Shown piece by piece: positions 1-64,000 of a DNA stretch of 64,000 nucleotides. Origin of the DNA: Meghimatium bilineatum (taxonomy: Eukaryota; Mollusca; Gastropoda; Stylommatophora; Philomycidae); assembly GCA_034231615.1 (NCBI GenBank), contig CM067310.1, forward strand, positions 2,311,501-2,375,500. The letters are read 5' to 3'. The first letter of the stretch is position 1. Each line of letters starts with the position of its first letter. The notes under the pieces are model-generated. The model saw only the letters and a list, made by a program, of their open reading frames with translations, made no database searches and was not told the origin of the DNA. The position numbers and the translations under genes were made by a program.

Positions 1-126
1 AAATGAATAGGCTATTTTCCTTCATCTCAAGGCCTACGCCATTACTGTTCACTATAGAGAAACATCTCTTGCAATACCTACGCCATTACTGTTAGCTATA
101 GCAACATATCTTGCAAGATCCATCGA

Positions 127-468
127 ATGAACTCCTCAGACATAGAAGGACTCACAACCATCAAAATAATTGAACATATTTTAAATGTCTTGCTCATCTG
201 GGCTTGCGATGGAGGAACAGCATCATGGTATGATGATATTGTAACTGAACCCACTGCTACACGATGTAGTGTTTGTTTTAATAACAAACCAATTCAATTC
301 GTATATCTTGGTCATTTTTGTGTTCACAATTTTCTTGCTTGTTTCCCTTTAAATCCAGATGGCGTTCGATGGATCCTTGAAGCTGTGAAGATGGCACATG
401 ATACGAATGACATTCCGCATGTATTTAAATTTGCACAAACCATTTTTACTAAAACATTATGCAAATAA
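127..468 (+). CDS. Unrecognised ORF, 113 aa
   Basis: An ATG-initiated open frame of 113 codons ends in TAA and has no repeat character. Residues 8-28 are moderately hydrophobic; Cys47, Cys50 and the run FVYLGHFCVHNFLACFP give a Cys/His-rich centre, and the tail is basic. The composition looks protein-like, but there is no family I can name. It lies antisense to, and beyond, the last TRPC exon seen, so it could be an independent gene, a mobile-element ORF or a fortuitous frame. No promoter or poly(A) signal was identified. Confidence 0.3.
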   Translation: MNSSDIEGLTTIKIIEHILNVLLIWACDGGTASWYDDIVTEPTATRCSVCFNNKPIQFVYLGHFCVHNFLACFPLNPDGVRWILEAVKMAHDTNDIPHVFKFAQTIFTKTLCK

Positions 469-469
469 A

Positions 470-965
470 AATGTGCTGTGCATTTTGACAAGGTATATGT
501 CGTTATGAATATACTTACGATCTATAACTTTTGGGGTCTTTGTTACCTTTAATATTTTGTGCTAGTTCGTTCTGATATCAAATAATTGGGCATTGTTGTC
601 GGATGGTTGAAAGGCGCCCGCCTCTCCACGATACTACATACCTACCTACATGGTATGTTTTCTTATTTAATTTCACTTTCACATTTTAGTTTTCTAAAAT
701 GAAATATTTAGTATGATACTATTTTTGTTTATTTCTGCATTCAGTTTAAAAAAAAAATTCCTTTCCTTTAAAAAACTACATTACAGAGAAAAGGGTACCA
801 CATCCATTGAAACAAATATACAGCTTTTCCTAATTTTATTTACGTATAATGCATTCTGAACATATTACACTTGCAATATTCAGTAAACACATTTTTATCA
901 TGGATAAAATTCAATTGTGCAATAGAGGATGGAATGTGTACTCGAATAATTTATCTTTGCATAGT
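470..965. other. No feature seen
   Basis: AT-rich unique sequence to the left of the first array; I found no TRPC exon on the minus strand here. Confidence 0.6.
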
Positions 966-969
966 TAAT

Positions 970-1373
970 TTGTCTATAAACAGACACAAGGTTATAAACA
1001 GACACAAGGTTATGAACAGACAAAAGGTTATAAAAAGACACAAGGTTATAAACAGACAAAAGGTTATAAACAGACACAAGGTTATGAACAGACAAAAGGT
1101 TATAAAAAGACACAAGGTTATAAACAGACAAAAGGTTATAAACAGACACAAGGTTATAAACAGACACAAGGTTATAAACAGACAAAAGGTTATAAAAAGA
1201 CACAAGGTTATAAACAGACACAAGGTTATAAACAGACAAAAGGTTATAAAAAGACACAAGGGTATAAACAGACACAAGGTTATAAACAGACACAAGGTTA
1301 TAAACAGACACAAGGTTATAAACAGACAAAAGGTTATAAACAGACACAATATTATAAACAGACACAAGGTTAG
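970..1373. repeat. 18-bp tandem array at TRPC donor
   Basis: Unit ACAAGGTTATAAACAGAC, about 22 copies with variants (AAAAGG, GTTATGAAC) in a partly regular pattern. It ends seven bases short of the 5' splice site of exon 1380-1519. Confidence 0.95.
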
Positions 1374-1379
1374 ACTAAC

Positions 1380-1519
1380 CTGATAGATAACCCAATATTT
1401 CACTGCAAAAATGGAGACATATATGCTTAGCACAGCAAAATCAAGAAGATTGTAAAAGTTTTTCAGGTGACCAGTGATGCCGGCGTGGTATATTTGATTG
1501 CATTCTTGACAGATCATGC
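1380..1519 (-). CDS. TRPC: TRPC exon, end of S2, S2-S3 linker and S3
   Basis: The acceptor is CATTTAG before 1519 and the donor TATCAG|GTTAGT after 1380. Two bases complete the Gly codon from the previous exon; 46 codons follow: MICQECNQIYHAGITGHLKN, then FYNLLDFAVLSIYVSIFAVK. The W/Y-N-x-x-D-F motif heading S3 is typical of TRPC (WNVLDFGMLSIF). It ends in phase 0. An 18-bp tandem array begins within ten bases of the donor. No following exon was identified in the remaining 1.3 kb of the window. Confidence 0.92.
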
Positions 1520-1894
1520 CTAAATGTAAATTGAATTCAGAGGAAAAAAAATAATTGTAAATATGAACGAAGTTAGAGAACAAGCTATTTACTCGACACA
1601 TCGTCATGGCTTCCCGCGAACTTCCATACGTGCTCCGATCTCATATTCAGTATGTCATTCAGCGTGTCGCAACTGACTGTTCTCATTTTGTTGTTGTTGA
1701 CAACACTTATTTGATTCCTATATGCCGCTTATTTCTTGCTTCACTCCCAAGTCTTTCATTCCTAGCCACAGGCTTCATCAATGACTCCAACCATCTCTTC
1801 CAGTAGTTCTTGAAACGCTTTTTCTGTCCTTAACTTGAACGCTTACCTACATACAGTTTTACCATGGAACAGTCTCATTGGAAGACGTTCGTCT

Positions 1895-2032
1895 GACGAC
1901 GTGACCAGCACAACACGACGTGACCAGCCCAACACGACGTGACCAGCCCAAACACGACGTGACCAGCCCAAACACGACGTGACCAGTCCAACACGACGTG
2001 ACCAGCCCAACACGACGTGACCAGCCCAACAC
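1895..2032. repeat. 19-bp tandem array
   Basis: Unit CCCAACACGACGTGACCAG, seven copies, next to a SINE. Confidence 0.9.
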
Positions 2033-2094
2033 TATTGAGACATGACCAGCAAGCCGTGAATACTTACCAACGTTTGTTTCAATTATGAATACTT

Positions 2095-2385
2095 TTAGGT
2101 TTCATTAGCGCCCGTATTTTACAGGGGCTCGAAATGGTAGTAAAGAATAGCAACACTATTTACGTTCCATGCATATTGTAAGAGGCGAATAAGAAGGGAT
2201 AGGCTTCTCATACCATGTAATTGTCAAATCCAGAATCCATACTGAAATCTAATGTGTCAGGCGGAGAGGCGCATATATCGCAGCCCAATTGTAAACCGTG
2301 CCACAACGAATTACGTTCTCTTGACTACATCCTGCTGATCTGCAGGAGTTTGAGAATGAACACATAAGAAAACGTCCGTTATCCT
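2095..2385 (+). mobile_element. Core-SINE copy
   Basis: Shares with about ten other copies the order GCCCGTATxTT, AGCAACACTxTTTAC, TxGTAAGAGGCGAxTAAG, GATGTGTCAGGC, ATATCGCAGC, GACTACATCCTGCTGATCTG and GGAGTTTGAGAATGAAC. Located in the TRPC intron after exon 2440. Confidence 0.8.
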
Positions 2386-2439
2386 ACACAGTATCTAAGC
2401 TAGACAGCGCACAATACATCAACAGTAAATGTAACTTAC

Positions 2440-2549
2440 CGATAATCCACAAACTCATCAGTATCTCCGTAACTCGCGGCGTGTCCACTCTCAGAGGAAA
2501 GTCCATGTTAAACACTGTTTCGTTATTGATTTTACGAAACTCCAGATAA
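2440..2549 (-). CDS. TRPC: TRPC exon, S1-S2 loop and S2
   Basis: The acceptor is CTACTTGCAG before 2549 and the donor ATCG|GTAAGT after 2440. It enters with one base left of a split codon, then 36 codons beginning YLEFRKINNETVFNMDFPLR, then RVTEILMSLWII. Asn-Glu-Thr is a potential N-glycosylation sequon, as expected for the extracellular S1-S2 loop. The hydrophobic end is S2 and joins through Gly to MICQEC in the next exon, like VWVLGMMWSEC in vertebrate TRPC. A 33-bp array starts only 21 bases upstream of the acceptor. Confidence 0.9.
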
Positions 2550-2570
2550 CTGCAAGTAGAAAGTCAGAAA

Positions 2571-2727
2571 ACGCAATCATGGGACCACTTAAACGGTAAG
2601 AAAACACAATCATGGGACCACTTAAACGGTAAGAAAACACAATCATGGGACCACTTAAACGGTAAGAAAACACAATCATGGGACCACTTAAACGGTAAGA
2701 AAGCACAATCATGGGACGACTTAAACG
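2571..2727. repeat. 33-bp array next to TRPC acceptor
   Basis: Five copies with core GGGACCACTTAAACGGTAAG. Starts 21 bases upstream of the acceptor of exon 2440-2549. Confidence 0.95.
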
Positions 2728-2780
2728 GTAAATTTAACTGTATAATCAATGATATGTCATTATAACTCATTATCATTAAT

Positions 2781-3264
2781 AGACGGACAATTGATATAAT
2801 AGACGGACAATTGATATAATAGACGGACAATTGATATAATAGACGGACAATTGATATAATAGACGGACAATTGATATAATAGACGGACAATTGATATAAT
2901 AGACGGACAATTGATATAATAGACGGACAACTGATATAATAGACGGACAATTGATATAATAGACGGACAATTGATATAATAGACGGACAACTGATATAAT
3001 AGACGGACAATTGATATAATAGACGGACAATTGATATAATAGACGGACAATTGATATAATAGACGGACAATTGATATAATAGACGGACAATTGATATAAT
3101 AGACGGACAATTGATATAATAGACGGACAACTGATATAATAGACGGACAATTGATATAATAGACGGACAATTGATATAATAGACGGACAACTGATATAAT
3201 AGACGGACAATTGATATAATAGACGGACAACTGATATAATAGACGGACAATTGATATAATAGAC
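2781..3264. repeat. 20-bp tandem array, 24 copies
   Basis: Unit AGACGGACAATTGATATAAT, with a T/C variant (CAACTG) in about five copies. Otherwise almost perfect, so it is young. Confidence 0.97.
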
Positions 3265-4374
3265 TATCAGACCGGGAAGACACCGGCAGTATTTGTCTGT
3301 GTAAACATTGTCTAAATTAACCGGTGTGTTGCACATGACATTTGCAACGTTTCAAACCTTAGGTCTTTTTCAAGTGAAATAGTCTTGCCTAATAACTCCA
3401 TAAAAAAGGACTGAGGTTGAGACGTTGAAAATATCTTGTATTTTATTAAAATGTCTTATTTGTTGTTGTTATTAAATCAATACCCTATAGTCTGATAGTC
3501 TGTGCGGTCATTGTAAATCTGATCTATCTTGTGTTTTACACGTGCGGTCATTGTAAAGCTGATCTTCCTTGTGTTTTATGTAAGTACGTATGTTATACAT
3601 TTCTACAGCAGCCTCACCCATTATCAATTCTATATGTTCTTGCGTGGAGAGTCGTGTAGTTTATAAATATCTGACTTGCTGTGTTGGTGAGGGTATGTTG
3701 AATTGAGGGTCCGTGTGTTGCTGACACTATTTATGACTCAGTTTATCGGCCCACCGGGTAATGTAGGCGAACTCCAGCACACGGTGTGGACCGCATCGGG
3801 CATGGTGAGACACGTAGAAAACCATGGTCATCCACTGCATCGTACTTCACTTCTAGTCGTCTCGATTCGTCTTGCCACTGGTTTCAAACGAGGTCCGACA
3901 AGAGAGTGAGGTCCGACAAGAGAGTGAGGTCGACGCTTTGCACAACTCCTTCTCAACTTTAATCAAAATCCCAAGTGCAAGGCCATTTTCACATCAACAA
4001 ACTTTTTTGCAAGGTCATAATTCTAACTGAATTTTCAAAAGTGGATGTAAAAAATGGTCATCATCACCATCATGTGATGGACGAACACATACATGACTTA
4101 CTAGCTGTGTAGTTGAGGATATGTCGAATTGAGAGTCCGCGTGTTGCTGACACTCCTGGAAGCTTCCACCGTGGACACAACTATCAACACCAGAAAAATA
4201 ATGAAAGACACGGCGTGACATACAAATTTGATGACAGGAAACTGCAGCACTTTGGCCCCCTGTCGAAAGAAGTACAAAAGATAATTGAAATCTTATTAGA
4301 GCGTGCTATAATCTGTTAATCACATAGTGCATACACATTATCCAACAATTATTTGATTGGATCCCCAGAAATTA

Positions 4375-4612
4375 TAACCAATAGAGCCTATTGCCATGTG
4401 ACGTATTCCTTCCAGAACGTTGTCTTCCCAATGAACTCTCTGAACCTCTCTCTGTCTGGGGCTATGTGGCTTGCATTTTCTAGCGATGTATTCATGTTAT
4501 CTTTAATGTCGTCAGTCCATCGTCTTCTTGGTCTGCCCTTTCTCCTCTACCCAGGTACTCTTCCCTCCATTATTTGTCTTTCTATAGAGCCTATAGTCCT
4601 GCAAAAACATTA
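4375..4612 (-). mobile_element. LINE 3' end, same family as 8.4-kb copy
   Basis: The reverse strand encodes RPRRRWTDDIKDNMNTSLEN and ends KTTFWKEYVT, nearly identical to the 8.4- and 27.8-kb copies. The 20-bp tail is not expanded here. 5' truncated at about 4612, directly next to another LINE fragment on the opposite strand. Confidence 0.8.
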
Positions 4613-4706
4613 CAGATAAAAAATCGATGGCGAGGATGCAAACAGAAAAACGAAGTCCCAACTATTAAAAAGTTTTATTTTTCCAATGGCAACATATGGT
4701 TGCGAG

Positions 4707-4812
4707 ACATGGGCAATGATATCCGCAACGGAAAAGAAAATGTCGGCATTCGAAATCAAATGTTTTCGAATGCCGACATTTTCTTTTCCGTTGCGGATAT
4801 CATTGCCCATGT
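4707..4812. repeat. Perfect inverted repeat, about 49-bp arms
   Basis: Arms 4707-4756 and 4763-4812 with a loop of about six bases (TCAAAT). The left arm is LINE coding sequence (ISATEKKMSAFEIKCF); the right is its exact inverted copy. Confidence 0.95.
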
Positions 4813-4910
4813 GATATCATAAGAATGTGGTCAGAAAGACGAACCAACGCAGACGTCCGCACTGACTTGAACATAGAAGAAAACTGGCCCCAAAAAACTA
4901 TCACACAACA

Positions 4911-5748
4911 TAAGCTAACATATGCAAGCTACAAGCTGACATAACATATGCAAGCTACAAGCTGACATAACATATGCAAGCTACAAGCTGACATAACATA
5001 TGCAAGCTACAAGCTGACATAACATATGCAAGCTACAAGCTGACATAACATATGCAAGCTACAAGCTGACATAACATATGCAAGCTACAAGCTGACATAA
5101 CATATGCAAGCTACAAGCTGACATAACATATGCAAGCTACAAGCTGACATAACATATGCAAGCTACAAGCTGACATAACATATGCAAGCTACAAGCTGAC
5201 ATAACATATGCAAGCTACAAGCTGACATAACATATGCAAGCTACAAGCTGACATAACATATGCAAGCTACAAGCTGACATAACATATGCAAGCTACAAGC
5301 TGACATAACATATGCAAGCTACAAGCTGACATAACATATGCAAGCTACAAGCTGACATAACATATGCAAGCTACAAGCTGACATAACATATGCAAGCTAC
5401 AAGCTGACATAACATATGCAAGCTACAAGCTGACATAACATATGCAAGCTACAAGCTGACATAACATATGCAAGCTACAAGCTGACATAACATATGCAAG
5501 CTACAAGCTGACATAACATATGCAAGCTACAAGCTGACATAACATATGCAAGCTACAAGCTGACATAACATATGCAAGCTACAAGCTGACATAACATATG
5601 CAAGCTACAAGCTGACATAACATATGCAAGCTACAAGCTGACATAACATATGCAAGCTACAAGCTGACATAACATATGCAAGCTACAAGCTGACATAACA
5701 TATGCAAGCTACAAGCTGACATAACATATGCAAGCTACAAGCTGACAT
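4911..5748. repeat. 26-bp tandem array, about 32 copies
   Basis: Core CATATGCAAGCTACAAGCTG; almost no variation. Derived from LINE codons TYASYKL just upstream (4915-4940). Confidence 0.97.
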
Positions 5749-6299
5749 ATAAAAAGAGACACATTGGTTTCTAAAGATTAATCATGGAGGAGAGAATTTT
5801 AGGCAAGAGAACAAGAGGCAGACCAAGACTATGAGGGACACATTCAAATCATTCGCACGCCGACCTGCAAACTCAGACTCTAATCTACTTGTTGTTGGTG
5901 GTTTCAAACAAACTTTACTCCGGTCGTGCACCCAGTTACCAGGAAGTAAGGAACCAGGCTGGGCCGTAGATATATTTAATTTAGGGAGGGCGTGTGTGGG
6001 AAGATCTTTATATCTCTGATGATTTGGGGTGAGGGGGTAATCGAAATTGGAGAGGAGACGGACGAAATGGGGGAGGGGTGGGGTTACCCTCTTATTGTTT
6101 TAATTCCTAGTACTGGCAGCCATGCTGTGATTTACGTATCCTGGGTTTGTTGTAACATACCAACCATATTCCGAGGAACTGACAGCCATGCTGTAATTTC
6201 CTTAGCCTGAGTTTGTAACACATCAACCATATTCCCTATCTTAATATTAGGGCTCATGCTCTGGGAAGGTCGAGGAATGTCGTCATCCATTGCTGCTAT

Positions 6300-6810
6300 C
6301 AAGTGCGGTAGCGTATCGGTTTCTGGTAAACCAATAACTGGGCAGCTGAGATATATTGTCTATTGCCTTTCCCCAAGTGAATGTTGGTTGATAATATCCA
6401 TACTTGCCCTTAAGCGTAGCGGTGGGAGCCTCAGTTGTTTCTCAAGGCCAGATACATCGCCTTGGTTGCATTAAGTCTATCTTTATTCAAGGTTATCTTC
6501 CTGTTTTATATCCTTGAGACTAACGGGAATTGAACCAGTCCGTTCTACGGTACCAAATCGCCTAGCAACAATTGCACACGCGTGTGAAATTGTTGCTAGG
6601 TGATTTGGTGCCGTAGAACGGACTGGTTCAATTCCCGTTAGTCTCAAGAATTTTAAAAATATTATCCTCTGGCTTCCTACTTAAATTTACTTGTTTTATA
6701 TCCACCGTTTTCTTGATCTATCTGTGGCTTGATCTCCGGATATTCTTTTGTTATATGCTCTTGTTGGTATCCAGAAGACATACAATAGAGCTTCCAATGT
6801 AGACCGAACC
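6300..6810 (-). mobile_element. LINE RT-tail fragment interrupted by a SINE
   Basis: Sequence on both sides of 6514-6700 aligns by eye with the LINE pieces at 38475-39110 and 58110-58700 (CYQCQTW family). The interruption is a SINE flanked by a repeated TGTTTTATATCC (about 6502-6513 and 6690-6702), a probable target-site duplication. Confidence 0.6.
6514..6701 (+). mobile_element. tRNA-headed SINE with inverted head duplication
   Basis: The right half (6589-6700) contains GACTGGTTCAATTCCCG, a good RNA polymerase III B box, and ends near AAATTTAC. A second, inverted copy of the head (6513-6572) makes a hairpin with about 60-bp arms and two mismatches. A single-headed relative lies reversed at 32757-32850. 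Flanked by TGTTTTATATCC on both sides. Confidence 0.65.
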
Positions 6811-6825
6811 CATATTTATCTCCAT

Positions 6826-7075
6826 AGTGTAGTGGTTAAACCGGTTGCTTTGTTCTCAAGAAGTAGAGGGTTTAAATCCCTCTTGCGAAGTTTTGTTTAC
6901 AAACAAGAGATCACTTAGTTATTTATGGTTGCCAGTGTGTAAACAATGTCTGGACCTTTAGTTCTTGGTACAAAGAATAGGACCACTGTCGTCTGTTCAG
7001 GCATGTCGTAGGAGGCGACTGAGGAAAGTTGGGGGATGGAATGAAAATTTGTCACAAAGGAAAAATTCAACATCA
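6826..7075 (+). mobile_element. SINE with tRNA-like head and core domain
   Basis: The head has A box-like TAGTGTAGTGGTTAA and B box-like GGGTTTAAATCCC (6834-6893); the core ATGTCGTAGGAGGCGACTGA at 7003 is the same as in the core-SINEs. It shows that this family has a tRNA-derived 5' end. Confidence 0.6.
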
Positions 7076-7243
7076 CTACATGTCTTGTCTCAATTTCTTA
7101 CTTTTGTTTTCTGTTTTCTTCATACCACATAGCTGTACTTTAGAAGGATGATTTCGAATTAGTTCACAAGCCTGTATCGTCGAGGGACTTGAGAAAAGAC
7201 ATATGTTACCAATAATCTGATTAAAGTTAAGTATTATTCAAAC

Positions 7244-7408
7244 CTTGCTTCCAGGGAAGAAAATATGCAGAAAAACTAGGAATGGGTATGCACAGATGAA
7301 TATCGACGTCAGCATTAGTCGCCTCGCCCATCCTGCGCGCTCCAGCGTTCCCACTCCACTGTACCAAGTTCTGACCACTCTTTGCTGACAACTAGGATGC
7401 GCCACGAA
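7244..7408 (-). CDS. TRPC: TRPC exon, pre-S1 elbow
   Basis: The acceptor is CCTCAG before 7408 and the donor AGCAAG|GTTTGA after 7244. The 55 codons (residues 299-353) start FVAHPSCQQRVVRTWYSG, a hallmark of TRPC channels, and continue through the amphipathic W-rich pre-S1 segment to LMLTSIFICAYPFLVFLHIF, the half-buried pre-S1 helix. It ends FFPGSK in phase 0. The exon that should follow, encoding S1 (family pattern PFxKFxxHxxSYxxFL), was not recognised. Confidence 0.94.
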
Positions 7409-7419
7409 CTGAGGACAGT

Positions 7420-8380
7420 ACCAGAATATGATTGCTACATTAAAATTGCTAGCAAGTTTCCCATTTTCCGTGTTACATAATTTGCATTGCATGTGATAGC
7501 TTATTTTGTCAGCATTTTGCTGAGACAGCCACGAGACAACATTTTCCGGAGACGGCCATGATGGATTATTCGATACCTGTCGCCCTTCCAGAAATATTCT
7601 TGTCCAATCCTTCAATGTTGTATTTCAGACACAATTTTCACCATACACCGCCTGCATTCTGTAATGAATATTAAGATAGAACACCGGTGGCAGTATTCAT
7701 TCCGATACTATAAATGCTTGGGCTGGGGCAACACATGAAAAATATGAAGATAAGCGTAGATAGGTATATGTGTTACCAATATTTATAAACAAAACAGACT
7801 AGCAATGGGGCACAGCGACATACGATGTTTCGACTAAAAAAAACCTTCGGAGGACGAAATAAAACATACAAACAGGCAATATACTTGACATAAGAAAGTA
7901 CATATGGTGTGGCTGTGATAGAGAAAAGACATACAATCATGGTAGGAAACATATCATGGGAAATGGGAAAGATTAAAGGTCAAAGCTGAAAGAGTCCAAC
8001 AAGATAAGAGGAGACAGATATAACATGGAGAGCGGATAGAATGAACACAACAACAGGGGACACAGACATAGCAAAATACCACGAAGGGAAGTGACCTCAG
8101 ATAGTGCCCTGTTACCTAAGGTCCTTATAGAGGGGGGATTACCCTTCCAAACAATAACGTCTTCCATCTTCCAAAAAGATTCTGCGAAAAGTAAATGCAA
8201 TGCGCCTTGATATAACCGACATGGACACCAGTCCTAGGTTGAAAGATGCGGGCCTCGACCAAATGAGGCGAAACCCCGACTTAACAAACAAACAAAGTAA
8301 ATGCCATGTTAAATGTTCATTTAATCTTTATATGAGACTTTTAGATTCATTGTATATTAATTTATAATTGTTTTTAGTAT
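7420..8380. other. TRPC intron sequence without recognised features
   Basis: Apart from the exon at 7244-7408 no ORF or repeat stands out. CCTTCGGAGGACGAAATAAAAC near 7850 gives a short duplicated-looking tract only. Confidence 0.5.
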
Positions 8381-8930
8381 TAAATGTGTTATGTGACGTA
8401 TGTGTGTGTCATGTGACGTATGTGTGTGTCATGTGACGTATGTGTGTGTCATGTGACGTATGTGTGTGTCATGTGACGTATTCCTTCCAGAACGTTGTCT
8501 TCCCAATGAACTCTCTGAACCTCTCTCTGTCTTGGGCGATGTGGCTTGCATTTTCTAGCGATGTATTCATGTTATCTTTAATGTCGTCAGTCCATCGTCT
8601 TCTTGGTCTGCCTCTTCTCCTCTACCCAGGTACTCTTCTCTCCATTATTTGTCTTTCTAAACAGTTGTGTCTCTTAATATGACCAAACAGGCGTAGTTTT
8701 CTTTTTGTTATTGTGTTTAGTAACCAACACTCTGGAATATTCAGTGTGTTTATAATATCTGAGTTTCTGATTTTATCCTTCCATGATATTCTAAGTATCT
8801 TTCTGTAGCATTTCATCCCGAAGGCATTGATATTCTTTGCCGCTGTTTTACTTAGGGCCAATGTTTCACAGCCGTATGTTGCAACCGGAAAAATAAAAGT
8901 TTGTAACATTAGCACTTTCATTTCTATTTA
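8380..8930 (-). mobile_element. LINE 3' end (RT C-terminal region, RTE/CR1-like)
   Basis: The frame 8921-8622 gives FPVATYGCETLALSKTAAKN, then FGMKCYRKILRISWKDK and LFGHIKRHNCLERQIMERR, the conserved post-RT tail of many LINEs. It continues through RGRPRRRWTDDIKDNMN to KTTFWKEYVT. The 3' end is a 20-bp tandem tail (8386-8480) built of TATGTGTGTGTCATGTGACG. The same tail marks the copy at 27.8 kb. Located in a TRPC intron, same strand as the gene. Confidence 0.85.
8386..8480. repeat. 20-bp LINE 3' tail repeat
   Basis: Unit TATGTGTGTGTCATGTGACG, about 4.5 copies, at the 3' end of the LINE 8380-8930; the same unit at 27782-27842. Confidence 0.9.
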
Positions 8931-9124
8931 TATTAACTAGTATATTTATTCTGTATAAAATATGTTTGAGTATGTATGAGTGTCAAGCAGGAATTAGTTG
9001 GATTTATATTTGATTCATATGGAAATAACTGCCTCGGTTTTCGTCGGTTTTGGATTTCGCCGATTGTTTTTGGACGAAACACTAACGTAAATCAAAGCTT
9101 AACTTCAAATACATGCAGATAAGG

Positions 9125-10062
9125 AACACCCGTTGCATTCCGAAATACAGAAAGTTAAAGGCAGCAGACTCAAGAGAGGAAGGTCGTGGATGGGACGTGC
9201 TGAGGATGTCATACAAAGCGTGTGCAGATTACAGGATGTGGCAGCAGGTGCGGAATGGATAGGTCTACCCACAGATTTCGAAACTTGTTTGAGAGTAGTA
9301 ATATCACTTAGCAGGGAATGCAGAGAATGGTGTCCCACAGCTGTGGAGAAAGAAGTGCAGGCTTTAATCAGTGAGAATACCAAAGAGGGGGATGTGATTA
9401 TATACACTGATGGATCTGTAATTAGGCATGTTCGCATTGCTTGGGCCTTTATAGCTCAGTGCGCAGGTGAAACGATCAAGGAGGAAAATGGTGCCTTTGC
9501 GGTAACTACGAGTAGTGTGACCATGGAGACTATGGCGGTGACCAAGGCATTTGAGTAGCTACGCACACAGAAGGTAACGCAGGTCTGCATCTTGAGTGAC
9601 TCTATGAGTATGATAAAGAAGGTACAAGTGGGTCTCGTTCGCGAACAGTGGATTGAGGCCTTGAGAAATGCGAGCTTGAAAGCGGTTACATTTATTTTCG
9701 TTCCGGGACATGTGGGCGTTCGATGCAATGAAAGAGCGGATCAACTGGCATCGTGTGCGATTGTGGCAAAGAGCGATGGGGCAATGGATCGCGCTGACGT
9801 TTTGAACTCCTTAAGAGATATAACACGCGAGAGTGAGACTAATGTGGATGATGATTCCTTTTCAATGGCTAGGATTAAAGATCAGGGATGGAGATGCGGT
9901 GTTGCTAGAGGTGAACATTTTGGAGGGCGCAGAAGAATGATGGTCAGCCAGCATAGGACCGGTACTGTCAGCAAAAGTGTGATGGCGGATACACTCAAGG
10001 AGAGATCGGAGCAACTATGGATGTGTCCAGTTTGCAGTGAAGATGATCCGACGACTAACTAA
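9125..10062 (+). pseudogene. Non-LTR retrotransposon RNase H region, one nonsense codon
   Basis: The frame from 9133 to a TAA at 10060-10062 encodes the C-terminal RNase H domain of a LINE. Visible catalytic landmarks are YTDGSV (Asp), METMAV (Glu), ILSDSMSM (Asp) and GHVGVRCNERADQLAS (His, Asp), followed by a tail with RRTGTVS-like residues and CPVCSEDDPTTN. A TAG at 9556-9558 replaces the Trp codon present in the otherwise very similar copy at 51315-52034. The element ends in a 3' (ACTA)n tail at 10056-10083. It is inserted antisense in a TRPC intron. The upstream RT part is missing (5' truncated). Confidence 0.9.
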
Positions 10063-10117
10063 CTAACTAACTAACTAACTAAAGCTTAACTGTAGCATTG
10101 TATTAATTCGGGCATAC

Positions 10118-10291
10118 CTTTTTCTCTTTGAAGTCCAAAGCCATTTTGAATCTCGCGAAGCTCTCAAATTTTTCCTGATGATGTTTACCAGTTTTGTTTA
10201 AGACAAGTTCTAGTTCCTTCTGTGTTCTGATTCGATCTAGAAGTTTCACGACATAGTCACTCAGCTGATCAGCAATGTCCCTGTACTCTCT
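10118..10291 (-). CDS. TRPC: TRPC exon, linker helices
   Basis: The acceptor is CCTTACAG before 10291 and the donor AAAAAG|GTATGC after 10118. The 58 codons (residues 241-298) are REYRDIADQLSDYVVKLLDR, then a helix with RTQKELELVLN and KFESFARFKMALDFKEKK. They match the cytosolic linker-helix domain of TRPC proteins, which packs against the ankyrin domain in the tetramer. Both ends are phase 0. The next intron contains a complete RNase H-bearing LINE 3' end on the opposite strand (9125-10085) and another LINE end (8380-8930). Confidence 0.94.
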
Positions 10292-10316
10292 CTGTAAGGA
10301 CATTAGAGGGAGAAGG

Positions 10317-10913
10317 AATGACGATGTTTACTCCCAGGTAAATACAATAGTGTCTAATGCCGATATTTACTCCCAGGTAAATACAATGGTGTCTAATGAC
10401 GATATTTACTTAAAGGTAAATACAATGATGTCTAATGACGATAATTACTCCCAGGTAAATACAATAGTGTCTAATGACGATATTTACTCCCAGGTAAATA
10501 CAATGGTGTCTAATGACGATATTTACTCCCAGGTAAATACAATAGTGTCTAATGACGATATTTACTCCCAGGTAAATACAATAGTGTCTAATGACGATAT
10601 TTACTCCCAGGTAAATACAATGATGTCTAATGACGATAATTACTCCCAGGTAAATACAATAGTGTCTAATGACGATATTTACTCCCAGGTAAATACAATG
10701 GTGTCTAATGATGATATTTAATCCAGGTAAATACAATGGTGTCTAATGATGATATTTAATCCAGGTAAATACAATAGTGTCTAATGACGATATTTACTGC
10801 CAGGTAAATACAATGGTGTCTAATGACGATGTTTACTCCCAGGTAAATACAATAGTGTCTAATGATGATATTTAATCCAGGTAAATACAATGGTGTCTAA
10901 TGACGATGTTTAC
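10317..10913. repeat. 39-bp array filling a TRPC intron
   Basis: About 15 units with core AATACAATAGTGTCTAATGA. The intron runs 10913-10292; only about 25 bases at its 3' end are not array. The authentic donor is part of the first unit, and each unit has GTAAAT at the equivalent place on the gene strand. Confidence 0.97.
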
Positions 10914-11090
10914 CTTAAAATGCTTTTCAATACGCGACAATCTCCTGAGTTCCGCTGCTAACTCAAATGCTGTGAGTACGGGATCCTTGCTGGACAGTGA
11001 GATGTAAGCCTCGCTAGCTAGCCCCCTGTAAGCGTTCAGTCGATACTTAGCCAGGCGAAGCTGATCAAACTTCATCTTATTGCGGCATTC
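10914..11090 (-). CDS. TRPC: TRPC exon, TRP_2 region
   Basis: The acceptor is TGATCAG before 11090 and the donor TTTAAG|GTAAAC after 10914. The 59 codons (residues 182-240) start EC, completing the zinc motif with Cys183, then give LNAYRGLASEAYISLSSKDP and VLTAFELAAELRRLSRIEK. This is the family-typical stretch (in vertebrates [20 protein letters not shown]) that links the ankyrin domain to the linker helices. Both ends are phase 0. The donor hexamer itself is the first unit of a 39-bp array that fills the next intron, and a 25-bp array starts 37 bases before the acceptor. Confidence 0.95.
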
Positions 11091-11126
11091 CTGATCAGAA
11101 GATGACATGAAGTCGTTAAGTAAGAT

Positions 11127-11350
11127 TGTGCTAAAACAGGCAGGTACAGTTTGTGTTAAAACAGGCAGGTACAGTTTGTGTTAAAACAGGCAGGTACAGT
11201 TTGTGTTAAAACAGGCAGGTACAGTTTGTGCTAAAACAGGCAGGTACAGTTTGTGCTAAAACAGGCAGGTACAGTTTGTGCTAAAACAGGCAGGTACAGT
11301 TTGTGCTAAAACAGGCAGGTACAGTTTGTGCTAAAACTGGCAGGTACAGT
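11127..11350. repeat. 25-bp array before TRPC acceptor
   Basis: Core AAAACAGGCAGGTACAGTTT, nine copies. Begins 37 bases from the acceptor of exon 10914-11090. Confidence 0.95.
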
Positions 11351-11499
11351 TAATCAGCGTAACTAGTGATGGTGTTGGTAGGGTGTGATAGTAGTAATTG
11401 TTGGATTTGCTGACAGTGCGAGTCTCAGAAGGGAACATGATAGTCATAATGAGTTTGATAGGATATTTATTGCCCCATCTATATATTCTAAATATGTGA

Positions 11500-11800
11500 G
11501 CACGTAAAACCCGTCACGTTCATAGGGGGCACCACATTGAATGTGTCAACACACAGAGTGTTCCAGAGATTTCTATTTTCAACAATACCAACGAGTGAGG
11601 AAAAATCTTGTCTTGTCCAGTTTTTGATGTTGTCTATCCATGCTTTTATTTGTCCTCTGCTTTTTCCACGTTCGACTGTTCCATGAAGTATTATTTTTGA
11701 CAAAGAATCATGTCGGCATACATGTCCAGCCCATGCAAGTGTTCGTTGTTTCACTATTGAAAGCAATGGTTCTTGTCGAGCTGTATACATTTATATTTGA
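11500..11800 (-). mobile_element. LINE 3' end
   Basis: The reverse frame encodes EPLLSIVKQRTLAWAGHVCR, HDSLSKIILHGTVERGKSRG and QIKAWIDNIKNWTRQDFSS, ending VVPPMNVTGF: the tail of the same LINE family as 13260-13850 and 61660-62150. Confidence 0.8.
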
Positions 11801-11959
11801 TTTCTTACCTACACATTTATTTCAGGCTCTCTACATGAGATTCGTAGAATTCGTCTATCTAATTATCTATGGCAATATTTTAGTGGCCGGCAAGATTTAT
11901 TTGGCGGCGCCCGTCTCCTCTCCAGGTATCCTTAAAAGATACATCCCCCATAGGACAGT

Positions 11960-12800
11960 GTGAATGTCGAGGACAGTGCCAGCCTCAGAGGGTATTGCAT
12001 GCCTTAGAGGATATTGTGAGCCTTATATGATAGTGTGAGCCTAAGAGGATAGTGTGAACCTAAGAGGATAGTGTGAACCTCAGAGGATAGTATGAGCCTC
12101 GGAGAATAGTTAGAGCCTCAGAGGATAATGTGAGCCACAGAGGATAGTGTGAACCTCAGAGGATAGTGTGAGCCTCAGAGGATAGTGTCAGTCTCAGAGA
12201 ATAGTTAGAGCCTCAGAGGACAGTGCAAGTCGCAGAGTATGGTGAGAGAGCCAGTGCATAGTAAGCGCCTCAGAGGATAGTGAGAGCACCAAAGGATGGT
12301 GATAATCTCAGAGGGCAGTGTGAGTCTCAGAGGATGACTGAGTTACAGAAGACTAAGAGTCTCAGAGGATATTGTAAGACTCAGAGGACAGTTAGAGCTC
12401 AAGAGGATAGTTGAGAGCCCAAGAGGATAGTTGATAGCTCAAGAGGATTGTTGAGAGCCCAAGAGGATAGTTGAGAGCACAAGAGGATAGTTCAGAGCCC
12501 AAGAGGATAGTTCAGATCCCAAGAGGATAGTTAAGAGCCCAAGAGGATAGTTGAGAGCCCAAGAGGATAGTTGAGAGCCCAAGAGGATAGTTCAGAGCCC
12601 AAGAGGATAGTTGAGAGCCCAAGATGATAGTTCAGAGCCCAAGAGGATAGTTTAGAGCCCAAGAGGATAGTTGAGAGCCCAAGAGGATAGTGGAGAGCCC
12701 GAGGATAGTTGAGAGCACAAGAGGATAGTTCAGAGCCCAAGAGGATAGTTGAGAACCTCAGATAACAATGAGAACCTCAAATGATAGAGAGAAGCAGAGG
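11960..12800. repeat. 20-bp degenerate array, about 40 units
   Basis: Units of the type AGAGGATAGTTGAGAGCCCA, diverged at the 11960-12400 side and homogeneous at 12400-12740. Lies in the TRPC intron after exon 12869-13026. Confidence 0.93.
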
Positions 12801-12868
12801 ATAGTGAGAGACTCAAAGGACAGTGATAGCCCCAGATGAAATTATTTAGCAACTAACATGTCAACTAC

Positions 12869-13026
12869 CTGGCAGCCACACGTAAATTTGTGAGGTTTCA
12901 TGATACTTTCTCCTCTGATCAGTAACAACTGTACGATTTCAAACTGGTTTTTCTGTGCTGCCAAGATCAAAGGTGTTATGTCGGGAGAAAACTGGGAGTC
13001 TGGGTAAGCTGTTTTGTAGAATCCGT
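12869..13026 (-). CDS. TRPC: TRPC exon, ankyrin repeat 4 and first half of zinc site
   Basis: The acceptor is TTGTCAG before 13026 and the donor TGCCAG|GTAGTT after 12869. Residues 129-181 include FSPDITPLILAAQKNQFEIV, the best conserved TRPC ankyrin unit (SPDITPIILAAH in vertebrates). It ends with PHKFTCGCQ, which supplies His174, Cys178 and Cys180 of the TRPC zinc site. Phase 0 at the 3' end. A (TTA)n microsatellite begins about 50 bases upstream of the acceptor and a 20-bp array begins about 60-80 bases past the donor. Confidence 0.94.
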
Positions 13027-13073
13027 CTGACAAATAATAACAGAGATTGGAAATTATTCAGTGCAAACCAGAT

Positions 13074-13114
<41 letters not shown>

Positions 13115-13160
13115 CATAATAATAATCATCATAATCATAATCATAATAATCATAATAAAA
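13074..13160. repeat. (ATA)n microsatellite
   Basis: AATAAT triplets with CAT interruptions, about 50 bases upstream of the acceptor of exon 12869-13026. Confidence 0.95.
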
Positions 13161-13259
13161 CCAATAACCTGTCATTGTCGTATGGATGTCACACTGAGAC
13201 ATTGTTTTAGGGATGTCACACTGAGACACTGAGGTTAGAGATCAGTGGCAGATTAGGGA

Positions 13260-13850
13260 GATACAGTGGGAGGTTGAGAACGAAAATAAGGATGTAGATG
13301 GCTTTAGCGTCTTTGTCAAGACTAACTGTGATTTGGAAAAGCAACATCAATGTTGGAGTGAAAATCAAACTGTATAAGTCGCTGATGCTTTCTGTTGTGT
13401 TGTATGGTTGTGAGAGTTGGACACTCACTGCGGACATGGAGAGAAGATTACAGGATTTCGAGTACAAATTCTGCAGACGAATTCTAAAAATTTCCTATAG
13501 GGAACATAAGACCAATGTGTACGTAAGAAATAAAGTAGAGATGTGTGCAGGTGTCCAGTAACCATTGCTTTCAATAGTGTAACGACGAAAATTAGCATGG
13601 TTTGGACATGTACGCAGGCACGATTCCTTGTCAAAAACAATACTGCAGGGAACTGTCGAGGGTAGAAGAAGCAGAGGGGGACAAATAAAGGCATGGACAG
13701 ACAACATCAAGGAATGGAATGGGCAAGATATTTCCACACTCATCCGCATCGCTGAGGATAGAATTCGCTGAAAGACTCTGTGTGCTGAGGCATCCAATGT
13801 GGTACCCCTACAACCCTGAAGGTTACGGGTTTATTGATTGATTGAAAGGG
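13260..13850 (+). mobile_element. LINE 3' end in TRPC intron
   Basis: Plus-strand frames show KIKLYKSLMLSVVLYGCESW, LTADMERRLQDFEYKFCRRI and, after a stop at 13559, RRKLAWFGHVRRHDSLSK and GGQIKAWTDNIKEWNGQDIS. The 3' end carries a short TTGATTGATTGA tail near 13831-13843. This is the reference copy for recognising the arrays at 51.1, 53.0 and 61.7 kb. Confidence 0.85.
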
Positions 13851-13884
13851 TAAAATAATGTCACTTGAATGAATATACTCATAC

Positions 13885-13996
13885 TCGTGTCCCCGAGTTT
13901 TAGAAAATACTCACACCTGTGTCCCCGATTTTTAGAAAATACTCACACCTGTGTCCCCGATTTTTAGAAAATACTCATACCTGTGTCCCCGAGTTT
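13885..13996 (-). repeat. 32-bp tandem duplication of an exon end and 5' splice site
   Basis: Starts of GTCCCCGA at 13889, 13921, 13953 and 13985 give a 32-bp period. On the gene strand each unit has GGGGACACAG or a variant followed by GTRTGAG; the unit at 13981-13996 is the real exon end. Use of the second or third donor would read a TAA six codons after the true junction. Confidence 0.93.
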
Positions 13997-14137
13997 TCTT
14001 CTTTCCTTCCACATCTCCAGGTATCTTTTATGTCTCAAAATGACTTCAGCAATCTGCGTGTGCTCGGCACTAATAGCCTGAAGCACCGCCTCAAATATGT
14101 GATGTGGGCTGGACTTCTCCAAAAGGGCTTCCACCAC
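13981..14137 (-). CDS. TRPC: TRPC exon, ankyrin repeats 2-3
   Basis: The acceptor is TTATAG before 14137 and the donor CACAG|GTATGAG after 13981. The 52 codons plus one base (residues 77-128) begin VVEALLEKSSPHHIFEAVLQ, followed by AISAEHTQIAEVILRHKRY. They match the second and third ankyrin units of TRPC channels, where the equivalents read LLLNH..VGDALLYAI. The exon ends in phase 1; the split codon joins to GAC (Asp) in the next exon. The last bases of this exon and its donor are copied three more times in the downstream intron with a 32-bp period. Confidence 0.93.
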
Positions 14138-14279
14138 CTATAACATAAACATTAAACGAAGATTACTATTTCGAAGCAATGTCCCAAATACAAGATGTTG
14201 GCTGGATGTCTTCAATAGAACATTGACATCCTGTAACATAAATATCGAAACAACAAAGTGGTGTTAGAAACTCTTTGTT

Positions 14280-14710
14280 CGTTTTCTTTTCTTTCCACGA
14301 TGTTCTCCCTATTCTACTATATATCCATATCTCAAAGGCATCAATTCTGTCTTCTATTGTTTTGGTTTATTGTCCATGTTTTTGAATCATACATTAATAT
14401 ATAACAGATGTAGCATTTTATAATTATGATTTTCAATTTGTTTGTTATTTGTTTAGATATCAATATTTCAATTATGTCATTGAAGGTACTTTTAGCCATT
14501 CCTATTCTCCTTTTAACTTCTGTTTCACATCTGCCATCTTTGTGATTATGTGTCCGAGATATTGATACTGTTTTACTTGTTGTAGTTTCTCTCCATGTAT
14601 GTTTATGTTTAGCTCTTGTTCGTCTGTGACTTTGCTGATTATCATGGATTCTTGCTTTCTTGGATGTTTATATCTAATCCATATTCTTTACTTGTTTTAT
14701 CGACCTGACC
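14280..14710 (-). mobile_element. LINE RT fragment
   Basis: The reverse strand reads GRCETEVKRRIGMAKSTFND, then a region equivalent to LMYDSKTWTIN and FxIWxYxRIxRTSWKE, all broken by stops. The same family as 20295-20660. In the TRPC intron between the exons at 14137 and 15601. Confidence 0.75.
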
Positions 14711-15276
14711 TGTTAGACTTAATACAAAGTTAAATATGGTTAAAGGGCAGTCCATAAATTGCAGCAACCATTTTGTTGTGCAATTGGTGAACCTAGTTAA
14801 TACCGTGAGAAGAATCCAGGGACTCATTCTGCTTAATTATGTGAATCTTCAAATTTTACCCAGCACCTAAGAGTGTGCAAAAAAAAAGAAAAAATAGGGA
14901 GGTGGAATGTCCGCTTATTGTCATCTCTTTGTCATCCATGATGACCATTTGACAGATGACAATAATAAGACATGGAGACAGATGTAGTGACTGATGATTG
15001 TTCACAGAAAGTAAGGTTGCCTGTCAGCCTATATCTATCTTACAATAAATAGAACATTTCTGGAACAATGACAGTGATTCTTTTATATGCACCCTGAACT
15101 ATAACTCCAGACCCTGATTGCCACACCTGCATCATTATCCATCATCCACTATCCACCCATCACCACCACTATCATCATCATCATCATCATTATCATCATC
15201 GTCGTCGTAGTCGTTATAATTGAAATGTAAAGAATTGTTCTCTTAAAAATATTCCGACTTCAAGTTCTACTTATCA

Positions 15277-15560
15277 TCTAACAACATTATCTAATAACAA
15301 CATTATCTAATAACAACATTATCTAATAACAACATTATCTAATAACAACATTATCTAATAACAACATTATCTAATAACAACATTATCTTCTAACAACATT
15401 ATCTTCTAACAACATTATCTAATAACAACATTATCTAATAACAACATTATCTAATAACAACATTATCTTCTAACAACATTATCTAATAACAACATTATCT
15501 AATAACAACATTATCTAATAACAACATTATCTAATAACAACATTATCTTCTAACAACAAA
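15277..15560. repeat. 16-bp array after TRPC donor
   Basis: Unit AACAACATTATCTAAT with a CTTCT variant, about 17 copies, starting about 40 bases past the donor of the start exon. Confidence 0.95.
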
Positions 15561-15600
15561 CAACAATCTGAGGTGATTGTGAAACAGCTGATTACATTAC

Positions 15601-15839
15601 CTCCAAGTGCTCATTTTTGACTGCAAGTCTTAGAGCTGTGCGCCCCAGAGCATCAATACAGTCAACGTTGAGATCAGTGTTGAGGCTGATAAGTTTCTTC
15701 AAGTTGTGTATATCTCCAAACTCTGCGGCATGGAGAAACTCTTCCTCGACATCAGCGAACTGAAAGGGTTTATAATCATCCCAGGAAAGGTTATAGTTTA
15801 GAAGTTTCATCTTCATTACATTATCCATGGTATTTGTGT
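15601..15839 (-). CDS. TRPC: TRPC exon with start codon and first ankyrin repeat
   Basis: The acceptor is TTCAG before 15839 and the donor is GAG|GTAATG after 15601. The first 11 bases read as 5' UTR up to ACCATGG, with the ATG at 15828-15826 in a strong Kozak context. Translation gives 76 residues: about 28 of N-terminal leader, then EEEFLHAAEFGDIHNLKKL and a second helix ending GRTALRLAVKNEHLE, the ankyrin repeat 1 pattern of TRPC proteins. With this start the zinc-site histidine falls at residue 174, close to its position in TRPC5 as I recall it, which supports this ATG over an upstream one. It ends in phase 0 and continues in frame into the exon at 14137. Confidence 0.92.
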
Positions 15840-15964
15840 CTGAATACAATAGTTTTAATACATGCTAGAGATAAGATAACTAAAGTAACCAACATGATCT
15901 CCTAGTTCAATCTTTATCTCCTCAATGGTTTCCTAGTCCTGTCAGAATCTATATAGGAGACTCC

Positions 15965-16560
15965 ATAAAGTAGAGGTTCCGATCCTGCATTAGTACATTT
16001 AGAAAGATCCATAAAATGGAGTTTCCAGTCATACAATAACAAATTTAGAATGCTCCATAAAATGGAGTTTCCAGTCATACAATAACACATTTAGAATGCT
16101 CCATAAAATGGAGTTTCCAGTCATACAATAACAAATTTAGAATGCTCCATAAAATGGAGTTTCCAGTCATACAATAACAAATTTAGAATGCTCCATAAAA
16201 TGGAGTTTCCAGTCATACAATAACAAATTTAGAATGCTCCATAAAATGGAGTTTCCAGTCAAACAATAACAAATTTAGAATGCTCCATAAAATTGAGTTT
16301 CCAGTCATACAATAACAAATTTAGAATGCTCCATAAAATTGAGTTTCCAGTCATACAATAACACATTATAAGGCTCCAAAAAATCGAATTTCCAAAATCT
16401 ACAGTAATAAACGTAGAAGACTCAGTAATGAAGTTTCAGAACCTACAGTAACACATTTAGAAGACTCCATAAAAGGGAGTTTCCAGTCATACAGTAACAC
16501 ATTTAGAAGACTCCATAAAAGGGAGTTTCCAGTCATACAGTAACACATGTAAAAGACTCA
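15965..16560. repeat. 46-bp array
   Basis: Core CTCCATAAAATGGAGTTTCC (an 8-bp inverted repeat in each unit), about 12 copies, more diverged at the right. Lies just 5' of the TRPC start exon. Confidence 0.93.
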
Positions 16561-17070
16561 ATAAAATGGAGTTTCCAGCAAAACTTTCAGAAACCACCAC
16601 ATTACCAAGATAGCAAAACCTTTACAAACAATAACACAATTAGAATGCTCCGTAAAATGGAGTTTCCAATTCTAGAGTAATAAATCTAGAAGACTGCACA
16701 CACTGGGGGTTTCCAAGCCTACAGTATTACATTGTGACTACTAAATAAAAATAAATAAAAGAATTATCCACCAACAGCACGGTGGTCAGGTCTAAATGAA
16801 ATTATCTAATATATTAAACTAGAGGAGTGATTTCACTGTACACAGGTTTCACCCATACGTACTCTATAAATCTCAACATAGATGTACATGTACACCGCGT
16901 GCTGAGAGTATAAATAAGGGAAATATCATCATCATAATCAAGTGTCGTCTCCGCAAATAGCGAATATTAACGAAGATTCCACTTGTATTTCTGCCTACCC
17001 AGAGAACGCGGCGTCGTAGCTTAAGGAGATAACAAAGCACACTTAAAACAAATGAACTTGTGAACAGGAA
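16560..17070. other. Region upstream of TRPC start exon, nothing assigned
   Basis: Degenerate continuation of the 46-bp array to about 16740, then unique sequence. No promoter element could be supported. Confidence 0.5.
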
Positions 17071-17074
17071 TCAC

Positions 17075-17560
17075 GTCCTAATTGTGAACCATCTATAGAA
17101 GTCACGTCCTTGTTGTGAACCCCCTATAGAAGTCACGTCCTAGCCGTGAACCTTTTATAGATGCCACGTACTTGTTGTGAACTCCCTACAGAAGTCACGT
17201 CCTTGTTGTGAACCCTCTACCTTGTGAACATAAAGCAAATGACTTCATAACCACACTATGAAGATAGTAAAAGCTTCACAAGCCATCACACTACGAAGAC
17301 GGCAGAACCTTCACAAACAACAAAGCTAAAAGATGACAAAAATTATTTCACAAACCACCGCACTATAAAGATAGCAAAACCTTCACAAACAAACCACTAC
17401 ACTACAAAGATAGCAAAACCTTCACAAACAAACCACTACACTACAAAGATAGCAAAACCTTCAAAAACCACCATACTACGAAGATAGTTGAACCCTCACA
17501 AACCATCACACAACGATTATAGCTGAACCTCACAAATCACCACACCACAAAGATAGCATT
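17075..17560. repeat. Two degenerate arrays (about 31 bp and about 40 bp)
   Basis: GAAGTCACGTCCTTGTTGTG repeats to about 17225, then CACTACAAAGATAGCAAAAC repeats to 17560. Confidence 0.8.
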
Positions 17561-17574
17561 GCTCTTCATCCGTA

Positions 17575-18105
17575 TATTTTAACTCTCTCTCTCAGAATGT
17601 ATCGCTAATTGTATATTTTAACTCTCTCCTAGAATGTATTTGTTAATTGTATATTTTAACTCTCTCCTAGAATGTATTTGCTAATTGTATATTTTAACTC
17701 TCTCTTAGAATGTATCGCTAATTGTATATTTTAACTCTCTCTTAGAATGTATCGCTAATTTTAACTTTAATTCTCAGAATGTATCGCTAATTGTATATTT
17801 TAACCTTCTCTCAGAATGTATCGCTAATTGTATATTTTAACTCTCAGAATGTATCGCTAATTGCATATTTTAACTCTCAGAATGTATCGCTAATTGTATA
17901 TTTTAACTCTCTCTCAGAATGTATCGCTAATTGTATATTTTAACTCTCAGAATGTATCGCTAATTGTATATTTTAACTCTCTCTCAGAATGTATCGCTAA
18001 TTGTATATTTTAACTCTCAGAATGTATCGCTAATTGTATATTTTAACTCTCAGAATGTATCGCTAATTGTATATTTTAACTCTCTCCTAGAATGTATCGC
18101 TATTT
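17575..18105. repeat. 33-37-bp variable array
   Basis: Core AATGTATCGCTAATTGTATA, followed by TTTTAACTCTC of variable length; about 15 units. Confidence 0.93.
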
Positions 18106-18364
18106 GTATATTAAACAACTTGTAATCTCAAAGTGCGCGGCGAATTGATGTCAGTTTAATTAACCAGGTTCAAATCTCCTGCTCTTGACTTATTTTCAAC
18201 AGAAATAGTTGATGGTTGTAGATTTGATGGTAGAGCGGATAGAGTGTTCAACATACACATCCAACTCTGTCGAATGAACTCTTTGTTCGAAAATTGATTG
18301 TCCATAGTATCGAATTTTCAAGCGATGCGATTGGAAATAACAGTGTTATCTAAAATCTAACAAA

Positions 18365-18660
18365 ATACAAATAGCCCGTATGTTGCCAGGGTCGGAAAGG
18401 AGAACAAATAATAGTGATGCTGTTACCTGTCATGTACGTTGTAAGACGAGACTAAGGATTTTTTAGGGGTGAAATTGGCTATGTCATCCCATAAAGGGTC
18501 AGAATAACCAAGATAGCACGATGAAATCGGATGTGTCAGATCGAAAGGCTCAGATATCGCAGTCAAGCTGTGAACCATTCCGTGATTCCATTCAGCGCAT
18601 TCCGTTCTCTGGACCACATCCTGTTAATCTGCAGGAGTTTGAGAATGAACGTTGAAGAAT
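18365..18660 (+). mobile_element. Core-SINE copy
   Basis: Full-length form: AGCCCGTATGTTGCCAGG, core CGTTGTAAGACGAGACTAAG, CCCATAAAGGGTCAGA, GATGTGTCAGATCGAAAGG, and the 3' end GAGTTTGAGAATGAACG. Confidence 0.8.
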
Positions 18661-18857
18661 AGTTTTATAGCGCTTCAATGATTAATGTCACTGACTGCCT
18701 AGAACATTCCAGCATTAAAACAACACAATCATTCATGGGCGGTCAACAATTGTCAAATGTTTACAATCATTGACAGAAAATAAACAGCTTGTTGACAACA
18801 AATATATAGACCTAACAAATTATCATTGCATTTATAGAAACAATTTAAACACATTTT

Positions 18858-19018
18858 CCCCGCCGCAGACGGATGTGTCGGGCCATTGGTGTAAATAAAA
18901 CGGCGACACAACGCATTTCCATTCTCTGGAAAACATCCTGCTAGAAATCTAGTAGGACAATGGTCTTGCTACAAGGGAGATCCAGCAGGAGTTTGAGAAT
19001 GAACGATGAAAAAAACCC
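18858..19018 (+). mobile_element. Short SINE subfamily copy
   Basis: Related at the 3' end to the core-SINE but with its own middle: CCGCAGACGGATGTGTCGGG, AATAAAACGGCGACACAACG, CATTTCCATTCTCTGG and GGGAGATCCAGCAGGAGTTT. Other copies lie at 21322 and 42185. Confidence 0.75.
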
Positions 19019-19019
19019 A

Positions 19020-20050
19020 CATTTTTGTGATATTCTAGACATCTCTACTTTCCAGTGAGTTGCAGTGTTTGAAAATATGAACAATAATATTCCATATATC
19101 TATTGCTTGTGCTCTGTTTATGCTGTCAGGTGTCGGAGGATTGAATGACGATCCGTTTTCGGGCTATGACATGTTTGGTCACTTGATATGCAGTAATACT
19201 GTGCCGTGTCAGAATGTTGATAACTTGATTCTTGATTAGAAACTGACATCACAGCACGTGAGGCATACCCCTATAAGTGTTCCGCCCTCCGTTCCAGCAG
19301 CTATCCGACTGGATGGTATTTCGAGTCTACTGCCGCCGAAACAGATGTCGACATCAGGGCACAACTCTGGCCCTGGTGACAGATTTCTTTATTGTTCCGC
19401 CCACCCACGCCGTGCCCGTAACTAGTTCAAGCACAACGTCGGACTGTCGGAACAACATGGTAACTGTTATCGAAGGTGTTTCATATTGTATGTTAAGTAT
19501 TACTAAATTGTTTGCCTTCACTAACACATGCACTTGTAACGTTAATACTATATAGACAATCGGCGTTCAAACCACCATCTAATTCAAATAAGTTCGGTTT
19601 GTTTGTGAGAAGAGCCTTCTAACCACCCTACCACCGAAGCGACAGAACCACTTTTACTTAATGCTGAAAATACGTTAGTTTTGTGATATTAAATTTAAAA
19701 AAAATAAATGTTAGTGTTTAATTCTGTTTGTGAAAATATCTCCTGAATTCAAATCACATCTCACAAATTAATGTACAAGTTCCGATCTCAGCTGCAGTGA
19801 AACTGATTCTAACATAACTTGGGCTCCAGTTATACAAGAGAATTAATAAAAGGTGTTTCCTTTTATGAATAATTGATAATTGATTATGTATGCCAGGGAT
19901 TATTTCAGAGTACTAATCCGATATGTTAGGCAGAAATCAATGTTATCTTTTGTTAAATAATGTACGATAAATAACATGCAACAGAAGCGGGAAATATTTG
20001 CAGTCGATGCAACATGGATGAGCCTGGATGCTGATGGCGAATGTCAACCA
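19020..20050. other. Mostly unassigned; one shared 55-bp segment
   Basis: TCGGAACAACATGGTAACTG at about 19448 recurs at about 60967 with its flanks (GTCAAGCACAACGT), so an unknown dispersed repeat is present. Confidence 0.5.
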
Positions 20051-20182
20051 ACTCTGTTCATCTGATATCTATTTCCATAGCAACGTGTGTCAACAGATTT
20101 TATGAATTCTATCAAACCTCTATTCATCTGATATCTATTCCCATAGCAACGTGTGTCAACAGATTTCTGAATTCTATGAAAC
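20050..20182. repeat. Two-copy tandem duplication, about 67 bp
   Basis: Both copies have TTCATCTGATATCTATT and CATAGCAACGTGTGTCAACA. Confidence 0.85.
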
Positions 20183-20294
20183 CGCTTCTTTAATTAAAAA
20201 ATTGCTATTTCAATCAAATTTGCAATGTATATATTCTAAAGTTACTATGGACAAGGACTGGTTCATGTCTTGTATTATGTCCAAACTATTTGAT

Positions 20295-20660
20295 ATGTTC
20301 AGGTTTTATTTCTTTTAATATTTTTTTCTATCAGACGCAGTGCTGTCAATTCTCTCTGTTTTCTTCTTTCCTTGAATTTCTCCCTATTCTTGTTTATATC
20401 CGCACATCGGCGGCATCAATTCTGTCTTCAAGTTGTTTGTTCATTGTTTCAGTTTATGAACAAACACATTATCCATATTTCTGAGCCATATATAAATATA
20501 GAATATATGTACTCGTAGAATTTTATAATTCTCATTTTAGTTTGTTTATGATTTGTTTAGATGTTAATATTTTCCTCATGTTATTGAAAGTTATTTTTGC
20601 CATTTTATTCTCCTTTTAACTTCTGTTACATATCTACCATCATTTGTGTATCTCGTCTGC
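20295..20660 (-). mobile_element. LINE RT fragment
   Basis: Closely similar to 14280-14710 on the same strand, covering the GRCETEVKRR to TSWKE segment, with several stops. Confidence 0.7.
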
Positions 20661-20849
20661 TAAGATCGTCGTCTTGGGTGACCATTACCTTGCAACCAGC
20701 AACCATACCTTCCATTGTTAGTTTTTCCATTCCGTTTTGAATCTTTATGTGGCCAAAAATCGCAGCTTTCTTATTATAATGTCGTTTAAGAATCAATCCA
20801 ATGAATAGAAATGTTGGAATTCTGAATTTAGGAAAGATTAAGATGTGCG

Positions 20850-20930
20850 GCAGTGTAGTCGAGTGGTAGAGAACATTTCTTGGATAACCTAGGTAACAGG
20901 TTCAAACTCAACGCAGACAAATGTGCATCT
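20850..20930 (+). mobile_element. tRNA-like SINE head
   Basis: GTAGTCGAGTGGTAGAGA (A box type) and ACAGGTTCAAACTC (B box type) are spaced about as in a tRNA. The following GTTCAGAAAGCAATG segment also occurs at 35298. Not a functional tRNA: the acceptor arm does not pair. Confidence 0.5.
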
Positions 20931-21321
20931 TTATCGTTCAGAAAGCAATGACAACCTACTGAAAGCATTTAAATTGATTAGAAAAATCGCTGCAGGCAAA
21001 AAGCGCCGGGTTGATCTCTACGTGTCTTGAATAGGATATGCTGGCAACTAGAAAACATATGATAATTTATGGCTGCAATACATGAAAAATTAACAAGGCA
21101 GGGACAAAGAAGATATCTTTCTGCGAAATGGGATTCTGTTGATGGATAATAAAAGTACACAAGTACATAGGATAGAGTAAAACATCGACTCCAGAATCAC
21201 GAATAAAGAAGTAATCAGAAAATTGTACCTTGAATAGATCGACACTTAAAAAAACATTATAACAAGAACGCTGGGGTTTTCTTTAGATATATAAAGATAT
21301 ATAACATCGTATTCACACATT

Positions 21322-21484
21322 CATCGCCGAAGACGGATGTGTTGGGCCATTGGCGCAAATAAAACGGCAACACAACGCATTTCCATTCTCTGGACTACAT
21401 TCAACTGGAAATCTTGTAGGATCATTGTCCCGTTACAAGATAAATCTAGTGGGAGTTTGAGAATGAACGCTGAAGAAGAAGAAT
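21322..21484 (+). mobile_element. Short SINE subfamily copy
   Basis: Nearly identical to the copy at 42185-42357; ends GAATGAACGCTGAAGAAGAA. Confidence 0.8.
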
Positions 21485-21719
21485 ATTCACACAGGTAACC
21501 ATTCATGGTCATAGCAACGTCACTTTGGAAACAATCATATAAAATATCCCGGCGTGTCTCTGTTCACAGATCCTTGTTTGAGTGCGAATACACTCAATCC
21601 AGTCCAGTTTTTTTTTACATTATCAATTCAAAATATAGTAATGGAAGGTATGGTTGCTAGTAGCAGAGGAAAGGGCCACTTATGATGACGACAAACAAAA
21701 TACATTTCAGAATGTTTAA

Positions 21720-22330
21720 ACATAATAATAATAACAACAACAACAATCTCCATAACCCAGCAGGGACGTTGGGATACCATACCGGAAACATCAGCACAAA
21801 AAAACTCTCTAAACAATATCCTCCGACATTCGAGGGAGTGTAGAAAAATAATGACCAGACCATTCCTTGATGCTATCAATCCAGGATTTTCTCTGTCTTC
21901 CTCTTTTCCTTCACTATCGACTAATGCATGAAAAATAGTTTTAGAAAGTGAGCCTTGGTTCGTTACATATCCAAAACAAACAAGATTAAGCCGTTCTTCA
22001 CCACTGGCAAAAGTGATTCTTGATATTCTCCAAGTTTGTTTATTTGCTGTCGGACGAATATATTTGTCTTGTGTTTTATATTGCTAATTGCCTTCAATCT
22101 TGCCTGTTCTTCATGTTGTCTACTATATTCTCTAAACCATCTGATCTCATAACGTGGTCAAAATAATGAAGATTTGTCTTTTTCTTTTATTATTGATTAA
22201 GTTCCATTAGTTTTCCTTGCAGTCCATGGTATTCGCATCATTCTTCTGTAGAACCACATCTCTGCTGCCTCTACTTTCCCAATAAACAAAATAGCATAGA
22301 ACAACAAACACAGAAACAGCATTGTTCTGT
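21720..22330 (-). mobile_element. LINE 3' end next to orphan exon
   Basis: The reverse strand contains EAAEMWFYRRMMRIPWTARK near 22230-22270 and continues toward the 3' end through degenerate RT-tail sequence to about 21720. It inserted in the intron just after the donor of the orphan exon; an 81-bp duplication spans its 5' boundary. Confidence 0.7.
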
Positions 22331-22404
22331 AGAACCACATCTCTGCTGCCTCTACTTTCCCAATAAACAAAATAGCATAGAAAAACAAACACAGAAACAC
22401 TCAC
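22225..22404. repeat. 81-bp duplication spanning an intron/LINE boundary
   Basis: TTCTGTAGAACCACATCTCT starts at 22244 and again at 22325. Each unit joins orphan-exon intron sequence to LINE coding sequence, so it arose after the LINE inserted. Confidence 0.85.
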
Positions 22405-22524
22405 GGGCTGTTGCTCTGATCCAATAGAGCTTTGCGATGATTGAGACATCAAACTGTATCGCCCTGAACCAAGACGTGGTCGTCCAAATCTGCTGCTTCT
22501 CCTCGTTGTGAGAGGAACTTCAGC
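22405..22524 (-). CDS. Orphan candidate exon, Arg/Ser/Gly-rich
   Basis: The acceptor CATGTTTCAG lies before 22524 and a strong donor CCC|GTGAGT after 22405; only one frame is open across the 120 bp. It encodes 40 residues including TTRRSSRFGRPRLGSGRYS and a Ser/Gln-rich end, a low-complexity, probably disordered basic segment. It lies upstream of the TRPC start exon on the same strand, but its phase 0 end does not fit the TRPC exon at 15839 without an intermediate exon (direct joining gives a stop within eight codons). It could be an alternative N-terminal TRPC exon, part of another gene, or chance. I do not recognise a family. Confidence 0.35.
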
Positions 22525-22829
22525 CTGAAACATGGTTTTTGTATATTTAGAACTTCTGCATTGTAGAGTTAACTTCTGCACATTAATCTACCAGTGTTGT
22601 ACACATTCAAAACTAAGTAATCGATATGATGGTGATGAAATAATCCATTTATCTTTGAGCAGGAATCTCTTGACAGCCCCCATAGACTTCCTGACAACAG
22701 CAAATGTTCTTTTCAGTTGTCAAATGTCACATTTCTGAAGTAATAGACATACAGACTCCGGTTGTTACACTGATGAAGTAACTAAGGTGACACACAGATT
22801 TGTAAAAGGTGACAAAAACACGGATGTGT

Positions 22830-23020
22830 GATGGGGTTTATGGATGTGTGCTGGTGTTTATGGATGTGTGCTGGGGTTTGTGTTTTTTACTGGGGTTTAT
22901 GGATGTGTACTGGGGTTTATGATTTTTACTGGGGTTTATGATTTTTACTGGGGTTTATGGATGTGCACTGGGGTTTATGGATGTGCACTGAGGTTTATGG
23001 ATGTGTACTGGGGTTAATGG
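22830..23020. repeat. About 20-bp array
   Basis: Unit GGGGTTTATGGATGTGTACT with variants, about 9 copies, beside the ORF 23029-23244. Confidence 0.9.
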
Positions 23021-23028
23021 ATGCATGT

Positions 23029-23244
23029 TTAATTCCCAAAGAAAGCATTCCAATGCGTTAGTATCCCAGAATTAACACGTTCAGCCAGTGACACAGACAC
23101 GTCTGCTTTAACTAAACCATCATTATTATGTCGGATATTTTGGTCCATACACACTGATAATACATTAGGTATTCCCCATCTCCTAGAAGTATGCAACAAA
23201 AGTATACATTTTGCAATGTCCGGTTGTATCGCTTCATCATCCAT
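23029..23244 (-). CDS. Unrecognised ORF, 71 aa
   Basis: A compact ATG-to-TAA frame, MDDEAIQPDIAKCILLLHTS, then RRWGIPNVLSV, with mixed composition and no internal repeat, about 500 bp upstream of the orphan exon at 22.4 kb. It contains WGIPNVL, NNDGLVKADVSV and a C-terminal HWNAFFGN. It does not overlap any array or recognised transposon. Family unknown; a fragment of a degenerated mobile or viral-type gene is one possibility, but nothing in the sequence decides this. Confidence 0.3.
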   Translation of the reverse strand: MDDEAIQPDIAKCILLLHTSRRWGIPNVLSVCMDQNIRHNNDGLVKADVSVSLAERVNSGILTHWNAFFGN

Positions 23245-23624
23245 GCGGATTATTTGATTTTAGAGGAGAAAAGTGACACAAGATTTGACAATGATGACAT
23301 CTAGGTCCCATTTGTCACATTGTTGAAGTAATCAACATCTAGGTCCCATTTGTCACACTGGTGAAGCAATCGATATCCAGACCATCAACCCCCCCCCCAC
23401 CCACGCATGTACATACACTAACACAAATAAAGTGTACACATATATAAAAAAAATTATGCACGAATAAAAGAATAAAGTGTACACATGCATAAAATAAAGT
23501 ATACATTTAGAAAATAACGTGTACATATATACAGTAAAAGTTTTATTGTCACAATCTTCGTTAAACAAAATGTAATTCTAGTACATTCCCCAGAGATGTG
23601 GTTCGACAGAAGAATTATGTCAAC

Positions 23625-24343
23625 CTCATGGACAACTAATGCCAACCCCATGGACAACTAATGATAACCCCATGGACAACTACTGCCAACCCCATGGGCA
23701 ACTAATGACAACCTCATGGACAACTAATGATAACCCCATGGACAACTAATGACAAACCCATGGACAACTAATGACAAACCCATGGACAACTAATGATAAC
23801 CCCATGGACAACTAATGCCAACCCCATGGACAACTAATGCCAACCCCATGGACAACTAATGATAACCCCATGGACAACTAATGCCAACCCCATGGGCAAC
23901 TAATGACAACCCCATGGACAACTAATGATAACCCCATGGACAACTAATAATAACCCCATGGACAACTAATGCCAACCCCATGGACAACTAATGCCAACCC
24001 CATGGACAACTAATGACAACCCCATGGACAACTAATGATAACCCCATGGACAACTAATGCCAACCCCATGGACAACTAATGCCAACCCCATGGACAACTA
24101 ATGCCAACCCCATGGACAACTAATGATAACCCCATGGACAACTAATGCCAACCCCATGGACAACTAATACCAACCCCATGGACAACTAATGCCAACCCCA
24201 TGGACAACTAATGCCAACCCCATGGACAACTAATGATAACCCCATGGACAACTAATACCAACCCCATGGACAACTAATACCAACCCCATGGGCAACTAAT
24301 GACAACCCCATGGACAACTAATGACAACCCCATGGACAACTAA
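23625..24343. repeat. 22-bp array, about 32 copies
   Basis: Unit near ATGGACAACTAATGCCAACC. The left edge continues from a LINE codon run EMWFDRRIM, where intact LINEs have R(I/T)AWTARKTN, so the unit is amplified from that position. Confidence 0.95.
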
Positions 24344-24349
24344 TGACTT

Positions 24350-25110
24350 ACACCTAGCCTAACTCTAATGACGAGCTTACCTATACTGGAAACATGCTCG
24401 CGAAGCTAAAAGGGTTTCATACCCGATGTGCTCGGGCACAAAAGGGACAACGATGCCAGCCCTGACCTAACTCTACTGTCAATCTTTCCTATACCGGAAA
24501 TATACTTGCAGAGAGAAAGGGTTCAGTACCCAATGGGCTCAGGCGCAAATGGGACAAGGTCGCTCAGATCGAGAAGGCCTTGCACTCAAACGCGTTGTGC
24601 GAGACTCGAACTTGGGCGAGAGAGTTCACGATGTCTGTGAACGACATTTCGGCTATGAAGGCGAAAGAGCACGAGTCCAACTCTTCTGTCGAGTTCTTCC
24701 TCATCAGGAACCATGCTCGCGGATGAGAAGAGGTTCAGTACCCGATGGGTACAGGAACAGAACGTCCAATCACACAAGGCAAGTTCATAGACGGTGAAAC
24801 ACCTCGTGCAAGATTGACGCGAACGACAATCGTCTCGGCGAAGAGTCACTACTCACCCGTGTACCCGTCGACAGATAAGCAGGCTGTCACGGACTACGGA
24901 AGCCTACTACCCGATTAAAGGCATGACGAAAATGGATGAGCTGGGCCTCGAACGTCCAGAGCACAAAGTGGCCAATCGAGGTGCAAATAACACAGTTCTA
25001 CTGTGAAACTTGCAGCACAACATACTTCACGCTCCCCCGGCGGAAATCACACGATATATTCGTTGTGGTTATATGATAGCGAACGCAGAAGAAGAAGAAG
25101 AGGTGAAATG
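24350..25110 (+). mobile_element. Dispersed repeat of unknown class with GAA tail
   Basis: Shares with 56205-56660 the strings CTATACCGGAAATA/CTATACCAG, GAAAGGGTTCAGTACCC, ATTAAAGGCATGACGAAAA and GGAAATCAC-type ends. It finishes GCGAACGCAGAAGAAGAAG like the SINEs. Probably a LINE-dependent non-autonomous element; no coding content recognised. Confidence 0.5.
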
Positions 25111-25684
25111 ATAGTTGATATAATCCAGTCGTGTATTCAAAGAGAGAGGGTGTGTGCACGACACCCCAGAACTAATTTTATTACTATTTCAGACGTCATC
25201 ATGGAAATAGAACATACCGAACAAAGAGTTGAAATATTTCGAAACGTAGGATTTGTTTATGAAATTGAGAAGCCAATGAAACAATTCTGATAGGAAAATA
25301 CTTGCACCGAGACGATCGCACATGATAGTTGCTGAATCCAAGAGTATTTTTAGATTTAAACATTAGATGTCAGTCTTTAGATTTTTGGTAGGATTAGATT
25401 AGCAGAAGGTGGGATCATTCCTTTTTGGATACATTTATTTTCTCAGAAGGGGTTTATCCACCATTGGGGGGGGGGGGGGGGATATTTTATATGAATTCTT
25501 GTCTGAAAGTTATTTTGATTTTGAATTCTATAATTGATGTGATTTCAAGACAGTCAATAAACATCCATTCACACCCGCAGTTGACAGGCCGTGCATTCAT
25601 TATTATCTCCATTGAAATGTTTGGTACCGTTAAGCTGTCTTGTGCTGTACCCTTACCCTTGAGGTCATTACAGAGTTCATGTAT

Positions 25685-26516
25685 GCAAAAGTAGTACTAT
25701 TATGTATGTGAAAGTACTATTATGTATGTGAAAGTACTATTATTTATGTGAAAGTACTATTATGTATGTGAAAGTACTATTATTTATGTGAAAGTAGTAT
25801 TATGTATGTGAAAGTACTATTATGTATGTGAAAGTACTATTATGTATGTGAAAGTACTATTATTTATGTGAAAGTACTATTATGTATATGAAAGTACTAT
25901 TATGTATATGAAAGTACTATTATGTATGTGAAAGTACTATTATGTAAGTGAAAGTACTATTATGTATGTGAAAGTACTATTATGTATGTGAAAGTACTAT
26001 TATGTATGTGAAAGTACTATTATTTATGTGAAAGTACTATTATGTATATGAAAGTACTATTATGTATGTGAAAGTACTATTATTTATGTGAAAGTAGTAT
26101 TATGTATGTGAAAGTACTATTATGTATGTGAAAGTACTATTATGTATGTGAAAGTACTATTATTTATGTGAAAGTACTATTATGTATATGAAAGTACTAT
26201 TATGTATATGAAAGTACTATTATGTATGTGAAAGTACTATTATGTAAGTGAAAGTACTATTATGTATGTGAAAGTACTATTATGTATGTGAAAGTACTAT
26301 TATGTATGTGAAAGTACTATTATGTATGTGAAAGTACTATTATTTATGTGAAAGTACTATTATGTATATGAAAGTACTATTATGTATATGAAAGTACTAT
26401 TATGTATATGAAAGTACTATTATGTATGTGAAAGTACTATTATGTATGTGAAAGTACTATTAGTATGTGAAAGTACTATTATGTATGTGAAAGTACTATT
26501 ATGTATGTGAAAGTAC
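25685..26516. repeat. 20-bp array with 300-bp higher-order repeat
   Basis: Unit GTGAAAGTACTATTATGTAT, about 41 copies with marker variants (TATTTAT, TATGTAA, AGTAGTAT). The variant order in 25791-25980 recurs exactly in 26091-26280. Confidence 0.97.
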
Positions 26517-26697
26517 TACCACTGTTGAGGATCTGTGAATAAGAAGAAAGAGAAAAGATCCACAAACTGAAGAACATGAGCCAAGGATTTTGGATGGTCA
26601 AAGAAAATGAAGGAATCACAGAGAAAAATATCCACTATAAGATCGCGAAATAGAAAGACACAACGAGAAACTATACGAAAATACAAACAATAAAATC

Positions 26698-26808
26698 ATC
26701 TTCTTTACTATATTACATAACTACATTTACAAATTGATATATTACATAACTACATTTACAAATTGATATATTACATAACTACATTTACAAATTGATATAT
26801 TACATCAC
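26698..26808. repeat. 29-bp array, four copies
   Basis: Core TATTACATAACTACATTTAC, directly beside the LINE at 26815. Confidence 0.9.
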
Positions 26809-26814
26809 TATCTA

Positions 26815-27720
26815 TCTTTACGCTGTGGCACTTGTTTGCCTTGCAGTGTCAGGGATGGAAAAGTTCTCTTGAGATGGCCTTCTTGTGTGCTGTTTGTAAG
26901 CTTGTTCGTGTGGCTTCTTTGATTTATGTGATCCATCTTTTACATGGTCTGCCTCTGGATTTATAGTCGTGGTGCTTATGTGGCATGGCCAATTGTGGCA
27001 TGCTATCTGTCGGTAGTCTGGAAGCGTGTGAAAACCTTGTCTTTTGATGTGTTCCAATACTGGTATTGCTTTGGTTATCTGTCTGATGTTATCGTTCCTA
27101 ATTCTATCTCGTAATGACGCTCTAAGTATTCTTAGTAGACATGTCATTTCTGTTGTCACTATTTTTCTTTTGTCTTGTGCTATCATTGTCCAGGTTTGGC
27201 ACTTGTAGCATAGTGATGGAATAATAATAGTCTTGTATAATGAAACTTTAGTGTCTATGTTTACATTTTTGTTCTTAAAAATACGTGTCATCTGTCCGAG
27301 GATCTGGTATGTTTTGGTGCATCTATTTTGTATTTCTTTACTGGTTTTCCCTTCACTTGATATAATGCTTCCTAAGTAAGTGAACTCATTTACTTGTTTA
27401 CAGTGTTTATCATCGATGGAGATAGTGATATTTCTTTCTTTCTTTGCTATGACCATTATTTCGGTCTTTTCAATATAATTCTTCATGTTGAATTTTTGAT
27501 ATATTGTGGGGAGTCCGTTCATATGTTCTTGTAATTTGTCTTCTGATTTCGCTATTAGTACTAGGTATGCAAAAAATACTTCTTTCAATTTGTCTTTTAT
27601 GTTATCTTCTTCGTTGGTACTTGTTATTTTACAGATGTGGTCGATATATAAAAAGTAGGGGGGATACGACACACGTCTGGCGAACTCTTGATTGAAGTTT
27701 TAACTTATTGGATACTCCTG
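26815..27720 (-). mobile_element. LINE reverse-transcriptase C-terminal half, catalytic motif lost
   Basis: A 284-codon frame (27672-26818) includes TEIMVIAKKERNITISIDDK, HCKQVNEFTYLGSIISSEGK and a CYKCQTWTMIAQDKRK region, then a basic tail. The position of the catalytic F/Y-A-D-D box reads FAYLVLIA, so both aspartates are gone and the copy is dead. The full RT N-terminal half is absent. Confidence 0.85.
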
Positions 27721-27767
27721 CATTTGTTCTTTCTTCACATTGGCTATTAGCATAAATGCCCTTTCAT

Positions 27768-28200
27768 AGCTGTCATGTAACGTATGTGTGTGTCATGTGA
27801 CGTATGTGTGTGTCATGTGACGTATGTGTGTGTCATGTGACGTATTCCTTCCAGAACGTTGTCTTCCCAATGAACTCTCTGAACCTCTCTCTGTCGTGGG
27901 CGATGTGGCTTGCATTTTCTAGCGATGTATTCATGTTATCTTTAATGTCGTCAGTCCATCGTCTTCTTGGTCTGCCCTTTCTCCTGGTCTCAGTTACTCT
28001 TCTCTCCATTATTTGTCTTTCTAAAGAGTTGTGTCTCTTTATATGACCAAACAGGCGTAGTTTTCTATTTGTTATTGTGTTTAGTCACCAACACTCTGGA
28101 TTCTTCAATGTGTTTATAATATCTGAGTTTCTGATGTTATCCTTCCATTATATTCTAAGTATTTTTCTATAGCATTTCAGCTCGAAGGCGTTGATCTTCT
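27768..28200 (-). mobile_element. LINE 3' end with 20-bp tandem tail
   Basis: Same family and same 3' tail unit as 8380-8930: the reverse strand encodes RPRRRWTDDIKDNMNTSLEN and KTTFWKEYVT, followed by TATGTGTGTGTCATGTGACG repeats (27782-27842). Confidence 0.8.
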
Positions 28201-29800
28201 TTCTTCCATCGTCTTCTTGGTCTTCCTCTCTCGCCCGGCACTGTGCCCTCCAGAATCAGCCTTTAGATACCATCATGTTGGTTTAATTGTCCAAAATACT
28301 GTAGCTTCCTTCTTATGATGATATTTAGAAGCCAGCCTTCATTTAGTTTTAGTAATTTCAAAACTTCAATGTTCTTCTTTTTCTCTGTCCATGAAATTCA
28401 TAGGATCTTTCTGTAGCACTTCATTTTAAATGAATTTATTCTTCTGGATATTGTCTTATTTAAGTCCAAGTCTCACATCCACATGTTGCCACTATGAGGG
28501 AAAACAGATGATCTTAAACGTGTTACTTTAGTGTCGCTATTAATACTTTGGCATAGATTTCTCATTTGGGCTAATGTTAGTGTTGCAATTGCGAGTCTTC
28601 TTCTAATCTCGACTGAACAATCTCCGTAACTGTTTATATTTTTATATTTGCTCCCAAATATTCGAATTGATTTACGTATTCTAGTTCTATTTTGTCTCTG
28701 TTGATTATTGGTGTGATCTTTGTTTTGTATGATGTCATAATGAAATATTTGTTTTCTGTGCTTTTGGGTATAGATTTTTTACCTCACTGTATTTCTTTGT
28801 TGGTGTGATTAGCTGTTTCAGTCTCTCAGGATGTGTAGTAAGGAGAACTGCATATCTTATTTCTGGAATCTTGTACTCACCGATATCTATTGGATGAAAT
28901 TCATTTTTTTCTTGTTCTTTTCTTACATTTCTCATTATGTTCTCTGCATAGATTTTAAAAAGATACTGGATATAGTGCATCCCTGTCTCACTCCACCTTT
29001 AACAGTGAACCATTCAGATGTTTCTCACTCCACTCTTACTGCTGCTTGCTGTGTGTGATATAGTGTCTCAATAAGATGTGCTACATGTATGGGGAAGCCA
29101 TGTCTCCCATGATGACCATTGTTTGTGATGGTCATCACACAATCAAACTCCTTGGTGGAGTCTACGAAACACATATGTAGATCTAAGCCTTGGTGGAGTC
29201 TATGAAACACATATGTAGATCTAAGCCTTGGTGGAGTCTATGAAACACATATGTAGATCTAAGCCTTGGTGGAGTCTATGAAACATGTAGATATAAGCCT
29301 TTGTGGAGTCTATGAAACATGTAGATATAAGCCTTTGTGGAGTCTATGAAACATGTAGATATAAGCCTTGGTGGAGTCTATGAAACATGTAGATCTAAGC
29401 CTTGGTGGAGTCTATGAAACACATATGTAGATCTAAGCCTTGGTGGAGTCTACGAAACACATATGTAGATCTAAGCCTTGGTGGAGTCTATGAAACACAT
29501 ATGTAGAACTAAGCTGTATTCTCTACATTTCTCAATAATGTTCCTCATGTTGAATATGTGGTCTCTTGTTCCTCTTCCTGCTCAAAAACCGACTTGAACT
29601 TTATGAATTTCTGTTTCTAATTTGTGTTGTATTCTTTTCATTATAATCTGCAGTCGTATTTTGCTGACTCGACTAATTAGTGCTACTGTTCTATAGTTGG
29701 TACACAGTTGAAGGTTTCCTTTCTTTGGCAAGGGTATGTATACTGACTTTTACCATTCTTCTGGCCATATTACATTTTCCCATATCGTGCAGCATAAAGT
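28200..29800 (-). mobile_element. LINE reverse transcriptase, degenerate, with internal array
   Basis: Reverse translation gives LDLHMCFVDSTKEFDCVMTI (RT motif A, usually F-x-D-Y-x-K-A-F-D), then HVAHLIETLYHTQQAAVRVE and VKGGVRQGC (normally RGVRQGC), and NIMRNVRKEQEKNEFHPIDI before a broken C-terminal half. A 33/38-bp array (29150-29515) is inserted in motif A. Confidence 0.8.
29150..29515. repeat. 33/38-bp array made from RT motif A
   Basis: Core GCCTTGGTGGAGTCTATGAA; on the reverse strand it encodes HMCFVDSTK. Two unit lengths differ by a 5-bp ACATA-type indel; about 10 copies. Confidence 0.92.
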
Positions 29801-29949
29801 ATGATATATGTGGACACTGGAATCTCCACAGACTTGAATTAATTCATAATTACACCATAACAGTTACAAAATGAACAAATTATATTATTACAAATACAAA
29901 ATTCTGAAATCTCATTGTTACAGTAACAAAATGAAAAAAAATAAATCAT

Positions 29950-30060
29950 TGTCTAATGTCTGTCCCCAGATGAATGACGGTTGATCGTATTCACACTTGC
30001 TGTTAAGCATAGGGGTGGGAGCTTAAGCTGTCGTTCCAAGGCCAGAATCACATCATTAAA
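29950..30060 (-). mobile_element. Short LINE fragment (CYQCQTW family)
   Basis: The stretch with CCCCAGATGAATGACGG and GGGTGGGAGC matches the 3' portion of the copies at 38480, 58130 and 6340. No coding information can be read. Confidence 0.5.
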
Positions 30061-30465
30061 ATTACCACCAAAAAAAAAAAGATGATTTTATTACAGTTAC
30101 AAAATGTTACAAATCGATGTACATCCGTTACAAAATTCATAATTCCAATTTGTTATTGAATTGTAAAAGATTTACCTGAGATGCATGAGTTGGAGTGCTG
30201 GCACCACTGCTGGGGGCCCTAGATCTCTTTTTTCTGTTCCATCGGTTAATAAAGGCTACCTGTATCCCTGCCTGATACATTGTGAACTCCTTGGTATACC
30301 TTTCCTTATTATCTGTGTTTATCTATTTTTCTGAAAACCATTCCGACTTGTCTTTATTGAAGTTAGTACGGCCATTATTTCACAGAGTAAATACGATTTT
30401 TCTCACCTAAAGAACAAGTCTATCGCAGTAATGTAATAAATATGTTACTTATTACAACGGCTCCT

Positions 30466-30636
30466 AATAACTTGATTAAAAAAAATGAATTACTTGATGT
30501 ACAATTTGATTTTGTTTTTGCAAATGGACTAAAAGCATACAGAACTGACTTATCACTACTCGACTTTCCCCATGATGAACTCTCACAAAAATGTCTATTT
30601 CAGAAATACTTTCTTCTATATTTAGTAATGTTCTGA
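30466..30636 (+). other. Weak open frame, about 55 aa
   Basis: A short frame with LLDVQFDFVFANGLKAYRT and DLSLLDFPHDEL followed by a hydrophobic end. It reads like protein but is too short to assign; it may be a remnant of a mobile element. No splice sites or start context support it. Confidence 0.15.
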
Positions 30637-30699
30637 TTATTTTTGCGAAATGTTTACCTCTAACATTGTGCCATGCAATCATGGATCCTTTCCAGCCAT

Positions 30700-30815
30700 T
30701 TTTCTTTGATGTTACACTTTACTTATATATACATTCTCCAGCCATATTTTCCTTGCTGTTACACATTACTTATGTATACATTCTCCAGCCATATTGTCCT
30801 TGCTGTTACACTTTA

Positions 30816-30853
<38 letters not shown>

Positions 30854-31095
30854 CATTCTCCAGCCATATTTTCCTTGCTGTTACACATTACTTATGTATA
30901 CATTTTCCAGCCATATTGTCCTTGCTGTTACACTTTACTTATATATATATACATTCTCCAGCCATATTGTCCTTGCTGTTACACTTTACTTATATATATA
31001 TATACATTCTCCAGCCATATTTTCCTTTCTGTTACACTTTACTTATATATATATACATTCTCCAGCCATATTTTCCTTGCTGTTACACTTTACGT
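30700..31095. repeat. About 50-60-bp array with (TA)n
   Basis: Seven to eight units of ATTCTCCAGCCATATTTTCC, then CTTGCTGTTACACTTTACTT and a TATA run of variable length. Confidence 0.92.
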
Positions 31096-31597
31096 ATATA
31101 TGCAATTCGAAATGTTATTATCTTAATTTATAGTTTGGCTATCTCTCCAATTATAAACATTTGTATAACACACATTACAAACTGTTTATATCTCGTATTA
31201 TAAACATTTATCTATCTCATTATCTCCCACAGCAAGTATGATTTATCGAACACAATATGTTTATGTCTCACACTATAAAGTCCATTTATACTTTGTTAAA
31301 CACTAAGTATCATTTATATCATGTTAAACACTAAGTATCATTTATATCTGAAATGTCTGTTACATTAGTGAAATATCAATTTATATCTGAAATTTATATA
31401 TGAAATCTGATATATATTTATATCATTTATATCTGAAAATATTTACTTGTTTATAGACATGTCAAGTTCAGGATTTAGCATCTAACTTAGTATTTCTTGG
31501 TTGTGATGATTTTCTAGGCAATATTTACGTTTAGCAGATTACTATTAATTTTTGAAGTGTTGACACTTCACATTATAAATGCTTTTCTTTCGCATGA

Positions 31598-31772
31598 ACT
31601 GTTTATAACTAATATTGCTGAACTGTTTATAACTAATATTGCTGAACTGTTTATAACTAATATTGCTGAACTGTTTATAACTAATATTGCTGAACTGTTT
31701 ATAACTAATATTGCTGAACTGTTTATAACTAATATTGCTTAACTGTTTATAACTAATATTGCTGAACTGTTT
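31598..31772. repeat. 24-bp array, seven copies
   Basis: Core AACTGTTTATAACTAATATT; nearly perfect. Confidence 0.95.
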
Positions 31773-31925
31773 ACCATATTTAACTATTATCTTTCACTCC
31801 CTGAAAAAACACACATATTTCACCGCATGTGAAACATCTAGTACAAACAGGATTCACATAAAGAACAATTGGAACACTGTTGGGTCGATCTATGATATAA
31901 GTATAAGACTGTTTCATGTGACTAT

Positions 31926-32199
31926 TCTCTCGAAAATGGCGATTGACAATGTAGAAAGCCTACTAACATTTGGAGATTTCAGACAGGGTGTGTTTATAAG
32001 CCAAGCAACTAGTTGCCTACAGCACTTAACATCGATGTCAAATTCGGTCAATGCTCGTCACACTGTCACGTGTATGACAATTCCGATATCATCTCGTAGC
32101 CATGTCTCATTTTTCACAATCGAAATGAATTGTGGGTGCCTAGGCGGATACGGTTCCGCACACAAACGTAGAATTAGACAAAAGATAAAATGTGGATGA
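31926..32199 (+). CDS. Unrecognised ORF, about 90 aa
   Basis: The frame is open from 31759; the ATG just before the MAIDNVESLLTFGDFRQ segment (about 31935) is the most protein-like start. It runs to TGA at 32199 and ends in a basic tail KRRIRQKIKC. Residues include TCMTIPISSRSHVSFFTIEM and GCLGGYGSAHK. It sits between a 24-bp array (31598-31772) and a MITE (32287-32660). Function unknown. Confidence 0.3.
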
Positions 32200-32286
32200 T
32201 TTATGTATGTCACGCAACATCTCTCTATATTACTATATATATATATATTATATATATATATATCCCTGGATCCCTCTAATGTGCTA

Positions 32287-32660
32287 CAAGGGTCTGTCCA
32301 TAAATTACCTCAAAAATGTTGTGATAATAATTGCCTTTCTCCCACCTTGCCGATAGAGTGTTAAGAATTTAGGGACCCCCCTCCCCTTCGAGCTTAATTC
32401 TTTCCAAAATCACCCAACCTCCCAAACATTTAAGCCACGTTCAATTTTTACAGCAGGAAATGTACGCAAAGATAACATGATTTTACGAAATTTACACATA
32501 TATACATGTTTCGCAATCACACCATTTAATTGGCGCATAAAAACAGTATTGATGACGTCAACTTTTGTCAACACCCCCCCCCCGCCTTTTTTCATTGTCA
32601 ACATCTTTCATATCTCACACTCCCAACCCCTTATTATTGACGTAATTTATGGACACCCCC
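32287..32660. mobile_element. MITE with about 20-bp terminal inverted repeats
   Basis: Left end GTCTGTCCATAAATTACCTC, right end complement GGGTGTCCATAAATTACGTC. The interior has poly-C runs and no ORF. A similar single end (GCAGTCCATAAATTGCAG) occurs at 14747. Size and ends fit a non-autonomous DNA transposon; superfamily not determined. Confidence 0.65.
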
Positions 32661-32756
32661 AACGTCTGATTTAAACAAACATTGTTGTACGATTATCAGA
32701 CCACACACACCTCATATACCACACATACCACACATACCTCACATATACAAGTAAAT

Positions 32757-32860
32757 ATAAGTAGGAAGCCAGAGGACAATTTTTTAAAAATTCTTGAGAC
32801 TAACGAGAATTGAACCAGTCCGTTCAACGGCACCAAATCGCCTAGCAACTATTGAACATG
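32757..32860 (-). mobile_element. tRNA-headed SINE copy
   Basis: Reverse complement of the 6.6-kb SINE: AAGTAGGAAGCCAGAGGA, TTCTTGAGACTAACGAGAAT and the B box complement GAATTGAACCAGTC. About 90% alike by eye. Confidence 0.65.
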
Positions 32861-33119
32861 CGTTCTTCAGTACTTGACTAACCGCATCTCCCCCCCAAAA
32901 AATGCGATTTCATCAAGCCTTTCATACCGTGCACACAAAGTCACCAGAACGGACCGATCGAGACACGGACTACCACAACAACAACAAACATCCCGTACAG
33001 GTGACGTGATATGTACAGGTGAGGAGATATGTGATACCTCACATACCTAACATAACACATACACGCATACCTCACATAAATCGCATACCACACATACCAC
33101 ACATACCACACAAGTTTCT

Positions 33120-33335
33120 TTCAATCTTTCCCGGTTTCTCTTGCCCGGGGAAAGCTTGACAGGGGAGTCTATCCGTATCCATTGGTAGCACGTGTCCGGT
33201 GTAAACACAAGGAATAGTCTGGGCATAATTTTTCTACACTCCTCCAAATGGCTAAGGATAGAAGTCTGTAAGAGATTTGTGTGTTGATGTCTCGAGTGTG
33301 GAACCCCTCTGAAACTGACGGGATATGTGTCTTAA
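33120..33335 (+). mobile_element. LINE 3' terminal fragment
   Basis: Shares the STLLQMAKDRSL and VWNPSETDG ending with the LINE tail at 13730-13820, followed by 3' UTR. About 200 bp only. Confidence 0.55.
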
Positions 33336-33369
33336 TTTTATTATTACATGTATTGATTATCTTTCTTTC

Positions 33370-33765
33370 TTTTCTAACCATGTGTGCCGTGAGCCGCCAT
33401 GGGAAGCCAAAGATTTCTGTTCTTTGCCAGTTGGGAGGCTTCATTGGAATTTAGAATGTGTCTCTTTAAAATATCTTTGATGTTGTCGATCCACCTGTAT
33501 CTTGATCGGCTTTTCCCTCTATATCCTATCATTCTTCTGTTGTATGATGCAGACGGAAGTTGACTTGGCTTCATTCTTGTTAGATGGTCAAACCGCTTTA
33601 TCATTTGTCTCTCTATATATTTTATGCACAGATCAGTACCCACAATTTTTCTTACGTTGTCGTTTGTCTTTCTGAGGAATTTCATCTCGCATAGTGTGAT
33701 CTTTCTCTCGAGATATTGTGTCAAAGTCGGGCATTGGCAACACGGGGTTGGAATAAAGATAAGAG
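33370..33765 (-). mobile_element. LINE RT-tail fragment
   Basis: The frame 33724-33374 encodes TQYLERKITLCEMKFLRKTN, RQMIKRFDHLTRMKPSQLPS and SRSRYRWIDNIKDILKRH, a recognisable LINE tail ending in AHGTHG before a stop. Confidence 0.75.
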
Positions 33766-34135
33766 TTACTGATTGTCACAAATATAATAATTAAATCTAA
33801 GCTCCAGGTTGGAATTAGGGAACAGCACGCATAGTACTTCAATCATTTTACTAGCAAAGTCATTAAATACTATTTATTAGGTGCGTTTTTTGTGGGGAAA
33901 TGCCGTGTCCCAACAATTTTTATCTGGTAATTACCACATTTTTTCATTAGAATTTTGATTACCATTATGTGGAAAATCGTTAAAGGGTTTTCCCCACCTT
34001 TTCCTAAATACTAAAATACTTTTCATAAATACAATGTTTCAAACATACCTCCCCGCCCCCCAACAGCATGTTTGATGGCATAGATCAGAGAAATAATACA
34101 ATCTGCTTATGTAGAGTAACATCGAAAATATCGTC

Positions 34136-34335
34136 TTCTTTTTCTTCTGAGTTCCTTCTCACATTCCTGCATATTAGCAGGATGTAGTCCAAAGAACGAA
34201 ATATGTTGTGTCATTGTGTACATATTAGCTGCGGTATCTGCACCTTTCGGACAGACACATCCAACTTCAGCATCGCCTTGGAATCACTTTGATCCTATAT
34301 GAGATGAGACAGCGAACTCCACCCCATATCCTCCA
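34136..34335 (-). mobile_element. Core-SINE copy, 5' truncated
   Basis: Reverse strand: starts with the TTCTTCT tail complement, then TTAGCAGGATGTAGTCC, TCTGCACCTTTCGGACAGAC and the rest of the core-SINE 3' half. Confidence 0.75.
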
Positions 34336-34404
34336 TATAAACCCCATATAAACCAGAGACATGGAAATCTATGACATTCGCCATATGTGCCGTCTTTGGC
34401 CCTA

Positions 34405-34410
34405 GAGGAA

Positions 34411-34456
<46 letters not shown>

Positions 34457-34457
34457 G

Positions 34458-34509
<52 letters not shown>

Positions 34510-34682
34510 ACTAACTAAACTAACTGACTGACTCACTAACTAACTGACTGACTGACTGACCGACCGACCGACTGACCGACCGACTGACCGACCGACTGAC
34601 TAGATGACTGACTAGCTAACTAGCTGACTAGCTAACTAGCTAAAAAGCTAGCTAGCTAGCTACTAACTAACTAACTAACTAA
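34405..34682. repeat. (AACT)n tetranucleotide tract, partly degenerate
   Basis: Pure ACTA at both ends with ACTG, GACC and AGCT variants in the middle. The same tetramer forms the 3' tail of RNase H LINEs here, so it may mark an old LINE end: RT-tail sequence does not continue on either side, however. Confidence 0.85.
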
Positions 34683-34849
34683 CAGTCCAAATAGTTAGCG
34701 AAATCTTGAAGTTACGGCGGTGTCAGCAATATATTGACAGCGTATGTCGACATGAGACATTGTAATATGGATTGAAGAGAATGCATGCAGGGTGTGGCTG
34801 TTACCGGTGATTTAATCTGATGACACGGTGTCACAATAACGAAATTAAA

Positions 34850-35245
34850 TGTTACTCATCGCGTGTGTTTTTGTGTGTCTTAGTACTGAAAGCACGGATC
34901 TGTGGCGGTGAGGTAGATCCCTCGTATTGGAAGGCTAAGAGTACAATTTTTAGACTTCGCACAGGACACTGCAGACTACAAGCACATCTCCACAAAATTA
35001 AGGCTGCCCAAACTGACCAATGCCCATGTCAAAAGGGTCCCCAGACTCCAGAACATATTCTGCAGACATGCCCACTCTTTGATGACGTGAGAACCAAAAT
35101 ATGGCCTCAAGAGACAGATCTGAAGGTGAAGCTGTGGGGCAACCGTGAGGACCTCCTGCTGACGACTGAATTCATGGAGGCGGCCCACCTTCCTGTATAG
35201 ACTTATGAGCATAGGAAACTGATCGCAGAAGAAGAAGAAGGAAGG
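34850..35245 (+). mobile_element. LINE 3' end with CPC..HIL..C zinc-like tail
   Basis: The frame ends at 35200: KSTIFRLRTGHCRLQAHLHK, then QCPCQKGPQTPEHILQTCPL, a Cys/His cluster common at the C-terminus of Jockey/CR1-type RT-RNase H proteins. The 3' end has a GAAGAAGAAGAAGG tail near 35229, like the SINEs here. Confidence 0.8.
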
Positions 35246-35699
35246 CTAAGATAGCAGGTTTAATCCTCATCTGTGACAACTGGTACATTTGAACCGTTCA
35301 GAAAGCAATGTTAACTTACTGAACGTAAAATATTCTCTAGAAAATCACAACAGCCAAAAATACTTGGTGATTGCCCATCATCATGAGGTGCGGTCTTCTC
35401 ATCGAAGGTTGGCTGCAACGGACCTTCAACCTCTTTGTCTCTTGCCTTGATAGTACACTCTGCTAGACTCTAACCTGTCAATCTCATGCTGTCCCTCCTA
35501 GCACGACTATCTCTGCTTAATTCTTGCTCGCCTTCCAGTAACTCTATTCACAAAAGTAAGGTCTTCATAGTGTCATGTATTTTCATATGATTACAATAAA
35601 ATATTGTTTGATTTTTATTTATTTTATTAGTTGTTGTTTTTTTCCATACGAAATGATATATCTTTGTTCATTTCTATTGTATTTTTATGACGTCCTCCC

Positions 35700-37010
35700 T
35701 ATTTACTTATTAGCTTCGTGATCGGTGTCTAGGTCTGCTTTCACTGTTTTTCACTGTATCTGTGTAGCATAGATTGTTGTGGTATACTGTCTGATAGTAG
35801 TCTGCTGATGTGTGCGAACCATTGGATCTATTGTCTCTTAATATATTCCAAGATTGGGGGTGGTGACGGCCATTTTCCTCACTCCTCATTCTGTCTCTTA
35901 GCGATATTTCTAGGATTCTGCGTAAGCATGCCGTTTCAGCTGTCACTAGTTTACGTTTGTCTTGAGCTGTCGTTGTCCATGTTTGGCATTGGTAGCACAG
36001 CGTTGGCATAATAATCGTTTTGAATAGTGTTATTTTGGTGTTTAAATCTACATTTTTGTTTCTGAAGATGGGTGCCCTAGGCTTGGTATGCTTTACTACA
36101 TCTATTGTGTATTTCTTTGCTGCTCCTGCCGTCTGTTGTTATATTGCTTCCTATGTATGTGAATTCTGTCACTTGTTTCCAGTGTATATATTGGTGTGTC
36201 TTTCTGTTTTTCCTATCTTTATTACTTCGGTCTTTTCTATATTTATCTTCATGTTCAAGATTTGGCATGCTTGATGTAATCTGTCTATTTGTGTGTTTAG
36301 TTTCACTTCTTCTGATGCCACTAGTGCTTGGTCATCTGCAAACAGTGGTTCGTCTAAGTTATCCTTCGCATTGCTTTGTTCCGTTGTCTTTGCTACTTTG
36401 CAGATGTAATCTATATATGTTATGAACAATAGGGGGATAGTACACATCTCTGTCTCACTACAGAGTGAATTTGGAAATTATCAGATGTACCTGCGCTCGT
36501 TCTTACTGCACATTGACTATTTGCGTATATGCTCTGACATAGGTTTATCAGATGTTGGGAAACTACATGTGTCTGTAGTGTTTCCCATACTTGTGCTCTA
36601 TCCAGTCTGGCGAAAGCTTTCTCGTGGTCTACAAAAGCCCATTATAAGTCTGGGTTATGTTCTATCGATCTTTCTGAAAGTTGTTAGAGGACGAAGATTT
36701 CATCTGTACAGATTTTATTTTCTGAAAGCCCTTTTTGTGTTGTTGTTGAGTTGTGGTTCTAGGCTAACTCTTCTTTATAGTGTCTTGCTAAAGATTTTTT
36801 TTATCTGGCCCAAGAGTGATATACCTCTATACTTAGTGAAGTCCCTCTTACTGCCTTTTTTCTTCCAGATGGGAACAATCACCGCTGTATTCCACTCCTG
36901 CGGTGTCTTTTGTGTCTTCCATATCACATTGAACTGTGTAGCCACTTTATACCTGTCACTGTTCGCATTTTTATTAGTTCTATAGGTATGCCGTCTATTC
37001 CTGGTGCTTT
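35700..37010 (-). mobile_element. LINE reverse transcriptase, heavily mutated
   Basis: Reverse frames 36447-36169 keep LFADDQALVASEEVKLN (catalytic FADD intact) and QACQILNMKINIEKTEVIKI; 36009-35710 give MPTLCYQCQTWTTTAQDKRK. Upstream (36430-36960) the RT palm can be followed in fragments (IDGIPIELIK, WNTAVIVPIWKKKG-like) through many stops. It is the longest RT stretch in the window. Confidence 0.8.
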
Positions 37011-38475
37011 GTTATGTGGTACATGTTTAACCACCAAAACAAAAGAGTCGACAAATTTCACAATATACTCAGCACACAAGAGTGCCGTCTCCAGAACATG
37101 CTCTACCCCAGAAAGGCAACAAAGGGTTTAGCGAACAGATATCTCTATCCGTGTGTGGATATGAGAGTGTCCAGTGGTGTAAAGGTATACTTATCACTAG
37201 TTATGTGAATAGATAGTGACCACATACCGAAGAAAATACTGCATATGAGGTCAGAACACTTATGGACTTGTCCGAAGAGCCATGATAATGACCTTTCGAC
37301 TAACTGACTAACAATAACTCACTTTCAACCAAATCCCAAAGCTCTGATCCAATCATGCATAATTTAACACGTAAGCACGGTCATGAATTTGCACCGCTGT
37401 TATTTGATATCATTTATTCTGTTGCTGTGACTTATGCTTTCGATGATTGGGATATGTAAATCAATATTTGTTTGCGACTCGTATTAAATGGCAGGTGTTT
37501 GCCCGAGGAGACTTCACAATAGATCTGGGAAACCTTTTTTCTGGGTAGTTGTGTCAAATTTAGTTTAGACTGAGATGGGGGCCAATGTAACACTTTGAGC
37601 AGATTTAGCAATAGATCTGGGATACTTTTTCTGGGTAGTAGTGCCAAATTTAGTTTAGTTCAGACTGAAATGGGACTATATGTAGATGTATCGTCTACAG
37701 TGCACTGCCCACATTCAACAGTCGTTCGTCAAGCCGTTAGAAAATGTCTCCCTTATTCATTCTTACTTCACTGACTTGCACTCGACACAAACATATCAGA
37801 ACATTCATTTCCGCGAACGTCGTCTTGTCCCCGGAAAGTAAATCCACGTGACACCCTGAAGGTTGGAATGGGCTCTGAGTCCATTTACTCCTGCCAACTT
37901 CCACCGTTTTGAATCTTTCCAAGAATAGACTTATAATGAGAAAATATAAATGCCTTAGTCAAATGACTTTTAAGGAAAGCAGTTATACAAGCATTAATCA
38001 ATTAGCAGAAAACTACAAATAAGTCATGAGAACTTCATAAAATGTTAATGTTGTTTCTCACACCCTCACCTCGACATTTTCCTGCATTGTTGCCATTCAG
38101 ACCTGTAGAAATGTCATGACTTACGTGTATTATATCACACGACTAAGCTAAAATATTTTGGATGTTATTTCATGTCGGATTATGTTGCACGCAGTTCATG
38201 CCAAATGATACCATAAAGTTCAACTGAATTGTCTGCGCCTGCGTAAGTCTGTGTCTATTTGGGCGTTAAACTAGGCATAAGCCAAGTTGTTTTTTCTTGT
38301 GCCTGGGCCAATGGTTTTAAAATTCCACCCCCCCCCCCCCCCACCGAGGCTCCTCTTGAAATTCATTTATTAATGTGGTCTTTACCCTCATCCTCTACCC
38401 AAATGTACATTCTTTATGATTAAAAATAAAATAAAAACAGAACTATTATTTATTTTCACAGCAAACATACTATTA
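37010..38475. other. No gene seen
   Basis: Contains a diverged two-copy repeat at 37520-37670 (ATAGATCTGGGA, CTGGGTAGT) and a poly-C run at 38330; otherwise unique. Confidence 0.5.
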
Positions 38476-39110
38476 TCTTTCCCCAGGTGAATGATAGTTG
38501 ATCGTTTTCATTCTTATCGTTAAGTGTAAGTATGAGCTGAAAGCGACCGTTTTAGTTCCAGGGCAAGATGTGTCGTCTTGGTTTGCATTGAGCTCATGTT
38601 TATTCAAGGTTATCTTGATGTTTCGTATCCAACGTTTTGTGATCTACCGCTTGGCGCTATATCCTGACATCCCTTTGTTATATGCTCTTATTGGCATTTG
38701 GTTTGGGTTCATTCTCATAAGGTGACCGAACCATTTTACTTACTGTTTTTCGATACGTTAAATGCATGATATTAGGCCTAAACATACTCATTTCTTCATG
38801 TTTTATTTTACCTAGTTTAGTAACCATTGCAGCTTTTTTCAGACACTTCATTTCACACGTGACGATTTTACTTTCTTGCGAGACTGTTAAAGATAATGTC
38901 TGACATTGGTAGCACAGTGTTGGCATAAAAGTTGTAGATTTTATCTGCCTTTTGATTTTCATCTTGATTTTCGGGCGAAGAAGTAATGCTGACAGTTGTA
39001 ACTCACTGCGTTTTCTTTCTGAGACCTTGTTTCTATTTCTCTGTCTAGTCTTCCATTTTCTGAAACAAAATGTATGCCTAGATATTTAAATTATTTTGCC
39101 TGTTTCACTT
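38475..39110 (-). mobile_element. LINE RT-tail fragment (CYQCQT family)
   Basis: The frame 38962-38678 encodes FMPTLCYQCQTLSLTVSQES and KIVTCEMKCLKKAAMV, then MVRSPYENEPKPNAN. Close relative of 58110-58700. Confidence 0.75.
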
Positions 39111-39224
39111 TTGTGTTATCTTTTGTTATTTACCCATTGTTGTTGGTGTTATCTATTGTTATATATCCATTAGTGTTGGTATTATATTCATAAATAACTA
39201 ATATATCAAATTGTTACCCCTCAG

Positions 39225-39805
39225 CCAATGATAATAATAATTATACTAACAAATAATAATAATAGTAACAAATAGTAATAATAATAATAATAGTAACAAA
39301 TAGTAATAATAATAATAATAGTAACAAATAGTAATAATAATAATAATAGTAACAAATAGTAATAATAATAATAATAGTAACAAATAGTAATAATAATAAT
39401 AGTAACAAATAGTAATAATAATAATAATAGTAACAAATAGTAATAATAATAATAATAATAGTAACAAATAGTAATAATAATAATAATAATAGTAACAAAT
39501 AGTAATAATAATAATAATAATAGTAACAAATAGTAATAATAATAATAATAATAGTAACAAATAGTAATAATAATAATAATAATAGTAACAAATAGTAATA
39601 ATAATAATAATAGTAACAAATAGTAATAATAATAATAATAGTAACAAATAGTAATAATAATAATAATAGTAACAAATAGTAATAATAATAATAATAGTAA
39701 CAAATAGTAATAATAATAATAATAGTAACAAATAGTAATAATAATAATAATAATAGTAACAAATAATAGTAACAAATAATAGTAACAAATAATAGTAACA
39801 AATAA
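39225..39805. repeat. Compound (TAA)n / GTAACAAATAG array
   Basis: About 20 blocks of AGTAACAAATAGTAATAATA with variable TAA number. Confidence 0.95.
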
Positions 39806-39809
39806 AACA

Positions 39810-40960
39810 CCAGTAACTGGTTAGAGACGTAGACGTGTCACAAAGAAACACCAAAAATCCATATTTTGGGTAATATTGACGAGTGTGAATGGCCACCCGT
39901 CATCACGGCATGATATTTCTGTTTATCTGTTCCCTGTCTACCATGAACTATTCCATGAAAGCGAAGGAAAGACAATGAATCATTATCATCATCAACAGTA
40001 TCATTACCCACTACAAGAAATATGCCCACCCACCTCTAAATATTCAATTTTCAACCTTCGTGGTCCCCCAATAATACGCTACTGTTCTACGGTGGGCCAT
40101 GTATCTCTAATTGAGAACCACGTAACTACGCTACTGTTCTACGGTGGGTCATGTATCTCTAAGTGAGAACCACATAACTACGCTATCGTCGAGTCTGCAA
40201 GGTCGTGACTAGTTTTCTGAAGCTATCGGTCGCTGTATAATAACAGCGAAAGTACTGCGTGACAGACAGACGGCGTGAATTAACTAGTAACCGAGCTAGG
40301 CTGATCAAACAAGGGTAATTACCTGCTGATATTGCTGCTGGCGCACACATTTTTGCTCTATTCTTCAAACATGTTTTGTTTGTTACTGAGCAAAAGAATT
40401 GCTCGTTTTGGCTGTCACTATTTACTACCAAGATTTCAGAAATCAACATTAGTTATTGCGAAAGTCATGGGTTCTCGTGAAATTTTTGGAAAATGGTTTC
40501 ATTTGAAAATGTTGAAATTTTGTGAAATAATCGACCTCTATCATTATGTCTTTATTCAGTTTGTAATAATCAAGGTGACCAAAAGAAGCGCTGCAAGGAC
40601 TAGTTAAAGGACTCACTGAAAGCTTTGAAATAAACTAATACAGGCCTACACGGAAAGATCTTGCACAAAATAGAGCTAAATGGTACTATACAGTCACAGA
40701 AAGTTGCAGCATCTTGGAGAAATACAGCAGCTCAATAGCGGAGAGTAGCTAGAAAGTCACGGTAGATTAAATAAAAACAATCTACAGTGGTCATCCCATG
40801 TCCGAAATGTCCAAAGACATTTGGGACCAGAATATGGCTTATTAGCCATCTACGAACTATAGGCAAGGGACATAACTCTAATTGAATTTCAAAAGTGGGT
40901 GTAACAAATAGTCATCATCATGTGCTGGACAAACATCAATAATTAAGCTTCATCATTTAC
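39810..40960. other. No gene seen
   Basis: Besides the 56-bp duplication, the segment at 40880-40930 (CATAACTCTAATTGAATTTC) recurs diverged at 4015-4065, an unclassified dispersed repeat. Confidence 0.5.
40065..40185. repeat. Two-copy tandem duplication, about 56 bp
   Basis: ACGCTACTGTTCTACGGTGG twice, followed by GTATCTCTAA. Confidence 0.85.
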
Positions 40961-41520
40961 TCCTTTAACTGGTCAACGTATGGTCAAACGTTCTCTAGGC
41001 ATCGGTCAGTATTATTTGTTCATCAATCCCCATCGGTGTCTTCATATGTGTATTGTCCAGTATCCTAATTAGCAAACACACCTGGACATCAATCAGTATC
41101 CACTTTTTGTTATCAATTTAGACAATGTCCAATACTATTATTTTTTATTGGGCATTGGCCAGTGTTCAATTAAGGATCAATACGATTATTTATTAAGTTG
41201 TTACATTGTTCAGTATCGTTTTTTAAAATTGTATTTACCAATCTCGACAGTGTCAAGCACCTTTATTGATTAATCTGGATACTGTCTGGTATTCTAATTT
41301 ATAAATGAATTTTGACATTGTCCACTGCACTAAATATTAATGAATGTGGACATTGTCCAGTACTCCAATTTATTTATTATTTCAGATATTATCCAGTCAT
41401 CTAAATTGTTCATTAATTTCGACATTGCCCAGTACTATAATTTCGACATTGCCCAGTACTATAATTTCGACATTGCCCAGTACTATAATTTACTAAATAT
41501 TTTGAACATTATCCAACGCT
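40960..41520. repeat. Old degenerate array with a young 23-bp core
   Basis: GACATTGTCCAGTACT-type motifs recur every 55-65 bases; a homogeneous stretch CGACATTGCCCAGTACTATA occurs three times at 41420-41490. Confidence 0.7.
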
Positions 41521-41584
41521 CTTGTTTATTAATTTATTGTTTACTGCCGGGAAACGGAACAACAATAGTACTTACGTGGAACAC

Positions 41585-42145
41585 AGGTTTTTGAATTTTC
41601 ACTTGAACTCAACAGACGGTACAATACAAGAATCAGTGAACAAATCACATGACAATAGTCCGACTTTTTAATTTCATATGTTATTGCACTGAGCTTCCGT
41701 TTCTCGGAGATTCAAACAAATGTGACTAAAGATACTTATCTGGCGATTTGTGTGCAACAGACTGGACAACAAACCCCACTCAGTGTGTTGCGCGCATATC
41801 GACTGAAAGGGGCTATCATGACTAAACGTGTAGAACGTTGGCTGTACTGTAATATGTGTCTTTATCGCAATTCCTTTCCGTTTAGCTTTTTGTTAGCTTT
41901 TTGTTCCGTAGTAACCTGTCCACTGATTCTTGTATAGTACCAAACAGACGGACTTTCACTTAGGGGTTATGAGATGTAAACACGAACAAATACAAAATGA
42001 CAACACACAAGAACAATTCTAACGGTTCGAAACGTTGAGAATGTTATATGTATTGTCATTTGTATGTGTTCGTTTTACTCCGTATAACCTCTTAGTGATA
42101 GTATGTCTGCTGGGTTCAAGTGAAAATTAAAAGTATTATTGTGTA
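41585..42145. mobile_element. Fold-back element with a second hairpin nested in one arm
   Basis: The left arm (41587-41645: TTTTCACTTGAACTCAACAG, GTACAATACAAGAATCAGTG) is matched in reverse by two pieces, CACTGATTCTTGTATAGTAC at 41925 and GTTCAAGTGAAAATT at 42115. Between these lies about 160 bp that itself folds (41959-42004 with 42050-42095). Confidence 0.5.
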
Positions 42146-42184
42146 CTAATTTGAACATTTCCCAGTGTTCTTATTCCTGAATGA

Positions 42185-42357
42185 ATCTCCCGCCGAAGAC
42201 GGATGTGTTGGGCCATTGGCGCAAATAAAACGGCAACACAACGCATTTCCATTCTCTGGACTACATCCAACTGGAAATCTTGTAGGATCATTGTCCTGTT
42301 ACAAGAGAAATCCAGTGGGAATTTGAGAATGAACGCTGAAGAAGAAGAAGAAGAATG
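42185..42357 (+). mobile_element. Short SINE subfamily copy
   Basis: Ends in a (GAA)n tail. Near-identity with the 21.3-kb copy argues for recent activity. Confidence 0.8.
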
Positions 42358-42489
42358 AATCTGGGCACCGGCTAGTACAACATGATAATAAAATATTGAG
42401 TGAAAGACAACTCTTAATCGATAAAAGAAAATAGGGAGTGACATGAACAACTAGTATCTTGTTGTCTCCCTTCCTCTAGTACAATTCAT

Positions 42490-42775
42490 CAGTTGCTACT
42501 CTCGGCTGTGTGTTGCAATGGAACGAAAGTACCAAATAGTAACGAAGTTGCGACCCGTCATGTATGCCGCAAGAAGCGACTAATGGATTTTGGGAGGAGT
42601 AGTAGGCTGTACCATTGCATATTGGGTTAAAGTCGTACAGACAGAAGTCGTGCTGATGTCTTGCTAAAAGTCGTAGATATCGCCGCCAAGCTGTAAACAA
42701 TAACACATCATATTCTGTTCTCCAGACAACGTCCTGACAATCAACAGGAATTTGAGAACGACAGTAGAAGAATAA
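42490..42775 (+). mobile_element. Core-SINE copy, diverged
   Basis: TATGCCGCAAGAAGCGACTA, ATATCGCCGCCAAGCTGTAA and GGAATTTGAGAACGACAGTA give the expected order, with about 25-30% divergence judged by eye. Confidence 0.7.
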
Positions 42776-43284
42776 ATCTTTACCCGGCGAGGTCATATCA
42801 GCTTGTCTTAAATGTCAACAAAACAGAAACACAGCGTGTCAATGTCATAAAAATGTCAAACCATATCCAAAAATCTTCACCACAAAATGTGAAGTCTTGA
42901 TTCACAAGAAAATACAAAGAGTTGACAGTCGATCCTGCCGGCATTGTCTTTATATTATCACTATTAATATTATTATATATAAAATTATTATTATTGAGAC
43001 GTACATGCTCGGATGTTGTCTGAACACACAATTGCCGTGAGTCTATATTCCTGCACGCTACTGTAAGCAGTAATTGATGTTTACAATTGTGGGATTAACC
43101 ACGGATCTTCAGATACAAGGATATGCATAGGAACTTGCTACGTCAGGCATGGCCATCTGCGGTATAGAGGACATAATCACAAAATTAATTAGGTCTTCAT
43201 TCGTTAAGTTGTTTAATTAGTGTCGTGGTTTCCGTAGGTCATTTTGTATATACTTGGAGTCAAACTGGAAAGTGAGAAATTAGA

Positions 43285-43575
43285 GGCAACAGATCGCCCG
43301 TGTGTTGCCGAGGCCCGAAAAGGGAGAAAAGAATAGCAACACTGTTTACCTTCCACTAATGTCGTAAAAGGCGACTAAGGAGATTGTGGGATGGAGTTGG
43401 CTGTCCCATCCCATATAGTCAGTGACCCAAAGCCATGCTGAAGTAGGATGTGTCAGGCCGAAAGGCGCAGATATCGCAGCAATGATGTAAACCATGACAC
43501 AACGCATTCCGTTCTCCAGACTACATCCTGCTAATCTGCAGGAGTTTGAGAACAAACGCAGAAGAATTAGAAGAA
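43285..43575 (+). mobile_element. Core-SINE copy with GAA tail
   Basis: Full length from CGCCCGTGTGTTGCCGAGG to a (GAA)n tail. The core TGTCGTAAAAGGCGACTAAG is intact. A LINE follows immediately. Confidence 0.8.
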
Positions 43576-44270
43576 GAAGAAGAGGCAACAGAGATGTGGT
43601 TCTACAGAAGAATGCTGAGAATAGCATGGACTGCCAGAAAAACTAATGTAGAGGTGTTGAAAGAGTTAAATGCGAAACGGACCTTAATCAACAATAAAAG
43701 AAAAAGGCAATCTTCTTCTTTTTTTTTGCCACTTCATGAGACAGGCAGGTGTAGAAAACATAGTCACAACAGGCAAAATTGAAGGCAACAGAGACAAAAG
43801 GGCGACAACGTGAGAAAATATTACACAGTTTGACAACCTGGCACGGCAAGGAAACAACAACGACTTTGATACATAATACTGTGGACAGAGAGATGTGGAG
43901 AGCCATGACCGCCTACGCCAGCCGGCATGGCCCCTGATAATGATTATGGAGTCGCCTTGGCTATTTTTGGCATGTGACTCCAAGTATTTAGTGACCAACG
44001 GAAAACACGACAACAATAAAAGAAAGTAACAAATGAGGCATAATTAAGTCTGTGCAGAGGTATTCTAATGTAGACGGTCATGGCCAAGGCCAGAATTTGT
44101 TGAAAACCCACATTTCCGTGGGCTATATGCCTCCCCCACCCTCTCCATGCAGACCAGGGAGGTTTGAAGTGATGATATGGAGGCAATGTTCAAATCCAGA
44201 TGCCACAGACTCATCAGGGAAGGGTGGGACGCACGTTCTAGGAAGGTAACTACTTGCAAGAAAAACAATG
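43570..44270 (+). mobile_element. LINE 3' end with 3' UTR
   Basis: Follows a SINE GAA tail directly. It encodes EATEMWFYRRMLRIAWTARK and TNVEVLKELNAKRT, then a frameshifted RT tail (GKIEGNRDKR, DREMWRAMTAYASRHGP-like) and a 3' UTR whose GTGACCAACG and GTCTGTGCAGAGG segments recur at 48715-48860. Confidence 0.75.
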
Positions 44271-44475
44271 AGAGTTATAAGAGGTTACTAAGGAAGTTTT
44301 ACGTCAACTGTCCCATCCCAGAAGCTAGTACATGACATGTTTAATTCCGATGTGTCGGGACGAAAGGTGCAGATCTCGCAGCAAAACTATACACCATGAC
44401 ACGGCGCATTCCGTTCTCCAGACTACATCCTGCTAATCGGACTGAGTTTGAGAACGAACGCAGATTAAGAACTGC
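44260..44475 (+). mobile_element. Core-SINE copy, 5' degraded
   Basis: AAGAGGTTACTAAGGAAG, CCGATGTGTCGGGACGAAAG and GAGTTTGAGAACGAACGCAG are present in order. Confidence 0.7.
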
Positions 44476-44479
44476 TGGC

Positions 44480-45640
44480 AACTTAGTAAAAAAGTGGATT
44501 TAATCTCCATCCCGACCCCACCCTGACGGTCTTTCGCAAGACAACAACTTTCTCAACAAAACTAAGAAATTACACACGGAAGTCGGTCGAATGATATTTG
44601 TCTGTTTAAATAAAACCTCCATTCCTTTACTACAGATATATCTACGGTCCTGCATGTGGATGTGTGTCTTGATTACCGAAAAATGCACCGAATAGCATTA
44701 TATCTGCTATCTAATACACAACGGCATTCCGATGTCTAAATTATATCCTAAACCCCCCCCCCCTTTTTTCCCATTGTGTCTGAAAGAGAACACGAGGAAG
44801 GTGGTTAAACCCACGTTCCTCTTCCACTTACTGCTGCGCGCTAATCTCGGATCAGTGCAGGTTACTAAAGAATATATCATTTTTCCGTACTTTTTATTGG
44901 CTGCCGAGGAAAAGTCTTCGTAATTTGATCAATGAAGAGTCAGGAAGCCTAGATGATTGACACAGCACGTAGGGCTATTCCTGCAGAATGACGGCTAAAA
45001 TTAACGTATCAATCGAAGGATAACTGGTAACAATAAGTATCAGCAAGGTTCTTACAAGTACTTGAAACATGTCACCCCATAGTTTAAGCCTCGGGACATG
45101 ACGTTTACGTGACACATATTCAACAAGTATCAGTTATCTCCTTCAGTTAATCGAAAACACTTCTTCATTTTTCAGGTTTTCATATTGTTGCCAGTTGGCC
45201 ATTTTTGCTGACTGGTACAGGACACTCATATCAGGGTTGCCATACCGTTTAAACTATTTTGGCCAAATTATAGGCAATAAATACAAAACATGAATAACCA
45301 AACGCCTACACTGTGTAAATAAATCAAACTAGTTAATAAAATATTTTACCAAACTATTTTATAAATAATATTTAACTATATAAAAACCTGATACAAAGAA
45401 TTGCGTTAAATTTCAAATAGAGAGACTTCGCAGGAAAGCAAAGTAAAGTTAACCCATGTTAAGTCTGCCGTAGGGTTGTGAGATGTTAGCGCTCCCACAT
45501 TTCAGTGGCTCTGCTATATCAGGGTGGTAGCCATCTCCTCTGCGTCTTTACTTCCTTTGTTTTGCATATGTTATATTAGGGTATATTAATTGATTGATTT
45601 AATAAATATAAATTCTATCTAATTATTGTGTATCGAGATA
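44480..45640. other. No feature seen
   Basis: Unique AT-rich DNA with a poly-C run at 44753; short ORFs only. Confidence 0.5.
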
Positions 45641-45647
45641 AGAAATT

Positions 45648-47245
45648 GTGTGTGAGAAGTGTGTGAGAAGTGTGTGAGAAGTGTGTGAGATGTGTGTGAG
45701 ATGTGTGAGAGATGTGTGTGGGATGTGTGTGGGATGTGTGAGAGATGTGTGTGAGATGTGTGTGGGATGTGTGTGAGATGTGTGTGGGATGTGTGTGGGA
45801 TGTGTGTGAGATGTGTGTGAGATGTGTGTGAGATGTGTGTGAGATGTGTGTGAGATGTGTGTGAGATGTGTGTGAGATGTGTGTGAGATGTGTGTGAGAA
45901 GTGTGTGAGAAGTGTGTGAGAAGTGTGTGAGATGTGTGTGAGATGTGTGAGAGATGTGTGTGAGATGTGTGTGAGATGTGTGTGAGAAGTGTGTGAGATG
46001 TGTGTGAGATGTGTGTGAGATGTGTGTGAGATGTGTGTGAGATGTGTGTGAGAAGTGTGTGAGAAGTGTGTGAGATGTGTGTGAGATGTGTGTGAGAAGT
46101 GTGTGAGATGTGTGTGAGAAGTGTGTGAGAAGTGTGTGGGATGTGTGTGAGAAGTGTGTGAGAAGTGTGTGGGATGTGTGTGAGAAGTGTGTGAGATGTG
46201 TGTGAGATGTGTGTGGGATGTGTGTGAGATGTGTGTGAGATGTGTGTGAGATGTGTGTGAGATGTGTGTGAGATGTGTGTGAGAAGTGTGTGAGAAGTGT
46301 GTGAGATGTGTGTGAGATGTGTGTGAGATGTGTGTGGGATGTGTGTGAGATGTGTGTGGGATGTGTGTGAGATGTGTGTGAGATGTGTGTGAGATGTGTG
46401 TGAGATGTGTGAGAGATGTGTGTGAGATGTGTGTGAGATGTGTGTGAGATGTGTGTGAGATGTGTGTGAGAAGTGTGTGAGAAGTGTGTGAGATGTGTGT
46501 GAGATGTGTGTGAGATGTGTGTGGGATGTGTGTGAGATGTGTGTGGGATGTGTGTGGGATGTGTGTGAGATGTGTGTGAGAAGTGTGTGAGAAGTGTGTG
46601 AGATGTGTGTGAGATGTGTGTGAGATGTGTGTGGGATGTGTGTGAGATGTGTGTGGGATGTGTGTGGGATGTGTGTGAGATGTGTGTGGGATGTGTGTGG
46701 GATGTGTGTGAGATGTGTGTGAGAAGTGTGTGAGAAGTGTGTGAGATGTGTGTGAGATGTGTGTGAGATGTGTGTGGGATGTGTGTGAGATGTGTGTGGG
46801 ATGTGTGTGAGATGTGTGTGGGATGTGTGAGAGATGTGTGTGAGAAGTGTGTGAGAAGTGTGTGAGATGTGTGTGGGATGTGTGTGAGATGTGTGTGAGA
46901 TGTGTGTGGGATGTGTGTGAGATGTGTGTGGGATGTGTGTGAGATGTGTGTGAGATGTGTGTGGGATGTGTGAGAGATGTGTGTGAGAAGTGTGTGAGAG
47001 GATTGTGTGAGATGTGTGTGGGATGTGTGTGAGATGTGTGAGAGATGTGTGTGAGATGTGTGAGAGATGTGTGTGAGATGTGTGTGAGATGTGTGTGGGA
47101 TGTGTGAGAGATGTGTGTGAGATGTGTGTGGGATGTGTGTGAGATGTGTGTGAGATGTGTGAGAGATGTGTGTGAGATGTGTGAGAGATGTGTGTGAGAT
47201 GTGTGTGAGATGTGTGTGAGATGTGTGTGAGATGTATGTGGGATG
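45648..47245. repeat. 11-bp array, about 1.6 kb
   Basis: Unit GTGTGTGAGAT with AGAA and GGGAT variants, about 145 copies. The reverse strand lacks stops in two frames, giving 545- and 561-codon frames of His/Thr/Ser repeats that are by-products of the unit. Confidence 0.97.
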
Positions 47246-47249
47246 TGTG

Positions 47250-47679
47250 TTGACACTATATATACATATTGACATACTTATTGATATACTTTTTGACATA
47301 TATCGCATATTAAGTAAACTTGAAACCAGCGACTATTTTAATGAACAATTTAGTGCATCGAGTCTATACCATTTCAAATTCACATAAATAAAATTCATTC
47401 ATAAGCGTTATATATTCGCATAGCTACATCATTTTTGAAGTTGGGCAAAGTTAGTGAAACGTGCTACAGAAGTCTGTTTAAATTCAATAAGTATAATTTA
47501 AAAAAAAATAATTCCATGTCCAGAATTTATAAATGGGATTAAAGGGGTGGGGGTTGTGCAAATAACGTATACGTGGAATACCTGGCATAAGAAATAAGAG
47601 AGACACATTAATACTTCTTCAGGTTGATTCATCGTCATCTGCTTTGTAGTTGATACCTATCTACCTAGCTACTTACCTA

Positions 47680-47680
<1 letters not shown>
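47250..47680. other. No feature seen
   Basis: Unique sequence between the 11-bp array and the AAT tract. Confidence 0.5.
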
Positions 47681-47721
<41 letters not shown>

Positions 47722-47735
47722 CAGAAGAAGAAGAA
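47680..47735. repeat. (AAT)n microsatellite and GAA run
   Basis: About 14 AAT triplets followed by AGAAGAAGAAGAAGAG. Confidence 0.9.
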
Positions 47736-47870
47736 GAGAACGTATAACCCGTCAGGGGTCGTAGTGGTGTCACATTGAGACATTTGATGGAGAAAATTCT
47801 CCACGTTATCTGTATCCACTATCAGCCTGAGGAGTTTAGATACTTCACACACGCTAGAGTCTTTACCTAA
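47735..47870 (-). mobile_element. LINE 3' terminal fragment
   Basis: AACGTATAACCCGTCAGGGG and GTGTCACATTGAGACA resemble the reverse complement of the LINE ends at 11510 and 33310. An (AAT)n microsatellite and GAAGAAGAAGAAG lie beside it. Confidence 0.45.
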
Positions 47871-48059
47871 TCACCTACCTTGTAATGGATGTCCACCGCA
47901 GGCGATGATGACAACAGTTCTAGATTTGTATTGTTGCATCTCTCTGGTGTGTGCTGAGGTGACTAAAAAGTCCATACCCTGGCACTGAATACTCAACAAC
48001 ATTTGGGACACATTTCATCAGAATTGGGCGTCTCTGTGTTTGTTTGTTGTTCTGTCTTT

Positions 48060-48240
48060 TCGGGCAGTACGTTTTCTCCGCGCCTCTGAGATGTTATGTT
48101 GCTTTGAGATGTTATACTTTTCTGAGATTTGATGCTTCTCTGAGATTTGATCCTTTTATAAGATTTGATGATTCTCCTTTGATGATTTTATAAGATTTGA
48201 TGATTCTCTGAGACTTGATGTTTCTCGACGATGTAAACAA
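48060..48240. repeat. Degenerate short repeats
   Basis: TGAGATTTGATG-type motifs occur about seven times with variable spacing. Confidence 0.6.
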
Positions 48241-49100
48241 CTTTTCTGGTGTTGCTGTGTCAGACTCTCAATTACCTACCTATCTACCCCCCCCCAACCA
48301 TCTAATGCATCACACTCTAATCTAATCCAATATAATATTATATATCCATGTATCCAATATTTGACCTTTTGACAATTGTCTATTTGACAATTCATGTGCT
48401 TCTAATACGCTGGCGATACAGTGACCAAATAAATAGTCGGGTCAGCCCATAAGAATGACTCAGGACTATACTAGAGAGAAACTTGACAAGAACACACAAG
48501 AGAATGGAAATCATATGGCAATCATGACTCTAGTCAATATATTGTCCATAGCCCCGGGGGTAGGGGGAACCTACAGACTCATTCTTTTCCATCCTCATAC
48601 TTTTCCCCTAACCTAAATATTTGATGAATACATTAATGACCGGACTCTTGTAAAAAGACCCGTGCACAGAAAAAGGAAACATTACCTGAAAGGCAGATTT
48701 TGACTATTTCTGTGCGTTTCGTTGATCGTCCGTAACTATTTTGAAATGCGATTCCAAGCATATGGATAGTGACCAACGAAAATCACGACAATAATAAACA
48801 GCGTAGAGAATGATGTTCTAATTAATTCTGCACAGAGGTCTTCTATACCTACGATCGACACTGCCACTTGTCACGTTTCTTCTCAAAGGTTAAAATGAAC
48901 ATAAAACCAGCATGAGGTCGACATTTGATGACGGACACAACATAAATATCTTAGATATGTGGAGGATAGCATTTGTGTTGCCCTGACCTAGGCCTAACGG
49001 GTCTGTGCACTCATCGAATGTTCTTCTTGTAAAAGTGAATCTGTTAGACTTTTCCCGTATTTTTCATTGGCTTCTTTGAAAATTGTATTTGTTCTTTTTT
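48240..49100. other. Mostly unassigned
   Basis: Only the LINE 3' UTR fragment at 48715-48900 was recognised. Confidence 0.5.
48715..48900 (+). mobile_element. LINE 3' UTR fragment
   Basis: Matches the 3' UTR part of the 43.6-kb copy (GATAGTGACCAACGAAAA, CTGCACAGAGGTCTTCTA). No coding part is left. Confidence 0.5.
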
Positions 49101-49373
49101 TTAATTGTTATTTTCTATAATTTACTATTTTATATTGACAGTTTTCTTCAGTAACCTGTCTACCTTATTTAGTATTTACCTCTATTTGTCTGGTTACTGT
49201 GACACTTCCATTTTGTCGGACATCCGATATTTGGGTTATTTATATGAGTACAATTCAGGTAACCACGAGAAGTTAATGACCAGGTGAAAACATTCGATAA
49301 GTTGAATGAAGTCCAATCAGCGAATATCTTTTATAAAAATAATTCTAAAAAAGTTCCCTTTTTATTTTTGAAC

Positions 49374-49374
49374 A

Positions 49375-49415
<41 letters not shown>

Positions 49416-49566
49416 CACACACACATATATATATATTGGCGGACAGATAAATGGATTGATAGTGATGAATCCATAGATAGAAAGAAGGATATATATCATA
49501 GATAGATACACATATAGATGGATAAATAGAAGGATGCATGGATAGATCGATGGATATATATCTGGG

Positions 49567-49599
<33 letters not shown>

Positions 49600-49700
49600 G
49601 GGTGCATAAATAACTGAATAGATGGATGGATAAAGATAAATATAGATAAATAGATGGGTGAATAGATAGATGGTTGGATAGAATAACCAGTAGGGCTTGA
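49374..49700. repeat. (TA)n and GATA/GGAT microsatellites
   Basis: ATATAT runs at 49374-49410 and 49555-49600, ACACACAC between, and GATAGATGGAT runs to 49690. Confidence 0.95.
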
Positions 49701-49734
49701 AGAATAAATGGTCTTACTTTCAGTTGTGAAATTC

Positions 49735-50404
49735 AGTTGTGAGAGTTAGTCGTTGGATCATCGTCACTGCACTCTGGACAAGTCCATAGGTGCTCAGATC
49801 TCTTCATGAGTGTAGCCGACATTGCACGTTGACTGATGGTCCCCGTACGCAGTTGATTGACCATCATTCTTTCTTGCCCACGAAACCGCTCCTTTCTAGC
49901 GACACCACATTTCAAACCAAATTCCTTTATTCTAGTCATGAAACAAGAGTCATCGTCATTTATACAGTCATGTGTTCGTGCATTTTCTCGTAGGGGTTCA
50001 AAATGTCTGCTCGATCCATCGCTCCATTAACAGCCGTAGTAGAAGCTGTGCGGCCAACCTATCTACTCTCTCATTACTCCGGACTCCCGCATGTCCCGGC
50101 GCAAAAATGAAAGTCACTTTACACATACAGGAATTCTTTGGTTACTGCCAAAATCTCCATTGTCATGCTGCTTTTCGCCTGAGCGAATGCATCACTTTCC
50201 TTTCTGATGGTTTCCCCCCACCTTTGAGCCGTGAAGATCAGGCACTCCTGATGTTTTTCTCAACCGACCCATCTGTATGTACAATGATATCACCTTTCCT
50301 GGAATTTTCACCGATTAGAGCGAATACCTCCGACTCCACCACTGTCTGGCACCATTCCCTGCATTCTCTACTGAGTGTTATTATTACTTTGAAGGCTGTC
50401 GGAC
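49735..50404 (-). mobile_element. Degenerate LINE RNase H copy
   Basis: A third copy of the RNase H LINE. The 3' part encodes TRTGTISQRAM-like residues and CPECSDDDPTTN; further in, VHTDGSV and FIFAPGHAGVRSNER are visible, but frameshifts and stops interrupt the frame. A 39-bp array (50405-50637) sits exactly where the AAGAEW coding segment of intact copies occurs. Confidence 0.85.
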
Positions 50405-50637
50405 AATCTAAGGGAGCACGACTCCATTCCGCACCAGGTAGCACATCTCCAGGCGCACGACTCCATCCCGCACCAGGTAGCACATCTCCAGGCGCACGAC
50501 TCCATTCCGCACCAGGTAGCACATCTCCAGGCGCACGACTCCATTCCGCACCAGGTAGCACATCTCCAGGCGCACGACTCCATCCCGCACCAGGTAGCAC
50601 ATCTCCAGGCGCACGACTCCATTCCGCACCAGGTAGC
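50405..50637. repeat. 39-bp array in an RNase H LINE, six copies
   Basis: Core CACGACTCCATTCCGCACCA. The unit is the complement of the LINE codons around AAGAEW, seen unrepeated at 9237-9275. Confidence 0.95.
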
Positions 50638-50694
50638 GGAAAGTTGAGTAAATTAGTTAAAATGCTCATTATTGTATGCATCTTCCATGTATTC

Positions 50695-50935
50695 TGCATT
50701 GATTCTCAAACTCCTGCACATCAGCAGGATGTAGTCCAGAGAACAGAATACGTTATAGAAGTTGACTTCTTGCTTGTGATATCTACACCCTTCAGACTAG
50801 CATATCAGACTTCAGCACGGCTTGAGTCACTGTGACCCTCTAAGGGATTGGCAGCCAACTCCACCCTCCCTCCCCCTCAACAGCTGCTTAGTCTCCTCTT
50901 ACGACATACATCACCATCATGCGATAACACAGCAG
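50695..50935 (-). mobile_element. Core-SINE copy
   Basis: Reverse strand; CAGCAGGATGTAGTCCAGAG, then TCTTACGACATACA complement of the core near 50900. Confidence 0.75.
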
Positions 50936-50944
50936 ATAATACTG

Positions 50945-51050
50945 TTTTCTTTTCATGTCATACACGGAAGATAACACTGTTTTTTCATGTCATACACGGA
51001 AGATAACACTGTTTTTTCATGTCATACACGGAAGATAACACTGTTACTAA
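50945..51050. repeat. 32-bp array, three copies
   Basis: Core TCATACACGGAAGATAACAC. Abuts the 43-bp LINE triplication. Confidence 0.9.
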
Positions 51051-51290
51051 TTTTTGTAGAATTCGTCTGTAACATTTGTATTCGAAAGCCTGTAATAGTC
51101 TCTCCTTGTCTGTAACATTTGTATTCGAAAGCCTGTAATAGTCTCTCCTTGTCTGTAACATTTGTATTTGAAAGCCTGTAATAGTCTCTCCACGTCCGCA
51201 GTTTCTCAAAAGATAGACAATTCAGACAGTTGATAACTTTTCACATTTATGCAGCCAAATGACACAAGATGGAGATACAACAAACGAGAT
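51050..51290 (-). mobile_element. LINE fragment with a 43-bp triplication
   Basis: The reverse strand encodes RTWRDYYRLSNTNV and matches the ADMERRLQDFEYKFCRRILK codons of the 13.3-kb LINE, repeated three times at a 43-bp period. The flank up to 51290 matches 61575-61680 closely. Confidence 0.75.
51055..51195. repeat. 43-bp LINE-derived triplication (copy 1)
   Basis: Three units with core GAAAGCCTGTAATAGTCTCT; mirrors 61677-61805. Confidence 0.93.
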
Positions 51291-51309
51291 TTCTATCAGA
51301 ATTTTGTCC

Positions 51310-52115
51310 TCAAGTTAGTTAGTCGTCGGATCATCATCACTGCAAACTGGACACATCCATAGTTGCTCCGATCTCTCCTTGAGTGTATCTGCCATCACAC
51401 TTCTGCTGACAGTACCGGTCCTACGCTGGTTGACCATCATTCTTCTGCACCCTCCAAAATGTTCACCTCTAGCAACACCGCATTTCAATCCCTGATCTTT
51501 AATCCTAGCCATTGAAAAGGAATCATCATCCACATTAGTCTCACTCTCGCGTGTTATTTCTCTTAAGGAGTTCAAAACGTCAGCGCGATCCATTGCCCCA
51601 TCGCCCTTTGCCACAATCGCACACGATGCCAGTTGATCCGCTCTTTCATTGCCTCGAATGCCCACATGTCCCGGCACGAAAATAAATGTAACCGCTTTCA
51701 AGCTCGCATTTCTCAAGGCCTCAATCCACTGTTCGCGAACGAGACCCACTTGTACCTTCTTAATCATACTCATAGAGTCACTCAAGATGCAGACCTGCGT
51801 TACTTTCTGTGTGCGAAGCCACTCAAATGCCTTGGTCACCGCCATAGTCTCCATAGTCATACTACTCGTAGTGACCGCAAAGGCACCACTTTCCTCCTTG
51901 ATCGTTTTACCTGCGCACTGAGTTGTAAAGGCCCAAGCACTGCGAACATGCCTAATTACAGATCCATCAGTGTATATAATCACATCCCCCTCTTTGGTAT
52001 TCTCACTGATTAAAGCCTGCACTTCTTTCTCCACAGCTGTGGGACACCATTTTCTGCATTATCTGCTAAGTGATATTACTACTCTCAAACAAGTTTCGAA
52101 ATCTTATAAATTGAA
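51310..52115 (-). mobile_element. LINE 3' end with intact RNase H domain
   Basis: The open frame 52034-51315 has all RNase H catalytic positions (TDGS, METMAV, LSDSMSM, GHVGIRGNERADQLAS) and ends CPVCSDDDPTTN before the TAA. It is the best preserved of three copies here (the others at 9125-10062 and 49735-50400). The 3' end is marked by GTTAGTTAG at 51314, the complement of the (ACTA)n tail. The element is 5' truncated near 52115, where an unrelated 18-bp array begins. Near-identity with the 9.1-kb copy suggests fairly recent insertion. Confidence 0.9.
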
Positions 52116-52124
52116 TGTTTGTCC

Positions 52125-52285
52125 TCAAGTGCATTCAACCAGCTAACAAACATTCAACCAGCTAACAAACATTCAACCAGCTAACAAACATTCAACCAGC
52201 TAACAAACATTCAACCAGCTAACAAACATTCAACCAGCTAACAAACATTCAACCAGCTAACAAACATTCAACCAGCTAACAAACA
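52125..52285. repeat. 18-bp array, nine copies
   Basis: Unit CATTCAACCAGCTAACAA, perfect. Confidence 0.95.
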
Positions 52286-52309
52286 TTTGGAAATCAAACA
52301 CAAGAAGTA

Positions 52310-52760
52310 AACATAGCAAACTGCGACTGTTTAATCTCCATTTTGACATATGGTTGCGATATCTGGAAAATAACAAAAGCACTGGAGAAGAAATTACATT
52401 AATTTGAAAACAAATGTCTTAGAAAACTCTTAAATATTGGTTGGGAAGAATTCAAGTCAAACAAGCAAGTAAGAGAAGACACCAAACAGCAATATATTTC
52501 TACAACAAAAGAAGAAAATGATGGGTTTATATCGGATATGTACTTAAAATGAATGAAAACAGACTGTCACTACAAGCTTTAAAATAAGTAACAAGACAAA
52601 AGAAAAAGAGGAAGACCATGAGAGACTTCACAGAACAACCACCAAAGAGGGTATGCATATAGGCCTCAACAAGATGTAAGAATTAGACAGACAGTAGCAC
52701 AAACTACATTACTCAAACTGGAGAGCACTGGTGTCTGCCATAGGAATATTCATAACGGAA
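52310..52760 (+). mobile_element. LINE RT-tail fragment
   Basis: Degenerate frames show LIFDIWLRYLE-like residues, KNKCLRKLLNIGWEEF-like residues, YIGYVLKMNENRLSLQA and RKRGRP. The same region appears antisense at 61240-61460. Confidence 0.6.
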
Positions 52761-52809
52761 CATAGATAGCTAAGTTCGATAGATGTCTGCCGCAGTGAGT
52801 GTCAGACTC

Positions 52810-53290
52810 TCACAACCATACAGGACAACCATACAGGACAACCATACAGGACAACCATACAGGACAATAGTAAGTATACAGGACAACCATACAGGACAAT
52901 AGTAAGTATACAGGACAACCATACTGGACAATAGTAAGTATACAGGACAACCATACAGGACAATAGTAAGTATACAGGACAACCATACAGGACAATAGTA
53001 AGTATACAGGACAACCATACAGGACAACCATACAGGACAATAGTAAGTATACAGGACAACCATACAGGACAATAGTAAGTATACAGGACAACCATACAGG
53101 ACAACCATAGAGGACAATAGTAAGTATACAGGACAACCATACAGGACAACCATACAGGACAATAGTAAGTATACAGGACAACCATAGAGGACAATAGTAA
53201 GTATACAGGACAACCATACAGGACAATAGTAAGTATACAGGACAACCATACAGGACAACCATACAGGACAACCATACAGGACAATAGTAA
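52810..53290. repeat. Compound 13/19-bp array in LINE
   Basis: Units CAACCATACAGGA and CAATAGTAAGTATACAGGA alternate irregularly, about 30 in all; the reverse strand reads VLYGC/TIVLYGC, the RT-tail motif. Confidence 0.93.
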
Positions 53291-53334
53291 GTACAAGTGA
53301 GTTGTACAATTTGATTTTCACTCCAAGACTCATG

Positions 53335-53575
53335 TTACACACAATAAACTCATGTTACACACAATAAACTCATGTTACACACAATAAACTCATGTTACAC
53401 ACAATAAACTCATGTTACACACAATAAACTCATGTTACACACTATAAACTCATGTTACACACTATAAACTCATGTTACACACTATAAACTCATGGTACAC
53501 ACTATAAACTCATGTTACACACTATAAACTGATGTTACACACTATAAACTCATGTTACACACTATAAACTCATGC
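53335..53575. repeat. 20-bp array, twelve copies
   Basis: Unit ACTCATGTTACACACAATAA, with ACACTATAA in the later half. Grown from the CNMSL codons of the same LINE. Confidence 0.95.
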
Positions 53576-54059
53576 CCGTAATGTGTTGCAAAACTACAAT
53601 AACAGTACAAAGTTCATGTATAGCCTGAAGGCAGCTTTCATATGAAATTCTTCTCTTGTATGGATTTTCTGTTTCAATAATTGCTCTGCATTAAACAAAA
53701 ATTTAGAAAGCCATAGACAGTAAACTTGTAATACAGTAAAGCAACCCAATCTAGAATGTAGAATATTACTGTGGACTTCTGTTATAACAACATGTACCGA
53801 ACTAATAAAATATGTAACGTACATGTATGTAATAGGCCTAACAGAAATTTGCTATATACAGTACAAGCCATATATAACAAATATAATTGGGAATTTTAAT
53901 AAGTGTTGCTATATAGGGAAATGTGTTATAAGAGGATGCACTATATAGGGAAATGTGTTATAAACATATACTCTATTGAAGGATTCGATTGTATTATTAT
54001 GAATCTTCTAGTCCGGATCTGGAGAGAGATGTATAGAGCATGTCCTGACCTAGGATATA

Positions 54060-54420
54060 ATAAGTTCAAATTTTGAATCAGGATAAATATAAATATTTAG
54101 TTGGTCCGACAAAGTTGTTATAAGGGGATTTCACTGTATATATATCTGTTGTTTTCCTCACATTTGTGTCTGGTCATTCCAGTGTCCAAAGAAACGTGCA
54201 AACAGGCGTGATGGTACGGCAATCACGGGTCTGGGCAATCAATGGACAGAACTGATGTTCAGAATGCTCTTGTGGAAAGTGAGTGACTGATGCAAGAAAT
54301 GATTGTGTATCTGCAATCTTGACCAGAACAGCCTCACTGTTTACCTTCCATGTATGGTGTATGAGACGACTCAGGAAATTATGCGGTGGAATTCCATAAA
54401 GGGTCAAAGTGATTTGGAAG
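54060..54420 (-). mobile_element. Duplicated block with transposon-like end
   Basis: The segment from about 54090 to 54418 is nearly identical to 56770-57107. Both begin with TTGTTATAAGGGGATTTCAC; its complement GTGAAATCCCCTTATAACAA is reminiscent of pogo/Tigger-type terminal repeats. The two copies differ by small indels. Confidence 0.55.
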
Positions 54421-54782
54421 TTGTGAATCTACATTGTTCAGATAGCAATTACTACATACCCAAAAGTGCATTCTGTTATAACATATTTCTCTAGTTAACA
54501 ACACTTTATAAAATCTCTAATTATATTTATCTGTTATTTTTAGCACTGTATATAGTGAATTATATATAAAAAACATCCCAACCTCACACAGATACCCTCT
54601 ATTGTTGTCAATTCTGTAAAAGAACATTTTGTGTGCGCATTAGATTTGTTAGTCATTTAAAAATGCACTATTAACGTTATTATTTTTATTACTTATTGTT
54701 ATTATTATTATGGTTGAGTTTGTGGTCATCGTCGATTACGAAGGACGAACATCATCATATCGTGAAATTCTGTTATTACATA

Positions 54783-55165
54783 CATATTTCATTAGTCGAG
54801 ACCAAGTTGTTATAATGAGATCCCACTAAACATATTTCGTTGGTTCGGACCACGTTGTTATAATGAGATTCCACTAAACATATTTCGTTGGTTCGGACCA
54901 CGTTGTTATAATGAGATTCCACTAAACATATTTCGTTGGTTCGGACCACGTTGTTATAATGAGATCCCACTAAACATATTTCGTTGGTTCGGACCACGTT
55001 GTTATAATGAGATCCCACTAAACATATTTCGTTGGTTCGGACCACGTTGTTATAATGAGATCCCACTAAACATATTTCGTTGGTTCGGACCACGTTGTTA
55101 TAATGAGATCCCACTAAACATATTTCGTTGGTTCGGACCACGTTGTTATAATGAGATCCCACTGT
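54783..55165. repeat. 48-bp array, eight copies
   Basis: Core GGACCACGTTGTTATAATGA. Each unit resembles the transposon-like end seen at 54110 and 56745 (GTTGTTATAAGGGGATTTCA). Confidence 0.95.
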
Positions 55166-55184
55166 ATTTTCAAGTTTATTGTTG

Positions 55185-55440
55185 TAGGGAAGCAAAGAAC
55201 AGCTACACTGTTGCTTGCCATTCATGTTTTGGTAAGAGGTGACTAAGGAGATTTTGGGGATGGGTTGGCTGTCCCATCTCAGAAATCAAAGTGACCTAAA
55301 GCCAAGTTGATGTTGGATGTGTCAGGCTGAAAAGTGTAGATATTGCAGGCAAGCTGTACACAATGGCACAAATAATTCTGTTCTATGGCCAGCATCCTGC
55401 TAATCTGCAGGATTGTGAGAATGAGACCTGAAGAAGAAGA
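55185..55440 (+). mobile_element. Core-SINE copy
   Basis: GGGAAGCAAAGAACAGCTAC, GGTAAGAGGTGACTAAGGAG, GGATGTGTCAGGCTGAAAAG and a GAAGAAGAA tail. It begins right at the edge of the 48-bp array. Confidence 0.75.
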
Positions 55441-55509
55441 ACTACAACAACAAAATGTTGGTGTTGATGGCCACCTCCTGAAAAGTTACCAATTTTCAAG
55501 GAATTGATG

Positions 55510-55578
55510 CCAGTGGACCAGATCTACTGATGCCAGTGGCCCAGATCTACTGATGCCAGTGGCCCAGATCTACTGATG
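55510..55578. repeat. 23-bp array, three copies
   Basis: Core GATGCCAGTGGCCCAGATCT. Confidence 0.93.
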
Positions 55579-56204
55579 ACTAGTAGAAGTTTATTTCTTA
55601 TATAGTGGAACCCCTCTATAGCGCATTATTTTAAAACATATTTCCCTATTTAGCAATATTTTTCAAGGGGCACAAAGAGTACTGCATTGCTCACGTGTGG
55701 TTGCAGAGTTAGCAGATAAATAAGATCCCAAAAGTACCTCCCCGTGGTGCATCCTGGAAATAGAAATATAGCTGCTCCTGCTGTGTTTCTGGTCATCACT
55801 TTTGGGGATCGTGTTCGTGCATGTAGAGGCAGCAGATGGAAAGACAATTAACTGCAAAATGACAGACAATATCTCAAACACCTTGGCGCCAACACATACA
55901 GTGGCACTGCCGACACACAGTGATGCAATGTTGGAGCACTGGAGGGACGGCCAATGCAGATGTCATGAAAAGGGTAGATGTCATGATGAATACTAAGAGT
56001 CATGTGCTAGTCTCCGTAAGGATAACATATTGAGTGCAATGAGAGGGCAACGCAGCACCAGGATATCGCCACATGCAAATAAACGAGGAAACCTTACAAA
56101 GAAATAGGAACTAAAGATTTGTTCAGCTCGAGAACAAGCTTCTAGTCCCCAGTGCTCCTACATATGTGTAGGGGCTCACAATGTTGCTGGATGACAACTC
56201 GGCT

Positions 56205-56660
56205 AAGAGGGCAAATGAACTTGGCTTAACTCTACCGTCAAAGCTTTCCTATACCAGAATCGTGCTCGTAGAGAGAAAATGTTCAGTACCCGATGGGCAC
56301 ATTGCACAATGCGTCTAATTATGCGAGGTGAGTTCACTGACAGCAGAACACCTCATGCGAGATAGACACAGTTGACCCAAGTCTAAATCCCTCCCTACCA
56401 CCTTCTCTTGGAGACTGCCACCCAGTGACATGTTTTAGCCTGAAAAGTCCAAGGGCACAGTGGGTGATAAATTGTTATGCGTAGATACACATTTGCCGTC
56501 TGGTGACAGATGTCTGTGAAGGCTGTCACAAGTTAGGGCAAATTAAAGGCATGATGAAAACTGATGTGCTGAACAGTCTGAGGTGCAAATAATGCAGCTA
56601 TGCTATAAACTAGCAGCACAATGTACTTCATGATTCCAAGCGGAAATAACACTTCAAAAT
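56205..56660 (+). mobile_element. Second copy of the unknown dispersed repeat
   Basis: See 24350-25110; AACACCTCATGCGAGAT, ATTAAAGGCATGATGAAAA and GAGGTGCAAATAATGCAG align to it with substantial divergence. Confidence 0.5.
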
Positions 56661-56714
56661 CCCAAATTATATTTAATCTTTGTTGTTTCTAATGAAAAAA
56701 GCAAATTTCTGTCA

Positions 56715-57107
56715 TAACATAAATATTTATTTGGTCTGACCAAGTTGTTATAAGGGGATTTCACTGTATATATACATAAATATTTAGTTGGTCCGACAAA
56801 GTTGTTATAAGGGGATTTCACTGTATACATATCTGTTGTTTTCCTCACATTTGTGTCTGGTCATTCCAGTGTCCAAAGAAATGAACGTGCAAACAGGCGT
56901 GGTACGGCAATCACGGGTCTGGGCAATCAATGGACAGAACTGATGTTCAGAATGCTCTTGTGGAAAGTGAGTGACTGATGCAAGAAATGATTGTGTATCT
57001 GCAATCTTGACCAGAACAGCCTCACTGTTTACCTTCCATGTATGGTGTATGAGACGGCTCAGGAAATTATGCGGTGGAATTCCATAAAGGGTCAAAGTGA
57101 TTTGGAA
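56715..57107 (-). mobile_element. Second copy of duplicated block
   Basis: Contains two versions of the GTTGTTATAAGGGGATTTCA end (56745 and 56803), then the same 330 bp as at 54090-54418. This copy retains GAAATGAACGTGC where the other has GAAACGTGC. Confidence 0.55.
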
Positions 57108-57245
57108 GCCACGCTGAAGTCTGATGTGTCAAACTGAAAGGCACGGATATCACAGCAAAGCTGTAAACCATGAAACCATTCTGTTCTCCGGCCTACATCC
57201 TGCTAATGTACAGGAGTTTGAGAATGAATGCAGACAAACTAAGAA
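57010..57245 (+). mobile_element. Core-SINE copy
   Basis: CTCACTGTTTACCTTCCATG, TGGTGTATGAGACGGCTCAG, GATGTGTCAAACTGAAAGGC and GAGTTTGAGAATGAATGCAG. Its 5' half also occurs, truncated, at 54325-54420 as part of a duplicated block. Confidence 0.75.
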
Positions 57246-57344
57246 GATCAGGCTACAGGAATATCATGTCAAGAGGGTTGTGATTAAACAAGAATGTTAT
57301 GCAGGTAACTTGGGGACTGGTAAACCAACATATGGTGTAGTCAG

Positions 57345-57895
57345 TCGCTACACACTAAGGGATATCTTGAAGAGGATATCCAAGCACTTATGGACTGATA
57401 GTTTGAGGTGTAGTTAGTCGCTACACACTGAGGGATATCTTGAAGGGGATATCCAAGCACTTATGGACTGATAGTTTGAGGAGAAGTCAGTCGCTACACA
57501 CTGAGGGATATCTTGAAGGGGATATCCAAGCACTTATGGACTGATAGTTTGAGGAGTAGTCAGTCGCTACACACTGAGGGATATCTTGAAGGGGATATCC
57601 AAGCACTTATGGACTGATAGTTTGAGGAGTAGTCAGTCGCTACACACTGAGGATATCTTGAAGGGGATATCCAAGCACTTATGGACTGATAGTTTGAGGA
57701 GTAGTCAGTCGCTACACACTGAGGATATCTTGAAGGGGATATCCAAGCACTTATGGACTAATAGTTTGAGGAGAAGTCAGTCGCTACACACTGAGGGATA
57801 TCTTGAATGGGATATCCAAGCACTTATGGAGTGATAGTTTGAGGAGTAGTCAGTCGCTACACACTGAGGGATATCCAAGCACTTATGGATTGATG
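57345..57895. repeat. 72/73-bp array, about 7.5 copies
   Basis: Core GTCAGTCGCTACACACTGAG; GATATC palindromes flank GTTGAAG-type sequence in each unit. Confidence 0.95.
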
Positions 57896-58109
57896 GTTTG
57901 CTGTGTAGTGAGGATAACCTTTTGACTATGGTAACTATATTCTTGAATCACATTGAATAAACATAACACAATCCATTATATTTCTGTCTAGGTAAGCACA
58001 CAAACAAATAAATCTCAACCTAAAACAGAAATCACATGTCAGGGAGTTACATACAGCTATAATGACACAACCTGCTTCAGCATCCTAAAATGATAAAAAC
58101 AAATTTATT

Positions 58110-58700
58110 ATAAAATGGTTCTATTGTCTTTCCCCAGGTAAATGATTGTTGATGGTATCCACACTTTCTGTTAGGTGTAGGAGTGGGAGCTGCAGTTGTC
58201 CCAAGGCCAGCAATGTTACTTTGGTAGCTGCAAGTCCATATGTTTTCAAAGTTATTGTGTTCTATCCCCCGTTTTGTGGTCTACCTTTTGCTCTATATCC
58301 AGATATTATTTTTATTATATGCTAATATTGGTATTCGGTTTAGATTAATTCTCGTACGGTGACTGAGCCATTTTACTTGCTTCTATTTTATATTTGTATA
58401 CTTTATCTAGTTTAGTAACTATTGCATCTTTTCTCAGACAATTCAATTCACATGTAACGATTTTACTTTGCTGTGAGATAGTTAAAGACCATGTTTGACA
58501 TTGGTAGCAAAGTGTTGGTATAAAAATTGTAGATATTATCTGTCTTTTTAATTCTATCTTGATCTTTGGGCGAAGAAGTAATGGTGAAAGTTGGTAAGTC
58601 ACTGTGTTTGCTTTCTGACCCTCGTTTCTACAAGTATTTCTGTGTCTAGTCTTCCATTTTTGAAAAATATGCTGCCTAGATATTATAATATTTTGCTGTC
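58110..58700 (-). mobile_element. LINE RT-tail fragment (CYQCQTW family)
   Basis: The frame 58602-58345 reads FIPTLCYQCQTWSLTISQQS and KIVTCELNCLRKDAIVTKLD, then MAQSPYEN. It abuts the 3' side of the terminal exon at 58778. Confidence 0.75.
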
Positions 58701-58777
58701 CATGTAGGTGTGGAAACGTAGAGGTGACAGCACGCAGATTTCTGCTTTAAATTGGTAATCCTAGTAAAGATTGTCTG

Positions 58778-58939
58778 TTAATGTGGCTGCAGAAGTTCAG
58801 GGGGTGTTGGCAGCATCGATGTAAAGAAACTTTGAATTGTGTTCAATATAAATATGAGGATTCTTTTGATTCTACAAGCAAAACTATCATCATCAGCCAG
58901 TTGGTGGTTACTAGCAGCTTCTGTCTGCTGTGGTTGAGC
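58778..58939 (-). CDS. Terminal coding exon, possible HERPUD-like C-terminus
   Basis: The acceptor is a good pyrimidine tract ending CTCACAG before 58939; TAA is at 58780-58778. The 53 residues begin AQPQQTEAASNHQLADDDSF, followed by a hydrophobic helix RILIFILNTIQSFFTSMLP and a Pro-rich end. FFTSMLPTPP resembles the FFASLLPEGPP end of vertebrate HERPUD1 (recalled from knowledge of the family). The acidic spacer before the helix also fits. The alternative is an unrelated tail-anchored protein. Downstream to 58700 no AATAAA was noted before LINE sequence starts. Confidence 0.5.
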   Translation of the reverse strand, partial: AQPQQTEAASNHQLADDDSFACRIKRILIFILNTIQSFFTSMLPTPPELLQPH

Positions 58940-59394
58940 CTGTGAGAGAGAGAAGACAAATCAGTCAAGAATTCATTAGATTGGTCAGCACCATTGCATT
59001 ACAATGAGACTTTGTAAACAGGATAAAATAATAGTCAAAGGGAAGTAATTGGTTTTATTAGAAACAAGTCAGGACCATTACATTATAACGGGACTGCACT
59101 CTACTACTTTTTTTCTTTTTTTTATGGAAGAATTTCCCAGAGTTTTGTTAAGTTCCAGGTGCCTAAATATCACTGTAGGATGCAATGCTATGTGCTGGAC
59201 AGTCTTCTACTCCAGAGAGAGCTTTGCTGTGACTTTCTGGTAATTTCCAGGCATATATTTATCCATCTTGATTCTTGAGCAGGAACCTATATCACTGAAC
59301 AATAATATGTGTTTGCTGCAACATAACACTGAAATGTAACAGGCAAAAATTGGGAGCAGAGTAATAATATATCTATATTTAGCTCTGCTGTGTG

Positions 59395-59760
59395 AATGTC
59401 AGTAACATTAGGAGTGAGTAACATCATGAGTCAGTAACATTAGGAGTGAGTAACATCATGAGTCAGTAACATCGGGAGTTAGAAACATTAGGAGTCAGTA
59501 ACATCAGGAGTTAGAGACATTATGAGTCAGTAACATCGGGAGTTAGAGACATTATGAGTCAGTAACATCAGGAGTTAGAGACATTAGGAGTCAGTAACAT
59601 CGGGAGTTAGAGACATTATGAGTCAGTAACATCGGGAGTTAGAGACATTATGAGTCAGTAACATCGGGAGTTAGAAACATTAGGAATCAGCAACGTCAGG
59701 AGTTAGAGACATCAGGAGTCAGCAACATTAGGAGTCAGTAACATCCGGAGTTAGACATCT
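59395..59760. repeat. 32-bp array from RT GVRQG region
   Basis: Core AGTCAGTAACATCGGGAGTT, about 11 units. Runs directly into CAGCAACAAGAGGAGTTAGA at 59770, the RT sequence it copies. Confidence 0.92.
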
Positions 59761-59980
59761 GCTATGTGACCGCCAGCAACAAGAGGAGTTAGACAGGGAG
59801 TGTGTCATATCACCATTATTGTTTATTATTTATACAAATAATATTACAAAATTAGTAGAAACATCACCAGATGTTTACCATCCAAATAACCTAACTGAAC
59901 TCCTCTTTGGTTGATGAGGAGTGCCTACTCCACAGTTCAAGTGAAGAGCTGCAAGATCATGTAAATCTACTCAACGAAAG

Positions 59981-60463
59981 CTGCCTCAATCACAACATGA
60001 AGATCAACATAGAGAAACCAAAAGCTGCCTCAATCACAACATGAAGATCAACATAGAGAAACCAAAAGCTGCCTCAATCACAACATGAAGATCAACATAG
60101 AGAAACCAAAAGCTGCCTCAATCACAACACGAAGATCAACATAGAGAAACCAAAAGCTGCCTCAATCACAACATGAAGATCAACATAGAGAAACCAAAAG
60201 CTGCCTCAATCACAACATGAAGATCAACATAGAGAAACCAAAAGCTGCCTCAATCACAACATGAAGATCAACATAGAGAAACCAAAAGCTGCCTCAATCA
60301 CAACACGAAGATCAACATAGAGAAACCAAAAGCTGCCTCAATCACAACATGAAGATCAACATAGAGAAACCAAAAGCTGCCTCAATCACAACATGAAGAT
60401 CAACATAGAGAAACCAAAAGCTGCCTCAATCACAACACGAAGATCAACATAGAGAAACCAAAA
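59981..60463. repeat. 44-bp array from RT MKINIEK region, eleven copies
   Basis: Core CACAACATGAAGATCAACAT. Every unit encodes NMKINIEKPK in one frame; the 44-bp period destroys the reading frame. Confidence 0.97.
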
Positions 60464-60529
60464 GTAATGTCAGAAGTAGGCAGAAAAATCCAAATACACT
60501 CAACATAAAAATAAATGATCAGCTACTGA

Positions 60530-60835
60530 AACAAGTGTAGGAATCTAGGGACAAGTGCAGGAATCTAGGGACAAGTGCGGGAATCTAGGGACAAGTGCAG
60601 GAATCTAGGGACAAGTGCAGGAATCTAGGGACAAGTGCAGGAATCTAGGGACAAGTGCAGGAATCTAGGGACAAGTGCAGGAATCTAGGGACAAGTGCAG
60701 GAATCTAGGGACAAGTGCAGGAATCTAGGGACAAGTGCAGGAATCTAGGGACAAGTGCAGGAATCTAGGGACAAGTGCAGGAATCTAGGGACAAGTGCAG
60801 GAATCTAGGGACAAGTGCAGGAATCTAGGGACACA
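60530..60835. repeat. 20-bp array from RT LGT region, fifteen copies
   Basis: Unit ACAAGTGCAGGAATCTAGGG; LINEs elsewhere have KQVNEFTYLGS at this place. Confidence 0.96.
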
Positions 60836-61239
60836 GGAGACAAGAATTTGAAGAGCTAACTATGTAAATTATGAACTTATTTATAAACCTGCTTATTTTT
60901 CATCAAAAAATTGGGCAAAGATTATGTTTTAGAGCCCACAACTAGGTCAAGCACAACGTTGTCCTGTCGGAACAACATGGTAACTGTTATCAAAGGTTAC
61001 GACTACGGGGATTCAACATATAATCTAATTTTACTGTCACTACGTAATCGATTGTTTTAATATATGGTTAACTGTAGGATGGATGGATAAGCTATACAAT
61101 TATGGCAGTTTGGACTCTTATTAATTATTAAGTCTAGTTGACGGAAATCACGAAAACATGAAAAATGCGTGGTATTACCCAAGGTTACCCTATATATTGT
61201 ACAAAAAAGGTTTGCCAAAAATAATTTTTTTCTCTTTAT

Positions 61240-61460
61240 TTTGTCATGTGGTACTCATTTTTGTCTGATATAAGTCTACCGTTTTCATCTTAGTGTTATA
61301 GAAACATATTTCTGTTTAGTGTCTTCTCTTACTTGATTGTTTGACTTGAATTCTTCCAAAACAATATTTAAGAGTTTTCTAAGACATTTGTTTTCAAATG
61401 AATTTAATTTTGAATATGGATATCACATTGGAGTTAAACATTGGAGTTAAACATTGGAGT
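61240..61460 (-). mobile_element. LINE RT-tail fragment
   Basis: Antisense counterpart of 52390-52500: CTTGAATTCTTCCAAAAC and TTAAGAGTTTTCTAAGAC are complements of the plus-strand sequence there. Confidence 0.55.
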
Positions 61461-61492
61461 TAAACATTGGAGTTAAACATTGGAGTTAAACA
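61424..61492. repeat. 13-bp array, five copies
   Basis: Unit ATTGGAGTTAAAC. Confidence 0.93.
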
Positions 61493-62223
61493 GTCGTAGT
61501 TTGGTATATTTTCTTATTCTTTTTGATTTCCAGATATTTGTTATGTGGTTGAATGCACTTGATGCCAACACAATAATAATAGAAATCTCATTTGTCGCAC
61601 CTCCATCTTGTGTGTCATTTTGCTGCCTAAATATGAAAAGTTATCAACTGTCTGAATTGTTCTTCGTTGAGAAACTGTGGACAAGGCAAGATTATTACAG
61701 GCTTTCAAATACAAATGTTATAGACAAGGCGAGACTATTACGGGCTTTCAAATACAAATGTTACAGACAAGGCGAGACTATTACGGGCTTTCAAATACAA
61801 ATGTTACAGACAAATTCGATGAATCATCTGTAGAGAGTATTAGGCAAATGTGTATATAAGAAATAAAATAGAGATGTTTACAGGTCCACAAGAAGCATTT
61901 ACTTTCAACAGTTCAACAGTGACATGACGACAACTGGCATGGACATGTATGCCGACATAATTTCTTATTTAAAAAAACTGATATTGTAGAGAATGGTAGA
62001 AGGTGGAAGAAACAGGAGGACAATGGAAGAAACAGAGGAGGACAATGAAAAGCATGGACAGACAACATCAAGGACTGGATAGGACATAAATTTTCCTCAA
62101 ATATTGTTGAAGAAAGAAATCGTTGGAGTATTCTGTGCAATTATGTATTAGTTAAACAGTCTTAGTTTGGTATATTTACATATAGTTTTTGACTTGCAGA
62201 TGTTTGTTAGGTGGTTGAATCAT
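61490..62223 (+). mobile_element. LINE 3' end with 43-bp triplication
   Basis: Contains the WTRQDYYRLSNTNV-type codons three times (61677-61805), then a degenerate tail equivalent to KAWTDNIKEW...STL near 62050-62100. A flank beginning CAGTCGTAGTTTGGTATA at 61491 recurs at 62158, so part of the region is itself duplicated. Confidence 0.7.
61677..61805. repeat. 43-bp LINE-derived triplication (copy 2)
   Basis: Core GGCTTTCAAATACAAATGTT, three units, same register as 51055-51195. Confidence 0.93.
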
Positions 62224-63014
62224 CCCTGTAACATGCTAAAATATTGACTTGCAGATGTTTGTTAGGTGGTTGAATCATCCCTGTAACATGCTAAAATATT
62301 GACTTGCAGATGTTTGTTAGGTGGTTGAATCATCCCTGTAACATGCTAAAATATTGACTTGCAGATGTTTGTTAGGTGGTTGAATCATCCCTGTAACATG
62401 CTAAAATATTGACTTGCAGATGTTTGTTAGGTGGTTGAATCATCCATGTAACATGCTAAAATATTGACTTGCAGATGTTTGTTAGGTGGTTGAATCATCC
62501 CTGTAACATGCTAAAATATTGACTTGCAGATGTTTGTTAGGTGGTTGAATCATCCCCGTAACATGCTAAAATATTGACTTGCAGATGTTTGTTAGGTGGT
62601 TGAATCATCCCTGTAACATGCTAAAATATTGACTTGCAGATGTTTGTTAGGTGGTTGAATCATCCCTGTAACATGCTAAAATATTGACTTGCAGATGTTT
62701 GTTAGGTGGTTGAATCATCCCCGTAACATGCTAAAATATTGACTTGCAGATGTTTGTTAGGTGGTTGAATCATCCATGTAACATGCTAAAATATTGACTT
62801 GCAGATGTTTGTTAGGTGGTTGAATCATCCCCGTAACATGCTAAAATATTGACTTGCAGATGTTTGTTAGGTGGTTGAATCATCCCTGTAACATGCTAAA
62901 ATATTGACTTGCAGATGTTTGTTAGGTGGTTGAATCATCCATGTAACATGCTAAAATATTGACTTGCAGATGTTTGTTAGGTGGTTGAATCATCCCCGTA
63001 ACATGCTAAAATAT
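62191..63014. repeat. 55-bp array, fifteen copies, next to a donor
   Basis: Core GACTTGCAGATGTTTGTTAG. The first ~35 bases resemble unrepeated sequence at 61525-61560. It ends about 12 bases from the donor of exon 63027-63114. Confidence 0.96.
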
Positions 63015-63026
63015 CGACATAAATAC

Positions 63027-63114
63027 CTCATTGTTTCCGACTGTTTGTTCTTGCTGTCTCTGCTCATTTTCCTGCTCTTGAATTATTTGCAAGTACTTCC
63101 TCAGTTTCTGAAGA
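63027..63114 (-). CDS. Internal coding exon, Gln/Glu-rich helix
   Basis: The acceptor is TTTCTCAG before 63114 and the donor AATGAG|GTATTT after 63027. The only open frame uses one base of a split codon, then 29 codons: LQKLRKYLQIIQEQENEQRQ and QEQTVGNNE, a likely charged coiled segment. It joins in phase 0 to the exon at 58939. The rest of the gene lies upstream, beyond the right edge or in 63.1-64 kb where I could not find another exon. Confidence 0.55.
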
Positions 63115-63232
63115 CTGAGAAATTATAAATGTTAAATGTTGTAAAACTGGGAAACAAAAAGCATAGAATGAGCTAACAAAAAAATTAGCCAACAATTATT
63201 CAAATCAAAAGCAAATAATAATACACAAATCT

Positions 63233-63332
63233 AGTGTATATTATCATATATCAACAGATAATGGTAGGGTAAAGATATTATGATATATCAGCAGATAATG
63301 GTAGGGTAAAGATATTATCATATTTCAGCAGA
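63233..63332. repeat. About 37-bp array, 2.5 copies
   Basis: Core CAGATAATGGTAGGGTAAAG. Confidence 0.88.
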
Positions 63333-63399
63333 TAATTTTAGAAATGTTTTCACTACTGAAGTTTTGGGCTCGACTTTGACGATGAAATAATCCCTTTAT

Positions 63400-63490
63400 T
63401 TGGGGATCTACTGGTTTAGTGGTTAAGCTGTTACCTTTTTGCTGAAGAGTTCAAGGGTTCATATGCAGCTAGGGTTGTCTTGTTTATAAA
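63400..63490 (+). mobile_element. tRNA-like SINE head
   Basis: CTACTGGTTTAGTGGTTAAG and GTTCAAGGGTTCATATGC resemble A and B boxes. Downstream sequence shows no SINE core, so it is tentative. Confidence 0.35.
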
Positions 63491-64000
63491 GTGGTTTTTT
63501 TGTGAAGATTCCTGGGGATTATCACTTGAAGCTATTGAGTACGTACTATGAGTGATACTCTTGGCAAGCAGTGTGCCATTACGTTGGCATCGATGAAGTA
63601 CATATAGGTAAACCTTAGTACAATGAGCTCAATCCTTTATGAATTTTGAGTCTTATAGCCTTTATAGTTAATTAACCCTCATTTCTATCATTTCGGCCAA
63701 CTTATTAGAGATGTGAACGCAAATTCTGTCGTCTTTACTTGTCGTTTTTGATTTATATGTGTTTGTGATCCATGATAAAAGCTTTTTGGTAAAAATGTTG
63801 ATTTGTGTGTGTGCCTATGTGCGTTTCAGTCATTAGCAAAACTTTATTACCTTGTTTGAAGCTTTACCTGTCTGATTTCAGTTTTTCGCAGTGAGTACAT
63901 ATTTTCTATAGACTGATGACAGTTTGGTTGGTTTCTGATAGTTAAGTCTAGTTGTCAGAATACACAAAAACATGAAAAGTGTGACACTTTGCCTCCAGCT
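63490..64000. other. No exon recognised upstream of 63114
   Basis: The minus strand was read for further exons of the HERP-like gene; none with open frame and both splice sites was convincing. Confidence 0.4.

Follow-up and report, generated by a model that had tools for sequence, protein, structure and literature searches.

Three minisatellites made of reverse transcriptase codons within one decayed LINE copy of Meghimatium bilineatum

A LINE reverse transcriptase fragment of about 420 bp in the genome of Meghimatium bilineatum is split by three head-to-tail arrays, which follow one another in the order of the reverse transcriptase. These arrays are very probably minisatellites that were born in place in a decayed LINE copy after its insertion, and that lie close together as a result of the array density of the window, by which we mean the whole stretch of 64,000 nucleotides, C13:2311501–2375500, that was analysed. 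The preliminary description had placed them inside 1.5 kb of one dead element; a fragment of an element it is, but its LINE content comes to just that 420 bp. The case for an origin in this copy is carried by searches for the array junctions through the assembly and by a deletion that is private to the copy.

The LINE fragment and its three arrays

Another genomic copy of the family, L015 (positions 1850–3060), served as the reference. The focal copy covers reference positions 284 to about 703 and is collinear with them at 79–85% identity. The pieces of the locus, in order, are:

59371..59397, plus strand: left flank without LINE match; TTAGCTCTGCTGTGTGA recurs imperfectly to the right of array 1 (59751–59769)
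59398..59735, plus strand: array 1, 32 bp × 10.6 (TRF, 91% matches), from the VTSGVRQ segment
59774..59976, plus strand: LINE reverse transcriptase piece, L015 reference 284–484 (84.7% identity, E=6e-55)
59977..60464, plus strand: array 2, 44 bp × 11.1 (TRF, 98% matches), from the NESCLNHNMKINIEKPK segment
60465..60530, plus strand: LINE reverse transcriptase piece (INDQLLKQ), reference about 529–593
60531..60833, plus strand: array 3, 20 bp × 15.1 (TRF, 98% matches), from the KQVQEF.YLG segment
60838..60879, plus strand: LINE piece to the right of array 3, reference 662–703 (78.6%)

The sequence from the last 44-bp unit through 60530 corresponds to L015 reference 485–593 at 81.6% identity, and about 45 bp present in other copies are absent before the 662–703 piece. 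Translated between the arrays, the locus yields the reverse transcriptase pieces CVISPLLFIIYTNNITK..., DEECLLHSSSEELQDHVNLLNES... and INDQLLKQV. The focal pieces alone are matched weakly by Pfam, one to RVT_1 at E=0.057 and the other to nothing. The assignment to a reverse transcriptase of non-LTR type is made through L015, the homologous open stretch of which contains RVT_1 (E=1.2e-11) and has PDB matches among R2 retrotransposon proteins (best E=5.1e-5). LINE-like sequence at about 61.5–62.2 kb was considered as a further part of the focal copy and rejected, having no match to the L015 reference at E<=0.01. Since it lacks that match and the stretch at 61.8–62.1 kb matches 13.48–13.66 and 11.55–11.86 kb of the window, the latter is taken to be another LINE family.

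With several head-to-tail units of 32, 44 and 20 bp, within the range of about 10–100 bp, all three arrays are minisatellites. Not one array of period at least 10 and at least 3 copies was obtained in twenty 64-kb order-1 Markov sequences. TRF and the alignment to L015 agree with the preliminary description that the units derive from the reverse transcriptase codons they interrupt, in reverse transcriptase order. The three unit lengths also hold, except that 32 bp is not the basic unit of array 1, being itself a dimer of two diverged 16-bp units. The units of array 1 have the LINE sequence TCAGTAACATCAGGAGTTAGACA in common (reference 283–305). The 44-bp unit of array 2 corresponds to reference about 485–528, with AAAG at both ends of the array (488 = 11 × 44 + 4), and the 20-bp unit of array 3 to reference about 594–620 minus 8 bp, with ACA at both ends. 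At one T/C site the successive 44-bp units read TTTC TTTC TTC, which points to the joint duplication of four units at a time.

The recurrence of the left flank involves 17–19 bases with a local alignment score of 11, as high as which only 2 of 2000 27-mers drawn at random from the window scored, and about 12 bases of the recurring stretch are not LINE-like. Positions 59200–59397 had no match to the loci of 39 other copies of the family, and the sequence upstream of 59774 had none to the L015 reference. A duplication of the host/LINE 5' junction around array 1 is suggestive only, and the TTAG part may be LINE-derived.

Array density, direct repeats and other repeats of the window

A first look at the LINE family gave 2,557 candidates, of which 40 were scored; the fortieth was the focal copy and the 39 further copies were fetched. 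Because they were picked by similarity, the sample is biased against copies broken by arrays.

Arrays of period at least 10 make up 27% of the bases of the window, in 66 intervals of which 46 hold at least 3 copies. For a clustering simulation each of these 46 arrays was collapsed to one unit, leaving 49.5 kb. Three array starts within 383 bp are expected 2.2 times in such sequence and were seen twice, the focal case included (P of at least one, 0.87). We therefore attribute the closeness of the three arrays to how densely the window is filled with such arrays, not to a special copy. The LINE stretches of the 39 copies contained 7 arrays of at least 3 units in 39.8 kb, distributed over 6 copies, which gives 0.18/kb as a lower bound, the sample being biased towards unbroken copies; the flanks contained 49 in 133.7 kb (0.37/kb). 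At 0.18/kb a stretch of 420 bp should hold about 0.08 arrays, a figure that counts against the density explanation. The "unusually high rate" of local duplication that had been claimed for the focal copy nevertheless finds no support in the count of triplets, 2.2 expected against 2 seen, or in the comparison of LINE stretches with flanks.

Per uncollapsed kb there were 0.72 arrays in the window, 0.53 in six 5-kb samples within 80 kb of it, 0.30 in six distant 5-kb samples and 0.29 in the 39 loci. The corresponding shares of bases in arrays were 0.27, 0.35, 0.30 and 0.11, the distant samples totalling 30 kb with one of the six wholly array. At least one array of at least 3 units was present at 25 of the 39 other loci. 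The window holds many separate arrays in a genome that is itself rich in tandem DNA. Richer by count than the other samples, the window is not richer than the distant ones by share of bases, which speaks against a simple regional excess. On the strength of the simulated clustering and the compared densities, a special property of the focal copy was rejected; any unusual rate would have to be ascribed to the region or the genome at most, not to the focal element.

Three of the other copies contain arrays with recognisable founder ends. In L009 an independent array of 47 bp × 9.1 shares its LINE stretch with array 2 but is set in another register, and is bounded by AAGATCA, a heptamer that is found 47 bp apart in 25 of the 39 copies, L009 included. 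L010 and L039 have 33-bp arrays bounded by ACAAGAA, which occurs 33 bp apart in 9 of the 39, again including these two. In both cases, then, unexpanded copies carry the direct repeat at the spacing of the period. That L010 and L039 are sisters, which would explain their 33-bp arrays, was not supported, their mutual identity of 0.844 being below the median for L010 (0.865) and slightly above that for L039 (0.830).

Within 3 mismatches, the 47-bp junction has 22 matches genome-wide, 8 on C22 (L009), 13 at C10:1.24 Mb and 1 on C9. The 33-bp junction (LINE reference 865–898) has 2,114 (965 + 1149), at spacings that include 33, 81 and 114 bp. The approximately 100 of these that were listed are spread over more than 30 separate places, for instance C25:2136754–2139144 (a run of about 2.4 kb) and C4:3013026–3013275. 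From the matches it would seem that the 33-bp LINE codons became widespread tandem DNA, the site having been amplified repeatedly or partly inherited.

These recurrences, together with the presence of three arrays on 420 bp of LINE sequence, could be read to mean that the focal copy, or LINE sequence generally, is a hotspot with its own raised duplication rate: two independent arrays (44 bp in the focal copy, 47 bp in L009) occupy the same 50 bp or so, C10:1.24 Mb has the 47-bp array again, and the matches listed for the 33-bp junction are scattered over the many places just mentioned. We regard a hotspot as improbable, because the LINE stretches are poorer in arrays than their flanks, albeit in a biased sample, and because a triplet is expected from the array density of the window.

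Remainders, the partial units at array ends, were determined with the mismatch-tolerant ends of TRF in 34 clean arrays from the window and from L009–L059; exact matching gave many large values and is unreliable where end units have mutated. A remainder of 3–10 bp was found in 16 of the 34, as against 8.9 if remainders were uniform (P=0.007), and one above 10 bp in 11. Random duplications in unique sequence of the window had a bounding match of at least 3 bp in 7% of cases. The focal remainders are AAAG (4 bp) for array 2 and ACA (3 bp) for array 3, each alone short enough for chance and, as repeats, apparently too short to prove a founder step singly, while array 1 is too diverged to reveal its founder ends. 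The agreement of repeat spacing with period at 47 and 33 bp and the excess of short remainders fit an origin in which short direct repeats gave rise to a founder duplication that later expanded.

Further LINE remnants in the window likewise carry arrays of their own sequence. On the minus strand at about 50.9–53.6 kb lies a second LINE family, whose VLYGC and 43-bp stretches are single in the copy at 13.3–13.85 kb. The arrays concerned, and two others with single counterparts, are:

50416–50637: 39-bp array, with a single-copy counterpart at 9235–9382
51065–51191, minus strand: 43-bp array of about 3 units, as at 61680–61813; single at 13427–13490
52132–52287: 19-bp array, with one unit at 61534–61568
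52831..53293, minus strand: array of VLYGC codons in another LINE remnant, with a single-copy counterpart at 13343–13433
53328..53574, minus strand: 20-bp array directly upstream of the VLYGC array in the same remnant (TRF and translation), reading into LINE sequence (HEFIVCNMSLGVKIKLYNS), with a unit that may itself be of LINE origin
61680..61813, plus strand: 43-bp × 3.1 array of the other LINE family, with a single-copy counterpart at 13427–13490

The 43-bp arrays at 51065 and 61680, being common to two copies, were either inherited or formed twice, so that some arrays of the window are inherited or recurrent. A LINE-like repeat is present in two 94%-identical copies that end in 20-bp arrays, at 8385–8481 (4.8 units) and 27771–27845 (3.8 units), and in a third copy at 4392 with one 20-bp unit; the array was either carried with the end of the element or re-formed there.

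Several other repeats were recorded. A LINE part is found in opposite orientations at 9273–10053 and 51324–52104; to judge from their 96.4% identity the two copies are probably recent. The second copy contains an RNase H domain (E=8e-15), and a search of viral contigs for relatives of this LINE found none. Positions 45647–47250 consist of an 11-bp unit × 145.6, open in all three minus-strand frames (HTHLTHISHTS-like peptide) and not evidently a gene. A dispersed repeat of about 200–290 bp, SINE-like in size and without a tRNA match, has at least 8 copies in the window (2109–2370, 18367–18660, 34131–34337, 42502–42773, 43295–43566, 50657–50914, 55188–55450 and 57013–57258). Rfam at gathering scores and ARAGORN reported nothing in the window. 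Among the fetched loci, L046 and L047, about 750 kb apart on C11, have the same LINE coordinates and two flanking arrays in common (40 bp × 5.0 and 32 bp × 2.1), which suggests a segmental duplication.

Origin and age of the focal arrays

The sites of arrays 1, 2 and 3 are array-free in 36, 36 and 34 of the 39 other copies, respectively. Single HSPs spanned them in 36, 37 and 34 copies, the rest not being covered in one alignment, and the sole array at a focal site among the spanned copies is that of L009, over the site of array 2. The junctions of the three dimers were searched as patterns in the whole assembly (1.61 Gb, 32 contigs) at up to 3 mismatches. All matches, 6 for array 1, 10 for array 2 and 14 for array 3, lay inside the respective focal array, and the backward controls gave 0 matches genome-wide. 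At this tolerance the arrays are thus minisatellites derived from a transposable element and private to one copy of it, the units matching the element and the other copies being unexpanded.

All 15 units of array 3 carry an 8-bp deletion. Of the 39 other copies, 31 were alignable over this site and none of them has the deletion; the gap of L023 there is larger and of another kind. In a genome search at up to 3 mismatches, the left edge of the array, deletion included, matched exactly at the focal locus only. Seven other matches have 3 mismatches each and over their 28 bases are like undeleted family sequence. Since its unit holds a deletion private to the focal copy, array 3 is placed in that copy after decay had begun; within the limits of the searches it is apparently built from sequence that exists nowhere else.

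The three independent amplifications of the preliminary description, and their occurrence after insertion, are upheld by the confinement of the junctions to the focal locus, by the array-free copies and by the private deletion. The finding that would have spoken for a source element, the same arrays in other copies, was made neither among the 39 copies nor, within 3 mismatches, in the junction search of 1.61 Gb. Inheritance from a source element, the arrays being copied along with it, may occur elsewhere, to go by the 20-bp arrays at 8385 and 27771, which flank 94%-identical copies while the third copy (4392) has a single unit, and by the 2,114 matches of the 33-bp junction of this very family. 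For the focal arrays it is highly improbable and was rejected for this assembly, as the three junctions are found nowhere else within 3 mismatches and the 20-bp unit bears the private deletion. Assembly or sequencing artefacts, a concern where 27% of a window lies in arrays that are difficult to assemble, are just as improbable given the ordered unit variants (the TTTC TTTC TTC series of array 2 and the graded divergence of array 1), the clean unique flanks and the arrays of at least 3 units at 25 of the 39 other loci.

Mean unit identity is 0.883 in array 1, 0.990 in array 2 and 0.987 in array 3. For the LINE parts of the focal copy, identity is 0.870 to the closest of the sampled copies, with a median of 0.843. 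The last homogenisation of arrays 2 and 3 is therefore dated long after insertion, their units being so much more alike than the LINE parts are to other copies. Array 1 looks older than the other two, judged on unit divergence.

For the birth of the arrays in place we propose the following course. A LINE copy, incomplete at its 5' and 3' ends, would have landed at the locus and then decayed. Short stretches of reverse transcriptase codons at three points would have undergone tandem duplication and then grown into minisatellites where they stood. Slipped-strand mispairing or microhomology-mediated repair would have joined direct repeats already existing in the LINE (AAAG, ACA) in the founder duplications, a step for which there is partial evidence, and later expansion may have proceeded by slippage or unequal exchange between units.

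Known systems and significance

In the human genome 7,276 arrays, or 23% of minisatellites and satellites, are derived from transposable elements, and the same authors state that postulated mechanisms account for just 6% of the arrays so derived (Ahmed and Liang 2012, PMC3389668). As in the minisatellites of Alu, B1 or MaLR, short segments of a mobile element have here been amplified head to tail. Unlike those cases, the 420-bp LINE fragment has three separate arrays, and unexpanded copies in the same genome serve as before-states. The birth of minisatellites by slippage between short direct repeats was put forward by Haber and Louis (1998) and Taylor and Breden (2000), as described in PMC6947457 and PMC3389668. 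The present arrays resemble these models, in the form in which they are described, in the unit bounded by a short direct repeat, the incomplete last unit and the presumed later expansion. The 3–4 bp repeats of arrays 2 and 3 are below the 5–10 bp given for the Haber and Louis model, which the 7-bp repeats of L009, L010 and L039 fit.

Satellites grown from LINE ORF2, for example PROsat of Phodopus and HinfI of chicken CR1, are likewise tandem DNA sourced from LINE coding sequence (PMC9659126). Unlike these, the focal arrays are short, undispersed and restricted to a single locus; the 33-bp arrays of the family elsewhere come nearer to that case. Going by these three accounts (PMC3389668, PMC6947457, PMC9659126), minisatellites and satellites from transposable element sequence, LINE ORF2 included, are already well known. 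In a limited search of the open-licence literature, no description of a single LINE copy with several private arrays was found. The event is of a known kind; the focal case illustrates it cleanly but is in itself ordinary, and fits its repeat-rich neighbourhood.

To our knowledge, minisatellite founders are rarely observed, the state before duplication being usually lost. Many arrays in a diverged LINE family set both states side by side and make the direct-repeat model testable quantitatively. It is conceivable, though we hold it only tentatively, that minisatellites are born at a markedly raised rate in this lineage, that short direct repeats of the LINE predict where an array starts and how long its unit is, and that the LINE codons at the 33-bp site (ACAAGAA) seeded arrays many times and gave rise to kilobase-long tandem DNA. 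If the birth rate is indeed raised, the many dead LINE copies would be recorders of array birth, before and after the event.
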